Source: Nitrospira sp. (GTDB lineage: Bacteria > Nitrospirota > Nitrospiria > Nitrospirales > Nitrospiraceae). From it: 47,274 nucleotides of DNA. The stretch is taken from contig VGXB01000014.1 of NCBI GenBank assembly GCA_016873515.1, positions 1-47,274 of the forward strand, read 5' to 3'. The position numbers and the translations under genes were made by a program. The notes beneath the pieces were generated by a model. That model did no database searches. It had not been told where the DNA came from and saw only the letters and a list, made by a program, of their open reading frames with translations. Positions 1 to 47,274 of this stretch are shown one piece after another; within the stretch, counting starts at the first letter, position 1; each line of letters begins with the position of its first letter.

Positions 1-515
<515 letters not shown>

Positions 516-590
516 ACATCTTCAAGAATGTTGAATGGTGCATGCTGAACGAACTCTCAGATACCTTCAATTACAATTTAATATTCATCA

Positions 591-1202
591 TTACATATTC
601 ACCATTATGGTGCTAAGCAATTCTCGCAGCTTCCCAAACGCTTTTGCCCGATGGCTGATCCGGTTTTTTTCTTCGGAGGACAATTCTGCCAGTGTCTTGC
701 CAAATTCGGTCACGAAAAATACCGGGTCGTATCCAAAGCCCTTCGAGCCAACCGGTGCGTCCGTGATGGTGCCATATAATTCTCCGATTGTGACGTGTAC
801 GCCATCGGACGGGAACGCGAACGCCGCCACCGTGAGGAATCGGGCAGTTCGCCTGCCAGTCGGTACACCGGACAGCTCCTGAATCAGCTTCCGGCAATTA
901 TCCTCATACGTCGCCTGCTCACCGGCATACCGCGCGGCGTAGATACCCGGACGCCCCTCCAACGCATCGACTTCCAAACCCGTGTCGTCCGCCACAGCCG
1001 GGAGACCGGTCGCGGCAGCGATCTCCCTCGCCTTTTTCACGGCGTTAGCTTCGCAGGTCGCCCCATCTTCGACAACCTCCGGCGCGTGAGGAAATTCGTC
1101 CAATGTCCTGATTGTGACACCCAATCCATCCAAGAGCGCGGCCACCTCCGCTCCCTTGTGTCGATTGCGCGTCGCCAGCACAATTTCTTTCAGCGCCGGC
1201 AC
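591..1202 (-). CDS. rdgB: XTP/dITP diphosphatase (RdgB/HAM1 family)
   Basis: This is the house-cleaning pyrophosphatase that hydrolyses dITP, XTP and similar deaminated purine nucleotides to monophosphates, keeping them out of DNA and RNA. The 203-aa length is typical. The N-terminal TRNRHKGAEV segment matches the family's T-x-N-x-x-K substrate motif (residues 11-16), and VADDTGLEVDAL around residue 72 carries the catalytic/metal acidic residues. The C-terminal SHRAKAF motif is also present. The start is GTG at 1202, one base after the rph stop codon, so it is probably translationally coupled to rph. rph-rdgB is a common bacterial gene pair. Confidence 0.95.
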   Translation of the reverse strand: MPALKEIVLATRNRHKGAEVAALLDGLGVTIRTLDEFPHAPEVVEDGATCEANAVKKAREIAAATGLPAVADDTGLEVDALEGRPGIYAARYAGEQATYEDNCRKLIQELSGVPTGRRTARFLTVAAFAFPSDGVHVTIGELYGTITDAPVGSKGFGYDPVFFVTEFGKTLAELSSEEKNRISHRAKAFGKLRELLSTIMVNM

Positions 1203-1203
1203 G

Positions 1204-1947
1204 TCAGTTAAGCTCGCCGATTAAATCCTTCTGCATGGCGATAAGCCGCTGAATCGCTTGCCAGCCCAGCGCCAAAAATTCGTCCATGTCCTGCTTGGCA
1301 AAAGGCGTACGTTCAGCCGTCCCCTGAACCTCGACATATCGGCCACAGCCCGTCATTACAAGATTCATGTCCACTTCGGCCATTGAATCCTCGGTGTAGG
1401 CCAAATCCACCATCACTTCGCCGCCCACCTTCCCCACACTCACCGCCGCCAGGTAGTCTGTCAGCGGCAGGCGTTTGATCATATCCTTCTTCTTCAAGGC
1501 CAGAGAGGCATCGGCGAGCGCGATGAACGCTCCGGTAATCGATGCCGTCCTGGTTCCTCCATCGGCCTGAATCACATCGCAATCGATCCAGATCGACCGC
1601 TCCCCCAATTGCGACAAATCCGTGACGGAGCGCAACGCGCGTCCCACCAGTCGCTGAATTTCTAGGGTTCTGCCCCCTTGTTTTCCCTTCACCGCCTCAC
1701 GGGGAGACCGATCATGAGTGGCACGCGGCAACATCGCATATTCTGCTGTGACCCATCCGGTCCCTTTACCCTTGAGAAACGGCGGAACTTTTTCTTCAAT
1801 CGAAGCGGTGCAAATGACCTTGGTATCGCCCATTTCGATCAGAACCGCGCCTTCCGCGTGTTTGATAAAATTTCTGGTCACTTTCACCGGACGGATTTGA
1901 TCTTTCCGCCGCCCGTCAAACCTCACCAACCCCGCGATCCCGCTCAT
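1204..1947 (-). CDS. rph: Ribonuclease PH
   Basis: RNase PH is a phosphorolytic 3'-5' exoribonuclease that trims tRNA 3' ends and works as a hexamer. The protein shows the family hallmarks: the N-terminal [13 protein letters not shown] segment, the [22 protein letters not shown] stretch shown here only in part (substrate arginines, around residues 74-92), and [20 protein letters not shown] with the catalytic acidic residues near residue 125. Two ATGs lie six bases apart, at 1953 and 1947. The AAGGGG ribosome-binding site sits one base from the first and about seven from the second, so I chose 1947 (247 aa). It is the first gene of the rph-rdgB pair. Confidence 0.95.
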
Positions 1948-2139
1948 TGCCATGCCCCTTTACCACGTGTGGAAGGAATGAGACGGATTATAGTGAAGGC
2001 GTCACGAAAGCGCAAACTACTGGTTGGATTGGGGAGTAACCCCTGCACAAAAAAAGAAGAATCTGACCAAATTCGGCAATTTATCTGATGCTCGCTTGAG
2101 CGACTCACTCTCTAAGAAGTACGAAGCAGACCGCCGGAC

Positions 2140-2388
2140 TTGACGTTTTTCCTGAATTCCAGGGAACACCAGACCTTGCTGAACAATCACACGCTTCGCG
2201 TGGTCGATGACGAGGAATCGATCCGGCACGTCCTTGGGTATCTTCTCATCTCGCTCGGCTATACCATTGAATTTGCAGTCGATGCGCGGGGTACCCGCTT
2301 CTTGGACATGCCCCTGATCTCCTGGGTTACCGTCCGGCCTAACTGTCACCCTACACCCCAATTGCTCGGGCCGGTCAATCTGTGCTGA
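2140..2388 (+). pseudogene. Response-regulator receiver-domain fragment
   Basis: Codons from about 2194 to 2292 read LRVVDDEESIRHVLGYLLIS and onward, a recognisable start of a receiver (REC) domain: beta-1, the acidic DDE pocket, and helix 1 with E-S-I-R. The homology ends after about 33 residues. The phospho-acceptor aspartate, conserved threonine and lysine, and any output domain are missing. No gene-like sequence precedes it. I read this as a decayed fragment lying in the same islet as the transposase remnant downstream. It is unlikely to be expressed as a functional regulator. Confidence 0.55.
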
Positions 2389-2460
2389 CGCTGAGGTACG
2401 CTTGAAAAAGTGGACGCCTGCAACCTGCAATCAGAGGTCTGAAGAAATGAGATCGAACGA

Positions 2461-2703
2461 GTTCCGCGACAGAACTATACGAAGGAGTTCCGACATCAGG
2501 CTGTGCAGTTAGTTCAGGACCAGGAATTAATCACGCCTGAAGCGGTGAGATAACTGGCGATGTCGGAGAAGACGTTCGAGAACTGGGTGTTTCAAACTAG
2601 GCCTGGCCAACGCGTGACACGGGGGCCAGTAGCAACCCATGACGAAACTAGAGACGGAGGTCTCTCGGCTGCAGCGCAAGGGCCAAGACTTCTTTGCCTG
2701 TCC
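2461..2703 (+). pseudogene. Degenerate IS3-family orfA transposase remnant
   Basis: Translation from 2461 gives PRQNYTKEFRHQAVQLVQDQ followed by ITPEAVR, an in-frame TAA at about 2550, then LAMSEKTFENWV. This matches the helix-turn-helix start of IS3/IS911 OrfA proteins (x-Y-T-x-E-F-K...S-x-x-T-L-x-x-W). A second piece in another frame at about 2639-2698 (KLETEVSRLQRKGQDFFA) resembles the OrfA leucine-zipper end, with a deletion. One stop, one frame change, no OrfB and no visible terminal inverted repeats mark it as an old, inactive remnant. Confidence 0.7.
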
Positions 2704-2765
2704 TCGTTTACCAAACACGAGCACCGTCGCTGAGAACGCCGTCAGCTGCCGGTCGCACATAAACA

Positions 2766-5700
2766 TTATGCAGGTTCGTAATTCAAATTCGGCGAGAGCC
2801 AGCGTTCGACGGTCCGAAGATCCATTCCTTTTCGTCTGGCATAGTCCTCGACCTGGTCCCTACCGATCTTGCCGACGGCGAAGTATCGGGCGTCCGGATG
2901 GGCAAAATAGAATCCGCTCACGGATGCAGCCGGCCACATCGCGAAGCTCTCGGTAAGCGTAATCTCCGCGTTGGTCTCCGCCGACAAGAGATCGAACAAC
3001 AGCCGCTTCTCAGTATGATCCGGGCAAGCCGGGTAGCCCGGTGCCGGACGGATCCCGCGGTATCGTTCACGTATCAACTCGTCATTCGTCAATCGTTCGC
3101 CCTTACCGTAGCCCCACTCCTCGCGCACCCTCTCATGGAGAAATTCCGCGAAGGCTTCGGCCAACCGATCGGCGAGCGCCTTGGCCATGATCGAATTATA
3201 GTCGTCGTGGTCCTGGTCGAATCGTTTACAGAGTTCATCCAGTCCAATGCCGGCCGTCACGGCAAAGGCACCGAGGTAATCCTGTCGCCTAGACTGTTTT
3301 GGGGCCACGTAATCGGCGAGACACAGATTCGGCTGCCCTTCAGGTTTTTCAGACTGCTGACGAAGATGATGGACCGTCGTGAGCACGGTCTTGCGCGACG
3401 CATCCGTGTACAGCTCGATATCATCGCCGGCCGACGCGGCAGCAAAGAAGCCGTAGGCACCCTTGGCCGTGAGCCACTGCTTCTGGACGATCTCGTCCAA
3501 GAGCCGGCGCGCGTCGTCGTACAATTCCTTAGCCTTGGCGCCGACCGTCGCGTCGTCAAAGATCGTCGGATAACGCCCCCTCAGTTCCCACGTGTGAAAG
3601 AACGGCGACCAATCGATGAACGGAATGAGCTCTACCAGCGCCTGTACACCGATGACTCGAGTCCCGAGAAAGGCCGGCGTTGGAATATCGAGCACCGCCC
3701 AGTCAGTCTCAAGGTGATGGGCCCGCGCCAAAACGATCGCCAATACCGGCTTGGCACTTTTATCGTGATGTGCTTGTCTCATCCGCTCGTAGTCCTCGCG
3801 CACCTGCCGAACAAAGCTTGGCCTCTGCGTCTGACTTACGAGGCTTCCAACCACGCCGACTGCGCGAGAAGCATCCAGCACATGCACGACACCCGGTCCA
3901 TATGATGGGGCGATCTTCACCGCTGTGTGGGCTTTGCTCGTCGTGGCCCCGCCGATGAGCAACGGCACATCAAACCCTTCCCGGGTCATTTCCTTGGCTA
4001 CATGCACCATTTCGTCAAGCGATGGCGTGATGAGACCGCTCAAACCGATAATGTCCGCCTTCTTATCCTTCGCTGCATTCAGAATCTTTTCGCACGGAAC
4101 CATTACGCCAAGATCAATCACCTCATAGTTGTTGCAACCGAGCACCACCCCAACGATGTTTTTCCCGATATCGTGAACATCGCCCTTTACCGTCGCCAGC
4201 ACCACTCGCCCCTGAGCCTGGAAGTTACCGATGCGCTGTTTTTCCTCTTCCATGAAGGGCATCAAATACGCCACCGCCTTCTTCATGACACGGGCACTCT
4301 TGACCACTTGCGGCAAGAACATCTTGCCAGAGCCGAACAAGTCGCCGACGACGTTCATGCCGGCCATGAGCGGCCCTTCGATCACCGCGAGCGGTCTCGG
4401 ATAGCGCTGTCTCGCTTCCTCCGTATCCTGATCGATGTAGTCTGTAATCCCCTTTACCAGCGCATGGGCCAGGCGCTCTTCGACCGTGCCTTTCCGCCAT
4501 TCATCATCCTTGACCGCGGTCTTGCCTTTCGCCTTCACTGTCTCAGCAAAAGCCACCAACCGCTCAGTTGCATCAGGACGCCGGTTCAGCAATACATCCT
4601 CTATAAGCTCAAGTATGTCTTTAGGAATCTCATCGTAAACTGTGAGTTGGCCAGCATTTACGATACCCATGTCCAGCCCGGCCTTGATCGCATGATAGAG
4701 GAAGACTGCGTGCATCGCCTCTCGCACCACATTGTTGCCGCGGAACGAAAAGGAAATATTGCTAACGCCACCACTGACCTTGGCCCCTGGAAGATTCTGT
4801 TTAATCCAGCGCGTCGCCTCGATGAAATTCACCGCATAGCCGTTGTGCTCCTCAATGCCAGTCGCCACCGTCAGCACGTTCGGATCGAAGATGATGTCTT
4901 GCGGAGGAAATTCAACCTGCTCGGTGAGAATCTTATAAGAACGGGCACAGATCTCCTTCTTTCGCTCCAGTGTGTCCGCTTGGCCCTGTTCGTCAAACGC
5001 CATCACAACTACGGCTGCTCCGTACCGGCGGATGAGCGTAGCCTGTTCGATAAACTTGGCCGCTCCTTCCTTGAGACTGATGCTATTGACGATGGCCTTG
5101 CCTTGGATATTTCGCAGGCCTGTTTCCAGCACCTCCCACTTGGAGCTATCCACCATGATCGGCACTTTGCAGATATCTGGCTCCGACGCGACCAAGCGAA
5201 GAAATGTCTCCATCGCCGCCGTAGAGTCGAGCATGCCCTCGTCCATGTTGATGTCGATGATCTGCGCGCCACCCTCGACTTGTTGCCGCGCGACGGACAG
5301 AGCCGCTTCGTAGTCACCAGCCAAGATCAGTCTGGCAAAAGCCGGTGAACCAGTGACATTGGTCCGCTCACCGATGTTCACGAAATTCGAGTCCGGACGG
5401 ATTGTGATCGCCTCAAGACCGCTCAATCGCGTATGGGACTCAACGGAAGGGATCGGTCTTGGCGATATACCACAAACTGATTCTGCGATCAGCTTGATGT
5501 GGGACGGAGTTGTCCCGCAGCAGCCGCCGACGATATTCAACCAACCATTCTGCGCCCAGTCGCGCAGTTGAGGTGCAAGCGATTCCGGCGTTTCAGGAAA
5601 TCCAGTCGGCAAAAGTGGATTCGGCAAGCCGGCGTTGGGATGGGCACTCAGATAGATCGGCGCGATCTGCGACAGTTCCTCGATTAACGGCCGCATCTCT

Positions 5701-6485
5701 TTCGGCCCTAGTGCACAATTCAACCCCGCGCTGAGCAACGGCACATGGGAAATAGAATTCCAAAATCCTTCGACCGTCTGGCCTGTCACACCGCGATTGC
5801 TCCCGGCTTGAATGAAGGTGACAGAGGCCATAATCGGCACTCGCCGTGAGCCGGAGGCAAACGCCTGCTGAATGGCAAAAAACGCCGCTTTTGCGTTCAG
5901 CGTGTCAAAAATTGTTTCGACGAGCAGCAGATCGGCGCCACCATCGAGCAACCCGCGAACTTGTTCTCCGTAGGCTTCGACCAACTCCTCATAGGTCGTG
6001 CCCCGCGCAGCCGGCTTGTTGACATCAGTGGAAATCGATGAGGTCTTCGTCGTCGGCCCGATTGCCCCGGCGACGAAACAGCGCCGCGCTGGCTGTGCCG
6101 TCTGTACCTGCCTAACTGCGCGCCGCGCGCACTCTGCTCCGGCTTTCGAAAGTTCATAGCCGAGCTTGTCCATTCCATAATCAGCCAGCGATATCTTCTG
6201 TGAATTGAAGGTGTTGGTTTCAACGATATCGGCGCCGGCCTCCAAGTACTGTCGATGAATATCTTCGATAATTGCCGGTTGCGTGATATTGAGGAGATCG
6301 TTGTGCCCCTTGAGGTCCCTCTTCCAGTCTTTGAATCGCTCGCCGCGAAACGCGGCCTCGTCCAGCTTGCGCTGCTGGATCATCGTCCCCATGGCGCCGT
6401 CAAGGATGAGGATGCGTTCTTTGAGCAACGATTCAATTATGGGTGTATTTGTTTGATCCACAAGCGCCAATCTCCCGTTCGCCAT
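2766..6485 (-). CDS. metH: Cobalamin-dependent methionine synthase
   Basis: MetH transfers a methyl group from methyltetrahydrofolate through cobalamin to homocysteine. All four modules are present. The homocysteine domain carries the zinc ligands Cys257 and Cys322-Cys323 (in [11 protein letters not shown]). A pterin-binding domain follows ([13 protein letters not shown]). The cobalamin domain has DVHDIGKN, with the axial histidine near residue 770. The C-terminal SAM-dependent reactivation domain has [15 protein letters not shown] near residue 1160. I chose ATG 6485 (1239 aa), which aligns with the family start; a GTG at 6536 would add 17 residues. No cobalamin riboswitch is apparent upstream. 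The upstream region is divergent with the plus-strand gene at 6594. Confidence 0.97.
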
Positions 6486-6540
6486 TCGTAAGAGGGCTAT
6501 AATACTGGACGGGGTCCGGACCGGCAAGCTCAACACTTTC

Positions 6541-6570
6541 TTGACAGATCTTCAACCCTGCCGATACGAT
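6541..6570 (+). promoter_or_regulatory. Candidate sigma-70-type promoter for the 6594 gene
   Basis: A consensus TTGACA at 6541-6546 is followed after 18 bases by TACGAT at 6565-6570, which matches four of six positions of TATAAT. It lies about 25 bases upstream of the TTG start at 6594, whose ribosome-binding site is GAGAGGA at 6582-6588. Predicted from sequence only. Confidence 0.45.
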
Positions 6571-6593
6571 GTCCCCGCGCTGAGAGGAACCTA

Positions 6594-7385
6594 TTGCTCT
6601 GCCGACACCTGCAGTATAGCCTGAGCTGGTTGCTCCTGTTGGGGTTCCTGGTGGCGTTCTCGCTGGGCACGCCGCAACCCTGCGCCGCCGCCCCTTACTT
6701 TGAGGACGGCTTTCTTGGACTAACCCAAGCCGAATTGCACACGAAGCTCGGCCTACCCCAGGCGGTGCGGGACCGGAAATCGGCGTTGCGCCTGTTCACG
6801 TACTATCCGATTGCAGATTGGGCAACCTATTTCAGCAAGCTGGTGTCGCCGGAGAACGGCGAGGATGTGTATACGTTCACACGTGACGCGACTGAGATCC
6901 GGTATTCGTTCAGTTATGTCGGCGACCCCACCGATGATAGCGAACATCGGCTTTTGTTTGTCCGACTCGTCGATATCGAATTATCTCCGCCCGTTCCGAT
7001 GGCCTTGCTGCCGTCGCTGATTCCAGAATTTCGCCCATCGGTTAATTCGACTGCCCCTGCCTTCCGCTCCAACATCTGGGTATTGTTGTTCAAAGGGGAT
7101 TCTTCGCCAGAGGCCGGGTTTATCGTGAAAGAGCAAGGAAGGGAGCAGCTGGACTGGCGGCTGAGTTATCAATTGTTTTCGATGCGCGGCCTTCCCGATC
7201 ATCTCACCCCTCATGCTCTGATCGACCGGATTGAAATCGGCGCCCAGAGCCTGCGGGTGGTGACGGTCCGGCAGCGGCACACCCATGAACCGATGATCAA
7301 CCCCTATTCCCCCGAGTTCAGCAGACAAGCGGCCGCTCCCGACCCATCTATCAAGCCAATTCCGGTCCCTCAATATGCAGAATAA
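6594..7385 (+). CDS. Exported hypothetical protein
   Basis: I do not recognise a named family. The 263-aa product starts with a hydrophobic signal sequence (about residues 8-32, ending in an Ala-rich CAAAP site), so it is probably periplasmic. The mature part begins DGFLGLTQAELHTKLGLPQ, which resembles the small 'x-G-x-x-x-x-x-V-x-x-x-L-G-x-P' repeat used by SmpA/OmlA-type proteins. The rest is mixed alpha/beta without cysteines and ends in a proline-rich tail. The TTG start at 6594 is preceded by GAGAGGA with good spacing. It is monocistronic and divergent from metH. Confidence 0.75.
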   Translation: MLCRHLQYSLSWLLLLGFLVAFSLGTPQPCAAAPYFEDGFLGLTQAELHTKLGLPQAVRDRKSALRLFTYYPIADWATYFSKLVSPENGEDVYTFTRDATEIRYSFSYVGDPTDDSEHRLLFVRLVDIELSPPVPMALLPSLIPEFRPSVNSTAPAFRSNIWVLLFKGDSSPEAGFIVKEQGREQLDWRLSYQLFSMRGLPDHLTPHALIDRIEIGAQSLRVVTVRQRHTHEPMINPYSPEFSRQAAAPDPSIKPIPVPQYAE

Positions 7386-7435
7386 TCGTCGTTGTGTTTT
7401 TGCTGTCGGCAGTACTCCACTTACTACAGCACTTG

Positions 7436-7654
7436 CTAAAGACGATCTTGTTGAGCGTGTCCGGCCGCAGAGATCTTCTGTTTCATGATATCCATGGGTC
7501 CGCCGTCGCTCGTATAGATGAGCGCTGGCATTCCAATCGCCAGCACGAAGAGCAACCCCAGAGCTAACAGCCGGATCATCGGGCTGTTCTTACTGAAATA
7601 CACAACACCCAAGAGTACCGCCGGCGCGATACCAGCCGTGTTCAGCTTATCCAA
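7436..7654 (-). CDS. Small two-helix membrane protein, unknown function
   Basis: A 72-aa product with two likely membrane segments (about residues 8-20 and 26-47) and a short charged C-terminus (MDIMKQKISAAGHAQQ). No family is recognised and there is no strong ribosome-binding site. A 9-bp stem-loop lies immediately upstream at 7659-7685. It reads convergently toward the exported protein gene ending at 7385. The hydrophobic pattern supports a real membrane protein, but the evidence is modest. Confidence 0.5.
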   Translation of the reverse strand: MDKLNTAGIAPAVLLGVVYFSKNSPMIRLLALGLLFVLAIGMPALIYTSDGGPMDIMKQKISAAGHAQQDRL

Positions 7655-7658
7655 TTAG

Positions 7659-7685
7659 GACGAACCGAAGGTTTTACGGTTCGCC
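7659..7685 (-). other. Stem-loop upstream of the small membrane ORF
   Basis: CGAACCG at 7661-7667 and CGGTTCG at 7677-7683 are perfect inverted repeats around a 9-base loop. Two further pairs, one of them a G-U wobble on the minus strand, extend the stem to 9 bp. It sits 5 bases ahead of the start codon at 7654, where a ribosome-binding site would be expected. It could be a terminator stem without a U-run or a structure that limits translation. Confidence 0.35.
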
Positions 7686-7708
7686 TTCATGGCGGGAATC
7701 GTCGCCCC

Positions 7709-7996
7709 CTATCCCCTGACATTTTCTCCCCTGACATTTTCCACGAACTTTTCCTTGTCCGTCGTCACAGTCGATGCCGGTTTTTTGTCGGCATCGGATC
7801 GGTCATGAGTCTTACCCTTGGCGCAGTACTATTCGAGGATCGTTTCCGGTCTATCGGTCAACACCGGGTCCTCTTCATCGTCGATATAGGAGTACCCCTT
7901 CGTCGCGCACACTTCGACGGCGCCACAGGACCAGCCGGTCATGAGGCCGATGTCAGCACAAAAGGGGATACCCCTTCGCCAGTCTCGATACCGCAT
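7709..7996 (-). pseudogene. Small ORF interrupted by an in-frame TAG
   Basis: From ATG 7996 a 55-codon frame reads MRYRDWRRGIPFCADIGLMT and on to DRPETILE, ending at TAG (7829-7831). The same frame continues for 39 protein-like codons (YCAKGKTHDRSDADKKPAST onward) to a second TAG at 7709-7711. The distal part contains an in-frame 15-bp tandem duplication, giving VRGEN twice. Either the 55-aa protein is real and the rest fortuitous, or a roughly 95-aa gene has acquired a nonsense codon. A TATACT box lies 12 bases upstream of the ATG, but there is no clear ribosome-binding site. No family is recognised. Confidence 0.35.
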
Positions 7997-8108
7997 GGGC
8001 TTGAGTATAGCGCGGCCCCGTTAGATTGGAATTGATTTCTCAAAATCGCCCATTCCTTGACTCTGCGGTGTACCCATTGTTAGCATCCATCGGTTCCGCT
8101 CCAAGATC

Positions 8109-8555
8109 ATGGCCACCGATTCTCAGACACCCTCAGCCGCTTCGTTACCCGAGGAACCGTCGTTTATCCGCCGCCGCCCCGTGCGAATCATCATCTATGC
8201 CGGACTTGGCCTGTTCGCCCTAATGGCGGTCATCTGGCCTCTGATTGCCCAGCTCCGTGACCCTGATTTTCAGCAGCATGTCCAACAGCACCGTGTCATT
8301 GTCGGCATGACGAAAGATCACGTCCTCAAGTCCTGGGGGGGACCGCAGACCATCAATACCTCGTTCACCAACGACGGGTTGCGGCGGGAAGAATGGATTT
8401 TCGAAGATTGGGAAAGCCCGTCCGTGGTTCGGCACCGCTACCTCTACTTCGAAGAGAGCGTGCTGATCGGAGGCTGGTTCGAAGGGTCCGGTGAGCGAAC
8501 TCCGATGACGACTCCAGCGGATTCCCCCCACCCGAAACTACAACTCAAGCCGTAG
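8109..8555 (+). CDS. Membrane-anchored SmpA/OmlA-like protein
   Basis: A 148-aa protein with a cytoplasmic Pro/Arg-rich start, one transmembrane helix at about residues 26-47, and a periplasmic domain. In that domain VIVGMTKDHVLKSWGGPQTI, followed by EEWIFE, resembles the SmpA/OmlA (BamE-like) fold motif G-M-x-x-x-x-V-x-x-x-x-G-x-P...W-x-Y/F. The C-terminus is Pro-rich and probably disordered. Family members act in outer-membrane assembly or envelope integrity, but that role is only suggested here. It is monocistronic and followed by a short hairpin at 8565-8585. Confidence 0.7.
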   Translation: MATDSQTPSAASLPEEPSFIRRRPVRIIIYAGLGLFALMAVIWPLIAQLRDPDFQQHVQQHRVIVGMTKDHVLKSWGGPQTINTSFTNDGLRREEWIFEDWESPSVVRHRYLYFEESVLIGGWFEGSGERTPMTTPADSPHPKLQLKP

Positions 8556-8564
8556 CCGGCATAC

Positions 8565-8585
8565 GTGCGGGAGGAGTCCCGTCAC
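8565..8585. other. Short hairpin between convergent genes
   Basis: CGGGA-GGAG-TCCCG (8568-8581) forms a 5-bp stem with a 4-base loop. Flanking GTG and CAC can extend it with a one-base bulge. It lies 10 bases after the 8109-8555 stop codon, between convergent genes. There is no T-run, so it is only a weak terminator candidate. Confidence 0.25.
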
Positions 8586-8665
8586 CCGCTGCCCAAGAGC
8601 CATTGAGCACATCGCACAGGCGTTTGCACTTTTCCCGGCTTCCCTCTACACTGGCAGACAGCTGG

Positions 8666-8950
8666 CTACGGCGTTTCCGTAATACGGGCGCGCCGCTCTT
8701 GGCCGGGACCGCCAGACACCGTGAGCACGCGCTTCCATTCTCGGACTTGATACATGGCCCAGGCGTTGGGCTGGCCTTTGAAAAACGCCGTGGGATCCTC
8801 ACCGCTGGCACTGAGGTAAATGGGTTCGGTAAACCCCTCCTCCAGCACATAGTCCAGCAGCGATTCCGTGGTGAAACCGGCTCCGCGTAAGGCCACATCG
8901 GCCAACAGGGTCAGGATGTCATCTGGGTTCTGAATCGTCAGCGAGTTCAT
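8666..8950 (-). CDS. Hypothetical protein
   Basis: A 94-aa soluble protein (MNSLTIQNPDDILTLLADVA...) with no signal peptide or recognisable motif. The first two thirds look helical and acidic; the C-terminus is basic. Its start lies 60 bp from the divergent HDO-type gene at 9011, so the two may share a promoter region. Amino-acid composition is protein-like over the full length, and the antisense frames are less convincing. Function unknown. Confidence 0.6.
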   Translation of the reverse strand: MNSLTIQNPDDILTLLADVALRGAGFTTESLLDYVLEEGFTEPIYLSASGEDPTAFFKGQPNAWAMYQVREWKRVLTVSGGPGQERRARITETP

Positions 8951-9010
8951 ATCACGGTATTCTCACGCGGCCGGATTGTAACGAGGCCTTCGACCGGAAG
9001 GCAAGAGACG

Positions 9011-9685
9011 ATGGCAGGACATTTTACACGTTCCCGTTTCACACAAATGCTGCTCACAGTCATGGACGGCAAGCAACCCTGGGCGTGGGAAGACTTCGTC
9101 ACAAGCCGCCTTACAACAGCATCGCTAAAGATTCACTTCCAGCACGAGTACGCCATCTATGTCAGAGGTTTTCTCGTCTTCCTTGTCCACATCCACAGCA
9201 ACAATCCGCCCGCCTCTGTTCGCCGCATGCTGGCAAAGAATATCTACGAAGAAGACACCGGGGGCCTCTCTCTCGGCACATCCCATCCCGCACTCTTTCT
9301 CTCGATGATGGAGGGGCTGAGGTTCAGATCACAAAACTTCGAGCATATCCGCCTGTTGCCGGCTGCACGCCCAGACCGCGCCTGGCTTGACCGGATATCC
9401 AACCACCGTCAATGGGTACTGGGCGCCGCCGCTCTGACGGTCTTCGCCGAAGGCAGCGTCAAGGACCGTGCGGAGCTAGCCAAACTGTCGAAACCGAAAA
9501 ACTTCGAGGAAATTGAAGCCGTCATCGCCAGGCACCCGCTCGTCCGGTACCATAATCTTTCTCCCGATCGTATGGATCTGATGCGCGCCCAGCAGGCCGT
9601 CCTGACATATCTCAAGAAATGCCTGACCCTCTGGCTCGCCTATCATGACGCCGTGGCTAAAGCCTGTGGGATAATCAAGCCGTGA
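9011..9685 (+). CDS. Heme-oxygenase-like (TENA/PqqC/CADD-type) protein
   Basis: The 224-aa helical protein resembles the heme-oxygenase-like diiron oxidase/oxygenase superfamily (PqqC, CADD, 'iron-containing redox enzyme'). The segment from residue 34 to 92 follows the CADD pattern: LTTASLKIHFQHEYAIYVRG, then ML-x-x-N-I-Y-E-E-D-x-G...S-H-P-x-L-F. Candidate metal ligands are Glu80/Glu81, His92, Glu147 (FAEGS) and His181. The last helix has HNLSPDRMD where family members usually show H-x3-D-x2-H, so the metal site may be altered. CADD-like proteins make p-aminobenzoate in chlamydiae and Nitrosomonas; that role is a possibility, not shown. Its stop codon overlaps the next gene's GTG start. Confidence 0.72.
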   Translation: MAGHFTRSRFTQMLLTVMDGKQPWAWEDFVTSRLTTASLKIHFQHEYAIYVRGFLVFLVHIHSNNPPASVRRMLAKNIYEEDTGGLSLGTSHPALFLSMMEGLRFRSQNFEHIRLLPAARPDRAWLDRISNHRQWVLGAAALTVFAEGSVKDRAELAKLSKPKNFEEIEAVIARHPLVRYHNLSPDRMDLMRAQQAVLTYLKKCLTLWLAYHDAVAKACGIIKP

Positions 9686-10587
9686 CATTTCGGCATCCCC
9701 TTCTCTTGCTCTTCGTTGTGACCCTCTCGTTTATGCTGGGAGCTGTCAGCTGTCAGCTCCCAACTATCGACTTTGAAACTCCAGAAGAAATGGTCTTGAT
9801 TCCGGCGGGCGAATTCCTCATGGGCAGCCCTGAGGACGGCGCTAGTTTCGACGACGAACGGCCGCAACGCAGGGTCTACCTTAGGTCATTTCTCATCGAC
9901 CGCTATGAGGTCACCAATGCCCGATACAAGCCATTTCTTGACGCGACCGGGCACTCCGAACCGAGTCACCAGAAATTAGAATTCAGATTGTGGTTCCACG
10001 GCCGCCCATTTCCTGGCAGCGAGCAGCATCCAGTCGTCAATGTCAACTGGTGGGACGCCGTAGCCTATTGCCAATGGTTAGGCAAACGACTTCCCACCGA
10101 AGCGGAATGGGAAAAGGCCGCGCGTGGCACCGATGGCCGCCGCTATCCCTGGGGCAACAACTGGGAATTCACCAAAGTGAACAGCGCCAGTTACTGGGCC
10201 GGCCACACGATTGAATTTAAGGATGGAGTGGAATGGACAGCCTTCTGGGTGAGCGGGGACGGAGCCCGTATCTCCCATGAACGAGGCATCCGAGGTGAAG
10301 TGCTCACCTTGCCCGTCGGGAATTTTCCTGAGGGCGTGAGCCCTTACGGTCTTTTCGATATGGCCGGCAATGCCTCGGAGTGGGTGCAAGATTGGTACGA
10401 ACCCTACGCCTACCTCAACGCGCCGCTGTCCGATCCGCAAGGACCGAATGGCCAGCTACTGAAAGTAGTCCGCGGCGGATCCTGGCTCAAGCCGGCACGA
10501 AACATCCGGACCTCTGACCGAGACTATGGCTTCCCCGCCGACCGCGCCAGCGGCATCGGCTTCCGGTGCGCCAAGGACGCCTGGTAA
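9682..10587 (+). CDS. Exported FGE/SUMF1-like domain protein
   Basis: The 301-aa product begins with a hydrophobic signal sequence ending ...AVSC (Cys24), a lipoprotein-like cleavage site. A formylglycine-generating-enzyme-type domain fills the rest: MVLIPAGEFLMGS near residue 37, DRYEVTNARYKPF, CQWLGKRLPTEAEWEKAARG, AGNASEWVQDWY, VVRGGSW and a terminal GIGFRC. The paired active-site cysteines that true FGEs carry before this terminal motif are absent (the segment reads RTSDRDYGFPADRAS). I therefore expect no formylglycine synthesis; a binding, scaffold or different oxidative role is likelier. The GTG start overlaps the upstream stop by four bases, so the two proteins are probably co-produced. 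Confidence 0.85.
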   Translation: MTFRHPLLLLFVVTLSFMLGAVSCQLPTIDFETPEEMVLIPAGEFLMGSPEDGASFDDERPQRRVYLRSFLIDRYEVTNARYKPFLDATGHSEPSHQKLEFRLWFHGRPFPGSEQHPVVNVNWWDAVAYCQWLGKRLPTEAEWEKAARGTDGRRYPWGNNWEFTKVNSASYWAGHTIEFKDGVEWTAFWVSGDGARISHERGIRGEVLTLPVGNFPEGVSPYGLFDMAGNASEWVQDWYEPYAYLNAPLSDPQGPNGQLLKVVRGGSWLKPARNIRTSDRDYGFPADRASGIGFRCAKDAW

Positions 10588-11012
10588 CAAAACCAGGCTA
10601 GGAGCCTGCCGCCAACCAGTGACATCTCCCCCCTGGCGGATCGGCCAGTAGCAACTTCACAGTCTTTCCAGCTCTATGGCGGCTATAGTGTCGTTGCTAT
10701 CGGCGGGTGGCTTGAGAACGACACATAGGATCTCAATATTTTATATTCCTGTTAATTTTTCATTTCTGCCTAACTGCGGTGCAGCGCGACAAAGCAGCAC
10801 GGTTATCCTCAATTACCGGGTTGGTATTCATCCTTTGGCTGATTGATATACCAGCTATCGACACAGCAGAGACTACGACAGGAATTTAATCATTACCGGC
10901 GCTGAACGATCTTCTCGATTTCCACTCGCTCTTCACTGGATCAGCACGTCCGCTCGTCCCACCGATTGAATCTCGGAACGTGATCTAACCCACATGGTTC
11001 ACGCACGTTTTG
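10588..11012. other. Intergenic stretch without a supported gene
   Basis: This is 425 bp between convergent genes. It contains an AT-rich patch at about 10733-10768 and otherwise no frame, tRNA or clear hairpin with a T-run that I can support. It may contain remnants too decayed to recognise. Confidence 0.3.
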
Positions 11013-12797
11013 CTACAATCGCCTGAGATGGAACAGCGTGAGCCCCGCCTTGAGTTTGGCCTTGAGTAAGACTGTCCTGTGCATCCGAAAAGTCGATAGC
11101 GAAGCGACTGGCCCTTCCCACATCAGTTGCCAGCCCTCCCGTTTCGCGAGGTCCCAAATCTCGGCAGGGCCGATGAGAAACGCATGGCCTCCGGATTGGA
11201 CACAGTGCCCAACTCGTGCCACCTCTCCCTTCAATGCTTCCGGAGAGCTGAACGAATCATAACTCACCCATTGATACGCAAGATCAACCAGTCGAGAGAC
11301 TGGGTTTGTCTCTTCCCATATCGAAGCCTGAACAATCCGAATGCGCTTCAACCACTCCCACCGACGGATTGCGGCGGACTGCACCCAGAGCTGTTGCGCC
11401 TGCCGCTGTGCATAGGCGGCATGAACACTGCGTACGACGTAGTCGCGCGGACGATCGAACAGCACACAGGTCGAAAGCACCGCATCCCCATTGTCGATCA
11501 GAATTCGCTCGGCACCGGACAGGATAGCTCCAATCTCCCTGTCCGTTTCGCCGGCATCCTGGAGATAGTCCGCAACAAATGGCTGGGCCGCAACCTCGCC
11601 GATTTCATCATCATTGTCCGGATACAACAGCACGGCGCCAAAGGCATCGATCGGACGAATTGGTGGAACGCCCTGGACAAAAAGCGTTCGCCAATCGACA
11701 GATCCCTCGATTGCTGAAGCACTGAAAGACGAGGCCTCGGCAATTCCCTGTCCCAGCGTGAAAATGGTTTCGTGTTCTCGATCGCTCAGAATCAGCTGCC
11801 CGTCCTTCACCGATAATGACCGATCGAACGGAGCCGGCCGTTCCAGCGAAGCCTGGGTGTGCGGAAGTCCCGTGGTATCTTCCACCATCGTCGCCTTGCG
11901 GATCTGTCCTCCCTGTGTAGTGAGACACAGCCCTTGTTGTTCATCGAAGTATCGGAGCGGCGGGTCACTTACCGGAAGCCACGTCACTCGATGAGCCCGA
12001 GATTGATCCATAAATAAGATGAGCGGCTCGCCTCCACCCGATACCGACGGTGTAAAAAATTGGCTGAACAGCTGGAACGCTGCTTCCGATGGATAGGGAG
12101 GGATCCCGCGATAGCGCAATGTGCGCGGGACAGGTTGAGTTCGATGTTGGTCGTCGTAGAGCCCCCGGATCAGCTCGAAGACGGCGGAACCAGTGCCGGG
12201 CAACAGAGATTTGAACAGCTCGACGACCGGAAGAAAGTCGATATGGTCCCAGTGCATCGCGCCCATGCACGCCATGAACCGGGCTTGCGTGAAGTCGCCA
12301 TGGTCCAACACATACAATGCATCCTTCCGGTGACGAATCGTCGCCACGCCACTCGCATCAATAGTCAGATCATCATCGGAGAAAAACCAGCGCACGTCTT
12401 CGATCGGCGCTCGCATCGCCTGAGCCGCCATAGCCCGCAAGTCGTCCGAGGTAATTCGCTGCCACCCAGGCCGCGTTGTCAGATTGAGCCTGGTTTCGTT
12501 CACTAGCCCACCCGGCTTCAGCCCAATCCATTGACCCCAGTCGAGGCGGATCCTCGCCCGTGCGAGCAACACCCGCCCGTCTGCATCGAAGTGCCACTCG
12601 CACTCATGCAGCGGATGGCCATCAGGGTCGGTGGCCAGTACCCGATGACCGTCAGGCTGATAGAATACGAGATGCCCCATTGTGCCGAGGGCGACACGTC
12701 CTCCACCGTGATGGAAATTCTTTGCGAAGGCGTGCGTGGATGGAAAGGATAGATGGCCGGGAGTTTGCAGGGCGAACGTGACCGGATCGGATACCAT
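11013..12797 (-). CDS. Large hypothetical protein coupled to proA
   Basis: I do not recognise this 594-aa protein. It has no signal peptide or transmembrane helix. The first 110 residues read like a beta-rich domain with paired His/Gly/Asp (FYQPDGHRVLATDPDGHPLH), and residues 110-350 are mixed. The last 120 residues (LWVQSAAIRRWEWLKRIRIV... GHCVQSGGHAFLIGPAEIWD...) look like an alpha/beta domain, vaguely like the tail of a Rossmann-type methyltransferase. The ATG at 12797 overlaps the proA stop as TAATG, so translation is coupled. That overlap fixes the start better than an upstream ATG inside proA. Function unknown. Confidence 0.8.
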   Translation of the reverse strand: MVSDPVTFALQTPGHLSFPSTHAFAKNFHHGGGRVALGTMGHLVFYQPDGHRVLATDPDGHPLHECEWHFDADGRVLLARARIRLDWGQWIGLKPGGLVNETRLNLTTRPGWQRITSDDLRAMAAQAMRAPIEDVRWFFSDDDLTIDASGVATIRHRKDALYVLDHGDFTQARFMACMGAMHWDHIDFLPVVELFKSLLPGTGSAVFELIRGLYDDQHRTQPVPRTLRYRGIPPYPSEAAFQLFSQFFTPSVSGGGEPLILFMDQSRAHRVTWLPVSDPPLRYFDEQQGLCLTTQGGQIRKATMVEDTTGLPHTQASLERPAPFDRSLSVKDGQLILSDREHETIFTLGQGIAEASSFSASAIEGSVDWRTLFVQGVPPIRPIDAFGAVLLYPDNDDEIGEVAAQPFVADYLQDAGETDREIGAILSGAERILIDNGDAVLSTCVLFDRPRDYVVRSVHAAYAQRQAQQLWVQSAAIRRWEWLKRIRIVQASIWEETNPVSRLVDLAYQWVSYDSFSSPEALKGEVARVGHCVQSGGHAFLIGPAEIWDLAKREGWQLMWEGPVASLSTFRMHRTVLLKAKLKAGLTLFHLRRL

Positions 12798-14113
12798 TAC
12801 TCGCGGAGCTGGCCGCTCCCCAGAACGATGAACTTGAAACAAGTCAGCTCTTCGAGGCCCATCGGACCGCGCGCATGGATTCGCGACGTGCTGATGCCAA
12901 TTTCCGCGCCGAGACCAAACTGATAGCCGTCGTTGAGCCGGGTGGAGGCATTGACCAAAACGGCACTGGCATCCACTTCTTTGAGGAACCGCGTCGAACG
13001 GCTATAGTCCGACGTGACGATGGCCTCCGTGTGACGCGACCCATATTGCGCAATGTGCTCCATCGCCTCATCCATATTCTTGACGACTTTGACGGCCAAG
13101 ACGAGATCGAGAAACTCTTTGCCATAATCCTGCTCGGCGGCGGGTTTTGCCTCGGGAATCAATTGGCACGTCTTGGGGCATCCGCGGATTTCAACATGGG
13201 CCGCCGCAAAACTCGTCGCCAGCTTGGGCAGCAAGATCCGTGCGATCGATTGGTGAATCAGCAGCGTCTCCATCGCATTGCAGGTCGAGGGCCGCTGCAC
13301 CTTGGCATTCACGCAAATGGCTTCGGCCATGGCCAGATCAGCTGAGACATCGACGTAGACGTGGCACACACCCGCATCGTGCTTGACAACTGGAATGGTC
13401 GAGTGCTCCGCGATGAGTTGCATGAGCGATTTGCCACCGCGAGGAATGATCAAATCGATGTACCGGTCCTGCTTCAGCAACATCGGCACTAACTCGCGAT
13501 CAGGCCGACCCACAAACGTGATCGCGCCGGCCGGCACACCGCACTTTTCGGCCGCGTCAGAGAGCACGCCCGCGATCGCGGTATTGGAATGAATCGCCTC
13601 ACTGCCGCCGCGCAGAACGCAGACGTTCCCCGACTTGAGACACAAGGCCGCTGAATCCGCGGTCACGTTGGGCCTGGACTCATAGATGATGCCTACTACG
13701 CCAATGGGCACGCGCACTCGCCCCACCCGCATGCCGTTCGGTCTGGTCCACATGGCGGGGGTCTGGCCGATGGGGTCCGGCAGCTTTGCGACCTCACGGA
13801 CGCCGGCAGCCATCTCAGCGATGCGCTTATCCGTCAGACGCAGCCGGTCCGCCATGGCTTTCTTGGCCGGTGAGGAGCCGAATGACTCGAGATCACGCTG
13901 ATTAGCTTCCAGCAGTTCGCCCGTCTTGGCTTCGAGCGCTTCAGCCATGGCCAGCAGCGCTTGATTCTTCACCACTGTTGAAAGGGATGCCAGTTTCCCC
14001 GAAGCCCGCTTAGCCTTGGCCACAAGGTCTTTAACATACTCCGGCATCGGGACGGCTGCCGAATCCGGCTCTTCAGACTGTTGCTGTTCCGTTTCTACGA
14101 CAGACTCTTCCAT
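12797..14113 (-). CDS. proA: Glutamate-5-semialdehyde dehydrogenase
   Basis: Gamma-glutamyl phosphate reductase is the second enzyme of proline biosynthesis, reducing gamma-glutamyl phosphate to the semialdehyde with NADPH. Family motifs are clear: VPIGVVGIIYESRPNVTADS, CLKSGNVCVLRGGSEAIHSN, DLIIPRGGKSL, and the catalytic-cysteine region NAKVQRPSTCNAMETLL. The C-terminus has GLGAEIGISTSRIHARGPMG. I chose ATG 14113, after AAAGG; this leaves a roughly 25-residue acidic extension before the conserved MPEYVKDLVAKAK start (ATG 14047 is an alternative). proB is not in the window. It is followed directly by the overlapping orphan gene. Confidence 0.97.
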   Translation of the reverse strand: MEESVVETEQQQSEEPDSAAVPMPEYVKDLVAKAKRASGKLASLSTVVKNQALLAMAEALEAKTGELLEANQRDLESFGSSPAKKAMADRLRLTDKRIAEMAAGVREVAKLPDPIGQTPAMWTRPNGMRVGRVRVPIGVVGIIYESRPNVTADSAALCLKSGNVCVLRGGSEAIHSNTAIAGVLSDAAEKCGVPAGAITFVGRPDRELVPMLLKQDRYIDLIIPRGGKSLMQLIAEHSTIPVVKHDAGVCHVYVDVSADLAMAEAICVNAKVQRPSTCNAMETLLIHQSIARILLPKLATSFAAAHVEIRGCPKTCQLIPEAKPAAEQDYGKEFLDLVLAVKVVKNMDEAMEHIAQYGSRHTEAIVTSDYSRSTRFLKEVDASAVLVNASTRLNDGYQFGLGAEIGISTSRIHARGPMGLEELTCFKFIVLGSGQLRE

Positions 14114-14204
14114 CGGCCTTTCACATCCGCGCCATTCATGCCAAACACTGTTCGAGGCGCAAAGCATACCCTGCCCTCCTCCAGAGGGTCAAGGCAACGT
14201 GAGC

Positions 14205-14403
14205 TTATGGTGTGGCAATCGGAGGCACCGCCGACGACCCAGGGGCGCCTGAGGCTGGTGGCGTGGGTGTGCCTGGTGCTCCAGGCGCAGTGTGTTGTCC
14301 TGTGAGTCCTGTCTGAAGTAGTGCTCCCAGTGAATTCACCACCGCCCCAGACAGGCTCGGATGCTGAAACACCCAATCATAATAGGTGGGCTTGCCTTGA
14401 AAG
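14205..14403 (-). pseudogene. Truncated gene tail, Pro/Gly-rich C-terminus
   Basis: A minus-strand frame reads FQGKPTYYDWVFQHPSLSGA and continues to a Pro/Gly/Ala/Thr-rich end (APGAPGTPTPPASGAPGS...) with a stop at 14205. It is strongly protein-like up to about 14403. Beyond that, the frame merely runs antisense through the LuxR-type gene. No start is available, so this is probably the surviving 3' end of a gene whose 5' part was lost at the 14403/14404 junction. The family is not recognised. Confidence 0.42.
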
Positions 14404-14838
14404 ATGTATGACGTGCTTCCTACGGCGCTCACAGAACTGTGCAATGAAATCATCAAGACCCTGCACGTTCGTACTGAGGCCAAGGACTGGGAACAGTTCG
14501 AACTGAAACGCGTGGTGGGGAATCCAAATCAGCCTATTCTGTTCAGAGGTTTCGGCCTCCCGGACCGAAGTGGTGCTCAACATGCACGACTTGTGGTCAT
14601 GATGGAAGAACGGAGCCGGAAACAAGACTTAAACGCCGAACATGTTCGAGAACGATTTCAACTCACCAATCGGGAGCAGTCAGTACTCGAGCATCTTGCA
14701 CGGGGCTGGACAAATAAGGAAATTGCCAACGGCCTCCATATTACCGAGCAAACCGTGAAAGCGCACATCCAGCATGTCAAGCAAAAGACCAATGCCACAA
14801 CTCGGACCGGCATACTTGTTCAGATATTCAATGCTTAG
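14404..14838 (+). CDS. LuxR-type HTH transcriptional regulator
   Basis: A 144-aa regulator. The C-terminal 60 residues form a LuxR/NarL helix-turn-helix: FQLTNREQSVLEHLARGWTN, KEIANGLHITEQTVKAHIQH, with the usual T-x-R-E...G-x-x-N-K-E-I-A...V-K-x-H core (about residues 84-140). The N-terminal 80 residues (HVRTEAKDWEQFELKRVVG) are not a standard receiver domain with a phospho-acceptor Asp; they look like a small sensor or dimerisation region. The gene begins exactly where the opposite-strand truncated tail ends, so its own 5' end or promoter may have been rearranged. Target genes are unknown. Confidence 0.82.
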   Translation: MYDVLPTALTELCNEIIKTLHVRTEAKDWEQFELKRVVGNPNQPILFRGFGLPDRSGAQHARLVVMMEERSRKQDLNAEHVRERFQLTNREQSVLEHLARGWTNKEIANGLHITEQTVKAHIQHVKQKTNATTRTGILVQIFNA

Positions 14839-15104
14839 CAGCATCGCACCCAGCTTCCGAAGCATGTTTCAAGTTTCTTGCTTCAAGTAGCGCTTTGCTC
14901 CTTGAACCTTGCCCTTTCCCCACTCCACCTCTATTGCAAATACTCCACAGTGAATACTCATTCACACAGAGTAAACTCACCATGAGCTTTATTTATTTTA
15001 TTATTCAATAGTTTATGGCGCATATGTGCTGGCCTGCTTATTGCTAAGGAGTTAGGCTTAGTGTGTCACAATGTGCCCTTACATAAACGTGTTGTGGAGG
15101 GACC

Positions 15105-15614
15105 GTGCTGAAGATCACGTTGAGTCGGTGGATGCCCATTGGATTGATCGGTGGAATAGTCCTTCTCGTTGGGTGCCAGGCTAACCTCTCACCAAAACCA
15201 ACCGAGCTTGACAACGCTCAGTTCATGTCACTGTGGAAGATATACAGCGCGTGCGGGTCGGCCTCCGATCTTCGCCAGGCGAGCTCTGGCATGCAGCGCT
15301 TGTTGGAAGCTGCCGCCTTGACATCTACTGGTAAAAACTCCGATGGGTTTGTGTTGCCATTACCGTCTCAGTTTGAACAGCTGATCAGTCGTCCTCCCAA
15401 ACGATTAGCAGTCGACGTGTACGCCATGACAGCCGCATGTTCAATTCATGCAGGCGAATTAGCCTTGCATGAAGGCAGCGTGGAGTTCGCACGTGACACG
15501 TTCGCTTCCGTCCTGACGCTTGATGAAAGCGTACCCCCTTACTACATCTATCAGGCCAAACGATTCCTGACGGAACTTGAGCGAGGCTTTACTGTCTCGG
15601 TTAACATCAGATAG
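15105..15614 (+). CDS. Putative lipoprotein
   Basis: The 169-aa product has a signal peptide ending in the lipobox LLVGC (Cys at residue 24), so it is likely lipid-anchored in the envelope. The mature part is helical and contains Cys pairs (SACGSASD, AACSIH) and an ARDTFASVLTLDESVPPYYI segment that resembles a TPR-like helix pair. The GTG start at 15105 follows a good TGGAGGG ribosome-binding site. An AT-rich region upstream (about 14985-15015) is a likely promoter area. No named family. Confidence 0.8.
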   Translation: MLKITLSRWMPIGLIGGIVLLVGCQANLSPKPTELDNAQFMSLWKIYSACGSASDLRQASSGMQRLLEAAALTSTGKNSDGFVLPLPSQFEQLISRPPKRLAVDVYAMTAACSIHAGELALHEGSVEFARDTFASVLTLDESVPPYYIYQAKRFLTELERGFTVSVNIR

Positions 15615-17131
15615 ACTTATGGAGTTCGTTCCTCTTCAACAGCGATTCGTATAGCCACATATATTGTTGTGTTGCCCGTGCCCAGGACACGTCTGTGTGC
15701 ATTCCCGCAGAACCAGTCTCTCCCACTGATCACGATCTCTATAAACTCTAAGAGCGAGCAAAAATGTAGTGAGTAGCGCTTCATGCGAGGGGTCCGTGAA
15801 ATGAACGCCTGTCGCAAGACTGGCTTGGGCCGTGACCGGCTTGAATGGAACAATCGTATCGGTCAACCCGCCGGTCTGACGCACAATCGGCACGCAGCTG
15901 TATCGAAAGCTGTAGAATTGGCTCAACCTGCACGGTTCGTATCGTGAGGGCATCACTAGCATGTCTGCGCCAGCTTCAATACGGTGCGCAAGTCCCTCAG
16001 ATCACCCCAACCTGGTTCGGATAATGTGACTTCGTTTGGAGAATTTTCTCTCGAGCCAATGATCGCCGGTCCCCGACACCGCAGCAATCTGCACATCCAG
16101 CACGACTAACTCGGAGAGCACTTCCAGGACCAGATCGAACCTCTTTTGTGGGGTCAGCCGGCCAATCACGGCCAACAGCGGCACATCGTGAGTTGGCAGC
16201 TCCAGCGCACGTTGCACGACCTGCTTGCACACCATTTCCCAAGACAAATCCGCAACTCCGGAGTGGGTAGGCAAATGTGGATCTGTTTCTGAATTCCAGG
16301 TGGAAGTGGTAATTTCAATTACAGGTGGCACTGTCAATCTTGCTGGGAATATCCTGCACAGTATCGAGACGGCTGGCAAGCACCTTTTCAAACTCACAGC
16401 TAAATTCTGCCGTCAGGATTTCTTTTGCATACGTTTTGCTGACCATTGACACGGTATCCGAGAACATACGGCCCCCTTTGAGGCAATTGACTGATCCGTA
16501 AAACTCAAGCCCATTCGCTGCGAAGACGCTGGGATCCAAGCTCGTTCTTGAAAATTGCGCATCAGGAAAGATTCCCTGATATCCTCTGTTGTGCAGCGTC
16601 AACAGAGTCTTGGAGTGGCTCCGTCTGCTTCCCTTGACTATGGCGTTCAGATAAACGACGCACACTACCGTTTACCAATCGTGCAGATGGAGGATATCCA
16701 CGACTTCATCCGATTCCGCATTCAGCTGATCGACCGCCTTAATCACCACCCCGGGAAATAAGACAAATCGATCAAGGTTGTCTGGATAGTCCCCGTCTCG
16801 ATCCTGATACAACCCTGAACGGTCGTACAAGGAATCGCATCACACTGCCAAAACTCCCAGTGGATGAGAGGTCCCGGCAATGGATACATGCTCTTCTTCC
16901 AAGGAGGCCGCTACAGGCAGTCCCCTAATTGGAATGCGGAATTGTTGCGAGATCTCGCGAACGTGATGGCCCACCCAAATGCTTCGATAGCCCGGCAGCA
17001 CAAGGGTCACCCGATGCCCTAGCTTGATCAATTCTACGAATAATGCGCCGGCGACATCAGTCACCCCACTCGTTCTGGCAATAGCGCACAGCTTCGGAGG
17101 TAGCGATCACACTATTGAGGGACTCTGTCAT
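15607..17131 (-). pseudogene. glgA: Frameshifted glycogen synthase pseudogene
   Basis: Pieces in several frames follow GlgA (ADP-glucose glucosyltransferase, GT5) in order. They are: MTESLNSVIATSEAVRYC at the start (17131); DVAGALFVELIKLGHRVTLV; VDILHLHDW; KTLLTLHNRGYQGIFPDAQF; GLEFYGSVNCLKGGRMFSDT; DVPLLAVIGRLTPQKRFDLV; LVMPSRYEPCRLSQFYSFRY with VPIVRQTGGLTDTI; and finally SWARATQQYMWLYESLL, ending at TGA 15607. At least four frame changes and an internal stop (after LHLHDW) separate them. The true KTGGL glucose-binding motif is lost. It cannot encode an intact enzyme, and it overlaps the lipoprotein gene's end by eight bases. Confidence 0.88.
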
Positions 17132-17575
17132 GATTGTTGCTCGTAAATCATAGTCACGTGAAAGAGCCTATGGCTGATGGCATATGGCACAGGCCCAAGA
17201 CAATGAGCCGCTGATAGCAAGACATTCCCATTCGATCTCCTGCTATAGGCCATACGCTATTGGATCTTTTGATCGACCACATTTCACCAGAGACGCTACG
17301 ATATCGACGCGCCGTCCAACCGTGCCTTGAATCGATCCTCGTAGGCCCACGTGTTGATACGGGTGTGCATGCTCTCGACCTTGAGTTCTTCCTTATGATC
17401 AAGAACGAGATTGTTCTCTCGGACCAATTGTTCTGTTGCTCCAGTGTCGGCACACTTTTGTAACTCGCAAGGGTCACGAACACAGGAGGGTGCACTACGT
17501 ACCTACAAGGCGCCACGATGCCAGGAATGGACGATATCGAGTACCCCTCCTGTTACTCATGTCTCCATCCCTTCT
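17132..17575. other. Degenerate stretch upstream of the glgA pseudogene
   Basis: No intact gene is supported. On the minus strand a 50-odd-codon frame ending at TAG 17296 reads protein-like (TEQLVRENNLVLDHKEELKV, HTRINTWAYEDRFKARLDG). It has a stop codon about 50 codons upstream and no start. I do not recognise the family. It may be a tail fragment of a gene lost together with glgA. Confidence 0.3.
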
Positions 17576-17932
17576 TCACATCAACCTTCTGGACTTGAGC
17601 TCTACAGGCTTGACTGGTTGGCAAACATCGCATTGACATAACTTCCTCAACAAGGAATAGGCATAAATGCCCGTATTGTGGCCGTCGCTCCACATGAATT
17701 GGAAAGCATAGCGGCCAACCGGCTGAATATCCTGCACCATGATGAGCATGGGAACATCGTCATCTTTTAGGCGCCGCTCCCCGGTCCATTCATCTACACA
17801 AGCCGCGCAGGGACATTGCTGGCGAAGATACCGAACCGAATAGACGCTCTTGTGCCCGTCACTCCATTCGATCCCTAAGACTCCTTTGCCGATCCAGGCC
17901 ATATCAAGGGGTTCGAGCATCTGCGCCATCAT
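17576..17932 (-). CDS. DUF971 domain protein
   Basis: The 118-aa protein matches the DUF971 family, which is homologous to the N-terminal zinc-binding domain of gamma-butyrobetaine hydroxylase. Hallmarks are GIEWSDGHKSVYSVRYLRQQ, C-P-C-A-A-C (C41-C43-C46 region), VQDIQPVGRYAFQFMWSDGH and GIYAYSLLRKLC. Stand-alone members often sit near Fe-S or respiratory genes; their role is unknown. The ATG at 17932 overlaps the recO stop codon (ATGA), so it is co-translated with recO. Confidence 0.88.
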   Translation of the reverse strand: MMAQMLEPLDMAWIGKGVLGIEWSDGHKSVYSVRYLRQQCPCAACVDEWTGERRLKDDDVPMLIMVQDIQPVGRYAFQFMWSDGHNTGIYAYSLLRKLCQCDVCQPVKPVELKSRRLM

Positions 17933-18723
17933 GTCCTCACCCCTACTGATGAATCGGCCTGATATACAGATTGAGGCGCATGGGACAAAAAATCTGTCGG
18001 TGGCAAGCGTCTACCTGCAACGACGGTGACGTATCGTTCGATCGCTTCCTCGACCTCATCCCGCACCCGACCTACAGCCCGAAGTCTCATCAGAAGTTGA
18101 GGGGCTAACCGTGCGGCTTGCTGGAGAAATGCAAGACTCCCCTGCGAAAGCGACACACAGCAAGTTCGCTGCCTGGACGCGCATGGCATGCACACAAGCC
18201 CGCCCGCTAGGGGTGAGAATTGTAGCGCACCGGCCATGCGTGTTTTTCCGCAGGCCGCACAATGATCCGTTTGCGGGCGAAACCCGGTGAGCCCTAGGAG
18301 TTTGATTTGAACCAGCAGCGCAGTGCAGGCCGGATCTTCGCTCTGGCATAGCGATGCCAAGCCCTGCTGAAGCGTCTCAAACAGCACTGGATCCGGATCT
18401 CCATCGGGAGTCACTGCAGATACGACATTGACCATCCGCGCCGCCGCCGCCATCAAGTCAAGGTCCTCGCGTAACGAGTGGAACGACGATATCACATCGA
18501 CGTGCGAAATTCTGAACAGCGTGTCGCCAGTTTTTTCAAACAAATCGAGGCGGCAGACCGTAAATGGTTCGAGCGCCGCGCCAAACCGGCTTTTCTGGCG
18601 GCGTGCCCCGCGGGCGATTCCGCGAATTTTCCCCAAGTTCTTCGCATAGCACGTTACAATCCGGTCAGCCTCGCCCCACTTGCGGCTTCGCAAAATAATG
18701 GCCGTCGCCTTTACAAGCGGCAT
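17929..18723 (-). CDS. recO: DNA repair protein RecO
   Basis: RecO loads RecA on SSB-coated DNA in the RecFOR pathway. The 264-aa product has the N-terminal OB-fold (ATAIILRSRKWGEADRIVTC, then G-x-x-R-G-x-x-x-G-A-R-R) and a helical C-terminal part. It contains a four-cysteine zinc site, CAACGKT at about residue 154 and LVCMPC about 20 residues later. The length fits the family. It lies downstream of mgtE, 57 bp away, and overlaps the DUF971 gene by four bases. The era-recO neighbourhood is common in bacteria; here mgtE is between them. Confidence 0.95.
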   Translation of the reverse strand: MPLVKATAIILRSRKWGEADRIVTCYAKNLGKIRGIARGARRQKSRFGAALEPFTVCRLDLFEKTGDTLFRISHVDVISSFHSLREDLDLMAAAARMVNVVSAVTPDGDPDPVLFETLQQGLASLCQSEDPACTALLVQIKLLGLTGFRPQTDHCAACGKTRMAGALQFSPLAGGLVCMPCASRQRTCCVSLSQGSLAFLQQAARLAPQLLMRLRAVGRVRDEVEEAIERYVTVVAGRRLPPTDFLSHAPQSVYQADSSVGVRT

Positions 18724-18780
18724 GATGCCCCCGTCCTCATTGAATAGAAACTGGACATAGTCCGTGTGAATCGATGCACG

Positions 18781-20244
18781 TCACCGGAGATAGTCCAGAA
18801 AGATCGTCGCCAGCGTGAGATAGATGGTGATGCCGGTGATGTCGTTCGCCGTGGTCACAAACGGCCCGGCGGCGACGGCCGGATCCACGCCCATCTGCTT
18901 CAGCACAATAGGCATAATGGTGGCCATGCTCGTGGACACAAGAAACGCAATCATCAACGAGGCCCCCACGACGATGCCTAAAAATCCCTGGCCCAATCCC
19001 CACCCGACGACGATTAACATGAGTCCACAGGCAAGCCCCATAAGAAGACCAATCTTCACCTCGCGGAAAAACACCGTCCAGACATCGGTCAGCTCGACGA
19101 GGCCGGTGGCCAACCCGCGAATGATTAACGTCGAAGACTGCAGCCCCACGTTACCCCCCATCGCAGCGATGACCGGAATGAAACTGACGATCGCGACCAT
19201 CTCCTGAATGGTATAGCGGAAGTACCACAGGATTAAGCCGGACAACAGGCTACCGACGAGGTTGGTAAACAGCCACGGCAGTCGCAACTTGGCCGACCCC
19301 AAACTTGAGGATTTTGACGCTGGCTCTTCTTCAATGGCGCCGGCCATTTTAAGCATGTCTTCCGTCGCCTCCTCTCGGATAACATCCACCACGTCGTCGA
19401 CGGTGATAATTCCCACCAGCGTGCCGTCTTTCTCGACCACCGGGATCGCCAGTAAGTTGTACCTGGCCACCTGGCGCGCGACTTCCTCCTGATCCATATC
19501 GACCGCCACACTCAGCACATCGCACGCCATGATGTTCTTCAACGGCGTCGCAGGCCGGACTATCAGAAGCTGCCGTAACGACAACACGCCAACCAGATGG
19601 TTGTCATTGTCTGTGACATAGATATAGAACACCATTTCCGCGTCGGTGGCATGCTGAAGCCGGCGGATCGCCTCCTGCGCGGTCGTATTCTCCGACAGAG
19701 AGAAGAACTCTGTCGTCATGATGCCGCCGGCGGTATCCTTGGCGTACTTGAGAATGTCCTCGACCTCGGTCGAATCCTCCACCCTCATCAAGGTAAGAAT
19801 TTCTTTCCCGCGGCCTTCCGGGAGAAATCCCAGAATATAGGCCACATCGTCTGGGCCGAGATCCTTCAGTAACCACGCCACATCCGAGTGCAACAGGTCG
19901 AGCAACACTTCCTGAATGCTCTCACCGTCGAGCTCGCTCAATACCTGTCCACGCTTGCTCTCGCGCCGGACCAATTCGAAGACTTCCCGTTTTTCCTTTG
20001 GAGACGACAGGTGATTCACAGCCTTGGCGATATCGGCCGGATGCATGCGCCCCAGCATCTTCGAGAGATTGGTGATAGCACCACGCCGCAATAGGCGCTG
20101 AACGGATTGGAGCACGATATCGGATTTGGTCTGCCCGCGCTCCACCTGATCGCGCAAGACATCGTGCAACATAGTCCTCTCGGACACACGGGGGCGTACA
20201 TCGGAGCGCTGAGACTCTACCGGCCGTTCCGTCGGTTGCATCAC
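18781..20244 (-). CDS. mgtE: Magnesium transporter MgtE
   Basis: MgtE is a Mg2+-gated channel in the inner membrane. The 487-aa protein shows the three expected parts. A cytoplasmic MgtE N-domain spans about residues 50-155 (MHPADIAKAVNHLS, AYILGFLPEGRGKEIL). A pair of CBS domains spans about 160-285 (DTAGGIMTTEF, IPVVEKDGTLVGIITVDDVV). Five transmembrane helices cover about 320-485 with the pore signatures AAMGGNVGLQSSTL and GPFVTTANDITGI. The Mg-sensing acidic residues of the CBS region (EEATEDMLKMAG) are present. It lies just 6 bp downstream of era. Confidence 0.95.
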   Translation of the reverse strand: MMQPTERPVESQRSDVRPRVSERTMLHDVLRDQVERGQTKSDIVLQSVQRLLRRGAITNLSKMLGRMHPADIAKAVNHLSSPKEKREVFELVRRESKRGQVLSELDGESIQEVLLDLLHSDVAWLLKDLGPDDVAYILGFLPEGRGKEILTLMRVEDSTEVEDILKYAKDTAGGIMTTEFFSLSENTTAQEAIRRLQHATDAEMVFYIYVTDNDNHLVGVLSLRQLLIVRPATPLKNIMACDVLSVAVDMDQEEVARQVARYNLLAIPVVEKDGTLVGIITVDDVVDVIREEATEDMLKMAGAIEEEPASKSSSLGSAKLRLPWLFTNLVGSLLSGLILWYFRYTIQEMVAIVSFIPVIAAMGGNVGLQSSTLIIRGLATGLVELTDVWTVFFREVKIGLLMGLACGLMLIVVGWGLGQGFLGIVVGASLMIAFLVSTSMATIMPIVLKQMGVDPAVAAGPFVTTANDITGITIYLTLATIFLDYLR

Positions 20245-20250
20245 ACCCCT

Positions 20251-21135
20251 CTAATATCCGAGTTCAACCAACAGCTGCTCATCTTCTCGCCATGATTCTT
20301 TCACCTTCACCCATACTTCGAGAAACACTTTCATGCCAAACAACCGTTCCATATCCCGCCGTGCCTGGGTACTGATCGCCTTTAACCGTTCCCCGTGTTT
20401 GCCGATCAGAATGCCTTTCTGGGTTTCATGCTCCACGAGAATCGAGGCGTGAATGCGAGTCAGCCTGCCTTCCTCTTTGAACTGGTCGATCTCCACCGCC
20501 ACGGAGTACGGTACTTCTTGCTCGGTAGCCTGCAAGATTTTTTCGCGGATAATTTCTCCGGCCAGAGTTCGCATCGTTTGATCGGTCACCACATCGTCGC
20601 CGTAGGCGCCCTCACTCTCCGACAAATGCGGGATCGTCACGGCAAGGAGCCGGTCTATATTGTCTCCAGTCCGTGAAGAGATCGGCACGACTTCCGTCCA
20701 ATCGAAGAGCCTGGCATAGCTTTCAAGCACCGGGAGCAATTTGCGTTTGTTGACCACATCGACTTTTGTAAGCACCAAGATGGCCGGGCGGAAATGTTTT
20801 GCCATCGCTTCCTTGACGTATGCAACAGCGGCAAGATCACCGGGCCCTGGCAAACTCGTGGCATCCATGAGCACATACAAAAGATCCGCCTCTTCCAATG
20901 TCTCGATCGCCGTCCGAACCATCCGCCGATTCAACAGATGTTGCGGTTTGTGCAAACCTGGCGTATCGAGAAAGGCGATCTGGCCATCCGACACATGAAC
21001 GATCCCCAAAATGCGTGTCCTGGTGGTCTGCGGCTTGTCCGACACAATCGCGATCTTTTCGCCCAGTAAGCGATTCAGCAGGGTCGATTTGCCCACATTC
21101 GAGCGTCCGACAATTGCGACGGTTCCGAATTTCAT
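20251..21135 (-). CDS. era: GTPase Era
   Basis: Era is an essential GTPase that binds 16S rRNA near its 3' end and checks 30S assembly. The 294-aa protein has G1 GRSNVGKSTL (about residues 10-19), G2 with PQTTRTRILGI, G3 DTPGLHKP, and G4 TKVD. A C-terminal KH domain contains ILIGKHGERLKAISTQARRD. Its ATG overlaps the stop of the upstream FtsB-like gene (ATGA), indicating co-translation. It is followed within 6 bp by mgtE. Confidence 0.97.
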   Translation of the reverse strand: MKFGTVAIVGRSNVGKSTLLNRLLGEKIAIVSDKPQTTRTRILGIVHVSDGQIAFLDTPGLHKPQHLLNRRMVRTAIETLEEADLLYVLMDATSLPGPGDLAAVAYVKEAMAKHFRPAILVLTKVDVVNKRKLLPVLESYARLFDWTEVVPISSRTGDNIDRLLAVTIPHLSESEGAYGDDVVTDQTMRTLAGEIIREKILQATEQEVPYSVAVEIDQFKEEGRLTRIHASILVEHETQKGILIGKHGERLKAISTQARRDMERLFGMKVFLEVWVKVKESWREDEQLLVELGY

Positions 21136-21491
21136 GGTTTTGATCGACGCTCCCGAGTATCTGCCGCATCGTCATTGAGCTGATAGACGGTCTCTCCTTT
21201 TCGCACGTAGCCCAATTGTTCTCTGGCCAATTGTTCAATCTTCGCCGGATCATGCTGCAGCCGGGCAATGTCTTCCCGCAGTGACGCTGTTTCGTTGCGC
21301 AATGCTGAGAGATCGCTTTCAAGCTGTCCAGAATAATTACGCATCGCTACATACCGCAGCAGCCCCATTTCACCGAAAAATAGCGTGACGAACAACCACA
21401 CACAAGCTCCCATTCCGGCGACTTGGGCCACAACAACCAGGCGCCGCTGCCAATTCAGCCACTGCTTCCCACGATTTGATTTGAGGACCAT
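21132..21491 (-). CDS. FtsB/DivIC-like septum formation initiator
   Basis: A 119-aa bitopic membrane protein: a basic cytoplasmic start, one transmembrane helix (about residues 18-40), then a coiled coil (NYSGQLESDLSALRNETASL...) and the family-type end PAKIEQLAREQLGYVRKGET. This arrangement and the position right after eno match FtsB/DivIC, which bridges FtsL and FtsQ in the divisome. It starts 23 bp downstream of the eno stop and overlaps era by four bases. The family is clear, but the exact ortholog name is not. Confidence 0.87.
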   Translation of the reverse strand: MVLKSNRGKQWLNWQRRLVVVAQVAGMGACVWLFVTLFFGEMGLLRYVAMRNYSGQLESDLSALRNETASLREDIARLQHDPAKIEQLAREQLGYVRKGETVYQLNDDAADTRERRSKP

Positions 21492-21514
21492 CTATATCTC
21501 ACCAACATCCAGAG

Positions 21515-22807
<1,293 letters not shown>

Positions 22808-22864
22808 TCACTTTCCTATTTCAAAACCAATCATGATCTGGCCCTACAATCTCTTCAGCATTAC

Positions 22865-22978
22865 AAAAAGAAATGGCCAGGCAGGCTCCCACTGCGCGCA
22901 TGTAACGAGCCCCCCATTTTGATTACCATACGATCAATCTTGTGTACGCGTTGCGCGAGCATAGGAGTCTACCTGGCC
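22865..22978 (-). promoter_or_regulatory. Structured leader / long stem upstream of eno
   Basis: Read as minus-strand RNA, GGCCAGGUAGACUCC (22964-22978) can pair with GGAGCCUGCCUGGCC (22876-22890): 15 positions, with one G-U wobble and one mismatch. The arms enclose 73 nt, and CGCGCA/UGCGCG can form a nested stem inside. Directly after the 3' arm comes AUUUCUUUUUG (22865-22875), a U-rich tract as in an intrinsic terminator. It starts 15 nt after the gatB stop and ends about 64 nt before eno. It may terminate the gatB transcript or act as a regulated leader of eno. No known riboswitch class is recognised. Confidence 0.5.
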
Positions 22979-22993
22979 GTTCCCTATCCCAGC

Positions 22994-24421
22994 TCATTCC
23001 AGCTTCCTCTTCAACAGCTCATTCACCTTCCCAGGATTCGCCTTGCCCCCGCTGGCCTTCATCACCTGTCCGACTAAGAAGCCCAGCACTTGTTGCTTGC
23101 CGTCCTTGAACTGCGCCACTTGCGTTGGACTCTTTGCCAACACTTTGGTAATGACCTGCTCCAGCGCCCCCTCATCGGAGACCTGTGTGAGTCCCTTTTC
23201 CTGAACAATCTGCTCAGGCGGTTTACCGCTACCGTAGACTTCAGGGAAAATCTCGCGCGCGACCTTGAGACTGATCGTGCCCTTCTCCACCAAGTGAAGA
23301 AGACTCACCAGCCGCTCGGGAGAAACTAGGGAGGCACTCGCATCAACGCCTGCGGCATTCAGCTCCCGCACCAACTCACCCATCACCCAGTTGCTGACCG
23401 TTTTAGGCTGATTGAAGAGCTTCACGCAGCATTCGTAATAATCCGCAAGGGCTTTGGACGATGTCAGCACCCCGGCATCATAGTCAGGCAATCCATAGTC
23501 AGTAATGAATCGCGAGATCCGCGCTGCAGGCAACTCCGGCAGGCCGGCGTGAAATCCTTCAATCCAGTCCCTCTCCAGTTTCAGCGGTACCAAATCTGGA
23601 TCGGGGAAGTACCGGTAGTCGTGTGCCTCTTCCTTAGAGCGCATAACCGCCGTTTCTCCTCGCTCGATATTCCACAGGCGCGTTTCCTGCTTAATCTCCC
23701 CCCCCTCACTCAGCACTTTCGTCTGGCGCTTGACCTCATAATCCATCGCGTCTTTCACGTATTTGAAGGAATTGATGTTCTTCAATTCGACCTTCGTGCC
23801 GAATGCTTGATGCCCCATTGGACGGAGCGACAGATTGGGTTCACACCGAAAACTGCCTTCGTCCATGTTGCCGTCGCACACATCGAGATACATCAAGATA
23901 TCGCGCAACCCTTTGAGATAGGCCACGACCTCATCCGACGACCGCATGTCCGGCTCGGTGACGATTTCCAACAACGGTGTCCCGGCGCGATTCAGATCCA
24001 CCATGCTGCCGTTCGTACTGGCTTGATGCACGTTTTTCCCTGCATCTTCTTCAAGATGAGCACGACGGATACGCACTCGCTTACTCCCTGTACCCAACGC
24101 GATATCGATCCACCCGTGCTCACAGATTGGTGATTCGTACTGGGAAATCTGATACCCCTTCGGCAAATCCGGATAGAAATAGTTCTTCCGGGCAAATCGA
24201 TTGTGTACACCAATTGTGCAATTCAACGCCAACCCCGCTCGCACAGCCATTTCCACAGCCATTCGATTAATCACGGGTAAGCTGCCAGGTAAGCCGAGAC
24301 ACACCGGGCAAGTGTGGCTGTTGGGAGGGGCTCCGAACCGCGTCGGACAGCCGCAGAACATCTTGGACTTGGTCCTCAGCTGCGCATGCACTTCGACGCC
24401 GACCACAACTTCGTAGGTCAT
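22994..24421 (-). CDS. gatB: Asp/Glu-tRNA amidotransferase subunit B
   Basis: GatB is the tRNA-binding and kinase-like subunit of GatCAB, which converts Glu-tRNA(Gln) and Asp-tRNA(Asn) to the amidated forms. The 475-aa protein begins [20 protein letters not shown], with [19 protein letters not shown]-type metal cysteines. It carries the signature [16 protein letters not shown] and a C-terminal YqeY-like tail domain ([20 protein letters not shown]). The ATG overlaps the stop of the YtxH gene. gatA lies two genes upstream and gatC further upstream, so all three subunits are in this same-strand run but not adjacent. Confidence 0.97.
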
Positions 24422-24741
24422 ATCTGGTTTGTCCCCCCACCGCGCATGCGGTCCCGCTCCTCTCGCATCGCTTGGCGTCCCGCTTCAAAGGCGTCGCGCA
24501 GCACTGACTTCTCGGTTTCAACGAAGTCCTTTCCCTGCTCGACAACTTCCTCAAAAATCTGCCCCGCTCGCCCAGCCATACCATGAAGCCGGTCCTCCGC
24601 TCTACGCGCATACCGATGCAGTCGCTCATGTGATTCATTCGAGGACTCAGGTGCCAGCAACAAGGCTGCGACCGCTCCTAACGCCGCGCCGCTGAGAAAC
24701 GCCAACACCACCGCCGCTGAAGACTCGCGATCATCCGCCAT
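24418..24741 (-). CDS. YtxH-domain membrane protein
   Basis: A 107-aa protein with an N-terminal hydrophobic Ala/Leu/Gly-rich helix (about residues 8-30, [20 protein letters not shown]) followed by a charged amphipathic helix ([20 protein letters not shown]). This is the YtxH (DUF4366-like gas-vesicle/general-stress) arrangement, with the typical G-x-x-x-G-x-x-x-A-L-L-x-A-P motif. The molecular role is unknown. It overlaps the DUF948 gene upstream by 11 bp and gatB downstream by four, forming a tightly coupled block. Confidence 0.85.
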
Positions 24742-25138
24742 TGTGAGGTCCTCCTTCTTTCCGATAGCGGTCGCGCATCACCTGCGTGGCTGCCTTGAAT
24801 CCCGCCAGCACACTGGCGACGTTGGTCATGAGAGTCCCGCTCGATCCGCGCACGACGTTGTGAACTTCCTGAACGGATTCTCCAACTTCACCTACGGCAT
24901 GCAACAATACCGCAGCATGCTCTATACCATCGCGCGCGTGTTCAGTCAGCTGATTGACATGCCGGCTCACGGCACGGAGCTCTCCGACCAGCGGCGGCAG
25001 CTCAGCGTTCATTTTCACCAACAGCTGTTCGGATTCTGCCACTGTCTTACGAACCTGCATGAGCACCGGCACTAAAAATCCGACCAGCACCGCAAACGCC
25101 ACCGCCACGAGCATTACTGCCATTTCAACGAATGTCAT
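24731..25138 (-). CDS. DUF948 domain membrane protein
   Basis: A 135-aa protein with an N-terminal transmembrane helix (MAVMLVAVAFAVLVGFLVPV, about residues 6-26) followed by a long helical region with a methyl-accepting-receptor-like heptad pattern. This matches DUF948. DUF948 and YtxH proteins are often paired in bacteria, as here; the function is unknown. I chose ATG 25138 because GGAGGA lies six bases upstream; a start nine codons earlier lacks this. It lies 50 bp downstream of gatA. Confidence 0.83.
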   Translation of the reverse strand: MTFVEMAVMLVAVAFAVLVGFLVPVLMQVRKTVAESEQLLVKMNAELPPLVGELRAVSRHVNQLTEHARDGIEHAAVLLHAVGEVGESVQEVHNVVRGSSGTLMTNVASVLAGFKAATQVMRDRYRKEGGPHNGG

Positions 25139-25187
25139 GCTCGGTCCTCCGGTTTCCCCTTGCATCTTACCCCTTGCTTTCTGCTTC

Positions 25188-26654
25188 TCACCGAATCACC
25201 GGCCTCTTCAGATGCCACTCTGTGGCTTGTTCATAGGCATGGGCCGCTCGCAATATCGTGCCTTCCTCGAACGGTCGCCCGATCAGTTGCAAACTGATCG
25301 GCAACCCGCCCTTGCTGAATCCACACGGTAGCGCAATCGCCGGCAAGCCGGCCAGATTCACCGAGATGGTAAAAATGTCGGACAAATACATTTGCAGTGG
25401 ATCTTCACTTTTCTCACCCAGCTTGAACGCGGGAGTCGGAGTCGCCGGCGTCACAATCAGATCGACTTCCTTGAACGCCGCGTCAAAATCCTGGCAGATC
25501 AACGTCCGCACCGCCTGAGCCTTCCCATAGTACGCGTCGTAATAGCCCGCGCTCAGCACGTAGGTGCCTAGCATGATGCGTCGTTTGATTTCCGGGCCGA
25601 ACCCTTCCTGCCTGGTCTTCATGTAGAGGTCCAGCAGATCCTTAGTCTCGTTCGCCCGCAGCCCAAACTTCACGCCGTCGAAACGGGCAAGGTTCGAACT
25701 GGCTTCAGCCGTCGCCAGCACGTAATAGACCGCGACAGCGGCGTCCGTTCGCGGCAGCTGAATGTCCTTGATTTCCCCTCCCAGGGCTTTCAATTCCTCG
25801 ACCGCAGCCTTGACCGCGTGGTCCACCTCCAGATCAAGTCCTTCAGCAAAAAATTCGCGCGGCACGCCGACTCTCAACTTCTTGAGATCCTTCTTCACCA
25901 GTGCCTTCATGTAGTCGGGAACCGGTACACCAGCCGAGGTAGAATCCAGCGAATCATGGCCGGCAAGTACACTCAGCACACAGGCGGCATCGCGGACATC
26001 TTTCGTAATGGGACCGATCTGATCGAGTGACGACGCAAACGCCACTAGCCCGTACCGAGAAACCCGCCCATAGGTCGGCTTTAACCCGACCACACCGCAG
26101 AATGCCGCCGGCTGACGGATCGATCCCCCCGTGTCTGACCCGAGCGCGGCGACACATTCGTCCGCCGCCACTGCCGCCGCGGACCCTCCGCTCGACCCAC
26201 CCGGTACCCGATGAAAATCCCAGGGGTTCCGACTGGGACCGACCGCGGAATTCTCCGTCGATGAACCCATCGCAAATTCGTCCAAATTGGTCTTGCCTAA
26301 CAGGAGGTAACCCTGTTCGCGCAATTTGGCGATCACCGTTGCATCATACGGCGGTACGAACTGTTGCAACATGCGCGAACTGCACGTCGTCGGCACACCT
26401 TCCGTACAGATATTATCTTTAATCGCAAACGGCATCCCCATCAGCGGCTTTGTTTTGCGCCACGACTTAAGTTGCCGATCCAGCGCGTCCGCCTGCGTGA
26501 ACGCGGAGTCCTGCGCCTGATTGACGTACGCCCGCACTTTCGATTCCACTTGGCTGATACGCAGCACATATGCTCGGACAATCTCGACTGCGCTGACTTC
26601 GCCAGCGGTGAATTTCTCCTGCAGGTCACAGAGTGACAGTTTGTGCAGCGCCAT
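25188..26654 (-). CDS. gatA: Glutamyl-tRNA(Gln) amidotransferase subunit A
   Basis: GatA is the amidase subunit of GatCAB that releases ammonia from glutamine. The 488-aa protein shows the amidase-signature catalytic elements: lysine in MPFAIKDNICTEG (near residue 79), the GGSSGGSAAAVAADECVAAL signature (about residues 152-171) with the cis-serine, and the nucleophilic serine in DTGGSIRQPAAF. Its ATG at 26654 coincides with the last base of the panD stop, so panD and gatA are coupled. Confidence 0.97.
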   Translation of the reverse strand: MALHKLSLCDLQEKFTAGEVSAVEIVRAYVLRISQVESKVRAYVNQAQDSAFTQADALDRQLKSWRKTKPLMGMPFAIKDNICTEGVPTTCSSRMLQQFVPPYDATVIAKLREQGYLLLGKTNLDEFAMGSSTENSAVGPSRNPWDFHRVPGGSSGGSAAAVAADECVAALGSDTGGSIRQPAAFCGVVGLKPTYGRVSRYGLVAFASSLDQIGPITKDVRDAACVLSVLAGHDSLDSTSAGVPVPDYMKALVKKDLKKLRVGVPREFFAEGLDLEVDHAVKAAVEELKALGGEIKDIQLPRTDAAVAVYYVLATAEASSNLARFDGVKFGLRANETKDLLDLYMKTRQEGFGPEIKRRIMLGTYVLSAGYYDAYYGKAQAVRTLICQDFDAAFKEVDLIVTPATPTPAFKLGEKSEDPLQMYLSDIFTISVNLAGLPAIALPCGFSKGGLPISLQLIGRPFEEGTILRAAHAYEQATEWHLKRPVIR

Positions 26655-27040
26655 TACCGTTTATCCATAACCTCAACGATGCAGTTCTTGTTATTGACCC
26701 GCACGATCCGCGGCGTATGTTTCTTAATTTCCTCATCGCCATAATATTCGTAACAAAAGATGATGATTTGATCGCCGACAGCGGCCTTTCTAGCCGTGGG
26801 TCCGTTCAAAATAATTTCCCCCTTACCCCGCCCACCGTTAATCGCATAGGTCATGAACCGTTCGCCGTTATTCAAATTGGAACAGACGATCGCTTCATAC
26901 GGAAGAATCCCGGCAGCCTCCATCAAATCCTGATCGATGGTCAAACTACCTTCGTATTCCAAGTGCGCGCCGGTGACCGTGGCACGATGTATTTTGGAAC
27001 GCAACATTTGTCGAAACATCTGTATTTCGTCATTCGCCAT
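26654..27040 (-). CDS. panD: Aspartate 1-decarboxylase
   Basis: PanD makes beta-alanine for pantothenate/CoA from aspartate. It is a pyruvoyl enzyme that self-cleaves at Gly-Ser; the site is visible in YEGSLTID (residues 29-36). Other motifs are LRSKIHRATVTGA, EAIVCSNLNNGERF and YAINGGRGKGEIILNGPTAR. From ATG 27040 the protein is 128 aa. That ATG lies inside a heptanucleotide repeat (27026-27060); the next ATG at 27019 gives 121 aa starting MFRQMLRSKIHRA, which fits most homologs better. It is coupled to gatA by a one-base overlap. Confidence 0.95.
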   Translation of the reverse strand: MANDEIQMFRQMLRSKIHRATVTGAHLEYEGSLTIDQDLMEAAGILPYEAIVCSNLNNGERFMTYAINGGRGKGEIILNGPTARKAAVGDQIIIFCYEYYGDEEIKKHTPRIVRVNNKNCIVEVMDKR

Positions 27041-27060
27041 TCGTCATTCGTCATTCGTAA
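27026..27060. repeat. Five heptanucleotide repeats at the panD start
   Basis: TTCGTCA, TTCGCCA, TTCGTCA, TTCGTCA and TTCGTAA are five consecutive 7-bp units with one or two changes. On the minus strand they place ATGs at 7-base intervals, so copy-number change would shift the frame of any upstream start and alter the panD leader. Similar short-unit repeats are known in intergenic DNA of several bacterial phyla. Confidence 0.8.
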
Positions 27061-27090
27061 GTACCACGTGTGACGTGTGACGCATGCCGT

Positions 27091-27384
27091 TTAACGCTCC
27101 TCTAGTATTTTGGGAACCTCAAACCCGCTTCCTTCACGCTCCGGAGCATTCGCCAAAGCCTTTTCTACAGGCAACGGCGGTCGAACCACATCGTCCCGGA
27201 ACACATTGACCTGTCCCATGACCGTTGTCGTCGGCTCGATCCCCGCCGTCTCATACTGGCTCAGTTGCGCGACATGGGTCAGGATCTGGCTCAACTGCGT
27301 GGCGAAGACTGCCTTCTCGTCTTCAGTCACGCGCAGTCTGGCCAACAGCGCAACCTTCTCGACATCCTGCTTCGTAATCTCCAT
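27091..27384 (-). CDS. gatC: Asp/Glu-tRNA amidotransferase subunit C
   Basis: GatC is the small helical belt subunit that stabilises GatA with GatB. From ATG 27384 the protein is 97 aa, the family's usual size. It has the standard start MEITKQDVEKVALLARLRVT and the conserved core LSQILTHVAQLSQYETAGIEPTTT shown in part, with LRDDV-like FRDDVVRPPLP near residue 68 and a C-terminal PEREGSGFEVPKI. An upstream in-frame ATG at 27420 would add 12 charged residues. I prefer 27384, which has a GGAAGGG element upstream and aligns with homologs. Confidence 0.95.
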   Translation of the reverse strand: MEITKQDVEKVALLARLRVTEDEKAVFATQLSQILTHVAQLSQYETAGIEPTTTVMGQVNVFRDDVVRPPLPVEKALANAPEREGSGFEVPKILEER

Positions 27385-27492
27385 CCTCGCTGTCCCTTCC
27401 TTCTTTCTCCCTTCCCCCACTCATGAGGTGTGACGGTAGGGTCCCCTACTGCGCACATTCCCCTCCTACCCCCTAGGATGTCCAAATTGGTC

Positions 27493-27582
27493 TTCTAGTA
27501 AGGCCGCAGGGAGTTCGGCGACTGAGGGCGTACCCTCCGAGGTACGTCGCAGGGAGACGACCGACTGAGAACGCCGCTAGAA
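27493..27582. repeat. 90-bp imperfect palindromic intergenic element
   Basis: The element is bounded by TTCTAG (27493-27498) and CTAGAA (27577-27582). Its centre has GTACC-CTCCGA-GGTAC. Each half contains CGCAGGGAG and CGACTGAG, giving an internal duplication as well as the outer dyad. It fills most of the gap between glmS and gatC. The architecture is that of a REP/MITE-like dispersed element or a structured RNA. I have the impression that related sequences occur in Nitrospira intergenic DNA, but that needs a genome search. Confidence 0.55.
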
Positions 27583-27600
27583 GCCATTTTCACCATCCGC

Positions 27601-29430
27601 CTATTCTACCGTTACGCTCTTCGCAAGATTTCTTGGGTGATCCACATCCGCTCCGCGCAAGACGGCAATGTGATACGCCAGTAGCTGCAACGGAATCGTG
27701 AACAGAATCGGTGAGATCAACGGATGGGTCGCAGGAACCGTAAAGACCGCATCGGCGACTTTCCCCAGTTCACGCTCACCCTCCGCCACAAAGGCGATGA
27801 TCGGAGCGCGCCGCGCCTTGACTTCCATCAAATTACTCACCGTCTTTTCATAGAGCTGGTCGCGCGGCGCCAACACGACCACGGGCATGTCCTTATCAAT
27901 CAAAGCAATTGGGCCGTGCTTCATTTCCCCTGCTGCGTATCCCTCTGCATGAATATAGGAAATTTCCTTGAGCTTGAGCGAACCTTCCAGGGCGATCGGG
28001 TAATTGATGCCGCGCCCTAAGAACAAAAAGTTCCGCTTTTTATAATAGCGCTTGGCAATCGCGACGATTTCGGCTTCGCGTCCCAGGATGTGCTCGACGA
28101 AAGCCGGCAGCCGGACCAGCCGGTCCAGCCACGCCTTGCCATCCACACCTCTCATCACACCGCGAACCCTCGCCACATGCAGCGCGAGAAGATAGAGCGC
28201 GGTCAGCTGAGCGGTAAACGCTTTGGTCGACGCCACGCCGATTTCTGGCCCGCAGTGGGTATACAGCACGCCGTCCAATTCACGAGCCAATGTACTGCCG
28301 ACAACGTTGACGATCGAGATCGCTCGTGCACCTTTTCCCTTCGCTTCCCGCGCCGCGGCGAGCGTATCTGCCGTCTCTCCCGACTGCGAAATGGCGACGA
28401 ACACATCGTACTTGCCGATGAGCGGATTGCGATACCGAAACTCGCTCGCAATATCGACGTGCACGGGAATACGTGCCATTTCCTCCAGCAGATATTTCCC
28501 CACCAGGGCTGCATGCCAGGATGTTCCGCACGCCACGATCCAAATCCGTTCCGCGGCGGCGAATTCCTTGGGTGTCAACCCAATATCCGGCAAGTCTGCC
28601 TCGCCGGCTTCATATGAGTAGCGGCCGCGCATCGTATCGAGAATGGTTTGCGGCTGTTCGTGAATTTCTTTCATCATGAAATGTGGATGTCCGTTTTTCT
28701 CGACCGACGACGCATCCCATGTGATCCGGGTGGACTTTCGCGATACAGCATGCCCCTCGGCATCCATCAATTGCACTCGATCTTGGGTGACGACAGCCAG
28801 GTCTCCTTCTTCGAGATAGATGACCTCCCGCGTATAAGCCAGCATGGCCATAACATCCGACGCCACATACGATGCCTGCTTGGTCTTGCCCACCACCAAG
28901 GGGCATCCGGAACGAACCGCAATCACCGTCCCGGGCTCCCGCTCAGAAATGACGGCGAGCGCATAGCTGCCTCGCACCTCTTTCGTCGCCGACCGGACCG
29001 CCGCTGCCAACCCTTGCCCCTTGTTGAGATATTTGTCGATCAGGTGCGCGACCACTTCCGTATCGGTTTCGGACTGAAACCGATATCCAGTTTTTTCCAA
29101 CTCGTGCTTCAACGGCTGATAATTTTCGATGATTCCATTGTGGACCAGGACGCAGCCTTTTGAGCGATGCGGGTGCGCATTTTGCTCGGATGGTTTTCCA
29201 TGCGTGGCCCAGCGGGTGTGACCGATGCCGACCGTGCCCTTCAGCTCTTTCTCTTTGAGCGATTGTTGCAAGTTGACTAACTTGCCAACGCTCCGCCGGA
29301 TGGCGATCTTCTCTCCCTGCATCACGGCGACACCGGATGAGTCGTAGCCGCGATACTCCAGTTTGGTCAGGCCACCAACCAAGATCGGGACCGCATCCTG
29401 CGCGCCCACGTATCCGACAATGCCACACAT
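27601..29430 (-). CDS. glmS: Glucosamine-6-phosphate synthase
   Basis: GlmS converts fructose-6-phosphate and glutamine to glucosamine-6-phosphate, the first step to UDP-GlcNAc for peptidoglycan and LPS. The 609-aa length matches the standard enzyme. The N-terminal nucleophile Cys2 is in MCGIVGYVG, followed by glutaminase motifs GIGHTRWATHGKPSEQNAHP. The two SIS domains follow (CGTSWHAALVGKYL, SQSGETADT, STKAFTAQLTALYLLA), ending DVDHPRNLAKSVTVE. It begins 3 bp after glmU. No glmS ribozyme is expected or seen at this tight junction. Confidence 0.98.
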   Translation of the reverse strand: MCGIVGYVGAQDAVPILVGGLTKLEYRGYDSSGVAVMQGEKIAIRRSVGKLVNLQQSLKEKELKGTVGIGHTRWATHGKPSEQNAHPHRSKGCVLVHNGIIENYQPLKHELEKTGYRFQSETDTEVVAHLIDKYLNKGQGLAAAVRSATKEVRGSYALAVISEREPGTVIAVRSGCPLVVGKTKQASYVASDVMAMLAYTREVIYLEEGDLAVVTQDRVQLMDAEGHAVSRKSTRITWDASSVEKNGHPHFMMKEIHEQPQTILDTMRGRYSYEAGEADLPDIGLTPKEFAAAERIWIVACGTSWHAALVGKYLLEEMARIPVHVDIASEFRYRNPLIGKYDVFVAISQSGETADTLAAAREAKGKGARAISIVNVVGSTLARELDGVLYTHCGPEIGVASTKAFTAQLTALYLLALHVARVRGVMRGVDGKAWLDRLVRLPAFVEHILGREAEIVAIAKRYYKKRNFLFLGRGINYPIALEGSLKLKEISYIHAEGYAAGEMKHGPIALIDKDMPVVVLAPRDQLYEKTVSNLMEVKARRAPIIAFVAEGERELGKVADAVFTVPATHPLISPILFTIPLQLLAYHIAVLRGADVDHPRNLAKSVTVE

Positions 29431-29433
29431 GAC

Positions 29434-31011
29434 CTATTTCTTACCTTTTCTTGTTGGTGTGCGGCTCTTGGCCAGAGGCGATGGGCGAGCGGCAAGAGGT
29501 CGCCCCCCTTGCCGGCCATCGCTGCGCGCAAGCATGAGTCGTCGCTTGGCCGCCCAGTCTGCACGATTTTCTTGCGCGGTCCTGGCGATGGCCAAGGCAT
29601 CGGCCGGAATATCTTGCGTCACGGTTGTCCCTGCCGCAATCACCGCACCGGCTCCCACGGTTACCGGCGCCACTAACTGTGTATCGCTTCCCACAAACAC
29701 ATTGTCTCCGATCGTCGTGTGATGCTTATGCACTCCATCGTAATTACACGTAATTGTCCCGGCACCGATATTGACACCCTTACCGATCGTCGCGTCACCA
29801 AGATAGCTTAGGTGATTGGCCTTGGCCCCCTCTCCAAGATCCGTTTTCTTCATTTCGACGAAGTTGCCGACCTTGGCCTTTCGCCGCACCGATACACCAG
29901 ACCGGAGGTGGACAAAGGGACCCAGCACCGCATCGTCCTCGATCACTGAGTCGCGGAGCACGCAATGGTCCAAAATTTCCACGCGATCACCCAACCGGCA
30001 ATCAGTCAGCCGCGAGTGAGACCGGAGCACGCAATCTTCACCGACCTGGGTCATGCCTTCAAGGGTTACGTAGGGATGGAGAACCGTGTCTCTCCCCACC
30101 GCCACACCCGCGTCGAGCCAGACAGAAGCTGGGTCCAACATCGTCACACCCGCGTCGAGCCACCGTTCACGCACCTGCTGTCGAATGACCTGCTCCGCCG
30201 CTGCCAACTGCCGCCGGGTATTCACACCTAAGCCTTCGTCAGGGTCTTGCAACGTCACGGCGACAACCTTCTGCCGCTGCGTCACCGCCATCCGCACAAT
30301 ATCGGTGAGATAGTACTCACCCTGCACATTGTGCGGTTCCAATTTGTCCAGTGCGGCAAAGAGAAACTCGCCGGACACCACGTAGGTCCCCACATTGATT
30401 TCCTTGACGGCCCGTTCAGCCGGCGCCGCGTCCCGATCTTCGACGATCTTGAGCACCTCCGATGAAGCCAGTCCACCCTGATGGCCGCCGTCCGGCTGCC
30501 GGCGGATGACACGGCCATAGCCGGCGGGGTCATCTAGCGACGCCGTCAAGATCGTCACCGTCGCTCCCTCCGATTGGTGAGCTCGCAAAAGTTCGCGCAC
30601 CGTCCGTTCTTTCAGCAACGGAGTATCGCCATTCAAAATCAAATAATTCGTCGCACGCGGTTCCTTGGCGCGGGTAAACACCGGACGACTTTGGAGCACG
30701 GCGTGGCCCGTCCCCTGTTGTACCGTCTGTTCCACGACAGCAATCGATTCAGTCCCCGCTCTTCCCGCGATTCCCGCTTGAATTACCTGTCGAACATCCT
30801 CGGCCTGATGACCGACCACAACCACAATCCTGTGTCCGGCCACCCGCAATGCCAGATCGACGGCGAACAGCACCATCGGGCGGCCGGCCACATGATGCAG
30901 CACCTTTGCACGTTTGGACCTCATACGTGTGCCCAGGCCGGCAGCCATCACAACCACGCCAAGGCCCTGAAGCTGGGAGGCGTTTGAATGCTTGTTCGTT
31001 GGTCGTTTCAT
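29434..31011 (-). CDS. glmU: Bifunctional GlmU (GlcN-1-P acetyl-/uridyltransferase)
   Basis: GlmU acetylates glucosamine-1-phosphate and then forms UDP-GlcNAc. The N-terminal uridyltransferase domain has VVVMAAGLGTRMRSKRAKVL (about residues 18-37) and LILNGDTPLL. The C-terminal left-handed beta-helix acetyltransferase has hexapeptide repeats, VGNFVEMKKTDLGEGAKANH, SYLGDATIGKGVNIGAGTI and TCNYDGVHKHHT. From ATG 31011 it is 525 aa, about 70 more than E. coli GlmU. The excess includes a basic Arg/Lys/Pro-rich tail of about 45 residues. It is the upstream partner of glmS, with a 3-bp gap. Confidence 0.97.
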   Translation of the reverse strand: MKRPTNKHSNASQLQGLGVVVMAAGLGTRMRSKRAKVLHHVAGRPMVLFAVDLALRVAGHRIVVVVGHQAEDVRQVIQAGIAGRAGTESIAVVEQTVQQGTGHAVLQSRPVFTRAKEPRATNYLILNGDTPLLKERTVRELLRAHQSEGATVTILTASLDDPAGYGRVIRRQPDGGHQGGLASSEVLKIVEDRDAAPAERAVKEINVGTYVVSGEFLFAALDKLEPHNVQGEYYLTDIVRMAVTQRQKVVAVTLQDPDEGLGVNTRRQLAAAEQVIRQQVRERWLDAGVTMLDPASVWLDAGVAVGRDTVLHPYVTLEGMTQVGEDCVLRSHSRLTDCRLGDRVEILDHCVLRDSVIEDDAVLGPFVHLRSGVSVRRKAKVGNFVEMKKTDLGEGAKANHLSYLGDATIGKGVNIGAGTITCNYDGVHKHHTTIGDNVFVGSDTQLVAPVTVGAGAVIAAGTTVTQDIPADALAIARTAQENRADWAAKRRLMLARSDGRQGGRPLAARPSPLAKSRTPTRKGKK

Positions 31012-31024
31012 CGCGAGATGCTCG

Positions 31025-31738
31025 CTACGCGATCGGTACGCCCGCGTTTGGCTGCTTGACTTGGCTCCACTTGGCATCCCGATTAAGCAGCGGTGCCAGT
31101 GGAGTGGACGGAGAATAAAGGCCTCCGGACACGATCAATTTCATCGCCTCATCCACGCTGATATCGACCGATGTGACTTCTCGTTCGGGGACCAAGAGAA
31201 AATATCCGGAGGTCGGGTTGGGCGAGGTCGGCACATAGACATGAATCAGCGGCTCTTGGCCCAACACCGACGACTCGCTTTTCGTCACGCCAGTCACGAA
31301 CGCAAAACAGTAGTGGCCGTTTTTGGGAAATTGGATCAACACGACACGGCGATAGGACTCTCGATCGGAGAACGACAGGATGTCCATCATCGACTTGATT
31401 GTCGAGTAGATCCCCCGGACCAACGGCAGGCGATTCACCCAATCTTCCCAAATCTTAACGATCGCCCGCCCCATGAAATTGGCGGTGAGTACTCCCATCG
31501 AAAAGATCAAAATAATGAGCAGCGCAATACCGATTCCAGGCACATAATGGTTGGGAGCCCACCGGGCAAGGATATCGCCTAAGATCCCATCCATCGTGAC
31601 GAACAACGTCTTCAGAATAAGGACCGTGCCCCAGATCGGGATCACCACCAGAAGGCCGGTCAGAAAATAGCGCTTTAACGCGGTTTTTAGCATTCGTTGG
31701 GGCCGTGAACGAGCCCGGATATTGTGCAGGCTCATCAT
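31025..31738 (-). CDS. DUF502 family membrane protein
   Basis: The 237-aa protein has two N-terminal transmembrane helices (about residues 25-48 and 69-92) and a soluble C-terminal part. It carries the DUF502 signatures LTGLLVVIPIWGTVLIL, LPLVRGIYSTIKSMMDI, FPKNGHYCFAFVTG and VYVPTSPNPTSGYFLLVP. The family is widespread in the inner membrane with no established function. It ends 13 bp before glmU. The start is uncertain: ATG at 31738, 31735 or 31693, none with a good ribosome-binding site. Confidence 0.9.
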   Translation of the reverse strand: MMSLHNIRARSRPQRMLKTALKRYFLTGLLVVIPIWGTVLILKTLFVTMDGILGDILARWAPNHYVPGIGIALLIILIFSMGVLTANFMGRAIVKIWEDWVNRLPLVRGIYSTIKSMMDILSFSDRESYRRVVLIQFPKNGHYCFAFVTGVTKSESSVLGQEPLIHVYVPTSPNPTSGYFLLVPEREVTSVDISVDEAMKLIVSGGLYSPSTPLAPLLNRDAKWSQVKQPNAGVPIA

Positions 31739-31916
31739 ACAGATTTTTTTGCCGGCTCCGCAAGCCTTTTCTTGTTATTTTCAATGAGTTAGCCATTCTG
31801 ACCCGGCCTAACGGCCGATACCACTACGCTTTCGTCCTCCTTGCTATTCACGACAGCCTGGCATAGGATCCCACCCCGACTATTGCCCCAGTTACTGCCC
31901 CATTCAGGAGCTCCTA

Positions 31917-32591
31917 TTGCTCTCACGATCGCGGCGCGTTCCAGGCGTCTTCATGACACTCGAAGGAGGCGACGGCAGCGGGAAAACCACGCAGGCCGTT
32001 CGCCTGTGCCAATCGTTGACTGCGCGAGGCTACACCGTCCTACAGACGAGAGAACCAGGGGGAACGCTGGTCGCTGAGCGATTGCGCAGCATTCTGCTCG
32101 AGCGATCGGCTGAACCACTGGCGCCGGAAACGGAAACACTGATCATTCTCGCCGCTCGCCGCCAGCATGCTGATCAGGTCATCCGCCCCGCCCTTGCGCG
32201 GGGCGCGCTGGTCATCTGCGACCGGTTCTCGGATTCCACAATGGCTTATCAAGGATATGCACGAGGGCTCGACCTGAAAGTTCTGAAGAGGTTGAACGAC
32301 TGGGCGACAGGAGGGCTCACCCCGCACCTCACTCTGCACTTCGACCTTCCAGTGGCCACCGGCCTCACACGGCGACGCCGTGAGGCTCTGTCAGAAAATC
32401 GTCTTGACCTGGAAACTACACGGTTTCACGCCAAAGTCCGCGCCGGCTTCCTAGCCTTGGCCAAACGTGAACCGCGCCGGATTAAAACGATCGACGCTCG
32501 GCAATCACCGGAGGCCATCGCGTTGCAAGTGGAAACCCTGGTACTGAAACGACTCGGATCGTTGCGATTTAACCCCACAAACCACCAATAA
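31917..32591 (+). CDS. tmk: Thymidylate kinase
   Basis: Tmk phosphorylates dTMP to dTDP. The P-loop is FMTLEGGDGSGKTTQAVRL (about residues 12-30). The DR-x motif VICDRFSDSTMAYQGYARGL follows near residue 100, and the LID region has TGLTRRR. The 224-aa frame starts with TTG at 31917, preceded by CAGGAG at good spacing. The ATG at 31953 lies within the conserved beta-1 strand and has no ribosome-binding site, so I prefer the TTG. It is first in the tmk-holB-metG run and divergent from the DUF502 gene. Confidence 0.95.
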   Translation: MLSRSRRVPGVFMTLEGGDGSGKTTQAVRLCQSLTARGYTVLQTREPGGTLVAERLRSILLERSAEPLAPETETLIILAARRQHADQVIRPALARGALVICDRFSDSTMAYQGYARGLDLKVLKRLNDWATGGLTPHLTLHFDLPVATGLTRRRREALSENRLDLETTRFHAKVRAGFLALAKREPRRIKTIDARQSPEAIALQVETLVLKRLGSLRFNPTNHQ

Positions 32592-32593
32592 CC

Positions 32594-33622
32594 ATGCCAT
32601 TTCACGACATCACCGGCCACGAACGGCCAATTACATTGCTGAAAGCCGCGCTGAAACAGGCGCGATTGGCCCATGCCTACCTCTTCCACGGCGAAGCAAA
32701 TATCGGCAAGTTTTTGGCCGCTACGAGGTTTGCGCAAACGTTGAATTGTGAGCACGCAGAGTCCATAGATGATCAGGACTGTTGCGGCCATTGCCGCGCC
32801 TGTATTCAGATTGCCGCTCGGACGCACCCCGACTATTTTGTGATCGAGCCAGATCGGGAATTGGCAGTTCCGCAAATCAAGATCGAGCAGGTGCGCGAGA
32901 TCACACAACAGATCATCTACCGACCACTCATGGGCGAACGTAAGATCTGCCTGATCGACGACGCCGACCGCCTGACGGTCGGCGCCGCCAATGCCCTCCT
33001 CAAAACGCTGGAGGAACCACCGGGACATGGCCTGTTCATCTTGATCTCCAGCCGTCCGCAGGCCCTGCCGATCACCATTCGATCCCGCTGCCAGTCCTTG
33101 CGGTTCGCGCCGCCCGCGCAGACGCAGGTGGAAGCCGCGATCATTCTGAAACGCGAGCTTCCCCCGGCGGAGTCTCGCTTTCTGGCACTGGTCACTGAAG
33201 GGCGTATCGGGGAAGCGCTGACGCTGGAGGTAGCCAACGTACGTGCGCAACAGCGTGAATGCCTCGATCTCGTCGCTCCGAACACCCTGAAATCCATCTC
33301 CGCTATTTTGACAGTGGCGGAGAGTTTGGCCAAAGCCGACCGTGGCGCCGAAATCCTCACCTGGCTCAACCGGTGGATTCGTGATCTCGTCATTGTCATC
33401 ACTGGCGGTGATCAGAAACACTTGCTCCATCTTGACCAACTGGATCAACTCCGCCAGTACGCCCAACATACTGACCTCGAGGCATTGTTGGATCTGCTGA
33501 ACGACATCGAGCGCACAGAACAGCAGGCCACCCGTCATCTCAATCTCCACATGGCGCTCGAAAACATCTTGCTCCGCCTGCGAGAGGCCTCAGGGTTCAC
33601 CAAAGCGGCGATGCCTGCCTAG
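32594..33622 (+). CDS. holB: DNA polymerase III delta-prime subunit
   Basis: HolB is part of the clamp loader. The 342-aa AAA+ protein has HAYLFHGEANIGKFLAA at the P-loop position; the usual Ser/Thr after GK is Phe, as tolerated in delta-prime, which need not bind ATP. A zinc module follows (CCGHCRACIQIAARTHPD). The sensor and SRC-like region reads CLIDDADRLTVGAANALLKT, LEEPPGHGLFILIS and TIRSRCQSLRF. Its ATG follows the tmk stop after two bases. tmk-holB is a classic pair. Confidence 0.93.
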   Translation: MPFHDITGHERPITLLKAALKQARLAHAYLFHGEANIGKFLAATRFAQTLNCEHAESIDDQDCCGHCRACIQIAARTHPDYFVIEPDRELAVPQIKIEQVREITQQIIYRPLMGERKICLIDDADRLTVGAANALLKTLEEPPGHGLFILISSRPQALPITIRSRCQSLRFAPPAQTQVEAAIILKRELPPAESRFLALVTEGRIGEALTLEVANVRAQQRECLDLVAPNTLKSISAILTVAESLAKADRGAEILTWLNRWIRDLVIVITGGDQKHLLHLDQLDQLRQYAQHTDLEALLDLLNDIERTEQQATRHLNLHMALENILLRLREASGFTKAAMPA

Positions 33623-33658
33623 CTTTCGATCTTTCGAACCTGGTATCTTTCCTCGGCT

Positions 33659-35650
33659 ATGAGTCAGTCCAACACCTTCTACATCACCACGCCGATTTAC
33701 TACGTCAACGATGTTCCGCACATCGGTCACGCCTACACAACGATCGCCGCCGACATTCTTGCGCGATATTGGCGTTTGCGGGGGCGCGACGTGTTTTTCC
33801 TGACTGGCCTGGATGAGCATGGGCAGAAAGTGCAACAAGCCGCCGCCAGGGCCAGCATCGCTCCGCAGGTCCATTGCGATAGGCTCGCCCCGCAATTTCA
33901 GGACCTGTGGAAACGGCTGAACATCTCCAACGACGCCTTCATCAGAACGAGCGACGCTCAGCACACGCGAATTGTCCAACGATATCTTCACGAGCTGTTC
34001 GACAGGCAGCTGATATACAAAGCCGACTACTCAGGCTGGTATTGCACGTTCGATGAGCGATTCTGGACCGAAAAAGACGTAGCCGACGGCCTCTGCCCCG
34101 ACTGCAAACGTCCGGTGGAACAACTCAGCGAGCATAATTATTTTTTCAAGATGGGGCAATACCAAGATCGGCTGATCGACCACATCAAGAAGCACGATCG
34201 GTTTATCCGTCCCGAATCGCGCCGCAATGAAGTGTTGGGATTTCTCCAGACACAGAAGCTCGGCGACCTGTCGATCTCCAGACCAAAATCCAGACTCTCT
34301 TGGGGAATCGAACTACCCTTTGACAACGACTATGTCACCTACGTCTGGTTTGATGCGCTGGTGAACTATATCTCCGCCCTGGAATACCTCCCCAGAGAAA
34401 AACCCATTGGTAATCGCTTCTGGCCGGCCAATGTCCACTTCGTTGGGAAAGACATTCTGACGACTCACGCCGTCTACTGGTCCACCATGCTGATGGCCTT
34501 GAAGATGCCCCTGCCAGAAACGATTTTCGCCCATGGGTGGTGGACGGTGGGTGGCGAGAAGATGTCGAAAAGCCGCGGTAACGTCGTCGATCCGAACAAG
34601 ATGGTGGAAACCTACGGTGTCGATGCCTTCCGCTATTTTCTGCTTCGCGAAGTACCGTTTGGGCAGGATGGTGACTTCTCACAATCCGCCATGGCCACAA
34701 GTATCAACAGCGACTTAGCCAACGGCATCGGTAATTTATTGAGCCGCACCCTCACCATGATTGCACGATTCGCCGGCGGTACGATTCCGGCCGACGACCT
34801 GCCTGCGCTCCCAGAGGTGGAATCCAAGATTGCACAGCTCTCCACGCAATTGCCGGCCGTGATCGAGCAAGGATTTACCGCTCTGACCTTTCGCGAAAAT
34901 CTCCAAGTACTCCGGGAATTGATCGGACTCTGCGATGAATACATCGACAAGACCGCCCCATGGAAATTGGCCAAGAATCCAGACGATCAGGGGCGCCTCA
35001 ACACCGTGTTCAATACAACCGCGCGGGCGCTGCGGCTCTTATCGGTTCTCCTCTATCCGTATATGCCACAAACCGCGGCGAAACTTGCCCAACAGCTTGG
35101 GCTTGCGCTGGATTTTTCCAAGCCATTACCTGAAGAGACCTATCAATGGGATGCCCCGATAGCCGGCACACGCATCTGCAAAGGTCCGGGGCTCTTCCCA
35201 CGCATCGAGTCAACACTGCAAGGAGATAAACCCATGAGTGCCGCACCGATTCCACCGCAACCAAATCCTGTTATGCACGCAGCGACGCCTATAGCCCCTA
35301 GCCCCGGACCTCATGCCCCTGCTTCAACACAGATCACCATCGACGAGTTCATGAAGATCCAGCTAAAAACAGCCAAAGTGCTGACTGCAGAGCGCGTGCC
35401 AAAATCTGAAAAGCTGCTCAAGCTGCACGTCTCACTTGGTACAGAGCAACGGCAGATCGTCGCGGGCATCGGCAAGCAGTATGAGCCGGAGACGCTGGTG
35501 GGCAAGACCATTGTGATCGTGGCCAACCTGAAACCAGCAAAATTGATGGGTATCGAATCGCAAGGGATGGTTCTGGCCGCAGGTGACAGCGAAGTGCGTG
35601 GCCTCGCCACTATTCTGGAAGAAGTCGAGCCCGGCACCACAGTGAAATGA
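33659..35650 (+). CDS. metG: Methionine--tRNA ligase
   Basis: MetRS charges tRNA-Met. The 663-aa class I synthetase has the HIGH motif in PHIGHAYTTIAAD (about residue 21), a zinc knuckle region (CTFDERFWTEKDVADGLCPDC), WFDALVNYISALEY, and the KMSKSRGNVVDP loop (about residues 301-312). A C-terminal EMAP-II/Trbp-like tRNA-binding domain follows a Pro-rich linker from about residue 555 (IQLKTAKVLTAERVPKSEKL, ESQGMVLAA). It lies 36 bp downstream of holB and overlaps the next gene by four bases. Confidence 0.97.
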   Translation: MSQSNTFYITTPIYYVNDVPHIGHAYTTIAADILARYWRLRGRDVFFLTGLDEHGQKVQQAAARASIAPQVHCDRLAPQFQDLWKRLNISNDAFIRTSDAQHTRIVQRYLHELFDRQLIYKADYSGWYCTFDERFWTEKDVADGLCPDCKRPVEQLSEHNYFFKMGQYQDRLIDHIKKHDRFIRPESRRNEVLGFLQTQKLGDLSISRPKSRLSWGIELPFDNDYVTYVWFDALVNYISALEYLPREKPIGNRFWPANVHFVGKDILTTHAVYWSTMLMALKMPLPETIFAHGWWTVGGEKMSKSRGNVVDPNKMVETYGVDAFRYFLLREVPFGQDGDFSQSAMATSINSDLANGIGNLLSRTLTMIARFAGGTIPADDLPALPEVESKIAQLSTQLPAVIEQGFTALTFRENLQVLRELIGLCDEYIDKTAPWKLAKNPDDQGRLNTVFNTTARALRLLSVLLYPYMPQTAAKLAQQLGLALDFSKPLPEETYQWDAPIAGTRICKGPGLFPRIESTLQGDKPMSAAPIPPQPNPVMHAATPIAPSPGPHAPASTQITIDEFMKIQLKTAKVLTAERVPKSEKLLKLHVSLGTEQRQIVAGIGKQYEPETLVGKTIVIVANLKPAKLMGIESQGMVLAAGDSEVRGLATILEEVEPGTTVK

Positions 35651-36489
35651 GCCCGTTCCGTCTAACGCTGGTCCTGCTGTCCTGCCTTTTCTTTCCTCCA
35701 CACGGCTTCTCCGGCCCGGTTGATCTAGCCCCTCTGCCCCCCGTACAACTGACTACACCACAACCGACCAAGATCATAGTTCGGGTCGTGGCTCATGGAG
35801 CAATGGTGTTAGGAAGTGACGTCGGCGGCGCCCGCATCACGATTACAGACGTCGCGAACGGAGAGGTCCTTGCCACCGGCCTCCAGCAAGGCGAGGCTGG
35901 CGACCAAAATCAAATCATGCGCACCCCTCGCATGATGGACGAACCGCAGTACAGCGCCCGCGCCTCCGCCTCGTTTACCACGACATTGAATCTGACTCAC
36001 CCCACGCTCGTGGATATTACCGCAGAAGGTCCCCTGGCCTATCCCGCAGCAGCCCAGCGCGCAAGCCAGCGGGTCTGGCTCATCCCAGGACAAGATATGA
36101 CCAACGATGGCCTCGTGCTCGCCTTACATGGGTATATCGTCCAGATTGAGCACCCCACGCCCCATAAGCCCCTCATCGCCCGGGACGACGTCGTCTTGCG
36201 CGCGTCGATTCGTACCTTGTCCGGCTCATTGGTGCGGCCGCACGGCGATTGGGACTCCAGAAAAATCCACATCTATGGCGAAGTGCGGATCGGCAATCGC
36301 GTCCACGAGCGATTGCAGATGTTCTACAGCGGCCGGAACGCCGAATTTGAAGCTCCGTTCTTCGTCCCGCTCTTCAATGACGCACCGAATAGCCTCACCC
36401 TGCGCGTCATCGTCGCGGATCCAGCCGGTGGAAATTTCGGTATTGGAGATGCCACGTTTCCCATACTCATCGAACGGCCTGAATACTAA
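35647..36489 (+). CDS. Exported hypothetical protein
   Basis: The 280-aa product has a signal peptide (about residues 1-22) and a beta-rich mature part. RVVAHGAMVLGSDVGGARIT resembles a small carboxypeptidase-regulatory/transthyretin-like strand pattern, and later segments (HGDWDSRKIHIYGEVRIGNR) are also beta-like. No enzyme motif is seen. The ATG overlaps the metG stop (ATGA), so it is translated with metG although functionally unrelated. No named family is recognised. Confidence 0.8.
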   Translation: MSPFRLTLVLLSCLFFPPHGFSGPVDLAPLPPVQLTTPQPTKIIVRVVAHGAMVLGSDVGGARITITDVANGEVLATGLQQGEAGDQNQIMRTPRMMDEPQYSARASASFTTTLNLTHPTLVDITAEGPLAYPAAAQRASQRVWLIPGQDMTNDGLVLALHGYIVQIEHPTPHKPLIARDDVVLRASIRTLSGSLVRPHGDWDSRKIHIYGEVRIGNRVHERLQMFYSGRNAEFEAPFFVPLFNDAPNSLTLRVIVADPAGGNFGIGDATFPILIERPEY

Positions 36490-36502
36490 ATTGTGCACAA
36501 TT
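36489..36502. promoter_or_regulatory. 14-bp perfect palindrome AATTGTGCACAATT
   Basis: This self-complementary 14-mer begins at the last base of the stop codon at 36487-36489 and opens an AT-rich gap ahead of the COG0523 GTPase gene. A perfect dyad of this length is operator-like, but its 14-bp hairpin potential is poor and no T-run follows. Confidence 0.35.
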
Positions 36503-36548
36503 GTGTTATTAAGAAGTTACATTAAGTACAGACTATAAGTTTTTGTTT

Positions 36549-36563
36549 TTATAATATTATAAT
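36549..36563. promoter_or_regulatory. Palindrome TTATAATATTATAA with overlapping -10 boxes
   Basis: 36549-36562 is a perfect 14-bp palindrome. Two consensus TATAAT hexamers overlap it (36550-36555 and 36558-36563). Clear -35 elements are not visible. An AT-rich dyad placed on a -10 element is the usual arrangement of Fur/Zur-family operators, and the core resembles the gammaproteobacterial Zur box core. It is the best operator candidate for the downstream COG0523 gene at 36892. Confidence 0.4.
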
Positions 36564-36662
36564 CTTGTGCGTGGACTCGAATATTGGCTATGAAGCCACG
36601 CCTGGTCATCTTCACCGCCACGCCTGATCGATGGGACAGACTCCTCCCTGGATCTACTGCAC

Positions 36663-36815
36663 GTGATCCAACCCCGCATTACCGTGGATTTTGGCATCAA
36701 ATACATGCCCATTCAGCTGAAAACCGTGTGTTGCGAACCCGACGACATCCATTGCGCTCTCCGCAAACTAACTGACCACCATCACAAAGCCAGCATGTTT
36801 GCGGATCACCATTAG
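36663..36815 (+). CDS. His/Cys-rich 50-aa mini-ORF upstream of COG0523 gene
   Basis: From GTG 36663 a 50-codon frame reads MIQPRITVDFGIKYMPIQLK, then a segment with CC and a third Cys, and ends KLTDHHHKASMFADHH: three Cys and six His in the last 28 residues. It ends 76 bp before the CobW-type GTPase gene on the same strand. The frame is open for about 24 codons further upstream without an ATG, and another frame at 36584-36660 (KPRLVIFTATPDRWDRLL) also looks protein-like, so a frameshifted longer gene is possible. No ribosome-binding site is convincing. Function unknown; a metal-binding peptide is the inference. Confidence 0.33.
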   Translation: MIQPRITVDFGIKYMPIQLKTVCCEPDDIHCALRKLTDHHHKASMFADHH

Positions 36816-36891
36816 CCTTTTCAGCAAGCGCTTCTCCCGGTACAATACGACCGTCGGCTCTCAATGAGCTTCTATCTCAACTGGACTAGCC

Positions 36892-37842
36892 ATGCCCGTT
36901 CCCTTCTATCTGCTCTGCGGCTCACTCGGCGCCGGAAAGACGACGCTGCTGATGCGGTTACTCGAATATTGGAAATCGCACGGAAAGCGCGCCGGGGTGT
37001 TGATGAACGAAGCGGGCGAGGTGAGTATCGACGGCCCGCTCGCAGGGACAATCGCCGAGCAAGTCATGAACCTGGCAGGCGGCTGTGTTTGCTGCGACAT
37101 AAAAGAAGATCTGTCCTGGGGGATCGCGCAACTGGTCAACGATGCCGCCTCCGATGTGGTCATTATCGAATGTTCCGGCTTGGCCGATCCGGCTGAAGTC
37201 ATCGACGCCGTGACCGATCTCTTCACTGCCAGACTAGCCACGCTGGAACGCGTGATTGCACTGCTCCATCCCATTGCCAGCGAAACCAGCCACTCTAGCC
37301 AATACGTCACGACTCAAGCCATTCGCTGCGCGGACGAACTCATCCTCAATAAACAAGACCTCTATGTGCCGGGCCATTGGGATGACTTCAAAAGTGGGAT
37401 AGTAAAACAGAACCCCTATGCCCGCATCTGGGAAACCACCCACGCGCGTATCGATGCAGACGCCTTACTTGCACCAATCGCGACACGACCGCACCCGGCA
37501 AAAACGAATGTGGTGTTCGGCAAACCGCACCCGGTAGGTTCTCACAAACGGGCGGACTACCATCCTATCGCCACAACCGTGAAACCGCTCGCACCGCTCA
37601 ACCGGCGACGGTTCGAAGCCTGGACTCAATCGCTACCCAAAGAACTTGAGCGGGCAAAGGGATATTTCCGGTTTGTGCACGAGCCAGAGCTACAAGAATT
37701 CCAATATGTGCCGCCGGGACATCCGACGACTGCCCCTGTCATGTTGTTGGATGAGCCGGAACCAGCGGTGGTGCTGATTGGCCGTGGCTACGATGTAAAA
37801 ACATTGGAAAGACGGTTGTTGGAGTGTGTCGATGCGCAATAG
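36892..37842 (+). CDS. COG0523 (CobW/UreG-class) GTPase
   Basis: A G3E-family P-loop GTPase of the COG0523 metallochaperone group, 316 aa. The Walker A motif is CGSLGAGKTT (residues 9-18). The metal-binding CxCC is GGCVCC (Cys65, Cys67, Cys68), followed by IIECSGLADP (switch/Walker B) and the guanine-specificity motif NKQD. A C-terminal CobW_C-like domain from about residue 210 ends in RGYDVKTLERRLLECVDAQ. It is more divergent and shorter than the three tandem paralogs at 44079-47274. It stands alone on the plus strand. Likely metals are Zn or Co, by family only. Confidence 0.92.
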   Translation: MPVPFYLLCGSLGAGKTTLLMRLLEYWKSHGKRAGVLMNEAGEVSIDGPLAGTIAEQVMNLAGGCVCCDIKEDLSWGIAQLVNDAASDVVIIECSGLADPAEVIDAVTDLFTARLATLERVIALLHPIASETSHSSQYVTTQAIRCADELILNKQDLYVPGHWDDFKSGIVKQNPYARIWETTHARIDADALLAPIATRPHPAKTNVVFGKPHPVGSHKRADYHPIATTVKPLAPLNRRRFEAWTQSLPKELERAKGYFRFVHEPELQEFQYVPPGHPTTAPVMLLDEPEPAVVLIGRGYDVKTLERRLLECVDAQ

Positions 37843-37904
37843 CACGCGCCCGACCCGCTAGGAGGAACCCACCCCTGCTTCGTTCATCGACTTGAAGCCC
37901 GCCG

Positions 37905-38447
37905 CTATCGGTTTTTTCTGAAGACAGGCCACTGCAACAAGAGCCACGCGGCACTCCCACCAATTGCTCCACCGATCAGCCACCCTCCGAAGACATCTGT
38001 CACATAATGCGCTCCCACGTACACGCGGGCGAGCCCAATCAAGCCGACAATCGGCCAACTGATCCACCCGGATCGTGGATATAGCACCTGAATGAACGCG
38101 GCTACCGCTGCCGTATTGATGGCGTGGTTCGACGGAAAACTGAAGAGCCTTCCGCAGCCGCCTGGCTCAATGCTGATGGCTTGGCTCAGTGCATGGCAAG
38201 GCCTGACGCGCTCGAACAGCCACTTAAGCTGCCCCCCCAGGAAATCTGAGAGACCCACCGCACCCGCCAACGCCAGCCCCCCTAGCAACGCTTCCCAACG
38301 TTTCACCCAAATCCAATATCCAATGAGGAGTGCCCCAGGGAGATAGAGAGTGCTGCGGTTGCCAAGCAGGAGAAAAAATTGGTCGACGGGCGATGACTGG
38401 CCGGCGAGTCCGTTAATGGCAAAGAAGAGGGATTCGTCTACACTCAT
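37905..38447 (-). CDS. PAP2-family phosphatase
   Basis: A 180-aa inner-membrane protein with five or six hydrophobic helices. It carries the three PAP2 motifs: KWLFERVRP, PSNHA (the usual PSGH with Asn for Gly), and RVYVGAHYVTDVFGG with the catalytic His and Asp. Family members dephosphorylate undecaprenyl pyrophosphate, phosphatidylglycerophosphate or similar lipids. I chose ATG 38447; a TTG at 38483 would add 12 residues. It converges with the COG0523 gene ending at 37842. Confidence 0.9.
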   Translation of the reverse strand: MSVDESLFFAINGLAGQSSPVDQFFLLLGNRSTLYLPGALLIGYWIWVKRWEALLGGLALAGAVGLSDFLGGQLKWLFERVRPCHALSQAISIEPGGCGRLFSFPSNHAINTAAVAAFIQVLYPRSGWISWPIVGLIGLARVYVGAHYVTDVFGGWLIGGAIGGSAAWLLLQWPVFRKNR

Positions 38448-38520
38448 GTGTGAGACAATAGAACGTACCTCGTCGAGCGTCAAGCGTCAGGCGTGAACCT
38501 CACGTCAAACACAGTCGACC

Positions 38521-38547
38521 TTGTCTATCTCGTCTATTTGGTCTATC
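38521..38547. repeat. Three 9-bp tandem units (TNGTCTATY)
   Basis: TTGTCTATC, TCGTCTATT and TGGTCTATC are three consecutive 9-mers in the gap between the PAP2 and TonB-like genes. They do not belong to a supported gene. Confidence 0.7.
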
Positions 38548-38612
38548 TGGTTGTTTCGAATGAGTCTTGCCGAGCTATCCGCTGTGCTGCGATAGCCATC
38601 GATACCGTAGCG

Positions 38613-39062
38613 TCAGCGTGTTCTGAAATGGATGCGGACGGTCAACTCGCCGTCGATAGGCTCGTCGCCTTTCTTCTGAGGATCAAATGTCCATTTACCG
38701 AGAGCATTGACTCCAGCCGTCGTCAGCTCCCGATTTTTACAAGGCTCAAGAACTACGACCGCCACCTTCGCCTGCCTGGAGACCAACAGACGAGCCTTCA
38801 TCCAATCATCGATTTCCTGTCCGTTGAGCGAGGTGGGAATAGCGGGCCAAGGGGTAGACTTGGCCACCGGGCCGAGCTGCTGATCCTTGTTCAACGGCAA
38901 GCCATGGACATGTACCTCCGGGACGGCAAGAACATCCTCCTCGTGATCACTCTCGTGAGTGGCCTCGTCGCCTGCCGCTGCATGCGCAGCGGCAGGATTC
39001 ATCAACATGGCAAGCACACCAACCAGTACTATGTATCTACGACAGCACTGCGTAGTCTTCAT
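38613..39062 (-). CDS. Exported His-rich protein with TonB C-terminal-like domain
   Basis: From ATG 39062 the product is 149 aa. It has a signal or anchor helix at about residues 10-26 ending AAAHAA, then a His/Glu-rich segment (DEATHESDHEEDVLAVPEVH). From about residue 88 a domain follows that looks like the TonB C-terminus: ARLLVSRQAKVAVVVLEPCK, then NALGKWTFDP and GELTVRIHF, matching the family's x-x-A-x-x-x-x-x-x-W-x-F-x-P...V...F pattern. It starts 28 bp after the TonB-dependent receptor stop, so it is probably the dedicated partner of that receptor. The mature N-terminus VPEVHVHG itself resembles a receptor TonB box, which is unusual. Confidence 0.75.
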   Translation of the reverse strand: MKTTQCCRRYIVLVGVLAMLMNPAAAHAAAGDEATHESDHEEDVLAVPEVHVHGLPLNKDQQLGPVAKSTPWPAIPTSLNGQEIDDWMKARLLVSRQAKVAVVVLEPCKNRELTTAGVNALGKWTFDPQKKGDEPIDGELTVRIHFRTR

Positions 39063-39090
39063 CAGTGACAATATCCAATCGCTCTATATA

Positions 39091-41508
39091 TTAAAAGAAC
39101 CATTGCCCACGAAAGAAAAAGGACCGCGGCATTCCGGCATGCGCCACACCGAGACCGATACTGCCCTCTCCTGAATTAAGAAAGTACTTTTGGTCGAGCG
39201 CATTCACGATATCGAATCCCAGCAGGAATTTCTGCCCGTGCCAAGGCAACGGAATGACATGGCTGACTGAAAAGTTATAGATCGTGTACGTCGGGCTATG
39301 GGTCGAGTTTGTCTTGGCGCCTGTGTCCGCCGTCCGTAATCCCGAGGCAAACAGCACTTGGCCGGTCAAGTGGGTCCGCTCAAGCAATTGATAACTCAAA
39401 ATTCCTGACGCGGTCAGCGTCTGTTGATGGTCGCAATGGACGCCGCTGCGCGAATTGATATCGGCAATTTCTTCAAAATGCACTAGATTGTGCCCGGACT
39501 GCAAGCCATAGCCCTTACACTGTCCCCAGGCGATGTTGCCACGTCCGGTTAAGTTTTCCATCAACCACACCTTGAGGGCAGCATCGGCTCCCCTGGTCCA
39601 TCCCCGGTCAAAGGCTAAATAGTTCAGCATGGGCGTCGAGCCGAACTGGTGGGCGTCCGACATGTAGTTGGCTAACTTGTAGTAGCCCGTCAGTTGCAGC
39701 GTCGCCCAATCTGTCAGGGCATGGACGCTGCCAATCTGGAAATAATGGGCCCGCTCGGCTCGCGGCAAATTATTGGTGGTAGCCTCCGGATGCGCCTTCG
39801 TTCTCTCTGTATTCAAGGTGGTGGTGTTAATCCGCTCCAGATTCGGCGGGGTAAAGAGCCGGCCATAGTATGCGTGGACGGCGTTGGCGGAATTGTACCG
39901 GTATGTCACCCCGACTCGTGGACTGATTTGTCCTTCATTTCGTAGATACTGCACAGTATCGGCACGCACACCGAAGTTGAACGTCCAATGTTCATTCGGT
40001 GTCCACTGATCTTGTATCCAGAACTCCTGCCGCCACCCGACAAGCCGGTTGTCGCCGCCGCGGTTGATCACGCCTCCGGTTGGGTCCGAGGTTGAGTCAT
40101 TAGGGTCGGTCGACAAAAATGTTGACAATCTCGTCTTATTGATCGCTTGGGCCCGATCAACTTGGAACCCCGCCTTAATCAAGTGTTCCTTGCTATGCAC
40201 ATATGTATAATCCATGCGCACACCACCGGAGTAGCCGATGCGGTCTTGGCTGCCGGCCGAGAAGGGTTCATCTTCCTCGGCCGTATAGGCCAACACATTG
40301 AGCGGATCCGTTCGAAAGGTGGCTCTCGTCTGACGGAAATACCCGGCGAGGCTAAAGAAGTTACGGGTGTTGATATCGCGCCGCCACACCAGATGTCCGT
40401 ATTGGTTATTTTCCTTCTGATTCTCATCAAGCCTGTCCGAGGGTACTGGCGTAAAACCCGACATGAGGCTAAGAATAGTTGAGTTCGGGGTTTGCCCGGG
40501 GAAAGTCGGAATCTGATATTTCGCGATAGAGTTCAAGAACAAGGCAGTGAAATTATTGTTATTGTCCAACTGATAGTCACCACGGAACATCGTCTGGTTG
40601 CGCTCGCTTTGGCCGTGAAAAATTGAATGGCCGACAGTCGGCGGCTCAATGCCTCGATTCGTCGCCGTATGGCTGTTCAGAAAGTAATAGCGGAACTTCT
40701 CGCCGATCGTGCCTCCATACTCAAATGAGGGGTTGATCGTGTTATTCGACCCGCCGAACATCTGGACCGACCCAAATCCCGGCTTTGTGCCGCTCTTCGT
40801 CGTAATATCGATGAGTGCGGTCGTCCTATTTCCCACATTCGCTTCCATCCCACCCAAGACAATATCGGCCCGCTCCCAGGTACGAGGCGAAATCACATCG
40901 GAAAATGTCGACGAAATCGTATCAGGAATGGGTATCCCGTCGATTCGCAATTGGATATTGGCATGATCCTGCCTGATATGAAGTTGCTTCAACGATCCAT
41001 AGACCACGCCGGGAATCGTCAGCAACACGTCGTGTAATTCGCTGTTGTTGCCCCGGGGAAGGAGTTCGATTTCCTTCCGGCTGAGTGAATAGGTCTCACT
41101 GGATGCCGTGGTGTTGACTGGCGGCAGGGGTGCCACAACCTCCAGTGACACTTCTTTAGTCTTTGAAAGGGTCAGGGTGACCGATTTCAGAGGTTCTTTT
41201 CCCAGCGTGAGCACGACATATTCACTCCGATAGGTTTCTTGGACCGCACTGACGGAGTACGTGCCGCTCTCCGGCACAGTCACCTTGAATTCACCAGCAT
41301 CATTTGAAACTCCGGACGAGACGAGTTCCCCTTCTTGACTCTTGACTTCAATGATTGCCTGCGAGACCCGCCGGAGATCTTGATTCTGAACCGTGCCCGT
41401 TATCGTGACCCGATCAACATCCGCCGCATAGACGGATGAACCAGAAATTATCCCTAGGACCGTGAATACCACGGACCATGCCAACCATTGCATTACTCGA
41501 AACTGCAT
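39091..41508 (-). CDS. TonB-dependent outer-membrane receptor
   Basis: An 805-aa outer-membrane receptor. A signal peptide (to about residue 29) is followed by a carboxypeptidase-regulatory-like beta domain (VTITGTVQNQDLRRVSQAII, residues 34-115). Next are a TonB-box-like KEVSLEVVAP, a plug domain (ELHDVLLTIPGVVYGS, then HIRQDHANIQLRIDGIPIPD), and a long beta-barrel ending in the aromatic F-x-x-x-x-W-F-F. The substrate cannot be read from sequence; the His-rich neighbours and the COG0523 genes suggest a metal or metal chelate. GGGAGGATAAA precedes the ATG. It is the middle gene of a three-gene minus-strand module. Confidence 0.92.
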   Translation of the reverse strand: MQFRVMQWLAWSVVFTVLGIISGSSVYAADVDRVTITGTVQNQDLRRVSQAIIEVKSQEGELVSSGVSNDAGEFKVTVPESGTYSVSAVQETYRSEYVVLTLGKEPLKSVTLTLSKTKEVSLEVVAPLPPVNTTASSETYSLSRKEIELLPRGNNSELHDVLLTIPGVVYGSLKQLHIRQDHANIQLRIDGIPIPDTISSTFSDVISPRTWERADIVLGGMEANVGNRTTALIDITTKSGTKPGFGSVQMFGGSNNTINPSFEYGGTIGEKFRYYFLNSHTATNRGIEPPTVGHSIFHGQSERNQTMFRGDYQLDNNNNFTALFLNSIAKYQIPTFPGQTPNSTILSLMSGFTPVPSDRLDENQKENNQYGHLVWRRDINTRNFFSLAGYFRQTRATFRTDPLNVLAYTAEEDEPFSAGSQDRIGYSGGVRMDYTYVHSKEHLIKAGFQVDRAQAINKTRLSTFLSTDPNDSTSDPTGGVINRGGDNRLVGWRQEFWIQDQWTPNEHWTFNFGVRADTVQYLRNEGQISPRVGVTYRYNSANAVHAYYGRLFTPPNLERINTTTLNTERTKAHPEATTNNLPRAERAHYFQIGSVHALTDWATLQLTGYYKLANYMSDAHQFGSTPMLNYLAFDRGWTRGADAALKVWLMENLTGRGNIAWGQCKGYGLQSGHNLVHFEEIADINSRSGVHCDHQQTLTASGILSYQLLERTHLTGQVLFASGLRTADTGAKTNSTHSPTYTIYNFSVSHVIPLPWHGQKFLLGFDIVNALDQKYFLNSGEGSIGLGVAHAGMPRSFFFRGQWFF

Positions 41509-41602
41509 TTTATCCTCCCATTACCGAACGTATGTCGAAAAACGACCAGAGTTACACAACCACACTCGATCGTGAGACTGCGATTGCTATGAACGTGGAA
41601 CC

Positions 41603-41926
41603 TTAGTGGAGAGCAGGCGGAGCGCGCGAGGGGCCAGCGAACGACAACGCACCGGCCCTCAAGATGGGAGCAGCAGGTAATTCATATAACTCGCCCCGCT
41701 CACGGAAAGCCGGCCGGGGCACATCAACGTCGAGCACGCCCGCGATATGAGACTCAACCCATTGACAGAGATCGTTGTCGGAGTGTTCATGGCCGTCGGT
41801 GTCGGCGGCGGCCAATTCATGGTGCACGCTTTGCGCACCGGCAAAGGGCCCCAGGGCCACGAACAGGAGGATGAGACCGACCGACAGGCCGCCTCTACAG
41901 TGATCTGTGATACTCATGGCAACCAT
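41603..41926 (-). CDS. DUF2946-like His-rich small exported protein
   Basis: A 107-aa protein with one N-terminal hydrophobic segment (about residues 12-31, probable signal or anchor). A metal-ligand-rich stretch follows: VHHELAAADTDGHEHSDNDL with CQW, then ESHIAG. The His-rich core before a C-x-W resembles DUF2946 proteins found beside metal-responsive TonB receptors. The C-terminal 40 residues are Pro/Ala-rich. It is first in the module, 94 bp ahead of the receptor gene. The family assignment is tentative; periplasmic metal binding is the inference. Confidence 0.65.
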   Translation of the reverse strand: MVAMSITDHCRGGLSVGLILLFVALGPFAGAQSVHHELAAADTDGHEHSDNDLCQWVESHIAGVLDVDVPRPAFRERGELYELPAAPILRAGALSFAGPSRAPPALH

Positions 41927-41946
41927 TACAGTGTACGCCCTACCAC

Positions 41947-41997
41947 GGTTTTAAAAAACCTGTCAAACAAAACGCACAACTCGCAGATATGTTTTGT
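41947..41997 (-). promoter_or_regulatory. Promoter/operator-like dyads ahead of the TonB module
   Basis: Within the divergent gap between the DUF2946-like gene and aroF, the minus strand has TTGACA (41961-41966). It is adjacent to a dyad of GGTTTT and AAAACC separated by two bases (41947-41960). Upstream, ACAAAAC (41967-41973) and GTTTTGT (41991-41997) form a perfect inverted repeat spaced by 17 bp. The -10 element is unclear. The arrangement suggests a regulated promoter, but neither dyad fits a consensus I can name. Confidence 0.38.
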
Positions 41998-42090
41998 CTA
42001 CTCTTCAATAGGTTAAATATCGTCATCTAGACTTCTCATGGGGGGTTCATATAGTATTCTAGCCATCGATCCCCTGATAAAGGACAGACT

Positions 42091-43152
42091 GTGAATAGAC
42101 CCATCGATAATCAACACATCGGCTTGATCACCGCACTGCCTCCGCCGCGTGTCATCAAGACCAAACTGCCGATCACCGAACAGGCGGCAGCGCTGGTCGT
42201 CGAAACCCGTAATGCTATCAGAAAAATCCTTCATGGACAAGACCGAGATCGGCTGGTCGTCATTGTCGGACCGTGCTCCATCCATAACTCTGAAGCCGCA
42301 TTTGAGTATGCTCACAAACTGAAACCTGTCGCCGATGCCTTGCGCGACCGTTTCCTGATCGTGATGCGGACCTATTTCGAGAAACCTCGCACCACGGTCG
42401 GCTGGAAAGGCCTGATCAATGATCCCCATCTGGACGGGACCTGCGACATCGCCACCGGTTTGGAGCTGGCCCGAACCATTCTGTTGCGCATCAACCAGCT
42501 CGGACTCCCCTGCGCCACTGAATTGCTCGATCCGATCAGCCCACAATATATCGCCGATCTGATCAGTTGGGCTGCGATCGGAGCGCGGACGACGGAAAGC
42601 CAGACACACCGCGAGTTGGCCAGCGGCGTCTCGATGCCGGTCGGGTTCAAGAACGGCACAGAAGGCAGCTTGCAAGTTGCCGTGAATGCCATGATCTCCG
42701 CCAGGACGCCGCATCATTTTGTCGGCATTAATGCCGACGGGCAAGCGGCGATCATCCGCACGATGGGTAATCCCAACCGTCACATCGTCCTCCGCGGCGG
42801 CGGCGGCAAGACCAACTATGAAGCAGAACACGTCGCCAAAGCAGAAGCCGCCGTCGCGAACGAAGGCATCGCGCGCCCCATCATGATCGACTGTTCGCAC
42901 GACAACTCCAAGAAAGATCACACCCGCCAGGGATTCGTCGCCCAGGAGGTGTTGCGGCAGTTCCGCGGAGGCCGCCAGACCATCATGGGCTTCATGCTCG
43001 AAAGCAATCTGAATCCAGGCAAACAAGCCTGGAAAGAAGGGGTGGCCCTTCAGCATGGCGTCTCCATCACCGATGCCTGTCTGGGCTGGGACAAAACCGA
43101 ACAACTCTTACACGAACTGGCGACGGCCATTACCACAACACCGACCTCCTGA
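42091..43152 (+). CDS. aroF: 3-deoxy-7-phosphoheptulonate synthase, class I
   Basis: DAHP synthase condenses PEP with erythrose-4-phosphate to open the shikimate pathway. The 353-aa protein belongs to the AroF/G/H type I-alpha group: VVIVGPCSIHNSEAAFEYAH, MRTYFEKPRTTVGWKGLIND, ATELLDPISPQYIADLISWA, GARTTESQTHRELASGVSMP, FKNGTEGS and MIDCSHDNSKKDHTRQ with metal and substrate residues. GTG at 42091 follows AAAGGA. Feedback specificity (Phe, Tyr or Trp) cannot be told. The long minus-strand frame opposite it is a shadow. Confidence 0.97.
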   Translation: MNRPIDNQHIGLITALPPPRVIKTKLPITEQAAALVVETRNAIRKILHGQDRDRLVVIVGPCSIHNSEAAFEYAHKLKPVADALRDRFLIVMRTYFEKPRTTVGWKGLINDPHLDGTCDIATGLELARTILLRINQLGLPCATELLDPISPQYIADLISWAAIGARTTESQTHRELASGVSMPVGFKNGTEGSLQVAVNAMISARTPHHFVGINADGQAAIIRTMGNPNRHIVLRGGGGKTNYEAEHVAKAEAAVANEGIARPIMIDCSHDNSKKDHTRQGFVAQEVLRQFRGGRQTIMGFMLESNLNPGKQAWKEGVALQHGVSITDACLGWDKTEQLLHELATAITTTPTS

Positions 43153-43221
43153 TCACTACCGTTTCCACTCACCAGAACCCCGCGCTGGTTTCAACACAAT
43201 GGATTCGTCGTCCCGGCTTTC

Positions 43222-43392
43222 TCAGTATTCTGATCGCTCACCGAACGGCAACAGCGCCAGGTGCCGCACGCGCTTGATCGCACGGGCAATTTCACGCTGC
43301 CGCTGTTGACTATTCCCTGTCATGCGGCGAGGGAGGATCCGTCCATTCTCCGTAATGAATCGCCGCAACCATTCGACATTCTTCCAATCCAC
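43222..43392 (-). CDS. rpsR: Ribosomal protein S18, start uncertain
   Basis: The frame reads [20 protein letters not shown], then [20 protein letters not shown] and [16 protein letters not shown], clearly the S18 core and C-terminus. From GTG 43392 it is only 56 aa, against about 75 usual, and lacks the Arg-rich N-terminus. The frame stays open upstream inside rpmG, encoding [13 protein letters not shown], but with no ATG, GTG or TTG; the only candidates are ATT codons (e.g. 43434, giving 70 aa). No N-terminal cysteines are present, so this is a zinc-free form. It is the last gene of the operon and overlaps rpmG if the longer start is used. Confidence 0.85.
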
Positions 43393-43396
43393 CGTC

Positions 43397-43555
43397 TTAC
43401 CGTTTTTCCTTATGCGCCGCGTGTTTGCGGCAATACGAGCAATACTTCTTCAGTTCGATCCGGTCCGGATCGTTCTTCTTGTTCTTCGTCGTCCAATAGA
43501 CCGATTTGCCCGGCGATTCGCAGCCGATACAGGCCACGGCAATGACTTCACGCAT
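43397..43555 (-). CDS. rpmG: Ribosomal protein L33
   Basis: The 52-aa protein reads [52 protein letters not shown]. It keeps both Cys pairs (C9-x-x-C12 and C40-x-x-C43), the zinc-ribbon (C+) form of L33. ATG 43555 follows GAGGGG at seven bases. It lies 21 bp downstream of rpmB and just upstream of, or overlapping, rpsR. In zinc-limitation operons of other bacteria the L33 copy is usually the cysteine-free form, so this one is atypical if the operon is Zur-type. Confidence 0.94.
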
Positions 43556-43576
43556 GATGCATCCCCTCTTTCCTTG

Positions 43577-43813
43577 CTAAATCTTTTCTCCGGCCGCCCG
43601 CATTTCTGAAACCACCGGGGCCAGGCCTCGTTTGTTGATGATCTTCATCCCGTGCGTCGAGACCGACAAGGTGATCCAGCGATTCTCTTCTGTCAAAAAG
43701 TAGCGTTTGCGCTGTAGGTTCGGCACAAATCGCCGTCTCGTCTTGTTGTTGGCATGACTCACGTTGTTTCCCGACACCGGCTTCTTCCCGGTCACCTGAC
43801 AATAGCGTCCCAT
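43577..43813 (-). CDS. rpmB: Ribosomal protein L28
   Basis: The 78-aa protein reads [20 protein letters not shown], then [10 protein letters not shown] and [12 protein letters not shown], typical of L28. Only one cysteine (Cys5) is present, so the zinc-ribbon CxxC pairs are missing: this is the C-minus form, as in E. coli. Two ATGs are adjacent; AAGGAGGA gives better spacing to the second (43813). It follows the 73-aa cysteine protein by about 39 bp and precedes rpmG. Confidence 0.94.
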
Positions 43814-43852
43814 CATTCCTCCTTTTCGTTGATTCGCTGTCCTGGCCGTCCG

Positions 43853-44074
43853 TCATGCGCTAGGGAGATCAGCCACACCACTGCTGTCCCAGAGCGTCAC
43901 GGCAATCTGACAGCATCGACAGAGTTGCCATATCTCTCCCGTCGCAGCGCGCCGTTCTAAATCGTCCACAACTCGAATACGGGTGACGACATCACGACCT
44001 TCACCGTGCTCGCGCAGATTGCAGAGCTCACAACCCAGTTCGTCCACTATCTGAATCTCTTCGAGATCAAACAT
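43853..44074 (-). CDS. 73-aa CxxC/CxCC small protein
   Basis: The product has two cysteine clusters, Cys15-x-x-Cys18 (GCELCNL) and Cys52-x-Cys54-Cys55 (LCRCCQI), 33 residues apart, with H23 between. Residues 26-48 form a charged linker (RDVVTRIRVVDDLERRAATG). This is a zinc-ribbon-like or treble-clef-like spacing. No family is recognised. ATG 44074 follows the GTPase stop (44079-44081) by four bases with GAGGAAGAG upstream, so it is translationally coupled to the COG0523 gene. A longer frame that starts inside the GTPase gene is less likely. A metal-carrier or adaptor role is an inference from context. Confidence 0.78.
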   Translation of the reverse strand: MFDLEEIQIVDELGCELCNLREHGEGRDVVTRIRVVDDLERRAATGEIWQLCRCCQIAVTLWDSSGVADLPSA

Positions 44075-44078
44075 CAGC

Positions 44079-45314
44079 TCAGCTCTCTTCCTCCGGCAAC
44101 AAGTCGTGCCGTTCGGCGCGTATGTGCCGCTTTTCCCATGTCGGCTTCTTGAAGGGATCACGAAAGGCACACCACAGCTCTTCGTCCAGGGCAAGCTCCG
44201 CTCTGGTCAACAGGCAAGCATCTAGCCGTCGTTTTAAGTCGACGCGATCAATCTCCTCGCCCATGAAGGCCAGTTCAATCCGGCGATCCCCAAATTCGAG
44301 ATCCCACACCTTGCGCAGTTCGTCGAGTGCCCCCTCTCCCTTCGGCCAGTGCCGATCCGGAATCGCCACCCACCAGCGACCCAGTCGCTCGTAGAGACAG
44401 TTGGTGCCAGCCTGCGACCACATGTAACAAGTCTTCGGTTGTGAGGCGACCCAGAAATATCCTTTGGATCGCAGCACACCCAGCCACTCCTCTTGCATTA
44501 ACAGCCAAAATCGGAACGGATGGAACGGCCGTTTCGCTCGATAGACGAACGTCCCTGTTTCACGATCGCCTTCTGGCAACGACGTGCCGCTCAACGCATG
44601 CATCCACCCGGGTGTGATTTCTAGCGCCGCCCCCTCATGAGGGCGCGTAGTCTCTAGCAACAAGGGATCACGGTCTCCCTGAGACACCGCCATGCACCCT
44701 GCATCAGGGTTGACCTGCCAAAGAAATCGCTCAAGACGCTCCCGTTCGACCGGCGTCACACGATCGCACTTGCTCAGCACGAGCGTCGTGCTGAATTCCA
44801 GTTGATCCGCCAGTAGTTCGGCGAGGGTTCGCGCATCGTCCGGTCCCGTGCCGAGTCCCCGCTCGCGGAGCGTGATCCCGGACTCATAGTCGTCCCAAAA
44901 ACGCTCCGCATCAACGACCGTCACCAAGTGGTCCAGGCGCGCGACAGCGGAAACGGCGACCCCCTCGGTCTCATCGGCATCGAAGAGATTGGCGATCAGG
45001 AGCGGATCCGTGCTACTCGAACTTTCAATGAGAATGGTGTCGTATTTGCCCAAGCTCGTCAGCCGAATGATCGCTTCAGCGACATGCTGACGCAAGGAAC
45101 ACTGCGTACACGCAGCCGTCAACTCGACGAGAGCTTCACCGCGAAGGTAGTGCTCTCCGCCGAAAATCTCGATCTCATTAGTCAATCCGCTCAGGTCGTT
45201 CGTAATAATCGCCGTCCGCGTTGGATTCAGTTCACGCACCAGACGCCGAAGCACTGTCGTCTTCCCGGCACCGAGAAAACCTGATACCACGATAACGCTT
45301 ACCTTATTACTCAT
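44079..45314 (-). CDS. COG0523 GTPase, paralog 1 (variant metal motif)
   Basis: A 411-aa ZigA/YciC-type zinc-metallochaperone-class GTPase. Walker A is [10 protein letters not shown] (residues 11-20). The metal motif reads AACTQCSLR (Cys69-x-x-Cys72) instead of the usual CxCC. ILIESSSSTDPLL and the LSKCD specificity motif follow. A C-terminal CobW_C domain has VLRSKGYFWVASQP, WSQAGTN, GDRRIELAFMGEEID and LDACLLTRAEL. ATG 45314 follows GAGAGGAAG; an in-frame start farther upstream would overlap the preceding gene's end. It lies 41 bp downstream of paralog 2. Confidence 0.94.
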   Translation of the reverse strand: MSNKVSVIVVSGFLGAGKTTVLRRLVRELNPTRTAIITNDLSGLTNEIEIFGGEHYLRGEALVELTAACTQCSLRQHVAEAIIRLTSLGKYDTILIESSSSTDPLLIANLFDADETEGVAVSAVARLDHLVTVVDAERFWDDYESGITLRERGLGTGPDDARTLAELLADQLEFSTTLVLSKCDRVTPVERERLERFLWQVNPDAGCMAVSQGDRDPLLLETTRPHEGAALEITPGWMHALSGTSLPEGDRETGTFVYRAKRPFHPFRFWLLMQEEWLGVLRSKGYFWVASQPKTCYMWSQAGTNCLYERLGRWWVAIPDRHWPKGEGALDELRKVWDLEFGDRRIELAFMGEEIDRVDLKRRLDACLLTRAELALDEELWCAFRDPFKKPTWEKRHIRAERHDLLPEEES

Positions 45315-45355
45315 ACCGCTTCCTCTCAACTCCTGGGTTCTCAACCCACTCCGAC

Positions 45356-46555
45356 TCAGCTCCAACGCGGAAACGGATCCGGATATTTCTGCCAGGCAGG
45401 TTTGCCCTCGGCCAGCTCCGCATCGGTCAGCAGGCATGCGTCGAGGTCTGCACGGAGCGCCGTTTCATCCATCCGCTGACCGATGATGACGATCTGTTGG
45501 CGCCGGTCGCCGAAATTGGGATGCCACATCGCCTTGAGCTGCGCCTTCACCTCAGCGGAGTCGGGCCACTGCTCTTCCGGTATCATAGCCCGCCACCACC
45601 CCATCGGGCCGAGTTGCCACACAGTCCCAGCCAGCGACAGCAGCCCGATAAACTCCAGCCGACCAGCCAAATACACCAACCCTTTGGCGCGTAACACGCC
45701 GGGCCAAGGTCGGCCCAACTGGTCCGCCAACCGCTGCGCATGAAACGGGCGACGACTCCGATAGACAAAGCTTGCAATGTCGTATTCTTGGGATTCCGAA
45801 CGCGTGCCTTCGCGCAGCGTCTTCATCCACCCAGCCGCCTGTGAGGCTCTGGCGAATTCGAATCGTCCTGTATTGAGGATCTCTGCTGGTGATACGTGCC
45901 CATATTGCACCGGGCGGATCACCGCGTCTGGATTCAACGTTGCGAGAATCGTTGTCAGTTCCTGCAGCGCCTGCGGTTCCATCAAGTCGGTCTTGTTCAC
46001 AACGAGCACGTTCGCAAATTCCACCTGATCGATCAGCAGATCGGTGATGGTTCGCTTATCCTGCTCGCTCACCGCCAGGCCGCGCTCTTTCAACTCCACG
46101 CCTTCTCGATAGTCGTGGAGAAACCGAGGGCCGTCCACTACCGTGACCATGGTATCGAGCCGCGACAGGTCAGCCAACGCCTGCCCCTGCGCGTTTTCAA
46201 ACGTAAAGGTCTCCGCTACCGGCATCGGCTCTGAGATACCAGTTGACTCGATGAGCAGATACTCGAACCGCCCCTCTTCCGCTAGCCGGGCGACTTCGCT
46301 CAGCAGGTCTTCCCGTAAAGTGCAACAGATGCAGCCGTTGCTCATTTCCACTAGCTTCTCTTCTGTGCGACTTAGCGCCGCACCGCCGTCAGCCACCAGC
46401 AGCGCATCAATGTTCACCTCGCTCATGTCGTTCACGATCACCGCCACGCGTAGCCCTTCCCGATTGTGCAGTACGTGGTTAAGTACCGTGGTCTTTCCTG
46501 CTCCAAGAAATCCCGACAAGACCGTCACCGGTAACCGCGCCGTGTCTGTGCGCAT
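45356..46555 (-). CDS. COG0523 GTPase, paralog 2
   Basis: A 399-aa GTPase with canonical motifs: Walker [11 protein letters not shown] (residues 14-23), the metal motif [28 protein letters not shown], and NKTD. The CobW_C domain includes [42 protein letters not shown] and [11 protein letters not shown]. This is the ZigA/YciC type linked to zinc limitation in several bacteria. The ATG directly abuts the stop codon of paralog 3 (TAGATG). Family function is GTP-driven metal delivery; the target protein is unknown. Confidence 0.95.
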
Positions 46556-47274
46556 CTACCGCTCCTCCGACGTCGTCGACAGACCATCCGATTCCACCAC
46601 TGTTTCCATTGGCGGAAAGCGGTCCGGCTTCCCCTCCCACGACGACCGCCCGGAGGCCCATTCCGCTTCCGTCACCAGACAAGCGTCCAGCTGCGCCGTC
46701 AGCGCCGCATGATCCATTCGTCGACCGATCAGCACCAGTTCTTGACTGCGATCGCCGTACTCCGAATCCCACACTCCCTGGAGGCGCTGATACTCTTCTT
46801 CCTCTTCCGGCCAATCATCCTTGGGCATCGCGGCATACCAGCGCCCGGCCCACCGCACGTTGCCGGTCCCGCCCGCCTGCGACCACAGCCCGATGAGATC
46901 CGGGCGCGTGGCGATCCAGAACAGCCCCTTCGACCGGAGGACGCCAGGCCATGGCTCCTGGAAGCAGTGCCAGAGCCGCTCCGGATGAAACGGACGTCTA
47001 GCCCGGTACACCACATTGGTAATCCCGTATTCGTCGGCCTCGGACCGTTCGTGCCCGCGTAAGGATTTCATCCAGCCCGCGGCCTGACTGGCCCGCTCAA
47101 AATCGAAGGCCCCGGTGTTCAAGATGACGTTGAGATTAATTTGCCCATGCCGAATCGAGACACACCGCGCTTCAGGGTTCAACGCGGCAAGGATGGCCGT
47201 CAGTTCGCACAGCTCGCTCTCGGACACCAGGTCCGCCTTGTTGATCAGCAGCACATCGGCAAACTCGACTTGAT
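46556..47274 (-). CDS. COG0523 GTPase, paralog 3 (partial)
   Basis: Only the C-terminal 238 residues or so lie in the window; the gene continues past the right edge. The visible part begins QVEFADVLLINKADLVSESE, including the NKAD specificity motif. It continues through the CobW_C domain: VVYRARRPFHPERLWHCFQE, VLRSKGLFWIATRPD, WSQAGGTG, GDRSQELVLIGRRMD and LDACLVTEAEW. It is closely similar in layout to paralog 2. Its stop abuts the start of paralog 2. The P-loop and CxCC motif are outside the window and cannot be judged. Confidence 0.94.
   Translation of the reverse strand, partial: QVEFADVLLINKADLVSESELCELTAILAALNPEARCVSIRHGQINLNVILNTGAFDFERASQAAGWMKSLRGHERSEADEYGITNVVYRARRPFHPERLWHCFQEPWPGVLRSKGLFWIATRPDLIGLWSQAGGTGNVRWAGRWYAAMPKDDWPEEEEEYQRLQGVWDSEYGDRSQELVLIGRRMDHAALTAQLDACLVTEAEWASGRSSWEGKPDRFPPMETVVESDGLSTTSEER

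Follow-up and report, generated by a model that had tools for sequence, protein, structure and literature searches.

A conserved small cysteine protein encoded next to an atypical COG0523 GTPase in a putative zinc-starvation island of Nitrospira

The CXCC motif has been stated to be common to all members of the COG0523 family of metal GTPases (PMC2770081), and in one of these, MigC, all three cysteines of the motif bind zinc, zinc stimulates the GTPase activity, and GTP hydrolysis is linked to the binding of metal (PMC12208494). In the related mycobacterial protein Mrf, CXXC replaces CXCC (PMC13418864, PMC2770081) and the GTPase motifs are missing from the Mrf protein Rv0106 (PMC2770081); the gene order in mycobacteria is mrf - rpmB - rpmG - rpsN - rpsR (PMC7174638). 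It is difficult to identify the partners and clients of COG0523 metal GTPases, and the gene described here provides a genetically linked candidate for an atypical, CxxC-bearing member. If this holds true, the mycobacterial pairing of zinc-sparing ribosomal genes and a modified COG0523 protein has a counterpart in Nitrospira that includes an additional component. The cited literature on the Mrf operon reports no equivalent of this component, and the ZigA and MigC systems as described in the cited literature do not include a small cysteine protein.

The gene in question, denoted p73, was found in the window, the whole stretch of 47,274 nucleotides from Nitrospira sp. that was analyzed (contig VGXB01000014.1), within a gene island, the relevant features of which are listed in Table 1. 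Translation of positions 43853-44074 on the minus strand yields MFDLEEIQIVDELGCELCNLREHGEGRDVVTRIRVVDDLERRAATGEIWQLCRCCQIAVTLWDSSGVADLPSA, 73 amino acids followed by a stop, with cysteines at positions 15, 18, 52, 54, and 55. The sequence-only reading of this DNA, which gave no strand, had placed such a frame four bases past the stop of a GTPase gene and ahead of ribosomal genes, and this is what we find: on the minus strand, the bases GCTG separate the GTPase3 stop codon TGA from the p73 ATG, a tight spacing that suggests translational coupling of the two genes, and the genes 3' of p73 are rpmB (L28), rpmG (L33), and then a truncated rpsR (S18).

Table 1. Features of the window at and around the p73 gene
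Feature	Coordinates	Strand	Description
p73	43853..44074	minus	73 aa + stop; C15-x2-C18 and C52-x-C54-C55; ATG 44074-44072, stop 43855-43853
GTPase3	44079..45314	minus	COG0523/ZigA-like; Walker motif intact, C69-T-Q-C72 replaces CxCC
ZigA2	45356..46555	minus	COG0523 GTPase, canonical GCICC (C75, C77, C78); ZigA model 585.6 bits vs cut-off 600
ZigA1	46556..47272	minus	C-terminal part of ZigA-like GTPase, gene cut by contig end; ZigA model 260.8 bits over 232 aa
rpmB (island L28)	43577..43816	minus	PF00830 5.8e-26; zinc-finger cysteines absent, one Cys only
rpmG (island L33)	43397..43555	minus	PF00471 1e-17; both CxxC pairs unexpectedly kept
rpsR (S18)	43222..43392	minus	PF01084 2.1e-22; N-terminally truncated, GTG start, directly behind L33 stop
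TonB-dependent outer-membrane receptor	39091..41508	minus	PF00593 4.8e-14; same order in G006 and G019
DUF2946-like gene	41603-41926		precedes TonB receptor; DUF2946 0.0076, below cut-off

Given that five more genomes encode p73, mostly with low dN/dS, and that none of the five cysteines varies even in a homolog with 40% identity, p73 is a genuine gene and not a chance open reading frame. Conservation of the frame and of the cysteines in related genomes, on which the sequence-only reading had staked its claim, is thus borne out across six genomes. Whole-genome searches of the family (175 genomes) and of the class (269 genomes) detected p73 in the same six genomes; the carriers are all Nitrospiraceae and belong to three genera, four to one genus and one to each of two others. 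A phylum sample of 395 genomes contained nothing beyond weak matches (E-values of 0.001-0.1), which we take to be due to chance, several of them containing stops or lying in long unrelated frames. Searches of plasmids produced no relative at useful E-values and searches of viral contigs produced none. The farthest homolog, with 75 aa and 40% identity (ATG at L062:8378), is encoded in genome G449 directly downstream of a GTPase that is 63% identical to GTPase3. Apart from the five cysteines, the residues W49-Q50-L51, Q56, A58, L61-W62, and P71-S72 are invariant across the six homologs. Pairwise dN/dS values mostly fall between 0.18 and 0.29 (2 of 10 pairs are higher, at 0.47 and 0.80), which indicates that p73 is under purifying selection. 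A short passenger gene that is carried along by the island and is unrelated to zinc could also show the narrow range (6 of 269 genomes) and the residence in a mobile island that are observed for p73; however, both the dN/dS values and the retention of every one of the cysteines at 40% identity point to selection on this protein and render this explanation very improbable.

The GTPase that precedes p73 contains both the cobW (PF02492, 1.5e-29) and the CobW_C (PF07683, 7e-20) domains, an architecture common to ZigA (NF038288) and MigC, as well as the Walker A sequence GFLGAGKTT, and is a COG0523 protein by domain content. Among the family models, ZigA yields the best score; this score, 348.6 bits, is well under the cut-off of 600, whereas ZigA2 nearly reaches it. 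The sequence-only reading referred to the CxCC metal motif of COG0523 proteins: such a motif, in the form CICC, is indeed present in ZigA2 upstream and in the complete copies of ZigA1 in G006, G071, and G246, but the protein adjacent to p73 has CTQC, and its p73-linked orthologs have CTQC, CTRC, CNQC, or CAGC where the neighboring ZigA proteins show CICC. Because CxxC stands where the published definition has CXCC, we consider GTPase3 an atypical member of COG0523, and given that MigC uses all three cysteines, the loss of the middle one should matter. GTPase3 and its orthologs are monophyletic among the ZigA-like COG0523 proteins compared (support 100/99). Two further CxxC-type proteins were noticed: a GTPase in genome G257, which lacks p73, lies outside the GTPase3 clade, and a fourth COG0523 GTPase of the island (L009:10734-12122), with CVGC for CxCC, forms a clade of its own with the G257 protein and is not next to p73.

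Orthologs of GTPase3 (about 60% identity or more) were identified in eight genomes, in six of which p73 lies immediately downstream. In each of these six, p73 is positioned between GTPase3 and rpmB, so that the proposed coupling to a COG0523 GTPase can be narrowed to a single subfamily of these proteins in an island with the gene content of a zinc-starvation regulon. The two genomes that possess a GTPase3 ortholog but lack p73, G008 and G083, also lack the CxxC of the GTPase (...PCSWRR... or ...SCSWRR...). Given that G449, which carries p73, branches off outside G008 in the tree as drawn, the simplest reading is that p73 and the CxxC of GTPase3 were lost together. The G083 gene contains an in-frame TGA and the G008 protein has a long branch; both losses may go back to one event in genes undergoing decay, and they back the coupling of p73 with GTPase3 only weakly. 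Altogether, p73 is present in 6 of 8 genomes with GTPase3 and in 0 of 167 without it (one-sided 8e-10 under the assumption of independent genomes, which these are not), and both operon linkage and function contribute to this exclusive co-occurrence. The six p73 genomes are related and the island travels as a block, so the linkage can stem from joint inheritance. That p73 is a stand-alone metallothionein-like buffer or sponge for zinc, induced together with its neighbors but having no specific partner, we consider rather unlikely: five invariant cysteines in 73 residues, the absence of a conserved histidine, and the location in a zinc-starvation island would suit such a role, but p73 strictly adjoins one GTPase subfamily, the additional invariant positions W49-Q50-L51, L61-W62, and P71-S72 suggest a folded surface, and a sponge would be an odd product under zinc starvation.

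Judging by gene content, the island is likely to be a zinc-starvation cassette. It encodes an L28 that lacks the zinc ligands (the six p73 genomes also possess a housekeeping L28 with CxxC...CxxC, in the genome of the window at G000:C1), together with S14, S18, several ZigA-like and other COG0523 GTPases, dihydroorotase, TonB receptors, and a ZIP-like membrane protein, named from sequence inspection only. Zinc-sparing paralogs and zinc-handling genes accordingly share one island, as is the case for the gene content of Zur regulons. The sparing of zinc is incomplete because the island L33, despite its cysteine-poor L28 neighbor, retains both CxxC pairs; this L33 also differs from the housekeeping L33 by a short insertion (about ESPGKSV).

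De novo search revealed a palindrome, ATTGCAAATnATTTGCAAT, which, with three or fewer mismatches, occurs at 11 sites in 9 genomes (0 for the reversed control), with one site at the island in each of the 8 genomes that carry the island (sites include G000:C27:23924-23942, L062:6340, L063:5777, L064:9528, and L094:1501); it is a likely operator. In five island genomes, the palindrome precedes a run of genes coding for a PF02552-like protein, a 72-aa CxxC protein, a small membrane protein, and S18. This run continues on one strand to p73 in G006, G071, and G246, and its two parts are found on different contigs in G000 and G019. The same genome encodes a Fur-family protein, with a degenerate copy of the palindrome upstream of its gene, and the island would presumably be controlled by a repressor of the Zur type; NCBIfam does not place the Fur-family protein as Zur, and a scan for proteobacterial-type Zur boxes found none, the palindrome not matching them. 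Near the presumed operator end, the island encodes a second conserved small protein of 72-76 aa, with CAQC (L009:9306-9536, L029:16743-16961, L096:2165-2383), which has no match in Pfam or NCBIfam.

In layout, the island resembles the Mrf operon (MSMEG_6065-6070; Rv0106): both combine a COG0523-related protein containing CXXC with adjacent rpmB and rpmG, paralogs of S14 and S18, and a context of zinc starvation, and GTPase3 shows two features of Mrf, the motif itself and the location beside an L28 of the zinc-free set (PMC13418864, PMC7174638). The two systems differ in that GTPase3 retains Walker A and falls below the cut-off of the NCBIfam MRF model (NF047431; 142.8 bits, cut-off 375) and in that the island L33 has cysteines. 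The suggestion that p73 is a ribosome-associated factor, made when only the sequence was at hand, can be elaborated on this basis: GTPase3 would be Mrf-like and p73 a zinc-sensitive accessory that helps a factor for hibernation or assembly to be positioned on zinc-free-type ribosomes. The order GTPase - p73 - rpmB - rpmG and the presence of rpsN and rpsR at other positions in the island are reminiscent of the mycobacterial arrangement (PMC7174638), and the CXXC of Mrf is shared (PMC13418864, PMC2770081). Nevertheless, GTPase3 is closer in score to ZigA than to Mrf and, unlike Rv0106 (PMC2770081), keeps a GTPase motif, the island L33 is not cysteine-free, and p73 carries no ribosome-binding signature. 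We therefore regard this scenario as unlikely. The link to ribosomal genes is circumstantial because zinc regulation alone accounts for a zinc-sparing L28 paralog.

Searches with p73 against Pfam, NCBIfam, PHROGs, and PDB sequences found nothing significant, in agreement with its initial description as undescribed; p73 represents an orphan family of narrow distribution, which extends a familiar type of zinc-starvation operon by a candidate partner protein. Pfam detects no GTPase domain in p73, and its membership in COG0523 is not supported. The zinc-ribbon ribosomal proteins (Cys-bearing L28, L33, S14, L31) are similarly short and have two CxxC-type pairs, and p73 is encoded beside ribosomal genes, but it differs from them in having no match to any ribosomal protein family in Pfam or NCBIfam; a relationship to the L28 zinc finger was rejected, the profile comparison with cysteine-bearing L28 giving a probability of 7.7% over 12 columns only. 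DUF7830 (PF25169) was aligned with the LCxCC helix region near the C-terminus of two p73 homologs with E-values of 0.35 and 0.063, and the scores of 11.2 and 13.6 bits, far under the gathering score of 27.5 bits, do not support membership. The second cysteine cluster had been likened to the CxCC of COG0523 proteins, and the likeness in spacing stands; homology of the p73 segment CELCxLRE to the CxCC segment of the neighboring GTPases is not supported, as shuffled sequences match the local score in 14 to 224 of 300 cases, depending on the pair.

The AlphaFold2 model of the p73 monomer, built from six sequences, is of middling confidence (pLDDT 71, pTM 0.50) and comprises a strand (7-10), two helices (16-24 and 29-44), a strand (49-52), and a helix (53-64); a fold search with this model against PDB and BFVD/viral structure models found no match. 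In the model, a helix begins at the second cysteine group, an arrangement also seen in treble-clef zinc fingers. Known clients of COG0523 proteins include zinc proteins, as exemplified by ZNG1 with METAP1. Hence p73 might be a zinc client of GTPase3, a treble-clef-like zinc finger (CxxC, then LCxxC at the helix start) that depends on the GTPase for its metallation when zinc is scarce. The CxxC spacing of C15/C18 and C52/C55 and the predicted strand and helix around the second pair are compatible with such a role, but a zinc finger, for which four ligands suffice, would not require the invariant C54, p73 has no fold match, and a new zinc-requiring protein would be costly in starvation unless its role is regulatory. 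We consider this alternative unlikely but the most serious of those discussed here.

A metal protein linked to a GTPase fits p73, and the reading that we prefer, which is tentative but quite possible, is that p73 is a thiolate metal-binding partner of GTPase3, most likely binding zinc, that is made in zinc starvation. Under this scenario, p73 would be produced from the large zinc-sparing operon when zinc is limiting and would work alongside the neighboring atypical GTPase, and may do so in physical contact with it. Given that GTPase3 is devoid of the middle cysteine of CxCC, the CxxC and CxCC of p73 could complete the site, charge it with metal, or remove metal from it, and the two proteins together would deliver scarce zinc to a client or withdraw it from one. 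A more specific version of this partnership, in which p73 supplies the missing thiolates of GTPase3 in trans to form a split metal site, so that the two proteins would constitute a two-component zinc GTPase where the nucleotide state controls the transfer of zinc between the subunits, is attractive but quite doubtful.

The island of the window is 96.5% identical at the DNA level to that of G246, from another genus, over 3.9 kb (window 43393-47274 versus L029:9686-13567), whereas the housekeeping L28 loci of the two genomes are only 71.5% identical; given this difference, the island most likely moved between genera, probably by recent horizontal transfer. The relatives carry a longer copy of rpsR at the upstream end of the island, and relative to G246, where this longer S18 gene occupies that end, the island of the window breaks at 43222-43392. 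In G449, a DAHP synthase fragment lies beside the palindrome and another stretch of DAHP synthase lies beyond the island (L062:6348-7013 and 14409-14999), as if duplicated by recombination.
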